Below, one piece after another: positions 1-41,080 of a DNA stretch of 41,080 nucleotides. How positions within the stretch are numbered: position 1 is the stretch's first letter; each line of letters begins with the position of its first letter. The translations under genes were made by a program, and so were the position numbers. This DNA is from Desulfobacterium sp. GTDB taxonomy: Bacteria > Desulfobacterota > Desulfobacteria > Desulfobacterales > Desulfobacteraceae. Location: positions 1-41,080 of the forward strand of contig JAEINR010000059.1 of NCBI GenBank assembly GCA_016342325.1, read 5' to 3'. The notes beneath the pieces were generated by a model. It saw nothing but the letters and a program-made list of their open reading frames with translations. It was not told the DNA's origin and made no database searches.

Positions 1-70
1 CTATACATTCCCTCCTTTCAGGGCTGTAGCTGGACTTTCACCAGCAAGTTTATGACCATGCCGGTCACAC
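1..70 (-). mobile_element. Probable group II intron, 5' end only (runs off left edge)
   Basis: Read on the minus strand, the sequence from position 70 begins GTGTGACC, a good match to the GUGYG 5' end of group II introns. It continues with GGTGAAAGTCC inside a short stem (GCTGG...CCAGC), a motif typical of domain I of bacterial group II introns. A purine-rich GAAAGGAGGGA stretch follows. The rest of the intron, including any reverse transcriptase, would lie left of the window, so neither the family nor completeness can be judged. The 5' exon would be the sequence just right of position 70. This rests on recognising short motifs; a chance match or another structured RNA is possible. Confidence 0.5.
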
Positions 71-399
71 TCCGACGTGGCTAATTGAAGGCCCATTCTC
101 GGACCTGACTTTTACCTCCGCTAGCGTAAATGGTAAATCAAAAATTGTTGTAAAATCCGGATTAAATTTTCTCGGGAAAATCATCCGAATTTGACGCTTA
201 AGTTGAGTGAAAAACTGTCTTGACATTGGGGTCCACTATATTACGGGGCTTTTTAAATCATATTATCACCCCCCTCAAGTGAATTAACTTCTTCGGAATT
301 TTATGATTTCAACTCCCAGTCGGGAAGAAATCACATCTATTATATGGAGAAACAACCCTTCATCCTTTTGTGATGATGATTAACAGGAGAGCAACAACC
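71..399. other. Gene-free stretch upstream of the broken alcohol dehydrogenase
   Basis: No convincing coding sequence lies here. An imperfect hairpin sits at about 158-188 (GGAT...ATTTTC TCGG GAAAAT...ATCC). A TTGACA-like hexamer at 220-225 has no -10 element at proper spacing. The segment presumably held the promoter of the former alcohol dehydrogenase gene, and its left end would be the 5' exon of the putative group II intron. Confidence 0.4.
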
Positions 400-914
400 A
401 TGGCAAGATTTACACTACCCAGGGACGTATATTTCGGACAGGGAACAATCGAAGAACTGAAAGGCCTGAAAGGCATATTGCCCAGTGCCTTGCCGGAATG
501 TCTTTTTCTAATGCTATCCTGGGCATCGTTCACAGCATGGCCCACAAAACAGGTAAAATTTTTAGCATTCCCCACGGATGTGCCAACGCCATCTACCTGC
601 CGGTAGCAATCCGGTTCAATGCTGAGGCGGCCGGTGGGAAATACGCTGACGCAGCAAAGAGATTAGGGCTTAAGGGTAACAACACCCAGGAACGCGTTGA
701 TTCACTGATCGATTTCATTATTGACCTGAACAAGGCCCTGAACATCCCCTTAACCCTTAAAGAATTCGGGGTGAACGAGACGGATTTCCTTGCAAACCTG
801 GACGGTATTTCTGAAAGTTCAGTATCGGATCCCTGTACAGGAACCAACCCGAGAAAAATATCCGTTGCCCAGATGAAGGAGCTGTTTAAAGAAGCATACT
901 ACGGCATGGCATAA
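400..914 (+). pseudogene. Iron-containing alcohol dehydrogenase, internal deletion and frameshift
   Basis: The first 25 or so codons from ATG 400 (MARFTLPRDVYFGQGTIEEL) are a typical N-terminus of iron-dependent alcohol dehydrogenases, preceded by an AGGAG ribosome site. Near position 475 the reading jumps to another frame that encodes the C-terminal part of the same family: CLAGMSFSNAILG, the metal-ligand region HSMAHKTG...PHG, and the ending TNPRKISVAQMKELF. Family members are about 380-390 residues; only about 165 codons remain. Roughly 220 residues, covering the NAD-binding domain, are therefore missing and the junction is out of frame. It cannot make an active enzyme. It is not a recent copy of the intact enzyme at 10512-11672, whose N-terminus differs. 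Confidence 0.85.
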
Positions 915-933
915 CAAGATGCAAACCGTCAGG

Positions 934-962
934 CCGTGTTTTACGATCCTAGGAAAACACGG
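934..962. terminator. Hairpin downstream of the alcohol dehydrogenase remnant
   Basis: A perfect 9-bp inverted repeat, CCGTGTTTT (934-942) and AAAACACGG (954-962), with an 11-base loop lies 20 bases after the stop codon. Only a short TTT follows, so it is at best a weak intrinsic terminator. Confidence 0.5.
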
Positions 963-1000
963 TTTGGCAACGGGCTGAAACGCCGATTCTTTTCAAGGCA

Positions 1001-1037
1001 CAAAACAAAGGCGCTTGAGCACAAAGCAAAAGCGCCT
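1001..1037 (-). terminator. Rho-independent terminator of the diguanylate cyclase operon
   Basis: On the minus strand, an 8-bp stem AGGCGCTT (1037-1030) pairs with AAGCGCCT (1016-1009) and is followed by TTTGTTTT. It sits 20 bases past the end of the propeller-GGDEF gene. Confidence 0.75.
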
Positions 1038-1056
1038 CGCCCAAGGGGGCGTTTTT

Positions 1057-4000
1057 TCAGGCCTGGATCACCGCGCAGTTTTTCCCCTGCTGCTTGCCCC
1101 GGTACAGGGCCTTGTCTGCCTTGGCAACCGAGGCGTCCAGCCCCTCCTTGTGGGAAAAGAGGGAAATGCCGTAGGTCATGGTCACGGAAAGTTTCTTCCC
1201 TTTCCAGGAAAAATCCTGGCTTGCTAAAGCCCCTTGAATCCGCCTGACCAGAAGGACAGCCCCGTCCGGGTCTGATTCGGGAAGCAGCAGAATGAACTCC
1301 TCTCCGCCCCAGCGCCCCAGGATGTCCTGGCCCCGGATCTCCCGGGGAAGCAGGCTGCCCATGGTTTCCAGGACGTAATCCCCGCAGTCATGGCCATGGG
1401 TGTCGTTCAGAATCTTGAAATCGTCCACATCGCAAAGGATGAAACTCATGCTTTTTTGGGTTCTCCGATGGTGATGGATTTCCTGGCCCACCCTCTCCAG
1501 GAACCCCCGCCTGTTGTTGAGCCCGGTCAAGGGATCTGTCCTGGAAAGGTGTTCCAGCTGTTGTTTCTGTTCCAGAAGCTCCTTGGTTCGTTCATTCACA
1601 AGCTCGGTCAACATCTTGTTCTTCCGGGTCTCCCGTGAGAAGCGCAGGTAGATGGCCCAGCACACCAGAAGGAGAATTGATCCCAGGAGTCCCAGCCGAA
1701 AGTACCATCTTTCCCAAAAGGGCGGGGTAATGGAGATGGCAAGGGACGCCCCTGTGTCATTCTTTTTTCCCATGCTGCTGGTTCCGGTAACCCTGAATGT
1801 GTACTCCCCCGGGGAAAGGTCGGAGTAGTGGGCGTTTGCCCCGGCCCCCTGGACCGTCCGCCATTCCGTGTCACACCCCTCAAGCCTGTAGCTGTAGATG
1901 GTGTTAAGGGGAGAATTGAAATCCAGGAGCGCGAATGCAATGGACAGAGAGTTATCATTATGGGAAAGGGTTACCTGGTCCGTTTCATGGACGGGTCCGT
2001 GGAGTATGACTTTTTTTCCGTAAACCGTTCCGGGAAGCACCGGTTTGTTGTGCAGGGAGATGCCGGAGAGAACCATGGGGGGAGGCGTTTTATCCACCAC
2101 CACATCCCGGGGATCAAAGGAGAGGTATCCTGTCTCCCCGCCGAAAATGATTCGATCCCGGGAAAAAGAGATCAGGGCCGCCCCCTGGTTAAAGACCAGG
2201 GGAAAATCAAAATTGCGGATGGTATGGGTCCCCGGATCAAGCCTTGAGATCCCCCTGTCCGTGGAGATCCAAACCGTTCCTGATCCATCCGCCACAACGG
2301 CTTTGATGAGCTCCCCTGCAAGTCCGTCTTTTTGGGTGTACTGCCTGAAGATTCCCGTGGAGGGATCGAGCCGGGAGAGCCCCTGGTAGGTGCCCACCCA
2401 GATGCAACCCTGGTTTCCCAGGGCCAGGGAGGTCACCACCTGGTTGGAAAGGCCGGCTGAATAGTTGGTACTGTGGGTGAAAGCCGAAAGCGTGCTTCCG
2501 TCCGGACCCAGGTGAAAAAGCCCGGCATCGGTGCCAACCCACAGGTTTTGCACGGAATCCACCAGAAGGGAGGAGACGGTCCGGGTACCGTTTATTTCCG
2601 GTATGTGCAGGGCGTCTCCCGTGGCCGGATCATGTCTGAACAGTCCCTGCTCCCGGGATCCGGCCCAGATCCGGCCCTGGTGATCCTGGGCCAGGGCCGT
2701 TATGGTCCGGATGTCCGGGGCAGACCCGTCCCCTGGATTCAGCCGGGAAAACCGCTGGCTTGTCCTGTCGTAGGAGAGCAGCCCTTTTTCCCAGGTGCCG
2801 ACGAACAATCCCCCGGATTCATTTCCATAAAGGGCATTGATGGCCATACTTCCAGGCCCTTCAGGTAGAGCGCCACCATAGGATGTGCACCCCTCCCCCT
2901 CTTGAATCCGGTTCAAACCATTGTACCAGGTACCACTCCAGATACCCCCCACGCCATCGTCGGCAAGGGCATGGATGGTGTTAAGCCCCGGGCAGGGATC
3001 ATCATCCCCAATGCTTTCATGGAGGGTGAAACCGGTGTAGATCTTGCTCAGCTTGTTCACCCCTCCGCCACGGGTTCCGATCCAGAGCACCCCGGATCTG
3101 TCTTCATGTATCCACCGCACATCGTTGTTGGACAGGGTCCCCTTTTTTTGAAATTCCCGCCTGAACCGATCCCATGTCCCGGCCCCAAGGTCAACCCGAT
3201 AAAGCCCATGGTTGGGGGTGCCCACCCAGAGAATCTTCTGGTCGTCCTCATACAGGGCGCTTATGGCATCGGAAAAAAGAGCCGGGGGAAACCCGTTCAT
3301 TGTATCAGGGGGAGTAAAGCGTCCGGTCTTGGGATCAAACCGTTTCAGTCCCTTCTCCGTTCCCACCCAGAGTCGGCCGTCCGACCCGGGAAGAAGGGTC
3401 CGGATCCGATTACTCTGTTTATCGTCCCTTGATAAATAGTAGGAATTGATTTGCCCCGTTTCCACATCTAAACGATTCAACCCGTTGTCTGTCCCCACCC
3501 ATAGGCTTCCGTCTTTCATCTCGGTAATGGACCAGATCCTGTTACTGCTGAGCCCCTGGGCACCGGGCGTGCCGGCCATGTACCTTGTAAACCCGTCCGT
3601 TTCCGGATGGAATCGGTTCAAGCCTTTGCTGAAGGTTCCGGCCCAGAGGATCCCCCGGCTATCCGTAAAAAAAGTCTGGACCCGGTCTTCACTGAGAGTG
3701 GCCGTATCCCCAGGTGTGTACCTGAAAACCCTGATTTCACCAGTAGTTTCGTCGATCCGGTTGAGTCCCCCTCCCCAGGTCCTCACCCAGATATACCCCT
3801 TGCGATCCTCCAGCACCCCTCCTGAATCATTGTGGGAGATGGAATTGGTGTCTGTGGAATCATGCTGAAAAATCCGCATACGGATACCGTCGTATTTGGC
3901 CACTCCGTTTCGGGTAGCAAACCAGATGAATCCGTGGCGGTCCTGCATAATCTGGAAAACCGTTGAATGGGGCAGGCCGTCTTCCTGGTCCAGATGCTCG

Positions 4001-4155
4001 AAAAAATAAATGGGAAGGGATTGGGCCAGGGATACGGAAGCAGGCACTCCCATACTGCCCATGAAAAAGAGGAACAGGCAGAAGAGTCGGCCATATGATA
4101 TTGAGAACCTGGAGCGACGGTCCTTGGATACGGAATATAGTAATAATAAATGCAT
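1057..4155 (-). CDS. Diguanylate cyclase with periplasmic two-component-regulator propeller
   Basis: This 1032-residue sensor should make cyclic di-GMP from two GTP in response to a periplasmic signal. In order it has an N-terminal signal/anchor ending near SVSLAQS (about residue 45); then about 650 residues of propeller repeats recognisable by units such as GxLWVGT and DRHGFIWFATRNG (Reg_prop type); a Y_Y_Y-type beta domain (about 730-805, YSYRLEGCDTEW and LSPGEYTFRV); a membrane helix near 815-838; a short coiled coil; and a GGDEF domain from about 870. The active-site motif is GGEEF (about 950-954), and an RxxD inhibitory site (RGQD) lies five residues before it, so product feedback is expected. 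The start has no clear Shine-Dalgarno sequence; internal ATGs could be used. The gene follows a second diguanylate cyclase by 73 bases, so the two are probably cotranscribed. Confidence 0.93.
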   Translation of the reverse strand: MHLLLLYSVSKDRRSRFSISYGRLFCLFLFFMGSMGVPASVSLAQSLPIYFFEHLDQEDGLPHSTVFQIMQDRHGFIWFATRNGVAKYDGIRMRIFQHDSTDTNSISHNDSGGVLEDRKGYIWVRTWGGGLNRIDETTGEIRVFRYTPGDTATLSEDRVQTFFTDSRGILWAGTFSKGLNRFHPETDGFTRYMAGTPGAQGLSSNRIWSITEMKDGSLWVGTDNGLNRLDVETGQINSYYLSRDDKQSNRIRTLLPGSDGRLWVGTEKGLKRFDPKTGRFTPPDTMNGFPPALFSDAISALYEDDQKILWVGTPNHGLYRVDLGAGTWDRFRREFQKKGTLSNNDVRWIHEDRSGVLWIGTRGGGVNKLSKIYTGFTLHESIGDDDPCPGLNTIHALADDGVGGIWSGTWYNGLNRIQEGEGCTSYGGALPEGPGSMAINALYGNESGGLFVGTWEKGLLSYDRTSQRFSRLNPGDGSAPDIRTITALAQDHQGRIWAGSREQGLFRHDPATGDALHIPEINGTRTVSSLLVDSVQNLWVGTDAGLFHLGPDGSTLSAFTHSTNYSAGLSNQVVTSLALGNQGCIWVGTYQGLSRLDPSTGIFRQYTQKDGLAGELIKAVVADGSGTVWISTDRGISRLDPGTHTIRNFDFPLVFNQGAALISFSRDRIIFGGETGYLSFDPRDVVVDKTPPPMVLSGISLHNKPVLPGTVYGKKVILHGPVHETDQVTLSHNDNSLSIAFALLDFNSPLNTIYSYRLEGCDTEWRTVQGAGANAHYSDLSPGEYTFRVTGTSSMGKKNDTGASLAISITPPFWERWYFRLGLLGSILLLVCWAIYLRFSRETRKNKMLTELVNERTKELLEQKQQLEHLSRTDPLTGLNNRRGFLERVGQEIHHHRRTQKSMSFILCDVDDFKILNDTHGHDCGDYVLETMGSLLPREIRGQDILGRWGGEEFILLLPESDPDGAVLLVRRIQGALASQDFSWKGKKLSVTMTYGISLFSHKEGLDASVAKADKALYRGKQQGKNCAVIQA

Positions 4156-4228
4156 GGCTCACTATAGCACACCATTAGGGGGTGTCAATATGATGGGAAT
4201 ACCAATGTCTCAAGCGCCTTTGTTTATC

Positions 4229-5446
4229 TCAAATAGTCTGGCCCATGGTGGCCCTGTTTCGTCCATTCTGTCTTGACTGGTAGAGTGCCCGGTCCGCAAC
4301 CGCGATCAGTTCATCCTCTGACAAGAGGTCCCCGGTGGTTGAGGAAACACCCAGGCTAATGGTCACATGGCGGTTGACCTGGCTTGCTTGGTGGGGAATG
4401 TGAAGGCCTTCCACATTGGCACGTAAGTGTTCTGCCACCACAAGGGCGTTCTCCAGAGGTGTGTCCGGCAGAACGATAACAAACTCTTCGCCTCCGTATC
4501 GGGCAGCCAGGTCACCGGGACGGTGAATGGTTTCCTTCAGGATATGGGCCACCCGTATCAGACACTCGTCCCCGGCTTGATGGCCATAGGTGTCGTTGAA
4601 CAATTTAAAATGGTCGATATCACAAAGGACAAGGGATAAGGGGGACTTGAAACGGCGGCTGCGCAGCCACTCCCTGTGCAGGGTTTCATCAAAATAATGA
4701 CGGTTATACGCCTGGGTCAGGCCATCTATCCGGGATTGTCGTTTCAACGTTTCCGTGGCCTGGGAAAGCCGTCTTCCAAACCACTGAATGATCAGGATCC
4801 CAGTGCATGCGATCAGCAGATGACTGATATAAAGCGCCTGGTTGCTCTTGTTCCGAATGGGAAACACGACGCTGATCGCCCCTCGCGTATCTCCTTGTTT
4901 GTAGCCCTGGGTCCGGTGGCATTTCAGGCAACTCTCTTCGGTGACAAGGGGTGCCAGGTACCTGAACCGGGTGGTTTTTCCTTCTCTCTTGTGATCATAA
5001 TATTCATCCCGGCCCTTGTCCTGCAGAAATTCCAAGGCCGTCTTTTCCCATGGAACCGGATCATTGTTCGGATTCAATGGTTTGAGGCTTGTAATATGAA
5101 TTTTTACTACCCCTTCTTTGTCGGCAATCTCGGAAATCATGCGAGTCATGTAGGCAGGATTTATTTTGGTCAATGCCTGACCGGTGGTGGTGGTGATATC
5201 CCGTTCCGGATCATCCAGGTAGGGGTTGGGGCGCAGTCCGTCACGAACCATCAGATATACCCCCCCATGGCGGGCATTCCACTCCCGAGTAACGACGGTA
5301 TGCTTGAAAATCCCCCGTGCCGCCTCCAGGAATTCCTCATGTTTGTTCTTTTGAATCTGAAAAAGATTCCAGCCTAGGGACGCCGCGACAACCAGGACCC
5401 AGGCAAAGGTTGTATTGAGGAGATATTGTTTTACGTCAATTTTCAT
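4229..5446 (-). CDS. Diguanylate cyclase with periplasmic c-haem DUF3365 sensor
   Basis: This 405-residue protein combines a membrane helix (about 12-30), a periplasmic domain of DUF3365 (Tll0287-like) type with one c-haem motif CLKCH (about 173-177), a second helix (about 207-224) and a cytoplasmic GGDEF domain. The motif GGEEF (about 318-322) is preceded by an RxxD inhibitory site (RPGD). Tll0287-like domains bind haem covalently and are thought to sense redox state or a gaseous ligand; here the output would be cyclic di-GMP synthesis. Conserved family features such as GGVYL and an EKTALEFL helix support the sensor call. It is transcribed leftwards just before the propeller cyclase. Confidence 0.93.
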   Translation of the reverse strand: MKIDVKQYLLNTTFAWVLVVAASLGWNLFQIQKNKHEEFLEAARGIFKHTVVTREWNARHGGVYLMVRDGLRPNPYLDDPERDITTTTGQALTKINPAYMTRMISEIADKEGVVKIHITSLKPLNPNNDPVPWEKTALEFLQDKGRDEYYDHKREGKTTRFRYLAPLVTEESCLKCHRTQGYKQGDTRGAISVVFPIRNKSNQALYISHLLIACTGILIIQWFGRRLSQATETLKRQSRIDGLTQAYNRHYFDETLHREWLRSRRFKSPLSLVLCDIDHFKLFNDTYGHQAGDECLIRVAHILKETIHRPGDLAARYGGEEFVIVLPDTPLENALVVAEHLRANVEGLHIPHQASQVNRHVTISLGVSSTTGDLLSEDELIAVADRALYQSRQNGRNRATMGQTI

Positions 5447-5464
5447 GAAACCACATACTCTCCT

Positions 5465-5713
5465 TCAATCATCACAACAACAGGCGTGCTGATAAGCACC
5501 CGACTTATTGGGAACCATACCATGGATCGGTGCGGGTGAGAACATGAAACCGTGATTGCCCATACGTAAAAGTTGATTTAAACCGGCGATAAATTTTGAT
5601 TGGAGACGACCGAGCAACGGCATTATCATCTGCTGATATTCTCCATAAAAGAGATAGTTGAGAGTTGCGTATGTATCCGGGTCCTTAAGCTTCTAAGTCA
5701 GGGCTGTTTCCAT
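5465..5713 (-). pseudogene. Small unrecognised ORF interrupted by an in-frame amber codon
   Basis: Nineteen bases after the LysE stop codon, an ATG at 5713 opens a frame that reads METALT, meets TAG (5695-5693), and then stays open for 75 codons to a TGA at 5467-5465. The downstream part looks protein-like (YGEYQQMIMPLLGRLQSKF, then NHGFMFSPAPIHGMVPN) and ends with QHACCCDD, a run of three cysteines. There is no usable start codon between the TAG and an internal Met about 22 residues later. The simplest reading is a small operon gene with a nonsense mutation. Pyrrolysine or a shorter protein of about 55 residues are less likely alternatives. I do not recognise the family. Confidence 0.4.
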
Positions 5714-5732
5714 CTTTTTCTTTATAATTTTA

Positions 5733-6350
5733 TTAAATTTTAGTTGCAATGGCAACCCCGGTTGCCATCATCACGCCACCAGCGGAACGGTTTAGTTTTT
5801 TTAACGCACTGCCACTGGAAAACATCTGCCGCGCGTGGCTGGCCAGGTATGCATACACCATTAACACGCCGGATAGAATGACTGCGATGACACAAGCGAT
5901 GGCAGCAATATCGGCCCCCTTCAAGTTGGACAGATCAACAAATGTCGGGAGAAGACCACAATAGAACAGTATTACCTTTGGATTGGATAATGTGATCAAA
6001 AAACCACTGAGAATGTTTCCCCAGGGTGATTGCTCTTTTTGCAATGGTTCCGATCCGTCCGGTGACGGCTTGGAAACCCAAATTTTCAGGCCAAGCCAGA
6101 AGAGATACGCACCTCCGCACAGCTTTACAATGATAAAAAGCTCTCCCAGTTTTTGGGCAACAAGGGACAGGCCAAAGATAGCAAACATCAGATAGATCAA
6201 ATCACCCAGAACAATACCCAGGATCACGCCAAGAGCCGGTTGAAAGCCGGAGGCAAGGGATCTTGCAACAGTCGCAAAAACGCCCGGCCCCGGGCTTGCT
6301 GCCAGAATCAGCATGGCGGTGGATAAACTGATCAGGGAGACTAAACCCAT
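5733..6350 (-). CDS. LysE/RhtB-family amino-acid exporter
   Basis: This 205-residue inner-membrane protein has about six hydrophobic helices and the family's N-terminal signature (LAASPGPGVFATVARSLASG). It also has the conserved FLITLSNPKVILFY stretch near residues 115-130. LysE/RhtB proteins export amino acids such as lysine, homoserine or threonine, driven by the proton gradient; the substrate cannot be told from sequence. A GAGGA ribosome site precedes the ATG. It lies 24 bases after the NIPSNAP gene in the same direction, so the two probably form an operon that continues into the broken small ORF. Confidence 0.92.
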   Translation of the reverse strand: MGLVSLISLSTAMLILAASPGPGVFATVARSLASGFQPALGVILGIVLGDLIYLMFAIFGLSLVAQKLGELFIIVKLCGGAYLFWLGLKIWVSKPSPDGSEPLQKEQSPWGNILSGFLITLSNPKVILFYCGLLPTFVDLSNLKGADIAAIACVIAVILSGVLMVYAYLASHARQMFSSGSALKKLNRSAGGVMMATGVAIATKI

Positions 6351-6374
6351 TGGATTTTCCTCAAAAAAAGATTT

Positions 6375-6680
6375 TTATTTAAACACAGGTTTCATGAAGC
6401 TCCGTTCATAGCTGATGATACATCGGGTTTCCTCTGAATATTTAAAAGCCTCCAAGCACTCAGGATCTTGCGCCATCTTTACCCGGTACGCTTCATAGGC
6501 GGCCAGATTAGGAAAACTGAACAGAGCGACTGCGATGTTATTCGCTCCCTCATGGGGCATAAAATATCCATGGTGGGTGCCGCCAAGTTTGTTCACCAGC
6601 GGAATCCATAATTGGGCGTATGTTTCAAACTCTGTCAGCTTGTAAGGATCAATCACGTATCTCAAATAGCAAGTAATCAT
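6375..6680 (-). CDS. NIPSNAP family protein
   Basis: This protein of about 101 residues begins MITCYLRYVIDPYKL. The start at 6680 is chosen over the upstream extension because GGAG lies five bases before it and homology begins at this methionine. Features of the NIPSNAP fold (a dimeric alpha-beta barrel) include the LxxFETYAQLWIPLVNKLGG helix, the HHGYFMPHEG stretch and the final RSFMKP. The biochemical role of bacterial NIPSNAP proteins is largely unknown. It is the first gene of a small leftward operon with LysE. A TTGACA hexamer occurs upstream at about 6799-6804 on the minus strand, without a clear -10 element. Confidence 0.85.
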   Translation of the reverse strand: MITCYLRYVIDPYKLTEFETYAQLWIPLVNKLGGTHHGYFMPHEGANNIAVALFSFPNLAAYEAYRVKMAQDPECLEAFKYSEETRCIISYERSFMKPVFK

Positions 6681-6844
6681 AATCACTCCATCCTGTTTCT
6701 GTTTCCTTTGCCGATTAGAACTTACTAAGTAGCAATTTTTGCCACGGGATTCTAAGCATGTCAAGGCAAAAGGCAGAAAGACGTCTTGAAAAAAAAGATG
6801 TCAACCCGCTGAAATTTGGGTTATAGACACACCAGGAAAAAATT

Positions 6845-9364
6845 ATGAGACAACAGACATTGAACAATACAGGCGTTATACACGAGAGCCTCCGGGGGAT
6901 TGTGGACCGGGTCACCTACCACAATCCCGACAATGGGTGGTCCATTCTCAGGGTGCTGCCCTTTAACAATCCCAATGGCCAGGAGACCGTCATCGTCCAC
7001 CAAACAAAGGTGTTTGCCGGTGCCACCATGGAGTTCCATGGGAAATGGACGGTGCATCCGAAATTTGGCCGCCAATTCCTGGCAACAAAGGCCGAGGAGA
7101 AGAAACCCGCAACAACGGCCGCCCTTGAAAAATACCTTGGATCCGGCCTCATCAAAGGGGTCGGCCCCAAAACGGCCAAAAGAATCGTCACGCATTTTAA
7201 CGAGCAAACCCTTGATGTATTTGAAAAATCCATCGACCGGCTCACCGAGGTGCCCGGGATTGCCCAGAAGAAACTCAAGAGCATCGAACAGGCATGGATC
7301 GAGCACAAGGCCATCCGGGAAGTGATGATGTTTCTCCAGTCCCACGGCATCAGCACCCTGTTTGCCGTTCGGATCTACAAGGAATACGGAGACGAAGCGA
7401 TCCAGACCGTGACCGGGGATCCCTACCGTTTGGCCAACGACTTTTACGGCATTGGATTCTTCTCCGCAGACAAGGTGGCATTAAGTATCGGGCTTGCCCA
7501 GGACAGCCCCCAGCGAATCATGGCCGGCATCAAGCACGTGCTTGCGGCAAGCCGGAATTTCGGTCACTGTTTTTTGACCCTCTCCCAGATCAATGACCAG
7601 GTCACAGAACTCCTGCAGCTCAACCTCACAGAGCGACTGCCCATGCTCTTGCAGCAGATGGAGCAGGAGCGGCTTCTCATGGTTCGCACCCTCGAGGTTG
7701 ATAAAGGCACAAGCGAGCCCTGCTACTACTCAAAGTCCCTCTATTTTGACGAACTCTACGTGGCCAAACGGGTTACAGCCATGGGCCATCCCCCACAGGT
7801 GGACAGGGAACGGATCACCCAGTGGGTCGCACGATTTTGTGAAACCAATACGATCGATTTGAGCGATGAACAGACGGCTGCGGTCCAGGAGAGCGTGTGT
7901 GAAAAATTCTCCGTCCTCACCGGCGGGCCGGGGTGCGGAAAAACCACCACCACCCAGGTGATTGTGAAGCTGATCCAGGCAATGGGATCCACCGTGCTCC
8001 TTGCGGCCCCCACCGGACGCGCCGCCCAGCGAATGAGCGAGGTCATCGGCCAGGACGCCAAGACCATCCACCGGTTGCTCGAATGGAAGGGCGGCAAGTT
8101 CAACAAGAACGAAGACACGCCCCTGCAGTGCAATTTTCTCATTGTTGACGAGTGCTCCATGCTCGACATCAACCTTACGGCGTCCCTTTTAAAGGCCGTT
8201 CCCGAACACAGCCAGGTGCTGTTCATCGGTGATGCCGACCAACTGCCATCGGTGGGGGCGGGCAATGTGCTGGGGGACATCATCGCATCCGGCACCGTCC
8301 CCTGCTTTCGGTTGACAAAGGTCTTCAGGCAGGCCCAAGAATCCCTCATCATCAGCTATGCCCACAAGATCAACACAGGGCAAACACCATGGATCGAATC
8401 CCCGTTCAAGCGCCCCGGAGTGTGGCAGGACAAAACCGACTGCCTGTTCATCGATTCCGATGAGGCCACCCAGGAGCAACTCGGTTTCATCCACCGGGTC
8501 AAACGTTTGGCTGAGATCAAGCCCTGTGAACCGGAAACCCCATCAGACTCCGACCTAGACGCCGACACCGAGACCGACGCCGGCCTGTTTGAATTCCGCA
8601 GCAACGAACCCGTGGTTCCCTATGAAACCGAAATAACCATTCCCAAAAAATTCCAGCATGTCAATCTGCAGCAGGTGTGCGAGGCAACCACAGGGATTGA
8701 AGAACTCCAGGCGGTCCTGAAGCGGGTGCACCCATGGTCTTCCCTCCACTACGGCTATACGGCCCTGGACAGCGTCAGAATGCTCTACAAAGAATGGATA
8801 CCCAAATACTACGGAACCAACTGCGAGATCCAAATCCTCTCCCCCATGACCCGGGGAAGCCTTGGCACCGGGAACCTGAACCGGGTCATCCAGGAATCCA
8901 CCAATCCATTCATGGCGGGAAAATCCCAGCTCAAGGTCGGAGAAAGGATCTTCAGGGTCGGGGACCGGGTGATCCATCGAAAGAACAACTACGACCTCGG
9001 GGTCTACAACGGTGACATCGGCACCATCCTGGATATCGACAACGTTGAGCTGACCTGTGTTGTCGCATTCTTTCCGGACGCAAGGGAGATCTATTACCAG
9101 CGGGACGATATCATGGAACTGGATCTTGCATACGCCGTCACCATCCATAAGTCCCAGGGAAGTGAGTTTGAGATCGTCATCATTCCAGTACTGACCCAGC
9201 ACTTTAAGATGCTCTTCCGCAACCTTATATATACAGGATTGACCCGGGCCAAAAAGCTGGCTATTTTGGTCGGAACCCGCAGGGCCCTATCAATGGCCGT
9301 GAGCAATCAGGATACCAGCCAGCGGCAGACCACCTTGCAGGAGCTCCTGGAAAAGACCGTTTAG
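6845..9364 (+). CDS. recD2: RecD2-type ATP-dependent 5'-3' DNA helicase
   Basis: This 839-residue SF1B helicase lacks RecB and RecC neighbours, as is usual for RecD2. The N-terminal part carries an OB-like segment (RGIVDRVTYHNPDNGWSILRV) and helix-hairpin-helix repeats (GVGPKTAKRIV, EVPGIAQKKL). Walker A is GGPGCGKTTTT at about residue 360, followed by APTGRAAQR and the Walker B region DECSMLD. Motif III is FIGDADQLPSVGAGNVLGD, and the C-terminal motif VI region is VTIHKSQGSEF near 763 with YTGLTRAKK. RecD2 unwinds DNA with 5'-3' polarity and acts in repair and replication. An acidic insertion at about 535-640 (run of Asp/Glu/Thr) is unusual. The start is preceded by a modest AGGA site. Confidence 0.95.
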   Translation: MRQQTLNNTGVIHESLRGIVDRVTYHNPDNGWSILRVLPFNNPNGQETVIVHQTKVFAGATMEFHGKWTVHPKFGRQFLATKAEEKKPATTAALEKYLGSGLIKGVGPKTAKRIVTHFNEQTLDVFEKSIDRLTEVPGIAQKKLKSIEQAWIEHKAIREVMMFLQSHGISTLFAVRIYKEYGDEAIQTVTGDPYRLANDFYGIGFFSADKVALSIGLAQDSPQRIMAGIKHVLAASRNFGHCFLTLSQINDQVTELLQLNLTERLPMLLQQMEQERLLMVRTLEVDKGTSEPCYYSKSLYFDELYVAKRVTAMGHPPQVDRERITQWVARFCETNTIDLSDEQTAAVQESVCEKFSVLTGGPGCGKTTTTQVIVKLIQAMGSTVLLAAPTGRAAQRMSEVIGQDAKTIHRLLEWKGGKFNKNEDTPLQCNFLIVDECSMLDINLTASLLKAVPEHSQVLFIGDADQLPSVGAGNVLGDIIASGTVPCFRLTKVFRQAQESLIISYAHKINTGQTPWIESPFKRPGVWQDKTDCLFIDSDEATQEQLGFIHRVKRLAEIKPCEPETPSDSDLDADTETDAGLFEFRSNEPVVPYETEITIPKKFQHVNLQQVCEATTGIEELQAVLKRVHPWSSLHYGYTALDSVRMLYKEWIPKYYGTNCEIQILSPMTRGSLGTGNLNRVIQESTNPFMAGKSQLKVGERIFRVGDRVIHRKNNYDLGVYNGDIGTILDIDNVELTCVVAFFPDAREIYYQRDDIMELDLAYAVTIHKSQGSEFEIVIIPVLTQHFKMLFRNLIYTGLTRAKKLAILVGTRRALSMAVSNQDTSQRQTTLQELLEKTV

Positions 9365-9439
9365 TTTATTAGCTCGGGTTTTCCTGTGATTTAGGCAAGA
9401 GAATCAGAAAACTTTTTTTCTGGCTTGTCCAGGTTAGGG
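9361..9439 (+). repeat. Intergenic hairpin repeat, copy 1
   Basis: Immediately after the recD2 stop codon comes TTAGTTTATTAGCTCGGG... and then a core GGCAAGAGAATCAGAAAA...TTCTGGCTTGTCCAGG (9394-9433). The core folds as GGCAAG/CTTGTC plus CAGAAAA/TTTTCTG. The same arrangement occurs at 19293-19372 and 32542-32624, with a partial copy at 28326-28360. Confidence 0.75.
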
Positions 9440-9640
9440 AAAGACCTGTATTATATTTATGCGTTCCAAAACCGTGTTAATTGTTGTACCTTCTTTATAT
9501 TAGGTCCTGTTTTCGTTCCCTTTTATTTTGATTTGATCGCTGAATAAAAAAAAGATGAAGTTAAGACCCGGTCTTTTCAAACATTGTTTTTTCGAAGACG
9601 GCTAACACCAATTTACAAAAAAAACTATACACGATTAATA

Positions 9641-10459
9641 ATGCAGAGAAGATATACAATATCCTATTCTTTTTTAATTTTATTGTGTGCAACCCTGGTG
9701 CTCCCGGCCAATGGGGGATCAACAGACAGGTTGCAGAGCGGTAGGACCATTTATATTGGAGCAGAAGCCAGGAATGACTGGCCTCCTTTTGAATTTTTTC
9801 AACGTGAAGACGGCAAGCCTACCGAGAAAATAGTCGGTTATACTATCGATGTTTTAAACGAGATCTTTTCAAAGCATCGTATTGAATACGATTTCAGGGC
9901 ATATCCCTGGGCGAGGTGTTTGTCAAATTTGGTATCGGGAGAAAAAATCCAAATGGTTCTGCCAGCGTCCCTTGATGAAGAAAGGAGAAGTAAATATCTG
10001 ATATCAGACACCGTTTACACAATCACGCCCAGCTTTTTCTATCTAAAAAAGAACTATCCAAATGGTTTGAAGATAAAAAGCCCTGAAGACTTTTTGACCT
10101 ATAGTGAGATTTGCGGAAGGCATGGTTACAATTACGTCAACTTTGGTTTGGAAAACGAAAAAGTTAAACGATATTCAAAAAATTTTAAGTCCTTGATAAG
10201 CATGCTGAAAAAGAATAGGTGCCATATCGTTTTGGCAAGGTACGAAGTTATGGCAGGACATGGGCTGCTTGGGACGTCGTATTTAAATGATGAGATAGGG
10301 TATGCGCCTGTGCCGGGAGTTCCCCCTGAGAGCTTTCATTTTATGATTTCAAAAAATTACCCCCATGGTGATGCATTGTTAAAAATAATCAATTCCGGAA
10401 TTTTACGACTTCGCAAACAAGGCAGATTAAAGAAAATTTTAAAAAAATATATTCCTTAA
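9641..10459 (+). CDS. Periplasmic solute-binding protein (SBP_bac_3 type)
   Basis: This 272-residue protein has a signal peptide (MQRRYTISYSFLILLCATLV, cleaved near PANGGS) and a type-II periplasmic binding fold. After a start similar to IYIGAEARNDWPPFEF it shows GYTIDVLNEIF and YPWARCLSNLVSGE. It has PASLDEERRSKYLISDTVYT and a C-terminal GILRLRKQGRLKKILKKY helix. These are typical of extracellular solute-binding family 3 proteins (polar amino acids or related ligands). No ABC permease or ATPase genes adjoin it, so it may instead serve signalling together with the neighbouring histidine kinase; that is inference. The ATG at 9641 is chosen because the signal peptide starts there; a TTG at 9584 would add 19 residues. 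No clear Shine-Dalgarno site is visible. Confidence 0.85.
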   Translation: MQRRYTISYSFLILLCATLVLPANGGSTDRLQSGRTIYIGAEARNDWPPFEFFQREDGKPTEKIVGYTIDVLNEIFSKHRIEYDFRAYPWARCLSNLVSGEKIQMVLPASLDEERRSKYLISDTVYTITPSFFYLKKNYPNGLKIKSPEDFLTYSEICGRHGYNYVNFGLENEKVKRYSKNFKSLISMLKKNRCHIVLARYEVMAGHGLLGTSYLNDEIGYAPVPGVPPESFHFMISKNYPHGDALLKIINSGILRLRKQGRLKKILKKYIP

Positions 10460-10511
10460 GAACCAGTTTTTTTCCACGTCTGTCGCTGGTTTCACAACGG
10501 AGGGAAACAGC

Positions 10512-11672
10512 ATGTCTGATCTATTAAATTTGCGGAAATTTGTTGCTCCTGAAATCATTTTCGGTGCTGGAGCAAGGAAATTAGCCGGTAGATGCGCCCA
10601 GCAGTTTTCAGCTTCAAAGGTGCTCCTTGTCACCGACAAAGGTGTCATTGCAGCCGGCTGGCTGGCAGATGTTCAACAAAGCCTTGAAGAAGCCGGTGTT
10701 CCCTACCATGTGTTTTCCAACGTCACGCCCAATCCCCGAGCCACAGAAGTTATGGAAGGGACCGACGTTTACAGAAGAGAAGGATGCAATGTCATTGTTG
10801 CCATTGGCGGTGGCAGCCCCATGGACTGTGCCAAAGGGATTGGTATTGTCAGTTCAAACAATATGAATATCCTCAGGTTTGAAGGTGTCGATAAAATCCA
10901 GATGCCGGTACCGCCGCTGATATTAATTCCAACTACCGCCGGAACTTCAGCCGACGTTTCCCAGTTTTGTATTATCTCAAACCGGGACGAGCTGGTGAAG
11001 ATCGCCATTATCAGTAAGGCCATAGTCCCGGATGTCGCCCTGATTGATCCGGAAACAACAACAACAATGGATCCCTATCTCACAGCCTGTACAGGCATTG
11101 ATGCCCTTGTTCATGCCATCGAAGCCTTTGTTTCTACCGCAAGCGGCCCCTTAACGGATATGCATGCCATTGAGGGAATAAAGCTTGTACGACAGAATCT
11201 TCCGGCCCTGCTCAAAGATCCGGGCAATGCCCGGTTGAGGGAAAGCATAATGCTCGGCAGCATGAAGGCGGGTCTGGCATTTTCCAATGCGATTCTAGGA
11301 GCCGTTCATTCAATGGCACACAGCCTGGGCGGATTTCTGGACCTGCCCCATGGTGAATGTAATGCAATTCTCCTCGACCATGTTATCAACTACAACTTTG
11401 ACGCTGCACCGGATCGATTCAAGATCATCGCCCAGGCAATGGGGTTGGATATCAGGGGACTGAGCAACAAAGAGGTCAGGGCCAGACTTATAGATTGTGT
11501 GTCTGCCCTGAAAAGCGAAGTGGGGATTACCAAGACCCTTGGCCAAAGAAAAGTGGCGTCTTCCGACATACCGCAACTGGCCCAAAAGGCGGTTAAAGAT
11601 GCCTGCCTGCTTACAAACCCCAGAAAAGCCACAAAAGAGGACCTTGAAGTCATCTATGGGGAGGCAATGTAG
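10512..11672 (+). CDS. ercA: Iron-containing alcohol dehydrogenase, ErcA-like
   Basis: This 386-residue member of the iron-dependent alcohol dehydrogenase family starts MSDLLNLRKFVAPEIIFGAGAR, which I recognise as the ErcA-type N-terminus. It has the dinucleotide-binding GGGSPMDCAKG and the TTAGTSADVSQF segment. Candidate metal ligands are the Asp and His of GIDALVHAIEAF and the histidines in GAVHSMAHSLGGFLDLPHGE. ErcA in Pseudomonas is linked to regulation of ethanol oxidation beside sensor kinases; here too a PAS histidine kinase follows after five bases. The metal site looks intact, so enzymatic activity is possible. GGAGG lies upstream of the ATG. A decayed paralogue lies at 400-914. Confidence 0.88.
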   Translation: MSDLLNLRKFVAPEIIFGAGARKLAGRCAQQFSASKVLLVTDKGVIAAGWLADVQQSLEEAGVPYHVFSNVTPNPRATEVMEGTDVYRREGCNVIVAIGGGSPMDCAKGIGIVSSNNMNILRFEGVDKIQMPVPPLILIPTTAGTSADVSQFCIISNRDELVKIAIISKAIVPDVALIDPETTTTMDPYLTACTGIDALVHAIEAFVSTASGPLTDMHAIEGIKLVRQNLPALLKDPGNARLRESIMLGSMKAGLAFSNAILGAVHSMAHSLGGFLDLPHGECNAILLDHVINYNFDAAPDRFKIIAQAMGLDIRGLSNKEVRARLIDCVSALKSEVGITKTLGQRKVASSDIPQLAQKAVKDACLLTNPRKATKEDLEVIYGEAM

Positions 11673-11677
11673 CCTGA

Positions 11678-13429
11678 ATGGGAACAGAGGATATCATAAA
11701 CGGCCAGGGCCATGGCAACCGTAAAAAAGAGGACCCCGGTCCTGAACGGAAGGATGATGCGGAACAGGATCAACTCCTGAACCTCATCGGCCTTGGCGAA
11801 TTTTCCGCACGCAAAAGCTATTATCCTGAGCTTCAGAAAAAAATCGCGGAGCTTGAAGAGGAAAAGCACAAGTATGAGAGGATTTTTTCAGATGCCCTGA
11901 GCGGTATCTTTCAGGCCGAAACCAATGGGAGAATCATTGTTGCAAACCCGGCAATGGTCAAATTATGCGGCTACACCTCCCAGGATCAGCTGATTTCGAT
12001 CCCAGACATCGGCAAACAATTGTTTGCCGATCCAAAAGAAAAAGACAGATTGATGGAAAAACTTCTTGATGAAAAGTCAGTCATCGGTTTAGAGACACGG
12101 TTTAAAAAATACAATGGAACGATTATTGATATCTCTTTGAACGCATCAATCGTGACATCCTCCACGGGTCAATACCTTGAGTGTTTTGCCCACGACATCA
12201 CCGAGCGCAAGCAGGCCGAGAATGAACTCAAGAAAGCACGCAACTACATTTCCAACATCATCGACTCCATGCCTTCTCTACTGATCGGCCTAGATCGAGA
12301 CGGTACCATAACCCAATGGAACCAGGAAGCGGAGCGCGCGACAGGGGTGTCGTCAAAAGACGCTGGGGGACAACCTCTGGACAAAGCGATTCCCCGACTG
12401 GCTGCCGAGTTGGCGCGCGTACGCAGGGCCATTGAAACCCGGCAGAAGCAATCCGATCTCCGCCGCCCCTGCCATGATGACGGCGAGCACCGCTATGAAG
12501 ACCTGACCATCTACCCCCTGGTCACCAACGGTGTGGAAGGCGCAGTGATCCGCATTGACGATGTCACCGACAAGGTATGGATGGAAGAGATGATGATCCA
12601 GAGCGAAAAAATGCTTTCCGTAGGGGGACTTGCTGCAGGCATGGCCCATGAGATCAACAATCCCCTGGCCGGTATTATGCAAACCGCCAATGTCATGGCA
12701 AGCCGCCTGGGTGAAAGAATCGATATGCCGGCCAACCTGAAAGCCGCCGAGGAGGCAGGCACCTCCATGGAAGCCATCCAACACTTCATGGAGGCCCGGG
12801 GCATCCCCCGCATGGTAGAAGCCATCATGGCGTCAGGGCGTCGGGTGGCAGCGATTGTGGAGAACATGCTCAGTTTTGCCCGCAAAAGCGATGCTCCGGC
12901 AGCATTTTCTTCCCATTCCCTTGCTGAGCTCATCGACAGGACCCTGATACTTGCAGCAACAGACTATGATCTGAAAAAGCAGTTCGACTTCAAATTGATC
13001 GAGATCAGAAGAGAGTATGAAGCGGGCCTCCCCCCGGTGCCCTGTGATGACGCCAAAATCCAGCAGGTTCTGCTCAACATCCTTAGAAACGGTGCCCAGG
13101 CCATGCAGGAAGCGGAAACCGGGAAGCCTCGGTTTATTATCCGAACCCGATTTGAAAAGAGCCGTAAAATGGTCTGCATTGAGATAGAGGACAACGGCCC
13201 CGGCATGGATGGAGAGACACGCAAGCGGGTGTTTGAGCCATTTTTCACCACCAAGCCTAGGGGCGTGGGAACCGGATTGGGCTTAAGCGTCTCCTATTTC
13301 ATTATCACCGAAAACCACGGGGGAGAGATGGCGGTCGTATCCCAACCCGGCTCCGGCGCAAAATTTATCATCCGCCTGGGTTTGGAAGGGGGAATCCATT
13401 TTCCGGAAAGAACCGGTTCCCAACCTTAA
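11678..13429 (+). CDS. PAS-PAS sensor histidine kinase coupled to ErcA
   Basis: This 583-residue kinase has no obvious membrane segment, so it is probably cytoplasmic. After a charged N-terminus with a short coiled coil (LQKKIAELEEEKHKYERIF, about 52-70) come PAS 1 (about 70-180, ending CFAHDITERKQAE) and PAS 2 (about 190-300, ending VIRIDDVTDKV). The HisKA box MAHEINNPLAG follows with phospho-acceptor His about 324. The ATPase domain shows the N box LLNILRNGAQAM, DNGPGM, FEPFFTTK and GTGLGLSVSY. Between H-box and ATPase is an unusually long segment with EAIQHFMEARGIPRMVEAI. It is translated from a start five bases after ercA, so the two are one operon. No cognate response regulator is in the window. 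Confidence 0.93.
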   Translation: MGTEDIINGQGHGNRKKEDPGPERKDDAEQDQLLNLIGLGEFSARKSYYPELQKKIAELEEEKHKYERIFSDALSGIFQAETNGRIIVANPAMVKLCGYTSQDQLISIPDIGKQLFADPKEKDRLMEKLLDEKSVIGLETRFKKYNGTIIDISLNASIVTSSTGQYLECFAHDITERKQAENELKKARNYISNIIDSMPSLLIGLDRDGTITQWNQEAERATGVSSKDAGGQPLDKAIPRLAAELARVRRAIETRQKQSDLRRPCHDDGEHRYEDLTIYPLVTNGVEGAVIRIDDVTDKVWMEEMMIQSEKMLSVGGLAAGMAHEINNPLAGIMQTANVMASRLGERIDMPANLKAAEEAGTSMEAIQHFMEARGIPRMVEAIMASGRRVAAIVENMLSFARKSDAPAAFSSHSLAELIDRTLILAATDYDLKKQFDFKLIEIRREYEAGLPPVPCDDAKIQQVLLNILRNGAQAMQEAETGKPRFIIRTRFEKSRKMVCIEIEDNGPGMDGETRKRVFEPFFTTKPRGVGTGLGLSVSYFIITENHGGEMAVVSQPGSGAKFIIRLGLEGGIHFPERTGSQP

Positions 13430-13455
13430 CAGGGACATTGGCAGCGTCCATAAAA

Positions 13456-13507
13456 AAACCTTCTAAAGCGTTGTAATAAAAACGCTTTAGAAGGTTTGTT
13501 TTTTATA
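13456..13507. terminator. Bidirectional rho-independent terminator
   Basis: A perfect 15-bp stem (13456-13470 with 13483-13497, core CCTTCTAAAGCG/CGCTTTAGAAGG) and a 12-base loop are flanked by an A-run on the left and GTTTTTTTAT on the right. It lies between the convergent histidine kinase and choline-kinase-like genes and should stop transcription both ways. Confidence 0.93.
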
Positions 13508-13533
13508 AAATCACCGTTTGAGGGTAATGCGAA

Positions 13534-14496
13534 CTACCTCAAAAGGTCGGTGTACTTCTTGAACTTCTCGCCATTCATCAGTTCAACACACCGGTTGAAA
13601 CGTTCCTGTCCGTAGTTCCAGTACCACTCCTTATCCTTGCCGTTGAAGATCTGGATGGGAGCCCAGAGATACCAGAGCACGTCATTGACGAACCTGTCGA
13701 TCAGGATAAAGGCATACTCTTTGTCGGTCACATCCCTGCCAAAGTACTGGTTGAGGAAGAACTGCTCCTGCTCCTCGGTTAGTCCAACCTCAAGGGAGAA
13801 GGCGGCAAGATCCATGTGGGGATCGCCGATTCCACCGTATTCCCAGTCGATGAAGAAGATCTCTCCGTCCTTGACGATCCAGTTCTCAGGAAGGGGATCG
13901 TTATGGGTGGGCGACTGGGGCCTGGGATTCTTGGAAAGAATACCCTCCATGTCGGCCAGCTTCTCCATAACCTTGTCATGGCCATCGTAATTTTCGATCT
14001 TGTTCTTACCGATCAGTTTGATGTAGCTGTGGACTTCCTCGAAAAAGTCAAATTTACCCTTGAACTCTTCCTTGGTGTTGTGAACTTCATGAAGCTTCTT
14101 GGCGATCATGGAGATATAGGAATCGGCCTCATCCGTGGAAAAATCAGGGACATGCAGGGTCTTTCCGTCGATGAAGGCGTCGATCTTGTCACCGGTGGTG
14201 GGATCATAGTAGAAGAGCGGCGGGTTGATGCCGGCCTTGGCCATGATATGGGCGTTATTATCCTCGGCAGGACGGTCGATCATCTCGGCGGTACCCTTAC
14301 CGGCAACCCTTACAGCATAGGCACTGCCGCCCACGGTAACCTTGAAATTCTCGTTGGTCAGGCCGCCAGGCAATTTTTCAATGCTCTCAATTCTATTGCC
14401 ATTATACTCAGGCACCTTGCTGATCATGGTATAGATTTGACCCACATGTTCCTGATCGATCGTAGCCTCAATAGTAACGTTTTCCATTTCCCTCAT
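13534..14496 (-). CDS. Choline/ethanolamine kinase-like phosphotransferase (APH fold)
   Basis: This 320-residue kinase of the aminoglycoside phosphotransferase/choline kinase superfamily probably phosphorylates a small alcohol such as choline or ethanolamine. It shows a glycine-rich LPGGLTNENFKV nucleotide loop and a basic AVRVAGKGT strand. The Brenner catalytic motif THNDPLPENWIV and the metal-binding FIDWEYGGIGDPHMDLA, both typical of LicA/choline kinases, follow. The C-terminal WYLWAPIQIFNG stretch also fits. AAGGG precedes the ATG closely; a second ATG three codons in (14487) has better spacing and may be the true start. No cytidylyltransferase or transporter is adjacent, so substrate and pathway are inferred only from motifs. 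Confidence 0.85.
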   Translation of the reverse strand: MREMENVTIEATIDQEHVGQIYTMISKVPEYNGNRIESIEKLPGGLTNENFKVTVGGSAYAVRVAGKGTAEMIDRPAEDNNAHIMAKAGINPPLFYYDPTTGDKIDAFIDGKTLHVPDFSTDEADSYISMIAKKLHEVHNTKEEFKGKFDFFEEVHSYIKLIGKNKIENYDGHDKVMEKLADMEGILSKNPRPQSPTHNDPLPENWIVKDGEIFFIDWEYGGIGDPHMDLAAFSLEVGLTEEQEQFFLNQYFGRDVTDKEYAFILIDRFVNDVLWYLWAPIQIFNGKDKEWYWNYGQERFNRCVELMNGEKFKKYTDLLR

Positions 14497-14849
14497 ACCC
14501 TTCTTTTATTAAGTTGTAATAAATTGATTCCCAGCCCTGCCGGCCACGGGCGCCCGGCAAATGTATCTGAGCTCAACCCCCGGAAGCCTTTCAACCTCCA
14601 AAGATTAAAACAGCACTATAAAGTATAGAGTTCTATACAGACTTAGATTGTCAGGGGAATTTTGTCAATAAAAAAATCGGGTCTCACTTGAAAGAAACGA
14701 AGTTAACTTGAAATAACCTGTTATTAAAAGACGTTACCACTACAACCAACCAAAAATAAACCGAACGGTTCCTGTATAGGCCTGGGGAAGGGACAGAAAG
14801 CTTTCTGTATAGACGGGAATACGCTTTATCCCCGTCCATGGAAAAGCCG
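14497..14849. other. Intergenic stretch with promoter-like elements and a dyad
   Basis: This AT-rich stretch upstream of the choline-kinase-like gene has no credible ORF. On the minus strand, TTGACA lies at 14668-14663. A perfect 7-bp dyad GTATAGA-AC-TCTATAC follows at 14638-14623 and is described separately. Near the right end, GACGGG...CCCGTC (about 14812-14837) forms a weak hairpin after the next minus-strand gene. Confidence 0.4.
14623..14638. promoter_or_regulatory. Perfect palindromic operator candidate
   Basis: GTATAGAGTTCTATAC is a 7+2+7 perfect dyad about 127 bases upstream of the choline-kinase-like start and just downstream of a TTGACA hexamer on the same strand. It has the size of a repressor operator. 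The regulator is unknown. Confidence 0.35.
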
Positions 14850-15650
14850 TCAAAAAGAAGCCATGGTTCCCTGGTCAAGGGCCTTGTCCCGAAGGAACGC
14901 GAACACAGCCTTGCCCTTTATCCATGCAGGCCGTTGCCCCTCGCCCCCCTGCTTGAGGCCCACAACCCATTCGGGATCCAGGCTTGCCACGGGTTCGGGC
15001 CAGAGCACCAATTGGTGGGTCCCGGGATTATAGATCACCATGGGGCCGAAAAACGTCCTGGCGGCGGTGTCGGCGGAGACACTGCCCCAGATGCGATGTT
15101 CCTTGATCTGAAACAGCGAAGGAGCGGCAACATAGCCCAGGATCTCGGCAAAGAGAACCACAGACTGCACCACCTCTTCTTCGTTGGCATTTTCAAGGGC
15201 AGACACAGCCGCCTCAAAGATGCCGGCAAGATCCGCATCGTCAAAGGTCAGATCCAGGGAGCTGAGGAGATCCTGCTGGAGAAAAACAAGGGAGTCGGTT
15301 CGCCTGCTCTTCACAACATCCTTGTCACTGAGGATCTTGATGGCGTTACGCACGTTGATCATCTCCTTGAGGGTGGGGTTCCTCCGTAACAGGACATCCG
15401 CAAGGGTGGTCTCAAACAGGGGCAGTTCATTGTCAAGCACAAGGATCTGATAGGTGCCGTCGTTAAGGGGCCTGTGATAGAGATCCATCTCCCGCTCCCT
15501 ATGAAGCGCAAAGGTGGACATATCAAAGAGCTGTTTCATGGCCTTTTTGTTTATCTTGAGACCGCTGGCAACCGTGCCCAGGGTTCTATCAACGGTTCTG
15601 ACAAGATCATTGATGGTGATCCGCTTTAAAAGATTTTCCTTGAAACCCAT
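14850..15650 (-). CDS. Conserved-looking protein of unknown function
   Basis: I do not recognise this 266-residue protein. It starts MGFKENLLKRITINDLVRTV after a GAGG site six bases upstream. It has no signal peptide or membrane segment, so it is probably cytoplasmic. The sequence alternates helical charged stretches (LLRRNPTLKEMINVRNAIKIL; FEAAVSALENANEEEVVQSV) with a C-terminal beta-rich part containing WGSVSADTAARTFFGPMVIY and NPGTHQLVLWPEP. Codon use matches its neighbours and the frame is clean, so it is a real gene. It ends a leftward pair with the SpoU methyltransferase: its start lies 12 bases after that gene's stop. A link to RNA modification or translation is possible but unsupported. 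Confidence 0.8.
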   Translation of the reverse strand: MGFKENLLKRITINDLVRTVDRTLGTVASGLKINKKAMKQLFDMSTFALHREREMDLYHRPLNDGTYQILVLDNELPLFETTLADVLLRRNPTLKEMINVRNAIKILSDKDVVKSRRTDSLVFLQQDLLSSLDLTFDDADLAGIFEAAVSALENANEEEVVQSVVLFAEILGYVAAPSLFQIKEHRIWGSVSADTAARTFFGPMVIYNPGTHQLVLWPEPVASLDPEWVVGLKQGGEGQRPAWIKGKAVFAFLRDKALDQGTMASF

Positions 15651-15662
15651 GGTACCTCCTCT

Positions 15663-16154
15663 CTACCCCCCTTCTCTTTTGGGAAGGGAATGGGGAATTT
15701 TTGACACCCGGTCATACATGACCATGCTCCCTGCAACGGCAACATTAAGGCTGAACTCTCCGGGCAGCTTCACCAGGGCATGGCACCGGGAGACAACCCC
15801 CTGGGCAAGTCCGAGCTGCTCGTTGCCCAACAGGTAGACCGCCCTCTGGGGATGGTCGAATTCGTTCAATTCAACGGCGCCCTCTTCCATTTCAACGCCT
15901 ACTATCCGGGTATCATGGGGAAGATTGCTGTAAAACCCGTCAAAATCCGTGTAATGGAACAGGGGAATCTTTGTCCAGGTTCGGGTCACATCCCCCGGCT
16001 GATGGCGGTACCTGTTTCCAATGGTGAAGATGAACGAGGCCCCCATGATATAGGCCGATCGCCACAGGGTGCCGATGTTCATCTCTTTTACCGAGTGCAT
16101 CAACCCGATTCCGTAAAACCCGTTTTGCGGGTACTGCTGTTTCAATCGTGACAT
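15663..16154 (-). CDS. SpoU/TrmH-family RNA methyltransferase
   Basis: This protein of about 163 residues (from MSRLKQQYP) carries the three SPOUT motifs. Motif 1 is MNIGTLWRSAYIMGA, motif 2 is RAVYLLGNEQLGL and motif 3 is FSLNVAVAGSMVMYDR. The knot-forming domain binds S-adenosylmethionine and usually methylates the 2'-O of a ribose in tRNA or rRNA; the target cannot be told. There is no extra N-terminal RNA-binding domain, so it is a minimal TrmH-type enzyme. The ATG at 16154 is preferred; a TTG at 16181 would extend it by nine residues. Confidence 0.9.
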   Translation of the reverse strand: MSRLKQQYPQNGFYGIGLMHSVKEMNIGTLWRSAYIMGASFIFTIGNRYRHQPGDVTRTWTKIPLFHYTDFDGFYSNLPHDTRIVGVEMEEGAVELNEFDHPQRAVYLLGNEQLGLAQGVVSRCHALVKLPGEFSLNVAVAGSMVMYDRVSKIPHSLPKREGG

Positions 16155-16311
16155 ACCTATGTAATACCCCTGTGAAGACAAACAGTCAACCGCTAGTGTC
16201 CCATCTTTAACCTATGCGAATGCGTTTGTTTATGATAATTTTGTCCGGCAGATAAATAAGGGTGAAAGAAGAAGGGTGACACCCATTACAACCGCCCAAC
16301 GGAGGGAGACG

Positions 16312-16539
16312 ATGAAAGAGACCGTATTAATTTTCGGCAAAAGCACATGACCCTTTACCAACGCTGCCCGGGGGGCATTTACCAAGGATAAGATCGAGTT
16401 CAAGTATATCGATGTGGTGGTGGAGCCGAACCAGTTAGAGACAATGCTCGGCTATTCAGACGGAAATCGCATGGTGCCGGTAATCGTTGAAAACGGCAAG
16501 GTCACCATCGGGTACGAGGGCAAGGGCTGAAAGGTCTGA
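16312..16539 (+). CDS. Glutaredoxin-like selenoprotein with two in-frame UGA codons (UXX-star type)
   Basis: From ATG 16312, after a strong GGAGGG site, the frame reads MKETVLIFGKST, then UGA (16348-16350), then PFTNAARGAFTKDK...MVPVIVENGKVTIGYEGKG. A second UGA (16528-16530) is followed by Lys-Val and a UGA stop (16537-16539). Read as selenocysteine (U), this is a 75-residue thioredoxin-fold protein with a U-P-F-T motif where glutaredoxins have C-P-x-C. It also has the cis-proline region MVPVIV and a C-terminal U-K-V-stop. That tail fits the family I know as UXX-star (Sec, two residues, stop). The role is presumably thiol or selenol redox chemistry; the partner is unknown. Ordinary gene finders would miss it. 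It heads an operon with the LOG-family gene 51 bases downstream. Confidence 0.85.
16352..16387 (+). promoter_or_regulatory. Candidate bacterial SECIS element for UGA 1
   Basis: Just after the first UGA, TGCCC (16365-16369) pairs with GGGCA (16373-16377) around a GGG loop that begins 20 bases downstream of the UGA. An outer CCTT/AAGG pair could extend it. A G at the start of the apical loop and this distance agree with known bacterial SECIS hairpins. The fold is less perfect than the second one. Confidence 0.6.
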
Positions 16540-16540
16540 T

Positions 16541-16559
16541 TTCCGGCTGTATGCCGGAA
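16541..16559 (+). promoter_or_regulatory. Candidate bacterial SECIS element for UGA 2, beyond the stop codon
   Basis: TTCCGGC (16541-16547) and GCCGGAA (16553-16559) form a perfect 7-bp stem with loop TGTAT. The loop starts 17 bases after the second UGA and has G then U near its 5' side, as in bacterial SECIS loops. It lies wholly after the terminal UGA and lacks a T-tract, so it is not an intrinsic terminator. This supports decoding the penultimate UGA as selenocysteine. Confidence 0.7.
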
Positions 16560-16590
16560 CACGTTACAACATTAAAACAGGAGTATTCAA

Positions 16591-17259
16591 TTGAAGCAGA
16601 CAAAAGCGCCAAACGGGGATTTCCCCATAGACGACTTTAAAAGCGGAGAATCATGGCGTCTGTTCAAGATCATGGGAGAATTTGTCGAGGGCATCGATAC
16701 CCTGCACAACATCGGCCCTGCCGTCTCCATCTTTGGATCGGCCCGGACAACCCCTGATCGCCCATGCTATAAAAAAGCGGAACACATTGCAGCCCTGTTT
16801 GCAAAGGCCGGTTACGGTGTAATCACCGGCGGCGGCGGCGGCGTCATGGAGGCGGCCAACAAAGGGGCGGCATCGGTAAACGGCACCTCGGTGGGGCTCA
16901 ACATCAACCTCCCCTTTGAACAAAAGCCCAACCCCTACGCAAACGTCGGGCTGGAGTTCAACTATTTCTTTATCCGCAAGGTGATGTTCATCAAATACGC
17001 CCAGGCCTACATCATCATACCCGGCGGGTTCGGCACCCTGGACGAACTGTTTGAGGCGGTCACCCTGATCCAGACCCACCGGATCAAACCCCTGCCCATT
17101 ATTCTGGTGGGAACCGAATACTGGGGCGGCCTTGTGGACTGGATAAAGGCACGGATGGTCAAGGACAAAATGATATCACCGAAAGACCTGGACATCTTCC
17201 AGGTCCTGGACGATCCCGAAGAGATCGTAAAAGCAGTTGTGGAGTTTAAGAGAGAATGA
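16591..17259 (+). CDS. LOG-family (Lonely Guy) nucleotide 5'-monophosphate phosphoribohydrolase
   Basis: This 222-residue member of the LOG/TIGR00730 family probably cleaves the base from a nucleoside 5'-monophosphate, releasing ribose 5-phosphate. Evidence includes SIFGSARTTPD near residue 48, YGVITGGGGGVMEAANKGA, and the signature IPGGFGTLDELFEAVTLIQ at about 144-160, which contains the PGGxGTxxE active site. Family members act on AMP or, when linked to isoprenylation, on cytokinin nucleotides; the substrate here is unknown. The start is TTG 16591, chosen because AGGAG lies seven bases upstream and no other start fits. It is the second gene of the selenoprotein operon and overlaps the methyltransferase start by 4 bp (ATGA). 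Confidence 0.92.
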   Translation: MKQTKAPNGDFPIDDFKSGESWRLFKIMGEFVEGIDTLHNIGPAVSIFGSARTTPDRPCYKKAEHIAALFAKAGYGVITGGGGGVMEAANKGAASVNGTSVGLNINLPFEQKPNPYANVGLEFNYFFIRKVMFIKYAQAYIIIPGGFGTLDELFEAVTLIQTHRIKPLPIILVGTEYWGGLVDWIKARMVKDKMISPKDLDIFQVLDDPEEIVKAVVEFKRE

Positions 17260-18350
17260 CAAGCACCAGTCACCTCGTGCATTTTAACGACTCCTCTGAC
17301 ATGGGGGCGATCAAATCCGAATCCGTCAACCTGGTGGTGACATCGCCCCCCTACCCCATGGTGGAGATGTGGGACGATCTCTTCTGCGCCCAGGATCCAA
17401 AGATCAAAACAGCCCTGGACAAGGGGCAAGGCATGAAAGCCTTTGAGGGGATGCACAAAAAACTCGACAAGGTGTGGAAAGAGGTCTACCGAATACTGGC
17501 CCCGGGTTCCTTTGCCTGCATCAACATCGGCGATGCCACCCGGACCGTGGACAACACCTTTATGCTCTACCCGAACCACTCAAGGATTCTCACCGCCCTG
17601 GTGGGCCTGGGCTTCTCCCCCATGCCCTCGGTGATCTGGAGAAAGCAGACCAATGCACCCAACAAGTTCATGGGATCGGGCATGCTGCCGGCAGGGGCCT
17701 ATGTGACCCTGGAGCATGAGTACGTGCTCATCCTGAGAAAGGGAGAAAAACGGGAGTTCAAGCGCCCCAGGGACAAGGAAAACCGCAGGCAGAGCGCCCT
17801 GTTCTGGGAGGAGCGAAACCAGTGGTTCTCCGATGTCTGGTTCGACCTCAAGGGCACCGTACAAAAGGTCAAGCAAACACCCGAGCAAAAGGAGGTCAGG
17901 AGTCGGAGCGGCGCCTACCCGTTTGCCCTGCCCTACCGGCTCATCAACATGTATTCCGCCAAGGGAGACACCGTGGTTGATCCTTTTCTGGGCCTTGGCA
18001 CCACCACCCTTGCCGCCATGGCCGCAGCAAGGAACAGCATTGGATTTGAACTGGACCCGGGATTCTGGGACACCATTGTCCAAAGAATAGAGCAATCAGA
18101 ACCCATGCTCAACCAGGAGGTTCTCCAGCGGCTTGCCCGCCACCGGGAGTTTGTGAAGACCCGGAAGGAGCAGGACAAGCCGTTCAAGCATTTCAACGAG
18201 ACCCACGGTTTCGATGTGATCACCAACCAGGAGCGGTTTCTCCACCTCAACGGGGTGGATGCCATCACCGTTGACGCTAAAAACAAAAGCTTCCAGGTGG
18301 CCCATTCTGATTTTCCGGAACCGGAAAGGGACCTGTTCACCAAGGTTTGA
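17256..18350 (+). CDS. Orphan site-specific DNA methyltransferase (beta class, SPPY motif)
   Basis: This 364-residue S-adenosylmethionine-dependent DNA methyltransferase has the catalytic motif SPPY (residues 30-33) near the N-terminus and the SAM-binding DPFLGLGTTTLAA with following GFELD near residues 242-265. That order (motif IV before motif I) is the beta class, and SPPY is most common in N4-cytosine enzymes, although N6-adenine enzymes also occur. FACINIGDATRT is the adjacent conserved strand. The unique C-terminal tail after residue about 275 is charged. No restriction endonuclease adjoins it, so it is an orphan or uses a distant partner. ATG overlaps the LOG stop codon, implying coupled translation. 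Recognition sequence unknown. Confidence 0.9.
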   Translation: MTSTSHLVHFNDSSDMGAIKSESVNLVVTSPPYPMVEMWDDLFCAQDPKIKTALDKGQGMKAFEGMHKKLDKVWKEVYRILAPGSFACINIGDATRTVDNTFMLYPNHSRILTALVGLGFSPMPSVIWRKQTNAPNKFMGSGMLPAGAYVTLEHEYVLILRKGEKREFKRPRDKENRRQSALFWEERNQWFSDVWFDLKGTVQKVKQTPEQKEVRSRSGAYPFALPYRLINMYSAKGDTVVDPFLGLGTTTLAAMAAARNSIGFELDPGFWDTIVQRIEQSEPMLNQEVLQRLARHREFVKTRKEQDKPFKHFNETHGFDVITNQERFLHLNGVDAITVDAKNKSFQVAHSDFPEPERDLFTKV

Positions 18351-18379
18351 GACCTGAACGGAGTAGAAACGAGGGAACC

Positions 18380-19282
18380 ATGAACCACCTTAAATCAAGG
18401 GCAGTTGCCGCCATCATCCGGCATCTGAGATCCAGCCCCACCGTTGAATCCATCGGAGTAGAGCAATACAGGACCCTGCTTGAGAACAGCGCAAAAGTCT
18501 TTAAGATCGACCCGGACACCCAAATCTCCCCGGTGTCCGTCGACCATGTTCCCGGGGCATGGATCACACCGGACAAGGCAACCTGCGACCACACCATCCT
18601 CTACCTCCACGGCGGCGGATTCATGGGGGGGTCCATCAACACCCACAAGGATCTGGGTGCCAGAATCGCAGCCGCCGCAGGGGCCAGGCTTCTCATGCCC
18701 GAGTACCGGCTTGCCCCGGAACATCCCTTTCCAGCCGGTCTTACGGATGCGGTCACGGCCTACGCCTGGCTTCTGGACCACCATGTCTCCCCGGAACACC
18801 TCGTGGTTGCAGGCGACTCCGCAGGGGGCGGTCTTGCCCTCTCCCTGCTCCTGAAGCTGAAGGAAGAGCAAATCCCCCAACCCAGGGCGGCAGTGCTCAT
18901 CTCCCCCTGGACGGACCTGGCCTGCACCGGAGACTCCCACGCGCGTAACCTGGGGAAGGATCCCATGCTGAGCAGTAAACTTCTCGTCTCAACCGCGGCC
19001 CATTACGCGGACAAGACCCAATTAAGCCACCCCCTGGTATCGCCCATCCACGGGGATTTCTCAGGCCTGTGCCCCCTCTTGATCCAGGTGGGGAGCTGGG
19101 AGGTGCTGATGGACGATTCAGTCACCCTTGCCGCCCGGGCAAAAGAAGCCGGGGTGGAGGTCACTTTGGAGGTCTGGGAGGAGATGTTCCATGTATGGCA
19201 CTACTTTGCCCGCTATATGGACCCGGCCAGGGATGCCATCGACGCCATCGGTGAATGGGTCAGGGCCCGGCTGAAACCGTAA
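18380..19282 (+). CDS. Alpha/beta hydrolase, hormone-sensitive lipase/acetyl esterase family
   Basis: This 300-residue cytoplasmic esterase has the oxyanion-hole motif LYLHGGGFMGG (about residue 75) and the nucleophile elbow AGDSAGGGLALSL (Ser about 150). A probable acid residue lies in VGSWEVLMDDS, and the catalytic His is in EEMFHVWHYF. HGGG plus GDSAGG places it in the hormone-sensitive-lipase (bacterial family IV) group. The start at 18380 follows GAGGGA by four bases; the upstream in-frame ATG-less extension is ignored. It lies 29 bases after the methyltransferase and probably ends the selenoprotein-LOG-methyltransferase operon. Physiological substrate unknown. Confidence 0.9.
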   Translation: MNHLKSRAVAAIIRHLRSSPTVESIGVEQYRTLLENSAKVFKIDPDTQISPVSVDHVPGAWITPDKATCDHTILYLHGGGFMGGSINTHKDLGARIAAAAGARLLMPEYRLAPEHPFPAGLTDAVTAYAWLLDHHVSPEHLVVAGDSAGGGLALSLLLKLKEEQIPQPRAAVLISPWTDLACTGDSHARNLGKDPMLSSKLLVSTAAHYADKTQLSHPLVSPIHGDFSGLCPLLIQVGSWEVLMDDSVTLAARAKEAGVEVTLEVWEEMFHVWHYFARYMDPARDAIDAIGEWVRARLKP

Positions 19283-19292
19283 CTTTTTTCTT

Positions 19293-19372
19293 TAGGTTCT
19301 TATCTCTGATTTTCGTGTTATTTTGGCAAGAGAATCAGAAAAACACTTTAGTTCTGGCTTGCCCAGGTTAGG
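19293..19372 (+). repeat. Intergenic hairpin repeat, copy 2
   Basis: Shortly after the hydrolase stop codon comes TTAGGTTCTTATCTCTGATT and then the core GGCAAGAGAATCAGAA...TTCTGGCTTGCCCAGG (19325-19367). Here the outer arms GGCAAG and CTTGCC pair perfectly. It has the same orientation and position, just 3' of a gene, as copy 1. Confidence 0.75.
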
Positions 19373-19446
19373 TTCTGGTCATAGATCCTCTTGATGGGTC
19401 CGGGTGAACCGGACTTTAGCAGATTTAACCGTGGCGGCCCGATTCT

Positions 19447-20235
19447 CTATTCATTTCGGTAGCAATCACCTTCTGCAAATATTTTTACTCTCTCATCTTT
19501 CCAGTTTTTAACAACGGCTCCGGTTTCATGGAAATGTGAAAAACTGCCAAAGTGAACGGGGAGGATGACATCAGGATCGACCAGGTCAATCACAGGTTGA
19601 AGGGATTCAATTGTAAATGTGAACGGGCCGCCAAATTTGTTTTTAAAGGGCGCTCCGATGTTGGGTATCAGGATATCTGCCTTGCGTCCCTGAAGAACAT
19701 CAAGCACCTTCCCATGGCTTATCGTGTCGCCTGTAACGTATATGTCCAGCGTATCATCCCCTTTTTTGATCGTCAGCCAGTACCCATTCCCACCACCAAG
19801 AAGGTATGCCACAAGAAAGTTGTTTGCATGAACTGTCGGCAGGATTTTTACCTCAATCGTCAATCCGTTTAAACGGTAGGATAGCGTCTGGCCCCATTGG
19901 GTAATATTCAGGTTGTCGGGGTTGATCGTCTGTAATTTTTTTTCAGCTTTTTTATTGGCAATAATGGTTGATGATTTGTCTATTCTGGACAGCCCGTCAT
20001 CATCAAGATGATCCAGGTGTTCATGGGAAATCAGCCAGATATCGATCGCTTTGAAATCATGTTCCTCAAAAACAGGTTCAGTCAGTCTTTTACTGCTGAA
20101 GCCAGGCCCATGATTCTGAACCGTATCTTTCGGGCATAAAACAGGGTCGCATGCTATTTTTACACCATTAATGGTCATTACCCAGGTTGCAACGCCAACC
20201 CATTTGAAGTCGATGTCAAATGGCTTCTTTTCCAT
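19447..20235 (-). CDS. Metallo-beta-lactamase-fold metal-dependent hydrolase (UlaG-like)
   Basis: This 262-residue protein has the metal-binding motif ISHEHLDHLDDDG (HxHxDH) near residues 70-80. A further His comes from TVHANNF, Asp from VTGDTISHG, and a final His from LPVHFGSFSHF. The N-terminal ATWVMTINGVKIACDPVL resembles UlaG-like/L-ascorbate-6-phosphate-lactonase-type hydrolases of the MBL superfamily. The protein has no signal peptide and is likely cytoplasmic. It is divergent from the alkaline phosphatase and monocistronic. The substrate cannot be inferred. Confidence 0.87.
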   Translation of the reverse strand: MEKKPFDIDFKWVGVATWVMTINGVKIACDPVLCPKDTVQNHGPGFSSKRLTEPVFEEHDFKAIDIWLISHEHLDHLDDDGLSRIDKSSTIIANKKAEKKLQTINPDNLNITQWGQTLSYRLNGLTIEVKILPTVHANNFLVAYLLGGGNGYWLTIKKGDDTLDIYVTGDTISHGKVLDVLQGRKADILIPNIGAPFKNKFGGPFTFTIESLQPVIDLVDPDVILPVHFGSFSHFHETGAVVKNWKDERVKIFAEGDCYRNE

Positions 20236-20480
20236 TTTCTTTACCTTTAATTGGATATTTACGTTATAAAACAGTCATGCCGGAACGGGTGATTTTTCAC
20301 CTTATTATTTTATATCGTAATTATCCACGATTTTTTTATGGGGCGTATATCTTTCGGTATTCATCCAGTTATATCACCCTCGATATTTACTCATAAAATA
20401 AAAATAAAATTCAAACATTTGCCGTCTATAGTCCAGCTGACAGTTTGACTAATCCACAATTTAAAGGAGTAAAAAATTTA

Positions 20481-21779
20481 ATGAAGAAACTGACAATGAA
20501 GAAACGACTGACAGTAGGGGGTGTGTTGATTTTTACCGGACTGACGGCGGCGATGATGATGTCATGCGCATCCCATGATTCAGCCAATGCCGGGCAAACG
20601 CAACCGAAAAATGTCATTTTCATGGTCCCGGACGGCATGGGGCTTTCCAACGTAACCACGTCCCGAATTTACAAAAACGGGCCCAATGGAGATTCCCTGA
20701 ATTTTGAAAAACTTCCCTACATCGGATATCAGCGAACCCATTCCCTGAACAGCACAGTAACAGACTCGGCAGCCGCGGCTTCCGCCTGGGCCAGTGGTGA
20801 GAAATTCAACAATGGAGAAATTTCCTGCCTGGATAATGACAACGACGGCGTCTGTGACGAAACAAGAATCAACAGCCAAACGATTCTGGAGGTTGCCCAG
20901 GAGATGGGCATGGGTACCGGCCTGGTGGCGACTTCTGATATTACCCACGCAACCCCGGCGGTGTTTGGGGCCCATGTGCATAACCGGAAATGCGAATCTG
21001 AAATTTTCAGTCAGTTTATCAAGCACGGTATCGACGTGCTCATGGGCGGCGGGGTTGCCACCAACCGCAGCAGCTGTCTTTTAGGCGCCACAGATGACGC
21101 GTTTAACGCCGCCCTGATTGAACAGGCACAAAGCAATGGCTATGCCTATGTGAATTATAAAAGTGAACTGGACGCGGTGGGCACACCGGAAAAACTCCTG
21201 GGGCTTTTCCATGACGGCGGGCTGACCCCCATTTACCAGCGAAGTGCGGATTCAGTGGAGCCAACCCTGGCCGACATGACCCATGCCGCCCTCAACATTC
21301 TGGAGCAGAAGCCCAATGGATTTTTCCTGATGGTGGAAGGCTCCCAGATCGATTGGGCCGATCATGCCCGGAACGTGGCCTACATGGTCCAGGAAGTCCT
21401 GGATTTCGATGATTCTGTTAAAATTGTGTGGGACTGGATCAACGAAACCGAAGAACGAAAAAAGAATACCCTCCTGGTTGTGGTGGCCGACCATGAAACC
21501 GGCGGGGTGATTATTGATGGTCCCTATGGCAGCCTTTCCCAAAATGGAGGTACCGCAAGTCAGCTTGTGCTTCCCTCGGGAACGGCGGTGACGGATCAGG
21601 ACGGCAACCCGGTGATGGCCCCGGATGTTTCAGTGGTTTTTGGAAGCAATCACGAAAACCCCACCCAAAGTGCCGGTCATACAGCGGTTGACACAATCAT
21701 CCGGAGTAACTCCCCCCAATGTGCCAAGGCCATGGATAATACCGAGCTGTATCAAATCATGATGGATTTTATGCTCTAA
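20481..21779 (+). CDS. PhoA-family alkaline phosphatase, predicted lipoprotein
   Basis: This protein of about 432 residues hydrolyses phosphate monoesters outside the cytoplasm. The N-terminus is a signal peptide ending in a lipobox (AAMMMSC), so the mature protein should be lipid-anchored. Catalytic elements are the metal-binding FMVPDGMGLSN, the nucleophile serine in TVTDSAAAASAWASG, HATPA, EGSQIDWADHA, VADHETGG and the final SAGHTAVD. An insert LDNDNDGVCDE resembles a calcium-binding DxDxDG loop. The start at 20481 has AAAGGAG 11 bases upstream; a TTG 36 bases earlier is rejected because the signal peptide begins at MKK. No obvious Pho box was seen. Confidence 0.93.
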   Translation: MKKLTMKKRLTVGGVLIFTGLTAAMMMSCASHDSANAGQTQPKNVIFMVPDGMGLSNVTTSRIYKNGPNGDSLNFEKLPYIGYQRTHSLNSTVTDSAAAASAWASGEKFNNGEISCLDNDNDGVCDETRINSQTILEVAQEMGMGTGLVATSDITHATPAVFGAHVHNRKCESEIFSQFIKHGIDVLMGGGVATNRSSCLLGATDDAFNAALIEQAQSNGYAYVNYKSELDAVGTPEKLLGLFHDGGLTPIYQRSADSVEPTLADMTHAALNILEQKPNGFFLMVEGSQIDWADHARNVAYMVQEVLDFDDSVKIVWDWINETEERKKNTLLVVVADHETGGVIIDGPYGSLSQNGGTASQLVLPSGTAVTDQDGNPVMAPDVSVVFGSNHENPTQSAGHTAVDTIIRSNSPQCAKAMDNTELYQIMMDFML

Positions 21780-21808
21780 GAGTCCCCACGTCGTTGGATT
21801 AGCGTCTT

Positions 21809-21836
21809 ATCCGGCCCCTTACCCCCGGGGCCGGAT
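21809..21836. terminator. Strong hairpin between convergent phosphatase and purM
   Basis: ATCCGGCCCC (21809-21818) and GGGGCCGGAT (21827-21836) form a perfect 10-bp stem with an 8-base loop, between the ends of two convergent genes. It lacks a T-tract on either side, so it may act as an mRNA 3'-end stabiliser rather than a classical intrinsic terminator. Confidence 0.55.
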
Positions 21837-21902
21837 CAATGCCAGGGATGTTGAAGGGGGTAAACCAATTCCCACCTGCAACACCCCCGGTCCCAACCTT
21901 TT

Positions 21903-22940
21903 TTAGATGTATTCCACGCCTTCGCCCTCTTTGACGGTACCGATCTTAAAGGCTTTTTCGCCGGTGCTCTCAACGGTTTTGATGATGGCATCGGCCTGGG
22001 CAGGATCAGCGATAAGGACAAAACCGATACCCATGTTAAAGGTTTTGTACATTTCGGAAGCGTCAATATCGCCCAGGTTCTGGATAAGAGGGAAGAGTTT
22101 GTTCATCTCCCAGCTGTCCAGTTTGATTGTGGCGCCCAGGCCCTTGGGGAGAACCCTTGGGATATTTTCGGTGAACCCGCCGCCGGTGACGTGGACCATG
22201 CCGTTCACCGTGTGGCTGGCCAGGATTTCCAGGACCTCTTTGACGTATATTTTTGTGGGGCAAAGCAGTGCTTCACCCAGGGTCATGCCAAGCTCTTCAA
22301 TGGGTCGATCGATTTTGTAGTCCAGGATATCGAAGAACAGTTTCCTCACAAGGGAATACCCGTTGGAGTGGATACCGGTTGAGGGAAGACCGATGAGCAC
22401 ATCATTGGGCTTTATCTTGCTGCCGTCGATGATTTTCTCTTTTTCAACGATGCCGACGGTGAAACCGGCGATATCGTATTCATCCGCATCGTAGAAGCCG
22501 GGCATTTCCGCAGTTTCGCCACCGATGAGGGAAGCGCCGGCCTGTTTGCAGCCTTCGGCAATCCCTTTGACAATGTCCGCGGCTTTATCGGCGGTGAGTT
22601 TTCCCGTGGCAATGTAATCCAGAAAGAACAGCGGCTTTGCTCCCTGGACAAGGATGTCGTTAACGCACATGGCAACAAGATCGATACCGGCGGAGTCGTG
22701 CTTGTCCGTCATAAAGGCTATCTTGAGTTTCGTTCCCACACCGTCGGTTCCAGAGACAAGGACGGGTTTCTTGTATCCTTCAAGATCCAGTTCAAAGAGT
22801 CCCCCGAATCCGCCCAGGCCGCCCAGGACATTTTTGGTGAATGTCTCCTTAACGTAGGCTTTCATCTTTTCAACGGCTGCGGCACCCTCTTCTATATCAA
22901 CGCCGGCATCGGCGTAGGTCAGTTTTTTACTTTCACTCAT
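21903..22940 (-). CDS. purM: Phosphoribosylformylglycinamidine cyclo-ligase (AIR synthase)
   Basis: This 345-residue enzyme is the usual PurM length. It catalyses the fifth step of de novo purine synthesis, closing FGAM to aminoimidazole ribotide with ATP. Diagnostic motifs are [19 protein letters not shown] at the N-terminus, [53 protein letters not shown] and the C-terminal [15 protein letters not shown] with GIGFVLI. It follows purL by 78 bases on the minus strand, so the two are an operon for consecutive pathway steps. Confidence 0.97.
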
Positions 22941-23018
22941 TTTTTTTATATCCCCTTATAGCTCCTCGTATATGAACAGAGCCCATTTCTTATTATACAG
23001 GTAAAGCTGGCAACCGGC

Positions 23019-26000
23019 CTACTTAAAATAGTTCACGCCGGACTCGAAGATCTTCATGTCTGTGTTGCCGATGACGTTCTTGGCAACGTGGTTTCCAATT
23101 CTCTCGCTGTGGCCCATTTTACCCAGGATCCGACCGTCGGCGCTTGTGATGCCCTCAATGGCGTAGATGGAACCGTTGGGATTAAAGGTGCCGTCATAGG
23201 TGGCATTGCCCTGGGCATCCATATACTGGGTGGCGATCTGTCCGTTTGCCATAAGGGTCTTGAGCACCGCATCACTTGCATAGAAACGGCCTTCTCCATG
23301 GGAGAGTGCGGTTTCATGGATATCACCAAGGTTTGTACCGGCAAACCAGGGAGAGAGGTTTGAAGAAACCCGTGTTTTTGCGTACCGGGCAATGTGCCGC
23401 CCGATTTTGTTGTATGCCAGTGTGGGGGAGGTCTCATCCAGGGTTCTGATTTCGCCGTAGGGCAGCAGGCCAAGCTTAACCAGGGCCTGGAACCCGTTAC
23501 AGATACCGAGCATCAGGCCGTCTTTTTCATTGAGCATTTCATGGACGGCATCCTTGATCTTCCCATTCTTGAAAATGGAGGAGATGAATTTACCGGACCC
23601 TTCAGGCTCGTCTCCGGCGCTGAAACCGCCGGGAAGGGCGATAATCTGGGCGTCCTTGATTTTTCCGGCCAGGGTATCTATGGATTCTTCGACCCAGGCG
23701 GCCTCAAGGTTTCTAAAGACAACCACCTCCACGTCGGCACCGGCGTTTTCAAATGCCCGCTGGGTGTCGATCTCGCAGTTTGTTCCCGGAAAAGAAGGAA
23801 TGATCACCTTGGGACGGGCCACCTTGTGTTTGGCAATATGGATAGTGGGGGCGTTGAACTCAATGGTCTCAATGGGGCCCTGGTGGTCCTGTTTAATCTC
23901 AAAGATGGCATTCAGGGGGGCTTCCCACACCTTGATCAGTTCATTGATATCAAGGGTCATCCCCCGGTGGACGATGGTCTCTTTGTCTGTTACCGTTCCC
24001 AGATCAATGTAGTGTGCGGCAAAGAGCGCATCCAGGTCAGCACCGGCATCCACTTCCAGAAGGATGGAACCGATGGCTTCCTCTTTCAGAAGATCCGCTT
24101 CTATATTCTCGTGGATGGAAATACCCAGCTTGTTGCCGAAGCACATTTTTGAGATGGCCGCAACAGAACCGCCCTTGCCGACGGTGTGGGCCGCTGGGAC
24201 ATGGCCGTCTGCAATGGATTTTGTCACAAGGTCATACTTTACCTTCAGATCATCAAAATCGATCACCTCATTGTCATTTCTCACGGCTTTCAAAAGCACC
24301 ACCCGGGAGCCGGCCTTTTTAAATTCCGGTGAGATCACCTGGTTAAGGTTGATGGCTTCCACGGCAAAAGAGATCAACGAGGGCGGCACATCAAGATCCT
24401 TGAACGATCCGGACATGGAGTCCTTGCCGCCGATGGCACCGATCTTGAACTCTTTCTGGGCCCGGTAGGCACCGAGGATCGCAGCAAAGGGTTTTCCCCA
24501 ACGCAACGCCTCTCCCCTCAGGCGCTCAAAGTACTCCTGGAAGGACAGATAGATATCCTGGTAATTTCCGCCCATGGCAACGATCCTGGCAACACTCTCC
24601 ACAACCGCGTACAACCCGCCGTGAAAAGGAGACCAGATGGCCATGTCCGGGTTATAGCCATGGGTCATGAGGGTGCCGGTGTTTGTGTCCTTGCCCTCCA
24701 CCGGGATCTTTGCGGCCATGCCTTCGGTGGGGGTCTGGTAGGTTTTACCGCCAAAGGGCATCAGGGCCGAGCCTGCACCCACGGTGCTGTCAAAGAGCTC
24801 AACAAGCCCCTTCTGGCTGGCACAGTTGATGTCCTGGAGGGTTTCAATCCAGGTGGTTTTGAGATCCCTGGTATCTTTCTTTTTAAACCAGCTGTCTTCC
24901 GGTGCAGGCGCCGCCACTTCAACCTTTGTTGTCTGGCTCACCCCGTTTGAATCAAGGAATTCCCTTGAGATGTCCAGGATCATTTTATCCCGCCACAGGA
25001 TCCGTAACCGGCCACTATCGGTGATGTTTGCAACCAAGGTAGCTTCCAGGTTTTCGGCATTGGCAAGCTGGATAAAGGCTTCTTTGTTCTCTTTTTTGAC
25101 AACAACGGCCATGCGTTCCTGGGACTCTGAAATGGCAAGCTCGGTGCCGTCCAGGCCGTCATATTTTTTCTTGACATTGTCCAGGAAGATATCGATGCTG
25201 TCGGCAAGCTCACCCACGGCAACGGCCACCCCCCCCGCGCCAAAGTCGTTGCAGCGGATAATCATGCGGGAGACGGTCTCGTTCCTGAACAATCGCTGGA
25301 TTTTCCTCTCTTCCGGCGCGTTCCCCTTCTGCACTTCCGCACCGCAGGTGGCAAGGGAGTCTTCCGTATGCTCCTTGCTGGAACCGGTGGCGCCACCACA
25401 CCCATCCCTGCCGGTTCTGCCCCCCACAAGAATCACCACATCACCGGGTTCCGGCACCTCCCGGATCACCTGGTCTTTCGGGGTTGCCGCAATCACCGCC
25501 CCCACTTCCATGCGCTTGGCAAAGAAGCGGTCATTGTAATACTCTTTGACGTATCCGGTGCTCACACCGATCTGGTTGCCGTAGGAGCTGTAACCATGGG
25601 CTGCCCGCTTGCAAATGGTTCGCTGGGGCAGTTTGCCGGAAAGGGTCTCTTCATAGGGGGTCCGTGGATCTCCAGCCCCTGTGATCCGCATGGCCTGATA
25701 CACATAGGACCTTCCGGACAAGGGATCCCTGATGGCGCCGCCCAGGCAGGTGGCCGCCCCGCCAAAGGGCTCTATCTCCGTGGGATGGTTGTGGGTCTCG
25801 TTCTTGAACATCACAAGGTAGGGCACCTTTTTGCCGTCCACATCCACATCCACATTGATGCTGCACGCATTGATCTCTTCACTGACATCAATATCTTTCA
25901 GATAACCGTCTTTCTTCAGGGACTTGGAAGCAATGGTGCCAAGATCCATGAGGGTCTCTTTTTTATCCCTGCCCTTATAGAGGGTTTTCCTGTCTTCCCT

Positions 26001-26774
26001 GTAGAGATCGTAGGTCTTCTGCATCTCACCGGCATAGGCCCCGTCATGGATCTTGACCGCTTCGATCTCGGTCATAAACGTGGTGTGCCGGCAGTGATCC
26101 GACCAGTAGGTATCAATGGCCATCATTTCCGTAATGGTGGGATTCCGGTGCTCACTGTTTTTAAAATAGTCCTGGCAGGATAAAATATCCCCCATGCCCA
26201 TGGCAAACCCCTGGGACGCCTTAAAGGTTTCCAACTCTGCTTCAGAGTAGTCCGTGAACCCGTCAAACACCATCACATCATCGGGAACCGCGGCATCCAT
26301 GTCAATGGATTCGGGAAGGGCAAGATCAAGCTCACAGGACTCCACAATATTGATCAGGTGGCCCTTGATTTTTTCCCTGTCACCTTCCGAGACATTCCCG
26401 GTGATGGCGATCACCTTGGATGCCTTTATAAAGGGACGCTCTTTCGCTGTAAGCAGCTGGACACATTGCATGGCAGAATCGGCCCGCTGATCAAACTGGC
26501 CGGGAAGCAGCCCCATCCTGAACACAAAATCAGCTGTGATAAACCGGCCCTCGTCTTCATAGACATCATCCGTATTGGGCTCACTGAACACATTATCCTT
26601 TGCCAGCCCATAGGTTTCATCATCAAACCCCAGGCACTCATAGCAGTTGATGATTCTCACATCCGTGATACCTGAAATGTTTAAATTCTGGGTCAAATCA
26701 GACAGTAGATGCTCTGCCTCAACCTTAAACGTCTCTTTTTTCTCAACAAACACCCGCCTGATATTGTCTGGCAT
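23019..26774 (-). CDS. purL: Phosphoribosylformylglycinamidine synthase, single-chain form
   Basis: This 1251-residue enzyme converts FGAR, glutamine and ATP to FGAM. The N-terminus (VRRVFVEKK-like start) and overall layout match the single-chain, clade-specific form found in clostridia and some deltas (TIGR01857 type), not the PurS/PurL/PurQ split form. Seen in order: WSDHCRHTTF; FKNETHNHPTEIEPFGGAATC with DPLSGRSY; VILVGGRTGRDGCGGATGSS; the second synthetase half with IGGKDSMSGSF; and a C-terminal glutaminase. That glutaminase has IIPSFPGTNCEID, GGFSAGDEPEGSGKF, the nucleophile Cys in MLGICNGFQALVK (about residue 1090) and ALSHGEGRFYAS. GGGAG precedes the ATG. It is divergent from a LysR gene. 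Confidence 0.97.
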   Translation of the reverse strand: MPDNIRRVFVEKKETFKVEAEHLLSDLTQNLNISGITDVRIINCYECLGFDDETYGLAKDNVFSEPNTDDVYEDEGRFITADFVFRMGLLPGQFDQRADSAMQCVQLLTAKERPFIKASKVIAITGNVSEGDREKIKGHLINIVESCELDLALPESIDMDAAVPDDVMVFDGFTDYSEAELETFKASQGFAMGMGDILSCQDYFKNSEHRNPTITEMMAIDTYWSDHCRHTTFMTEIEAVKIHDGAYAGEMQKTYDLYREDRKTLYKGRDKKETLMDLGTIASKSLKKDGYLKDIDVSEEINACSINVDVDVDGKKVPYLVMFKNETHNHPTEIEPFGGAATCLGGAIRDPLSGRSYVYQAMRITGAGDPRTPYEETLSGKLPQRTICKRAAHGYSSYGNQIGVSTGYVKEYYNDRFFAKRMEVGAVIAATPKDQVIREVPEPGDVVILVGGRTGRDGCGGATGSSKEHTEDSLATCGAEVQKGNAPEERKIQRLFRNETVSRMIIRCNDFGAGGVAVAVGELADSIDIFLDNVKKKYDGLDGTELAISESQERMAVVVKKENKEAFIQLANAENLEATLVANITDSGRLRILWRDKMILDISREFLDSNGVSQTTKVEVAAPAPEDSWFKKKDTRDLKTTWIETLQDINCASQKGLVELFDSTVGAGSALMPFGGKTYQTPTEGMAAKIPVEGKDTNTGTLMTHGYNPDMAIWSPFHGGLYAVVESVARIVAMGGNYQDIYLSFQEYFERLRGEALRWGKPFAAILGAYRAQKEFKIGAIGGKDSMSGSFKDLDVPPSLISFAVEAINLNQVISPEFKKAGSRVVLLKAVRNDNEVIDFDDLKVKYDLVTKSIADGHVPAAHTVGKGGSVAAISKMCFGNKLGISIHENIEADLLKEEAIGSILLEVDAGADLDALFAAHYIDLGTVTDKETIVHRGMTLDINELIKVWEAPLNAIFEIKQDHQGPIETIEFNAPTIHIAKHKVARPKVIIPSFPGTNCEIDTQRAFENAGADVEVVVFRNLEAAWVEESIDTLAGKIKDAQIIALPGGFSAGDEPEGSGKFISSIFKNGKIKDAVHEMLNEKDGLMLGICNGFQALVKLGLLPYGEIRTLDETSPTLAYNKIGRHIARYAKTRVSSNLSPWFAGTNLGDIHETALSHGEGRFYASDAVLKTLMANGQIATQYMDAQGNATYDGTFNPNGSIYAIEGITSADGRILGKMGHSERIGNHVAKNVIGNTDMKIFESGVNYFK

Positions 26775-26891
26775 TTTTATCTCCCTGGTTCAATTGATGC
26801 CCTAATTTTTATAGTTGAACATTGACTTACCACAGGATGTTGTATAAACATAATTAATAATTATAACGTCACCTATAAGCAGAGCTAATGC

Positions 26892-27791
26892 ATGAACATA
26901 AATTTTGAATTATACAAAGTATTCTACCATGCCGGGAAGCACCTGAGCTTTACCAAAACCGCTGAAACGCTGTTTGTCACCCAAAGCTCCATCTCCCAAT
27001 CCATCAAGCAGCTTGAGAAAAATCTGGACATCCTCTTGTTTCTCAGGAACAAGCGGAACATGCAGCTGACCAAAGAAGGAGAGATCCTCCATTCCCATAT
27101 ATCACAGGCCTACAACCTCATCAAGACAGGGGAAAGACATCTTGAACAAACCAAGGCCCTGAACTACGGTGAGATCAAAATCGGGGCAAGTGACACCATC
27201 TGCCGGTACTTCCTCCTGGACTACATTAAACGATTCCATGAAGATTATCCGAACATCAAGATAAACATCACCAACCAGCCCTCCCTGAAATCCCTGGAGG
27301 ATATTGCCCATGGCAAAATGGATTTCGGGATCATCAACCTGCCGGACGGGGTGAAATTAAAGGGCGTAAATGTCACCGAGATAAAAGGGTTTGAAGAGGT
27401 GGCCATCACCACCCAGAAATTTGCAGACAAGCTCCCCAAGCACCCCTCCATAAAGGATTTAAAGAATTTCCCCTTGATCACCCTGACCCCGAATACAAAC
27501 ACCAGGCACTACCTGAACCGGTTCTTTAAGACCCACAATGAATCCCTGGCCCCGGAGTTTGAGCTGGAAAGTATCGATCTCATCATCGATCTTGTGGGAA
27601 TTGGGTTGGGGATCGGCTTTGTAATGAAAGATGCCATTCCCAAGGCGGCAGGTTCCGCCATTCAAACCCTTCAACTGAAAGAGACCCTGCCGTCGAGGAG
27701 CATCGGCATTGTGACGAACAAGGAGCTGCCCTTGAGCATTCCCACCCGGCATTTCAGGGATATACTCATCAATACAGCAAGTGATGATTAA
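26892..27791 (+). CDS. LysR-family transcriptional regulator
   Basis: This 299-residue regulator has an N-terminal winged helix (residues 1-60: FYHAGKHLSFTKTAETLFVTQSSISQSI) and a substrate-binding domain of the LysR type. That domain begins around GEIKIGASDTICRYFLLDYI and has DFGIINLP and GIGLGIGFVMKDAI. The helix-turn-helix resembles the CysB/CbbR/YeiE group but no ligand can be assigned. It is transcribed divergently from purL across a 117-base AT-rich gap, the classic LysR arrangement, so it may regulate purL-purM and itself; this is inference. The start codon has a weak ribosome site. Confidence 0.92.
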   Translation: MNINFELYKVFYHAGKHLSFTKTAETLFVTQSSISQSIKQLEKNLDILLFLRNKRNMQLTKEGEILHSHISQAYNLIKTGERHLEQTKALNYGEIKIGASDTICRYFLLDYIKRFHEDYPNIKINITNQPSLKSLEDIAHGKMDFGIINLPDGVKLKGVNVTEIKGFEEVAITTQKFADKLPKHPSIKDLKNFPLITLTPNTNTRHYLNRFFKTHNESLAPEFELESIDLIIDLVGIGLGIGFVMKDAIPKAAGSAIQTLQLKETLPSRSIGIVTNKELPLSIPTRHFRDILINTASDD

Positions 27792-28015
27792 ATCCAATCC
27801 GTTTGTTATGCATATTTCAGCGGTTGGAATCTTTTTTTATTTTTCTTACCAAAAATCAATTTCCTATCTTTTTATCTGCCGGGTATGATGATAGTATAAA
27901 AAAATAATATCTGCAAATTGGCTGACATATCGCTTCCCCGGAGCACAAAAAGCCGTACCAGGGAGCAATATGTTCTGCTGTGGATGAATCCTATAATATT
28001 TTGAATGGTGAAAAA

Positions 28016-28303
28016 ATGAAAAACCAGATGAATGGACAAAAAACAGTAAAACTGGGTACTAAAAAGAAGCCCGCCGTTGTTAAAGTACAAACAGAAGAAA
28101 GAGTGAAAGAGATCACATCGATATTTGAAGAAAATGGGTGGACTTTTATAATTGGTTTAGAGCCGGATAAACCAGAGGATATTACCGACTTAGACCTATT
28201 ATTGAATAAACCAAAAACAACGATCGTCGAAAAGACAGCTGGCCGTAATGAGCCCTGCCCATGTGGAAGCGGAAAAAAATATAAAAAATGCTGTGGCAAA
28301 TAA
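28016..28303 (+). CDS. SEC-C zinc-binding motif protein (PBPRA1643-like)
   Basis: This protein of about 95 residues ends with [20 protein letters not shown], a complete SEC-C motif (CxCxS...CC) that binds one zinc and in SecA contacts SecB or ribosomes. The preceding part, with [20 protein letters not shown] and [17 protein letters not shown], matches the small SWIM/SEC-C family that I know as PBPRA1643. Its function is not established. The ATG at 28016 is preferred; a GTG at 27980 would add 12 residues. It stands alone between LysR and a hairpin-rich gap. Confidence 0.85.
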
Positions 28304-28325
28304 GGGCATTAAAAATGCCAACAGT

Positions 28326-28360
28326 TTTAGCTTCTTAGCTCTGATTTTCGCGTCAATTAT
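28326..28360 (+). repeat. Intergenic hairpin repeat, partial copy
   Basis: TTAGCTTCTTAGCTCTGATT and following TTCGCGTCAATT closely match the left arm of copy 2 (TTAGGTTCTTATCTCTGATT). The GGCAAG hairpin core is replaced by ATCTTGTCCGG. It again lies just 3' of a gene. Read as a decayed or truncated copy. Confidence 0.55.
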
Positions 28361-28415
28361 CTTGTCCGGTCGGTCCCATGATTTAAAACTTCAAATCCAA
28401 TATTTTTTTGGTGTT

Positions 28416-28450
28416 GGATAAGAGAATGATTTCTCCTTATCCCATTTTTT
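28416..28450 (+). terminator. Rho-independent terminator after the SEC-C gene
   Basis: GGATAAGAGAA (28416-28426), loop TGAT, then TTCTCCTTATCC (28431-28442) form a nearly perfect stem, followed by CATTTTTTTG. It terminates rightward transcription before the DUF2914-cdaA operon. Confidence 0.85.
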
Positions 28451-28484
28451 TGACTTCGTTCGTCGGAAAATCAAGATTCGAACA

Positions 28485-28515
28485 GGGTGAAGCAGACAGA
28501 TAATCTGCTTCACCC
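28485..28515. promoter_or_regulatory. Perfect 12-bp hairpin upstream of DUF2914-cdaA
   Basis: GGGTGAAGCAGA (28485-28496) and TCTGCTTCACCC (28504-28515) are exact inverted repeats with a 7-base loop, ending 48 bases before the DUF2914 start. No T-tract follows, so it is not a standard terminator. It may be a leader hairpin or an operator. Confidence 0.5.
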
Positions 28516-28563
28516 CTCGCTGCCAGGGCAAAGAAGCTTGCAAAAAAACGCGATTGTATTAAT

Positions 28564-28983
28564 ATGACCTACATGAAACCACACCGCATTAAACATTTCT
28601 TCCTTCTGGCCCTGGGCATGGCGGTCATGCTGACAGCCCATGCCGACGCCCAGGCCCCTCCCCCGACCCTGGTCTATGGGACCATGTGCGAATCCATTGA
28701 TAATTTTCATCCGGTAGACCCGGCCGTGGTTTTTTCCATTTCCAAGGGGGAGATCATCTGCTTTACCACCTTTGACCCGGTTCTGGAAAAAACCAATGTT
28801 TTCCACAAATGGTATAAAAGAGAGCAGTTAATCTCACGGGCAAGGCTGACCCTGCAACCACCGAAATGGTCGTCCTTCAGCAGCATGCAACTCAGAAAGG
28901 CCGACAAAGGTCCCTGGCGGGTCGAGATTACCGATACCAACGATAATCTTCTGCAAACCCTGCGTTTCAGTATTTCAGACTGA
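28564..28983 (+). CDS. DUF2914 domain protein, secreted
   Basis: This 139-residue protein has a cleavable signal peptide (HRIKHFFLLALGMAVMLTAHADAQA) and then a DUF2914-like beta domain. Recognisable elements are MCESIDNF, EIICFTTFDPV, VFHKWYKREQLISRARLTL, WSSFSSMQL and the closing GPWRVEITDTNDNLLQTLRF. The domain is extracytoplasmic and of unknown function. A second ATG at 28573 could be the start. Its stop codon lies five bases before the diadenylate cyclase start, so the genes are surely cotranscribed; the pairing suggests a periplasmic partner for the YbbR domains, which is inference. Confidence 0.8.
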   Translation: MTYMKPHRIKHFFLLALGMAVMLTAHADAQAPPPTLVYGTMCESIDNFHPVDPAVVFSISKGEIICFTTFDPVLEKTNVFHKWYKREQLISRARLTLQPPKWSSFSSMQLRKADKGPWRVEITDTNDNLLQTLRFSISD

Positions 28984-28988
28984 CCAGT

Positions 28989-30443
28989 ATGGATACTTTC
29001 TTAAACATCGTTTCAGGGCTGAGGTGGCAGGACTATCTTGACATTGTATTCAACAGCTATGTCCTGTTCCGGCTGTATGTCCTGTTCCGGGGTACCAATG
29101 TCATCCGGGTACTCCTGGTCATCTGTTTGCTCTGGGTCATCCAAAAGATCTCGCTGGGCATGGGGCTGATCATCACCAGCTGGGCAATGCAGGGCATTAT
29201 TACCGTTGCCGGCCTGGTCATTATCATTGTGTTCAGAAATGAAATTTCCGGTGTCCTCCAGACAAAAAATTTAAAATCCTTTTTGTGGGGTATTCCACGG
29301 TATCAATTGCAAACCCCTGTATCCATTATTGTTGAGAGCGCCTATGACCTGACCCGAAAAAAACTTGGTGCCCTGATTGTCCTTCCCATGAAGCAGAATC
29401 TAAGAAGCAGTGTCCAGGGGGGGGTCGCCTGGCAGGGAAAGCTATCCCGGGAAATGCTGGTGAGTATTTTCTGGCATGACAACCCTGTCCATGACGGCGC
29501 CGCCATTATCCAGGGGAACCGCATTACAAAGGTGAGTGCTATTTTACCCCTGTCCAAACGTCAGGACCTGCCCTCCTATTTCGGAACCCGGCACAGGGCA
29601 GCCATGGGGCTTGTGGAACAGACAGATGCACTGGTGCTGGTGGTGTCCGAGGAAACGGGCAGGATATCCCTGTTCATGGAAAACAGGGTCTATGATATCA
29701 ACGACAGCCATGTCCTGACAAAGCTCCTGGACGACCATCTTAGTGAAGAAGCCACCCGTACGGGCCTCCGGCATGAGACAGTGGAACTTGCGGCCGCCGC
29801 CATGATATCCCTGTTCAGCGTCACCGGTCTGTGGCTCAGTTTTTCCAGTGGCGTGGAAACCCTGGCCACCCGGGAGGTTCCCATCGAGTTCATGAACCTT
29901 AAACAAAAGATGGAAATTATCGGGTCATCATCCAACAGCGTGAAGCTTGTGATCAGTGGCGCCAAACCCCTGATTCAAGCCATTGGCCAGGACCAGGTCA
30001 AGGTGAAACTGGACATATCCAAAGCGGTTACAGGGGCCAATGCCATGGGGATTCAAAGGGAAAACATCCTGCTCCCTCCCGGCATACAGTTAAAACAGAT
30101 CGAGCCTTCAGAGGTGGAGGTGACCGTGGATGAAACCGTGCAGAAGCAACTGATGGTTCAACCCACCTGGACGGGCCGCCTCAAACAGGGCCTCATTATT
30201 GTGTCGGCAAAGGCCATTCCGGAAACCGTGGTGGTTAGGGGGGGAAGCATGGGCCTGAAGGACAGAACGACCCTGTTCACCGAGCCGATTCGTCTGGACA
30301 AAATCACGCAATCAGGACGTATATCCACCGGTTTCGCCCTGGGTAAATCCAACCTTCAACTCCAGGATCATAATAAAAACAACGTGACCATTTATTATGA
30401 AATCAAACAGCGCTCCACCCCTGAGAAAACTTCCGAAGGTTAA
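28989..30443 (+). CDS. cdaA: Membrane diadenylate cyclase CdaA fused to YbbR (CdaR-like) domains
   Basis: This 484-residue protein makes cyclic di-AMP from two ATP. Residues 1-85 hold three membrane helices (VLLVICLLWVI, LGMGLIITSW, GIITVAGLVIIIVF). The DAC domain (about 95-265) follows with DNPVHDGAAII (DGA motif, about 168) and FGTRHRAAMG (RHR motif, about 200), both required for catalysis. Another hydrophobic segment (AAAAMISLFSVTGLWLSF, about 268-285) leads to an apparently extracytoplasmic C-terminus with YbbR-like repeats (VPIEFMNLKQKMEI, VELVISG-like strands, VEVTVDETVQKQL). In Firmicutes CdaA and its regulator CdaR are separate proteins encoded side by side; here they are one chain. 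It is coupled to the DUF2914 gene. Confidence 0.92.
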   Translation: MDTFLNIVSGLRWQDYLDIVFNSYVLFRLYVLFRGTNVIRVLLVICLLWVIQKISLGMGLIITSWAMQGIITVAGLVIIIVFRNEISGVLQTKNLKSFLWGIPRYQLQTPVSIIVESAYDLTRKKLGALIVLPMKQNLRSSVQGGVAWQGKLSREMLVSIFWHDNPVHDGAAIIQGNRITKVSAILPLSKRQDLPSYFGTRHRAAMGLVEQTDALVLVVSEETGRISLFMENRVYDINDSHVLTKLLDDHLSEEATRTGLRHETVELAAAAMISLFSVTGLWLSFSSGVETLATREVPIEFMNLKQKMEIIGSSSNSVKLVISGAKPLIQAIGQDQVKVKLDISKAVTGANAMGIQRENILLPPGIQLKQIEPSEVEVTVDETVQKQLMVQPTWTGRLKQGLIIVSAKAIPETVVVRGGSMGLKDRTTLFTEPIRLDKITQSGRISTGFALGKSNLQLQDHNKNNVTIYYEIKQRSTPEKTSEG

Positions 30444-30711
30444 CCTGACACAACTGGAAGCCCAAGGGTTTGATAAAGGCCTAGGCATTTTAATGTCAGT
30501 TTCTGACCTGGAAGGAACATTTGATATAAATGATTCATCTTGTGATGGGTATCTTTGATACCGTTGCATGGGTTGGATATTTTTATTGACATAACCGCTT
30601 GCAACTAACATGGTCATAAACCATTGAAATCATAACGACAGGGACAATCGTCCTGATCCGTGGGATGCTGGCTCTATCCGCGGATCCCACCGTTCCACTG
30701 GGTCTTCCCAG

Positions 30712-31217
30712 GTGCCGTATCCGGCGGCAAATCCCCAAACACCGGAAAAAATCGCCCTGGGGGAAAAACTGTTCAATGACCAACGGTTCAGCACCACCGG
30801 GATGATAAGCTGCGCCAGTTGCCATCTGTCGGAAGAAGCGTTCACAGACAGTCCTTTAAACGTATCAGAAGGGATCAACACGCTCACCGGGACGCGAAAT
30901 GCCCCCACGGTTGTCAATTCCGCTTACTTTGAGAAACTCTTCTGGGACGGGCGGTCCCCGGATCTTGAAAATCAGGCGTTGCACCCCTTTGTAAATCCGG
31001 TTGAGATGGGGCTGAAAACCCACAAGCCCATACTGGACATCGTACAAACAGATGAAGAGTATAAAAAGCAATTCAAGGACGTTTTCGGCAAAACCGGCAC
31101 CGCCGTTACAATGAAAGAGGTCACCCAGGCCATTGCGGCGTTTGAACGCACAAAGATTTCCGGAAATTCGCCATTTGACCGCTGGCTCTACGGCGGCGAA
31201 AAAACCGCCATGAGCCC
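30712..31217 (+). pseudogene. Dihaem cytochrome c peroxidase (MauG family), truncated at both ends
   Basis: The frame encodes the N-terminal domain of a bacterial dihaem peroxidase: NPQTPEKIALGEKLFNDQRF, the first haem motif CASCH, and GTRNAPTVVNSAYFEKLFWDG. LENQALHPFVNPVEMG and FDRWLYGGEKTAMSPS follow. The segment with the second haem is missing. After about position 31217 homology switches, in another frame, to a phosphoesterase. The N-terminus also lacks a signal peptide: the frame opens only 85 bases upstream of the GTG at 30712. It is therefore a remnant of a periplasmic peroxidase, produced by a deletion that fused it to the next gene. Confidence 0.82.
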
Positions 31218-31691
31218 CTCACAAAAGAGACCCCGGTTGTCCTGTTCTCCCATTCCCCCATCCAGAAAATATACAAGGGATGAAATTTCTGGACAGAAGA
31301 TGCTGAAGAGGTCCAGGCATTGTTGAGTCCTTTTGCGGATGTTACGGTGGTATACGGCCATGTGCATCAAATTCAGTACAACCAGATCAACAACATCAGT
31401 TTCCATACCGTCATGGCCACGGCCTGGCCCTGGCCCTACCCCGGAACCTATGCCCAGGCCGAGACCCATCTTACCAAAATAACCATCCCCATGAACCGTG
31501 CCGACCCGTTTTTTGAGCGTGACGCCACCGGTTGGCAGTTCATTAATCTCAAAACAGGGCACATTGACATGTCCTACAATCTTTATAACAACACCAACCG
31601 CACTGTGGCCTATAATCATAAAACCGGGCGGCCGGAGGATACAGCATACCAATCGCCGGGAAAACGAATTTCCCCACAAAGTCATTATTAA
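31218..31691 (+). pseudogene. Metallophosphoesterase C-terminal remnant with nonsense codon
   Basis: In a frame different from the peroxidase, LTKETPVVLFSHSPIQKIYKG is followed by TGA (31281-31283). NFWTEDAEEVQALL and VYGHVHQIQYNQINNISFHTVMATAWPWPYPG then follow, to a stop at 31689-31691. GHVH and SHSP are metallophosphoesterase metal-ligand motifs. The N-terminal half with the DxH and GD motifs is absent. The TGA most likely replaces a tryptophan codon (KGWNFW). The gene is therefore dead by deletion and nonsense mutation. Its position between peroxidase and cytochrome suggests an originally intact three-gene cluster. Confidence 0.78.
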
Positions 31692-31702
31692 AGGAGAAAA
31701 CC

Positions 31703-32110
31703 ATGTCAAACCCATTTAGATGGCTTGTTTTTACACTTGTACCGGTCATTCTGTTTGTCGGGATAAGCGTTGCGGATGACTTTACCAAAGTAGACCTGGA
31801 TCGCTGGCAAAAAGAGTATATGAGTGTTGTGAAAAAAGGCCGGGACCTCTGGGTCAGTCCCCGGCTGGGAACCAATGGGGTGTCATGCGCCCAGTGTCAC
31901 CCCAATGCAGCAAATACCCATCCGGAAACCTATCCAAAATTCCAACAGCAGTTGGGCCGTGTAATCCCCCTTCGAGACATGATTAACTGGTGTATCTTAA
32001 ACCCACTGGAAGGCGAGGAGTTAAATCCCTATGATCCGCGCATGGTGGCCATAGAAACGTATATTTCCCATGAACGGAAGGGCGTTGCCATGGCGCCAGG
32101 CAAGCACTGA
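31703..32110 (+). CDS. Monohaem c-type cytochrome, periplasmic
   Basis: This 135-residue protein has an N-terminal signal peptide (RWLVFTLVPVILFVGISVA) and one haem-binding motif, CAQCH, in the context GTNGVSCAQCHPNAANTHPETYPKFQ. LLRDMINWCI-like and DPRMVAIETYIS stretches follow. The arrangement is that of small cytochromes found beside MauG-type peroxidases and phosphoesterases, and resembles SoxA-like haem domains. A Met near the C-terminus (GVAMAPGKH) or the Met of RDMINW could be the sixth ligand. AAAGGAG lies six bases before the ATG. It remains intact while its two upstream neighbours have decayed. Confidence 0.88.
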   Translation: MSNPFRWLVFTLVPVILFVGISVADDFTKVDLDRWQKEYMSVVKKGRDLWVSPRLGTNGVSCAQCHPNAANTHPETYPKFQQQLGRVIPLRDMINWCILNPLEGEELNPYDPRMVAIETYISHERKGVAMAPGKH

Positions 32111-32152
32111 TTCTCAGAACCGATAAGGGAATACACTGTTTCCAATTTCAAA

Positions 32153-32509
32153 TCAGTTTTTCAATTTTAGAAAATCACCATCGATAATCATCAGTTTTAC
32201 ACCCTTTTCCGTAACCGAGCGATGGGAGCTTAATTCATCTGAAACCACATATGACATTCCTGTCGTTAAAATGGATTTTGTACCATCTTCGAGTTCATTA
32301 ACAACCTCCCCCTCCAAGCAATGGACGATGTGACCTTTCCGGCACCAATGATCCGCAAGATACCCTTTTGAGTATTCTACAATCCTGATTCGCAGCCCCT
32401 GAAATTGTACGGTTTGCCAATACGCAACGCCTGTTTCACCCTTGTGTTCTGTTTTTGGAATCTTTGACCAATCAATCGTTTGAAATGGAATATTCTGATC
32501 ACCCATCAT
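32153..32509 (-). CDS. Small cupin-fold protein with DHWC motif
   Basis: This 118-residue protein belongs to the short cupin family named in NCBI for its Asp-His-Cys-Trp residues. It shows FQTIDWSKIPKTEHKGETG near the N-terminus, ADHWCRKGHIVHCLEGEVV in the first cupin motif and a GMSYVVSDELSSHRS second motif. Histidines in the motifs could bind a metal. The function of the family is unknown to me. It is monocistronic on the minus strand, facing the cytochrome gene. Confidence 0.85.
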   Translation of the reverse strand: MMGDQNIPFQTIDWSKIPKTEHKGETGVAYWQTVQFQGLRIRIVEYSKGYLADHWCRKGHIVHCLEGEVVNELEDGTKSILTTGMSYVVSDELSSHRSVTEKGVKLMIIDGDFLKLKN

Positions 32510-32541
32510 TTTTCCTTAATTAATTTATATTTTTCAAAAAT

Positions 32542-32624
32542 CGTTAGCTTCTCAACCCTGTTTTTGGGTAATTTCGGCAAGAGAAGCAGAAAACTTTTTC
32601 GATTCCGGCTTGTCCAGATTAGGG
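32542..32624 (+). repeat. Intergenic hairpin repeat, copy 3
   Basis: GTTAGCTTCTCAACCCTG... leads to the core GGCAAGAGAAGCAGAAAA...TTCCGGCTTGTCCAGA (32576-32616). The element sits between the cupin start and the end of the CGGC gene, both on the minus strand, so unlike copies 1 and 2 it is not in the direction of the adjoining genes. Confidence 0.7.
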
Positions 32625-32633
32625 ACTATTTCA

Positions 32634-33071
32634 TCAATCATATGTCAAACGCATTTTTTCGGTTGTCAACACATGCTTAATTCGACCTTGCCATCTATCA
32701 GACTTCCAAGTGCCAAGATTCTGGTGGGTCAGGTAATAGTTCTGTGGGATTGGATGGGTGCCAATAACGACATCTATCCCGTATTTCGCAGGAATGAATT
32801 CACAAAAAGCCTTCAAACGCGGACAGGGGGGATAACCGACGACTAACCCGGTAGCTAAATGGATGACATCGGCTCCATTCTTTTTCATCTCAGCCGGGGC
32901 GTACTCTACATTCCCGCCGGGACATCCGCCGCAAGAGGTGTATCCGACGATTTCGATTTCCTCTTCCTTGTACAAGGCAAAAGCGCCTTCTCGATTAGCC
33001 ATAGCCCGAAGGCACTTCCCGCCTGCACACGTGCGATAACGGTCGCAAATTATGATACTGATCTTCTTCAT
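32634..33071 (-). CDS. CGGC-domain protein (cysteine-rich, predicted metal-binding)
   Basis: This 145-residue protein starts MKKISIIICDRYRTCAGGKC and contains VGYTSCGGCPGGNVEY, the CGGC motif that defines the domain. PPCPRLKAF and IGTHPIPQNYYLTHQ follow. Conserved cysteines (CDRYRTCAGGKC, CGGC, CP) suggest binding of a metal or cluster. The biochemical function is not known. The ATG at 33071 has AGGA six bases upstream, and homology begins there; the in-frame extension to 33260 reads through a G tract and is rejected. Just upstream lie a 15-base G run, a TATAAT box and a palindrome, suggesting regulated or phase-variable expression. Confidence 0.87.
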   Translation of the reverse strand: MKKISIIICDRYRTCAGGKCLRAMANREGAFALYKEEEIEIVGYTSCGGCPGGNVEYAPAEMKKNGADVIHLATGLVVGYPPCPRLKAFCEFIPAKYGIDVVIGTHPIPQNYYLTHQNLGTWKSDRWQGRIKHVLTTEKMRLTYD

Positions 33072-33081
33072 TTTTATCCTG

Positions 33082-33096
33082 CCCCCCCCCCCCCCC
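33082..33096 (-). repeat. Homopolymer tract of 15 G in the CGGC-gene leader
   Basis: Fifteen consecutive C on the plus strand (G on the coding strand) lie between the -10 element and the AGGA ribosome site, ending 10 bases before the start codon. Such tracts change length by slipped-strand mispairing and can switch expression. Sequencing error in tract length is possible. Confidence 0.8.
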
Positions 33097-33108
33097 TTTC
33101 CGATTTCA

Positions 33109-33146
33109 ATTATATGACTCAACTCGTCATTGCAGACACTGCAATG
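33109..33146 (-). promoter_or_regulatory. Promoter with palindromic operator for the CGGC gene
   Basis: On the minus strand a perfect TATAAT lies at 33114-33109. In place of a clear TTGACA, the -35 region is covered by the exact dyad CATTGCAG-ACA-CTGCAATG (33128-33146). This is the layout of a regulated promoter whose activator or repressor binds over the -35 site. Regulator unknown. Confidence 0.55.
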
Positions 33147-33287
33147 AGTAAAGGTTGTGGGGAGTATATTGCTGACGTTGTGGGGCGTCAAGATAAGTAT
33201 TGTATGCATGACAATATGGGTTCCCGAAATAGGCACACAATAAGCTCGGATAAAAGACAACTTACCATCAGTCGACTAGGCATGGTA

Positions 33288-35576
33288 TCAGGCGGCCGAG
33301 GGGGGATAAACCGTTACGTCCATGTTCTGCCCATGGGAGGACGATCGGGTGGGAAAGACACCCGGGGTATTATCAAACGAATCAGAAGAAGCCGGATTGA
33401 CCCGTCGGAAAGGGGTGGGCCGATTAAGGGAAGCGGTCCTGTTGGTGTCATGGGACAATGGCCCCACTGCCCCTGGCGTCAGCCGGATCTCCTCGGGTGA
33501 CCGCTCGGACTCAGAAATACTCACTTCCAGCCCATCGAGCCTTGAAAAAAGGGTGTCGGTGATGGTATTGAATTCCTGGAACAACATACCCGCATCCGTC
33601 GCCTTGCCCCCGTTAAAGCACTGGGCCACCTGCTTTGCCAGGGCATGGGCCCTTTGATGGGGGGAATCGATGGCTTGAAACGCCGGCAGATGACCGTATC
33701 GTTCCATGCCTTCAGAGAAGTACCACCGGCCGAATTCACAACAGGTATGATCGGACAATTCATCCGGATGGAGATGGATCTTTCCGAGAAGCAGATCAGA
33801 TATCTTTTTGCGCCACACACTGTGCGCGGATTTGATGGGACCGGCATGGAAACGCGTGTCATCAATTTTGAATTTACCGATTTCCCGGGACAGGTCCAGG
33901 GAAAGGGTGTTCAAACCCTCTGCCTTTTCACTGACCTTGGTACTGTTCCCAGTAATTCCCAGGGAAGATTGACTGACCACAGCGACCTCACTGGCTATCT
34001 TGCCTGCTGAAGCGTCGGCAAGGGAAACATTCTGATTGATTTCCCCAAATCCGGAAGAAACCTGGCCGATGTTTTCAGCAATTTCCCGGGTGGCCGCCGA
34101 TTGTTCTTCAATGGCGGAGGCCATGGAGCAGACACTGGTGTCGGCCTCTGCAATGATTTTTGAAATATCCATGACCCGCCCGATGGACGTTTTCGCATGG
34201 GACTGGATTTCCGCCACCTTTTCCTGGATTTCAACCACGGCATCGGATGTCTGCTTTGCCAGGCTCTTGACCTCTGCGGCGACAACGCTGAACCCCTTTC
34301 CGGCCTCTCCGGCCCGGGCCGCCTCGATGGTTGCGTTTAGAGCCAGCAGGTGGGTCTGTTCACTGATCTCCCGAATGGTTTCGGTTATTTCACCGATATT
34401 CCGGGCCGACCCGCCGAGTTCATTCATCTTTTCGACGGCCTCCGAGGCATCCCCGGATGCCTTTCGGGTAATGCCACTGGTTTTTTCAGTATGGGATGCG
34501 ATTTCGTTGATCGTCGCGGTCATTTCTTCTGCGGCCGAAGCGATCTGGTGGACATTCATGGAGGCCTGTTCCATGGCCGAGGCAACGGATCCCATATTCA
34601 CGCTCATCTCCCGGGCGGCATCGGTGACGTTCCTTGACTGAACCGATGCCCTATCAGCACTGGTGGTCATTAAATCCGACAGGCTGGAAAGATCGGTTGA
34701 CGCGGAATTCACCGTGTGGGCCCGGTCCATGACGTCACCAAACACCCGGTTCAAGGTCTCCATAAAGTGATTGAAAGAACGACCGAACAAGGCCAGCTCA
34801 TCCTTTGAGCCCGTTTCAATTCGCCGGGAGAAATCCCCTTCGGCAATTTTCTTCAGTACGGCTATATTTGAATGGATAGTTTTTGAAATACTGGATGTGA
34901 TCCATATGCAACAAACAATGATCAATATAAAGAGTACGCCGGCCCCCATGCCCAGCCGAAGGATGTTTGATCGGGTTTCCCTGTTCACGGCCGCAGCTGT
35001 TTGGGCCTGCAACAATTCAATATTATCGAGATAAACGCCCGTGCCGATCCAGTAAGGGGTACCAGGGATGAGTTCGGCATACCCCAGTTTCAGTGTTTCA
35101 CCTGCGCCGGGTTTGGGCCAGGAGTACTGTAAAAAGCCACCGCCGGTGGCCGCAAGATCCCTCAATTCGCGAATAATGTACCGGTTATTCATGTCTTTCA
35201 CATGACCAAGGTCCTTGTTCTGGAGCTCTTTTTGTACAGGGTGGGCCACATTTGTCGTATTCTCATAGACATAATAGTATCCGGAGTTGTCGTCCTCAAA
35301 CCGTATCTCTTGGATTGCGGTCCGGATAAAAGCGCTCCTGGCGTCGCTTTCCACTATATCAAGGAGGCCGTGTCCAACGGTAAGGGCCACGGCGTGGGTG
35401 GATGATGCGATCTTGCCTTTCTGCTGGGCAAAGATCATCTCCCCTATTTTTGCCACAGAAATGTCCCTTGCCCGATTGCTGTTTCCCACCGTTAACACCA
35501 TCATGACCCCGAACAACATAAAGATCATGCCGATAATCAGATACATTCTTTTTTTAATGGTCAGTTTGTTCATCAT
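33288..35576 (-). CDS. Methyl-accepting chemotaxis protein with Cache and CZB domains
   Basis: This 762-residue chemoreceptor has a first membrane helix (about 10-30), a periplasmic single-Cache domain ([41 protein letters not shown]) and a second helix near 207-228. A HAMP domain and the MCP signalling domain, with the hairpin tip [32 protein letters not shown], follow. After it comes a CZB zinc-binding domain (about 585-660) with [13 protein letters not shown] and [10 protein letters not shown] supplying the expected His/Cys/His ligands. A tail of about 75 residues rich in Ser, Pro and Arg is unusual. CZB domains sense zinc or oxidants such as hypochlorous acid. No chemotaxis genes adjoin it. 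Confidence 0.95.
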
Positions 35577-36024
35577 TTTTCCTTATAATCCTCCTGTAAC
35601 AGTGGCAGTCCCCCACCGGCATTAAAACATATGAGAAATCCTCCCATGGGTGGGTACCATTTGGATTTGTTTTATATTAAATTCATGTTTGAGGGCGATC
35701 CTTTCACGAACAAAACAACATGTCAATTAAAACTATTCGCCTTGCCAAACATTTTTTATTCACACCAACAAACGGTCGTTTAGTCCGGTTTTCAAACAAC
35801 CCCATTCAATATATAAAGTACGGATACAGACATGACACAGTCCATTATCCCATCGCCAAGGGCGTCGGCGCCCCCGTTTCTCCCCCTTCAATTGAAAATG
35901 AATATGGACTTTTAAAAAGAACTCTATTAAAAGAGCATAGGAAACTAACCTGGCCTGAACCATGACCGGACCGACCGCAAAAATGGGGTCGGTATCGATA
36001 TCATTACAAAAAATGAGGATTTCC
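35577..36024. other. Intergenic stretch between divergent chemoreceptor and dehydrogenase
   Basis: An 81-codon open frame at 35720-35965 has no recognisable motif, no ribosome site and untypical composition, so I do not call it a gene. The segment should hold the promoters of the chemoreceptor (minus) and the dehydrogenase (plus). No clear -35/-10 pair was identified. Confidence 0.4.
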
Positions 36025-37014
36025 ATGGATAAAGCAAAGAGAATACTGGTAACACGGGAATTTCCGGAGGTTGGCCTGGAACAACTGAAATCCCAAGGGT
36101 TTGCACTCACCCAGTGGACCAGGGACAGACCCATGACCCCTTCCGAACTCCTTGAACGTGCAATGGACCACCAGGCTCTGTTGTGCACCGTGGGCGACCG
36201 GGTTGACCGGCCCTTCCTTGAAAAATGCAGACATCTGGAAATCATTTCCCAATATGCCGTGGGCCATGACAATATTGATATAAATGCCGCCACAGACCTT
36301 GGTATTCCCGTTGGATTCACCCCGGATGTCATGAGCGAAGCAACGGCGGATATCGCCTTTGGCCTTATGATTGCCGCCTCACGGAAGATGTTTTTTCTTC
36401 ACAAAACCATCCTGAACGGCGAATGGGGATATTTTAAACCAACAAGCAATCTGGGCATGGAGTTGAAGGGGAAAACCCTGGGAATCTTCGGCCTGGGCCG
36501 GATCGGCATCAAAATGGCCGAACGATGTAAAAATGCCTACGGCATGGAGGTGCTCTATCATAACCGACGGTCGGACAAGGTCGCCGAAAAAGCTTTAAAT
36601 GCCTCCCGGGTCAGCTTTGACGAACTTCTGGCCAAAAGCGATATTCTGTCGGTCCATAGCGTACTGAGCGACGAAACACGGGGACGCTTTGACCAAGCCG
36701 CATTTAAAAAAATGAAACCCACGGCTATTTTCATAAACACGGCCCGGGGAGCGGTTCACCGGGAATCCGACCTGATTGAGGCCCTTGGATCAAAGGAGAT
36801 CTGGGGCGCAGGACTGGATGTGACAGATCCGGAACCCATGGCAACGGACAATCCCCTGCTGTCCATGGAGACCGTTGCTGTTCTTCCCCATGTAGGATCC
36901 GGCACCATGGAGGCCAGGGACGGCATGTCCCGGCTGGCAGCGGATAATATCATTGAATTCTACCGATCCGGCACCCTGCCCCACCTGGTGAATCCTGGGG
37001 TTCTTAAACAATAA
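36025..37014 (+). CDS. D-isomer-specific 2-hydroxyacid dehydrogenase (glyoxylate/hydroxypyruvate reductase type)
   Basis: This 329-residue cytosolic oxidoreductase probably reduces glyoxylate or hydroxypyruvate with NAD(P)H. The substrate domain has ILVTREFPEVGLEQL and IISQYAVGHDNID. The Rossmann motif is GIFGLGRIGIKMAERC, followed by YHNRRSD. Catalytic residues are the Arg of FINTARGAVHRE, the Glu of GLDVTDPEPM (where the usual sequence is DVFExEP) and the His of LPHVGSGTMEAR. GAGGA lies four bases before the ATG. Having Thr-Asp where most relatives have Phe-Glu just before P-E-P is a small departure, but the following Glu is kept. It is monocistronic or cotranscribed with the MBL gene 93 bases downstream. 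Confidence 0.93.
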   Translation: MDKAKRILVTREFPEVGLEQLKSQGFALTQWTRDRPMTPSELLERAMDHQALLCTVGDRVDRPFLEKCRHLEIISQYAVGHDNIDINAATDLGIPVGFTPDVMSEATADIAFGLMIAASRKMFFLHKTILNGEWGYFKPTSNLGMELKGKTLGIFGLGRIGIKMAERCKNAYGMEVLYHNRRSDKVAEKALNASRVSFDELLAKSDILSVHSVLSDETRGRFDQAAFKKMKPTAIFINTARGAVHRESDLIEALGSKEIWGAGLDVTDPEPMATDNPLLSMETVAVLPHVGSGTMEARDGMSRLAADNIIEFYRSGTLPHLVNPGVLKQ

Positions 37015-37107
37015 GCAACCCGGGTGTTACGTACTGGAAGAAACGGGCCTGAGCCCCCAGACTGGCGATCACTCGGTTAAACATATGATTTGTCGTTATC
37101 AACGCAG

Positions 37108-38142
37108 ATGAGAGGAATTTTGATTAGCGAACCTGCTCCCGGAATATTCATGATCCGCCAGAATGGCCTATTGAAGGCAATGCCACCGGTAAACATTTAT
37201 GTAATCCCCGGTAAAAACGGACTTATCTATGATGCCGGCTACGGCAACCGGGCCGCCCTTGACCAGCTTGCAGCCGGTCTAAGACGGATAAAAGCGATAT
37301 GCAGGAAACGATCACTCCCGTTTAATATTACCAGAATCATTCCCAGCCATAGCCATCCCGACCATTTTTCCGGTCTTGTGAAGATAAGAAAACGATTCGG
37401 CACGGCAATCGTCCTCACAGAGGAGATGGCCGGGATACTTCGCTCAAAAGAAAGTTATAATAAAACCTATCAGGGCCAAGGGTCTGGAAAGTTCTACTTT
37501 CCGGCCTCCCCGTTGAAAAGAGTCCTTGCAGATTATTCCGCACAATATATTGAGCAGCTTTTTGACAGATTTTACCTTTCAGGGTTCATACCCAGCCCCG
37601 ACATGGTTATTAAAGCACCCTCAACCATCCGAATCAACCACCGTCAGTGGGAGGTTTTCCCGTCTCCCGGCCACTGCCAAGACCATATTTCCCTGTATGA
37701 TCCCAAGGCCGGCATCCTTTTTTCGGGGGACAATGTTTTACGAACAGTCACCCCCTGGCTGGGTCCTCCACGGTCGAGCCTCGCACAATATGTAAAAACC
37801 CTTGAAACGCTGCTTGAACTTCCGGGACTCAAGCTCATTCTTGCCGCCCACGGTAGTCCCGTAACTGAACCCAAAAAAAGAATCAGGGAGCTTATCGAGT
37901 GGCGGCAACAGCGAATTGCCAGCACACGTGAAATCATTGAAAAAAGCGGACCAAAGGGTGTCACCCTGTCACAGCTGCTGAAAACCCTTTACAGGGGCAA
38001 AGGAAGGGATAAACTATTCCTGGCCGAGGGCTGGGTGCGCCTCACCCTGGACCATCTTATGGAAACGAACGTCATCAAATCCTTTCTGTACAATAAACAA
38101 CTCAGGTTCTCAATCAACCGGTCTTCAGGGGCACCTCTTTAA
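37108..38142 (+). CDS. MBL-fold hydrolase with C-terminal winged helix
   Basis: This protein of about 344 residues has the metal motif PSHSHPDHFSG (HxHxDH), a further His in SPGHCQDHISLYD, Asp in LFSGDNVL, and a final His in LAAHGSPV. The C-terminal 100 residues, with LIEWRQQRIASTREIIEKSG and VTLSQLLKTLY and GWVRLTLDHLMETNVI, form a winged-helix-like extension seen in LACTB2-type proteins (hydrolases and RNases). Substrate unknown. The start is uncertain: a TTG at 37090, this ATG, or a TTG at 37120 that has GAGGA five bases upstream. Confidence 0.87.
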   Translation: MRGILISEPAPGIFMIRQNGLLKAMPPVNIYVIPGKNGLIYDAGYGNRAALDQLAAGLRRIKAICRKRSLPFNITRIIPSHSHPDHFSGLVKIRKRFGTAIVLTEEMAGILRSKESYNKTYQGQGSGKFYFPASPLKRVLADYSAQYIEQLFDRFYLSGFIPSPDMVIKAPSTIRINHRQWEVFPSPGHCQDHISLYDPKAGILFSGDNVLRTVTPWLGPPRSSLAQYVKTLETLLELPGLKLILAAHGSPVTEPKKRIRELIEWRQQRIASTREIIEKSGPKGVTLSQLLKTLYRGKGRDKLFLAEGWVRLTLDHLMETNVIKSFLYNKQLRFSINRSSGAPL

Positions 38143-38754
38143 ACCCGGCTGAACGGTTACCCCTCATTTTCAACGCCCTCTACATGTGAACTATATTTCC
38201 TGGGTTTATGGAATTTGCTTCATGTTCGAACTTTGTTTTCACAAATTAAAAATACAATCATGAGTCCGGTTAACAACTAAAGTGGTAGTCTTTTAGAGAT
38301 TTCATACGGTTGCAATTATAAGTACGAACAACAATCAACCGAATCTTTTGAAAAGAGGTATATATTTTGCAGCTTGTTTCGAGTTAAAGAACTTGATAGA
38401 AATGACAAACAAGACCCTTTAGAGAAAAAGGGTTTTGTCCCAGAACCTGCCCTTTCAAGGTTTTACTATGAAACAAGAAATAATACACGACTGATCTACA
38501 ACTCCCATCAGGTGGAGTAAAAGCTGCTCCGCATCCTGAATTCCGGACAAACCGCGTTGAATGCTTTTGTATCAACAAAAACCATCACCGACTCAAAGAG
38601 AGGCCAAGGCTGAAAAAATTGCTGAAGCGTAAAGAGAACGCTGTACGATTGGGATTGAACAGGAGGTGATAGGGTTAAATCGCTACATACCTATAAGATA
38701 TAGAACCGTTGGAGTATAAGCAATTCAAGGATTTAATGACAGAGAGGAGAAGCT
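38143..38754. other. Gene-poor stretch with degenerate open frames and a hairpin
   Basis: No intact gene was found. A frame open from 38281 to 38520 lacks a start codon but looks partly protein-like (RVKELDRNDKQDPLEKKGF and SRFYYETRNNTRLIYNSHQV). It continues after a TAA in the same frame as KLLRILNSGQTALNAFVS. This may be a decayed gene of unknown family. A hairpin ACCCTTT (38414-38420), AGAGAA, then AAAGGGT and TTTG could be a terminator. The last 40 bases hold the leader of the PEP-CTERM gene. Confidence 0.4.
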
Positions 38755-39288
38755 ATGTTGAAATTTATAACATTCTTATTTGTCAACATGATGGTGTTTG
38801 GCGCGACATTAACAACCCAGGCCATGACGTTCAAGTGGCACGAAACTTCGAATTTAAACAACGATTTTACCATAGCTGGCACCTTATTAATTGATGACGA
38901 CCTCATCCAAGGAGGAAATTCACTCATAGCGTTCGCTGAGGTCGACTATTTCGAATGGATCGTCACACGAGATATTGATAATACAATAATATTCGATATG
39001 TCCGGGGATCCGGGCGATTTTTATGAAGCAATAAACGCTATTCACATTATTGATCATAAGATGAGCATCGATTACCTCTTTGCACATATAATAGCGGCGA
39101 ACGGATGGTCATCGTGGTATCAAACCGAGGAAGCGCCTGAATTTCCCGGGTGGTGGAACGTGAATGATCCGGATATATCTATGACGGGATGGGGAGAGTG
39201 GAACCCAGTGCCTGAACCCACCACTATGCTCTTATTCAGTTTTGGTTTATTAGGGCTCGTCGCATTAAGTAAAAAGTTTAAGAAATGA
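38755..39288 (+). CDS. PEP-CTERM sorting domain protein
   Basis: This 177-residue protein has an N-terminal signal peptide (MLKFITFLFVNMMVFGATLTT) and a C-terminal PEP-CTERM tail: VPEPTTMLLFSFGLLGLVAL followed by SKKFKK, that is, a VPEP motif, a hydrophobic helix and basic residues. Such tails are recognised by exosortase (EpsH/XrtA) and removed during export to the cell surface or exopolysaccharide matrix. The mature part is acidic and rich in Trp, Asp and Ile, with no recognised domain. GAGAGGAG lies five bases before the ATG. No exosortase or polysaccharide genes are in the window. Confidence 0.9.
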   Translation: MLKFITFLFVNMMVFGATLTTQAMTFKWHETSNLNNDFTIAGTLLIDDDLIQGGNSLIAFAEVDYFEWIVTRDIDNTIIFDMSGDPGDFYEAINAIHIIDHKMSIDYLFAHIIAANGWSSWYQTEEAPEFPGWWNVNDPDISMTGWGEWNPVPEPTTMLLFSFGLLGLVALSKKFKK

Positions 39289-39307
39289 TTTCTCAAAAAT
39301 ATTTTTG

Positions 39308-39346
39308 AGGTTAGGGCAGCTATCATAAGATATCCTGCCCTGACCT
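39308..39346. terminator. Hairpin between PEP-CTERM gene and convergent efflux gene
   Basis: AGGTTAGGGCAG (39308-39319) pairs with CTGCCCTGACCT (39335-39346), 12 pairs with one wobble, around a 15-base loop. On the minus strand the run TCAAAAATATTTTTGAG lies just beyond. It probably ends both convergent transcripts. Confidence 0.6.
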
Positions 39347-39459
39347 GGAAACATCCCCTCCCTCTATGAAGTCCTGATCAAAAAACAGAGACACGCCATC
39401 TCCCTTGCTTCCTTGGATATGGAACGCCCCAGCCATTTGCGATGGTGGCGCTAAACCTT

Positions 39460-40626
39460 TCAGCTGGTTTCCGGCAACCGGATCCGTGTTTTTATGAGCA
39501 GCCACAAAATAGATGCCGCACTTCCTGTGACAATGGCCAGGGTTCCTATAAACAACACCTTGTTTTCCCAGTCAAGGGAGACAACGGCCATTGCCCCGGC
39601 TCCCAGCATAAAATAGATAAAAACAAGAAGTGAGGATGCCGCCCCTGCATCCTCCTGGACCTGCTCCAAAGCCAGATTGTTGGCCGGAGGACGGCTGATC
39701 CCGAGGCAAAAAGAGATCAAGCCCATGGGAACAGCAAGGGCCCAGGGACCTGTAAAGATGGACAGGGCCATGACAACCCCTCCGGCGGTCAGGCCGGCAA
39801 ACCCCAGGGACATCATGGCAACGCTTCCGATGCGGGGGCCGAACCGGGCGCAGACCATGGCCCCTGCCATAAAAAAGAGGGCATTAGCGCCGAAAAACAG
39901 CGCAAATGTATTTTCAGACAAATGGTAGTGGGAAATATAAATGCTGGACGAGGCGGCAATAAATCCAAAAAAGGGAAGCCCCACCAAAGAGGTGCAGGCA
40001 ACCACGGACATGAATCGACCGTTGGCAAGGATTCGGCCATAGCTTTTCACAAGCTCTTTTACCGGAACGTCCTGGGAAGCGGGATGGGATTCGGGGGTAA
40101 AGATCACACCGACAAGGGCCACCCCCCCCATCATTCCCTGGGCAACGAAAATCCACGGCCAGGTAAAACGGGTAATCATCAGGCTCCCTATCAAGGGGGC
40201 GACCATGGGCGCCAGGGCCATGATCACCGACACATATCCCATGACCGCCTCCCTTTCCCGGGCTTCCAGGCGATCCTTGGCAATTGCCATGGATATGGCC
40301 GCTGCCGACGCCGCTCCGGCAGCCTGGACAATGCGTGCAGCAATCAGCATTTCGATTCCGGTTGAGGCCGCACATAGAAAACTCCCCACCATGAAAATTA
40401 GGATGCCGATGATTAACGGTGGCCGGCGCCCAAACCGGTCGGAAAGAGGCCCGTAAATCAAAAGGCAGATGCAGTAAACGGCAAAAAAGAGTACCAGGGT
40501 CAGGTTGATGATGGCCAAAGGCTGGTTCCAGAGGGTTTGGAGTAGCGGTATGGCCGGCAAATACATGTCGGTGGACAACGGTGGAAATGCCGCTAAAACG
40601 GCAAGTAACATAATTAATCGAGTCAT
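39460..40626 (-). CDS. Bcr/CflA-family drug efflux MFS transporter
   Basis: This 388-residue major facilitator has about 12 membrane helices. The first helix ends with PPLSTDMYLPAIPLL, a hallmark of Bcr/CflA exporters. The loop motif YGPLSDRFGRRPPLI follows helix 2, and motif C (VMALAPMVAPLIGSLM) lies in helix 5. The expected role is proton-driven export of a drug such as bicyclomycin or chloramphenicol, or of a metabolite such as cysteine. It lies 82 bases after a MarR-type regulator on the same strand, which probably represses the pair in response to a ligand. Confidence 0.93.
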   Translation of the reverse strand: MTRLIMLLAVLAAFPPLSTDMYLPAIPLLQTLWNQPLAIINLTLVLFFAVYCICLLIYGPLSDRFGRRPPLIIGILIFMVGSFLCAASTGIEMLIAARIVQAAGAASAAAISMAIAKDRLEAREREAVMGYVSVIMALAPMVAPLIGSLMITRFTWPWIFVAQGMMGGVALVGVIFTPESHPASQDVPVKELVKSYGRILANGRFMSVVACTSLVGLPFFGFIAASSSIYISHYHLSENTFALFFGANALFFMAGAMVCARFGPRIGSVAMMSLGFAGLTAGGVVMALSIFTGPWALAVPMGLISFCLGISRPPANNLALEQVQEDAGAASSLLVFIYFMLGAGAMAVVSLDWENKVLFIGTLAIVTGSAASILWLLIKTRIRLPETS

Positions 40627-40708
40627 GGAAAAACGAATGGACTCCTTATCCGGTCGGTGTTTGATTTTTGGTTAATGGGTTAACCAATTATTAAAAAAAA
40701 CAGGCCCA

Positions 40709-41080
40709 TCAATTCCCAGTGTTGATGATGAGCTGCCTCAATACTTTTTTAAAGAGCTGCAGCTCGTTGTCGGAAACACCCCGGGCGGCGTCGTGGAGGT
40801 TATCCTTTGCAACACGAATCATGGCCGCCTTAATTTCTTTTCCCCGTGGGGTGAGAAAAATCCGGTTGCTGCGCCCATCGTTGGGGTCGGGTGTACGCAT
40901 GACAAGACCTTTTTTTTCAAGTCCGCCAATCAACTTAAATACGGCAACCTTGCTGCGGCGGATCAAGTTCGCCAGGGCCTGTTGAGACAATCCGTCTTCG
41001 TTCCACAGGGAAACCATAACAACCCACTGCTCGGAAGTGACTTCCAGCCCGGCGTCGAAGAATTTTTCATTGAGCCTCTG
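40709..41080 (-). CDS. MarR-family transcriptional regulator (5' part outside window)
   Basis: The reading frame is open to the right edge, so the N-terminus is missing; 123 residues are visible. They include LEVTSEQWVVMVSLW (helix 2), the winged-helix DNA-binding region LSQQALANLIRRSKVAVFKLIGGLEKKGLV, and the wing MRTPDPNDGRSNRIFLTPRGKEI, which is diagnostic for MarR. The end is LRQLIINTGN. It should bind a palindrome near its own promoter (outside the window) and control the downstream efflux gene. Confidence 0.92.
   Translation of the reverse strand, partial: QRLNEKFFDAGLEVTSEQWVVMVSLWNEDGLSQQALANLIRRSKVAVFKLIGGLEKKGLVMRTPDPNDGRSNRIFLTPRGKEIKAAMIRVAKDNLHDAARGVSDNELQLFKKVLRQLIINTGN

Follow-up and report, generated by a model that had tools for sequence, protein, structure and literature searches.

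A UXX-star family 1 glutaredoxin-fold gene with two putative selenocysteine codons in Desulfobacterium sp.

The gene and its reading frame

The window, by which we mean the whole stretch of 41,080 nucleotides of Desulfobacterium sp. that was analysed, carries on its forward strand a short gene whose frame runs through two in-frame UGA codons and closes at a third. The features at and around it are the following:

16301–16306, + strand: ribosome-binding site GGAGGG, five bases ahead of the ATG at 16312 (read from the sequence)
16312–16539, + strand: coding sequence of a UXX-star family 1 selenoprotein, 75 residues plus UGA stop (frame and NF041114)
16348–16350, + strand: UGA codon 13, Sec of the UxxT motif (translation; of 127 loci, 113 have U and 14 have C)
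16365–16377, + strand: first SECIS-like hairpin, UGCCC-GGG-GGGCA (fold; synonymous constraint at codons 19 and 20)
16528–16530, + strand: UGA codon 73, Sec of the Sec-x-x-stop tail (translation; U in 127 of 127 loci)
16537–16539, + strand: UGA codon 76, read as stop (translation with UGA as Sec)
16541–16559, + strand: second SECIS-like hairpin, UUCCGGC-UGUAU-GCCGGAA, lying entirely past the stop (fold; covariation in 32 loci)
16591–17259, + strand: LOG-family (TIGR00730) gene with a TTG start (149.6 bits)

Direct translation of the window with UGA read as Sec gives the product MKETVLIFGKST-U-PFT...GKG-U-KV. A first-pass annotation, made from the letters alone, had claimed a GGAGGG site, a frame holding UGA twice (codons 13 and 73) and ending at a third UGA, and the motifs K-S-T-U-P-F-T and U-K-V-stop; the site lies five bases before the ATG, the frame proved exact on translation and both motifs read as stated. 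The motif around residue 13 is U13-P-F-T16, which is the UxxT of NF041114, and the C-terminal end, U73-K-V-stop, is the Sec-x-x-stop tail of the same model. Three residues after Sec13 stands Thr16 and not the resolving Cys of a UxxC-type selenoglutaredoxin. Rfam at gathering scores gave no match anywhere in the window.

Family, fold and selenocysteine machinery

The NCBIfam profile NF041114, “UXX-star selenoprotein family 1”, matches the protein over the whole model (positions 1–70 of 70) with 98.5 bits against a cut-off of 72 (E 1.9e-28). The models of UXX-star family 2 (NF041211), family 3 (NF047338) and the HUGP/GUXX-star fusion (NF045501) match the same stretch of protein, all of them under cut-off here (69 versus 100, 49 versus 97 and 42.8 versus 325 bits, respectively). 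The UXX-star assignment first proposed was therefore right and can be narrowed to family 1, the profile of which is the one over its cut-off. Since an NCBI equivalog model exists, the accompanying claim that automatic annotation would call nothing at this place need no longer hold.

The glutaredoxin fold is indicated by the match to Pfam Glutaredoxin (PF00462, 40.6 bits, cut-off 22.9), by the structural model and by matches in the PDB. AlphaFold, run with four sequences, predicts the order strand-helix-strand-helix-strand-strand with no final helix at a mean pLDDT of 83.6. This is the one good model of five, the others reaching 67.7, 41.5, 37.7 and 36.4, and even in the good model the tail scores lowest (67). 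Searches of the PDB by sequence and by fold gave mainly glutaredoxins, with one fold match at E < 0.001. cGrx1 and cGrx2 (PDB 7c10, 7c12 and 4tr0), which we take to be proteins of Clostridium oremlandii, are among the best matches by both sequence and fold; in contrast to them, the window protein has Thr16, an extra C-terminal Sec and a model without the last helix.

The two-Sec family is already named and catalogued; nothing sets the window protein apart from UXX-star family 1, of which it is an ordinary member. The portion of a 2026 review available to us tabulates UXX-star family 1 with a UxxT motif and two Sec, gives U/CxxC/S for Sec glutaredoxins, and credits the two-Sec UXX-star entry to an ocean-sampling paper (PMC13188914). 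In the portion of that ocean-sampling paper at hand, the Grx-like row is UxxC and a two-Sec form was not found (PMC2398784). Among the 5.39 million papers searched, the family name or the accession NF041114 occurs only in PMC13188914, and a search for diselenide glutaredoxins returned no evident match among the matches listed. What the present analysis adds to the searchable literature is the invariance of Sec73 against an exchangeable residue 13, together with the signatures of selection on both hairpins.

The window genome (6.67 Mb in 205 contigs) carries the machinery that two recoded UGA codons would call for. The first-pass annotation had asked for a check of the genome for selA, selB, selC and selD, with absence of selB or selC counting against it, and profile searches found selA (612.1 bits), selB (363.9 bits), selD (375.4 bits, with one in-frame TGA) and tRNA-Sec (75.7 bits), each over its cut-off. 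As a test selA discriminates little, since it is so common in the phylum, with matches in 355 of 395 genomes. Among the 100 genomes of the phylum search that contain a family match, seven have no over-cut-off selA: it is absent or nearly so in G135, G166, G365, G396, G292 and G259, and G248 holds a fragment. G292 and G259 are also without over-cut-off selB and tRNA-Sec, and G396 without over-cut-off tRNA-Sec; assembly gaps are a possible cause of the missing Sec genes in these seven genomes.

Two side observations concern these genomes. G135, G166 and G365 each combine a two-UGA UXX-star gene with selB and tRNA-Sec over cut-off, and searches of the three genomes gave no match to SelA (TIGR00474, PF03841) or to SepSecS (PF05889); G135 is a single contig, 99% complete, with three more over-cut-off tRNA-Sec matches (66.1, 50.7 and 47.8 bits). 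Locus L150 in G292 (100% complete, 240 contigs) has both UGAs while selA, selB and tRNA-Sec are all below cut-off there, and it could be a stray contig, the sign of a bin gap, or something odd.

Conservation of both UGA codons and of their hairpins

Matches to NF041114 over its cut-off were found in 25 of 98 genomes in a search of relatives and in 100 of 395 genomes in a search of the phylum, the window genome being included in both. The counted set holds 127 loci with 124 genome labels and 123 different sequences (those of L051 and L137 read alike), made up of the window, 24 loci from the relatives search, two from a contig scan, whose third locus, L049, is the same as L070, and 100 loci from the search of the phylum. 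Two further loci were not counted: L076, which is below cut-off, of YruB type and with one UGA, and a second copy in G460, though it is over cut-off with both UGAs. The two family 1 copies of G460 lie on contig C16 at 100071–100696 with starts 425 bases apart, and both are of the two-UGA form.

The position of codon 73 is UGA in 127 of 127 loci: a pattern allowing U or C returned U in 124 of 124, and L063, L117 and L158, read by eye, have U as well. Codon 13 is UGA in 113 loci and a Cys codon in the other 14. Homologues with Cys or Sec aligned at both codons, which the first reading had looked to for its check, are thus present throughout the set, and the invariant Sec is the C-terminal one rather than that of the motif. 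The stop follows two residues past Sec73 in 114 loci (UGA in 60, UAA in 34 and UAG in 20 of them) and 3 to 23 residues past it in 13. A tree was built with positions 13 and 73 masked; it has few columns, and 73 of its 120 inner branches are left open. On this tree residue 13 passed between Sec and Cys, in one direction or the other, about 11 times, or at least six times when only well-supported branches are counted, and residue 73 never changed. Shuffling of the residue-13 labels gave a mean of 13.5 changes and only 5 of 500 shuffles as low as observed, so the state of residue 13 is somewhat clustered on the tree.

A Cys form at codon 73 was also sought below the cut-off and was not seen in the matches read. 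Twenty of the at least 46 below-cut-off matches among the matches listed were read: four have the UXX-star tail, all with UGA at that codon, and the remaining 16 resemble glutaredoxins that lack the tail. One of the four, L208 of G207, has Gly at the codon-13 position and retains a UGV tail; perhaps it is decaying. A search of 50,697 phage records at E 1e-5 gave no phage copy, and none of ten pattern matches in one scan of viral contigs was confirmed. At closer range, a congener copy, 83% identical, retains both UGAs and the UGA stop; it differs from the window copy by 13 codons with a residue change and 9 without, so this pair alone indicates only mild constraint.

A SECIS-type hairpin with G in its apical loop lies just 3′ of each UGA. 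The first-pass annotation was right that both hairpins exist and wrong in starting them 17–20 bases after the UGA. The first stem opens 15 bases, and the second 11 bases, into the sequence that follows its UGA; it is the apical loops (GGG at 16370–16372 and UGUAU at 16548–16552) that fall about 18–22 bases past their UGA. In the SECIS of E. coli fdhF, a U follows the loop G, whereas the first loop of the window, GGG, has no U after G. A G at position 23, counted from the U of UGA, occurs in 111 of 113 Sec13 genes, a position largely dictated by the Arg codon, and likewise in E. coli fdhF.

The first hairpin is located within the coding sequence, and synonymous codon choice was therefore used to inspect it. 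The codon for Ala19 is GCC or GCT in 112 of 113 Sec13 genes and in only 8 of 14 Cys13 genes; at other Ala positions of the Sec13 genes the figure is 165 of 334. Similarly, of the 109 Sec13 genes with Arg at position 20 (four of the 113 have another residue), 108 use a codon with G or T at its end, as against 208 of 353 elsewhere and 7 of 11 Cys13 genes with Arg at this place. Fisher values for these choices are overstated because relatives are treated as independent; comparing Sec13 with Cys13 genes is more direct, though based on 14 Cys13 genes. Judged by its codons, the first hairpin has its synonymous choice constrained where residue 13 is Sec, with no visible constraint where it is Cys.

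For the second hairpin, protein coding cannot account for the conservation, as it lies beyond the stop codon. Covariation was scored on its seven-pair stem in 32 loci of the taxonomic order of the window against 500 shuffles. Of the stem cells, 82.9% are paired versus 66.7% in shuffles, the covariation score is 0.460 versus 0.172 shuffled and at most 0.154 when slid, and 38 cells changed on both sides versus 13.4. The number of pairs with change on both sides, one of five covariation measures, is six of seven, a value that 57 of the 500 shuffles also reached, and only 13 of 31 sequences form the outermost pair. Over the full set of 127 loci, the best stem has on average 6.8 pairs versus 4.0 after single-base shuffling, and at least five pairs in 118. 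On these alignments the second hairpin covaries, and, as far as sequence comparison goes, both hairpins behave as bacterial SECIS elements.

The surroundings of the gene vary. The LOG-family gene of the window is probably cotranscribed with the UXX-star gene. Such a gene comes next downstream in 19 of 32 loci from the same order, 18 of them identified by clustering and one (L075) by tblastn, and clustering found none in the other 95 loci; the contig of L059 stops just downstream of the UXX-star gene. A DNA methylase gene (PF01555, 17256–18350, + strand) has its start overlapping the UGA stop of the LOG gene, and methylase-like genes also come after the LOG gene in L070 (92%) and L064 (63%). 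Upstream, divergent ptsI-like and HPr-like genes, named from reading their sequences, occur in 17 and 14 genomes, respectively. Outside the window's order, 11 of 124 genome labels have a gene of the ACR3 cluster no more than three genes from the UXX-star gene (loci L167, L182, L185, L186, L188, L192, L195–L198 and L200). The single representative of that cluster which was tested proved to be an ACR3 arsenite efflux transporter (455.6 bits). Seven of these 11 loci have an insert before a GGTU tail, and five have at least seven residues after the Sec. One universal gene partner is ruled out, with LOG in the window's order and nucleoside-diphosphate kinase, ACR3 and others elsewhere.

Recoding, proposed chemistry and alternatives

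Taken together, the comparisons argue for a genuine two-Sec glutaredoxin-fold gene of UXX-star family 1 in which both UGAs are recoded, a reading to which we give a probability of roughly 0.93. SelB, Sec-tRNA and its own downstream hairpin would recode each UGA, as the comparative evidence supports, and the third UGA would terminate, presumably because the loop of the second hairpin, 9–13 bases away, is too close to serve it.

As for the chemistry, Sec13 would stand at the start of helix 1 in a UxxT motif, which lacks the resolving Cys that CxxC normally supplies, and Sec73, on its Gly-rich tail, would be its partner, the two forming a reversible diselenide, or a selenylsulfide when residue 13 is Cys. 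The tail of mammalian thioredoxin reductase is Gly-Cys-Sec-Gly, and this unrelated protein likewise places a Sec beside the C-terminus on a Gly-containing tail. The favoured action, at slightly less than even odds, is that of an electron carrier resolving its own active site through the Sec73 diselenide or selenylsulfide. Sec73 is fixed while residue 13 is exchangeable, which suggests that Sec73 is the chemically essential residue. The tail presumably sits about where classical glutaredoxins carry the glutathione-binding GG motif, and many such anaerobes make little or no glutathione. Perhaps, and more tentatively, Sec73 is indispensable and the glutathione-binding end has been swapped for a built-in selenol, giving a glutathione-independent diselenide or selenylsulfide carrier.

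The same gene and the same recoding could instead serve soft-metal or metalloid trafficking, with Sec13 and Sec73 as ligands of Hg, Cu or As, a role that we consider rather unlikely. According to the part of the 2026 review at hand, the Sec of the UXX-star family may act as a metal ligand (PMC13188914), and the 11 genome labels with an ACR3-cluster neighbour, with the tail insert in seven of their 11 loci, point the same way. Nonetheless, no metal gene was found beside the window copy, whose tested neighbours are a SpoU-type methylase and the LOG-family gene, and the 113 other genome labels have no ACR3-cluster neighbour within three genes, although some of their contigs end nearby.

That a single UGA is decoded and the other acts as a regulatory stop is very improbable: the two sites are separable in that codon 13 can be Cys, yet each hairpin has its own signature of selection, the two UGAs flank the glutaredoxin domain, and every locus counted has the second of them. 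Decay of a former glutaredoxin, or sequencing error, would yield two premature stops in a short frame, but this reading is refuted by conservation: 113 of 127 loci have both UGAs in place, the congener copy keeps them too, and the second hairpin covaries besides. Reassignment of UGA to a sense codon such as Trp would also keep the frame open and deserves next to no credence, given that 8 of the 23 larger window ORFs examined end in UGA, including the LOG gene, whose UGA stop overlaps the start of the next gene, that codon 13 when not UGA is Cys in 14 of 14 loci, and that tRNA-Sec and selB are in the genome.

On the preferred reading of two recoded UGAs, this is a gene that is easily missed, and its family offers a comparative test of which of two selenocysteines matters. 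Moreover, it packs two Sec codons and a terminating UGA into 64 codons, and so would be a compact system suited to the question of how the ribosome distinguishes a UGA meant for Sec from one meant for termination two codons on.
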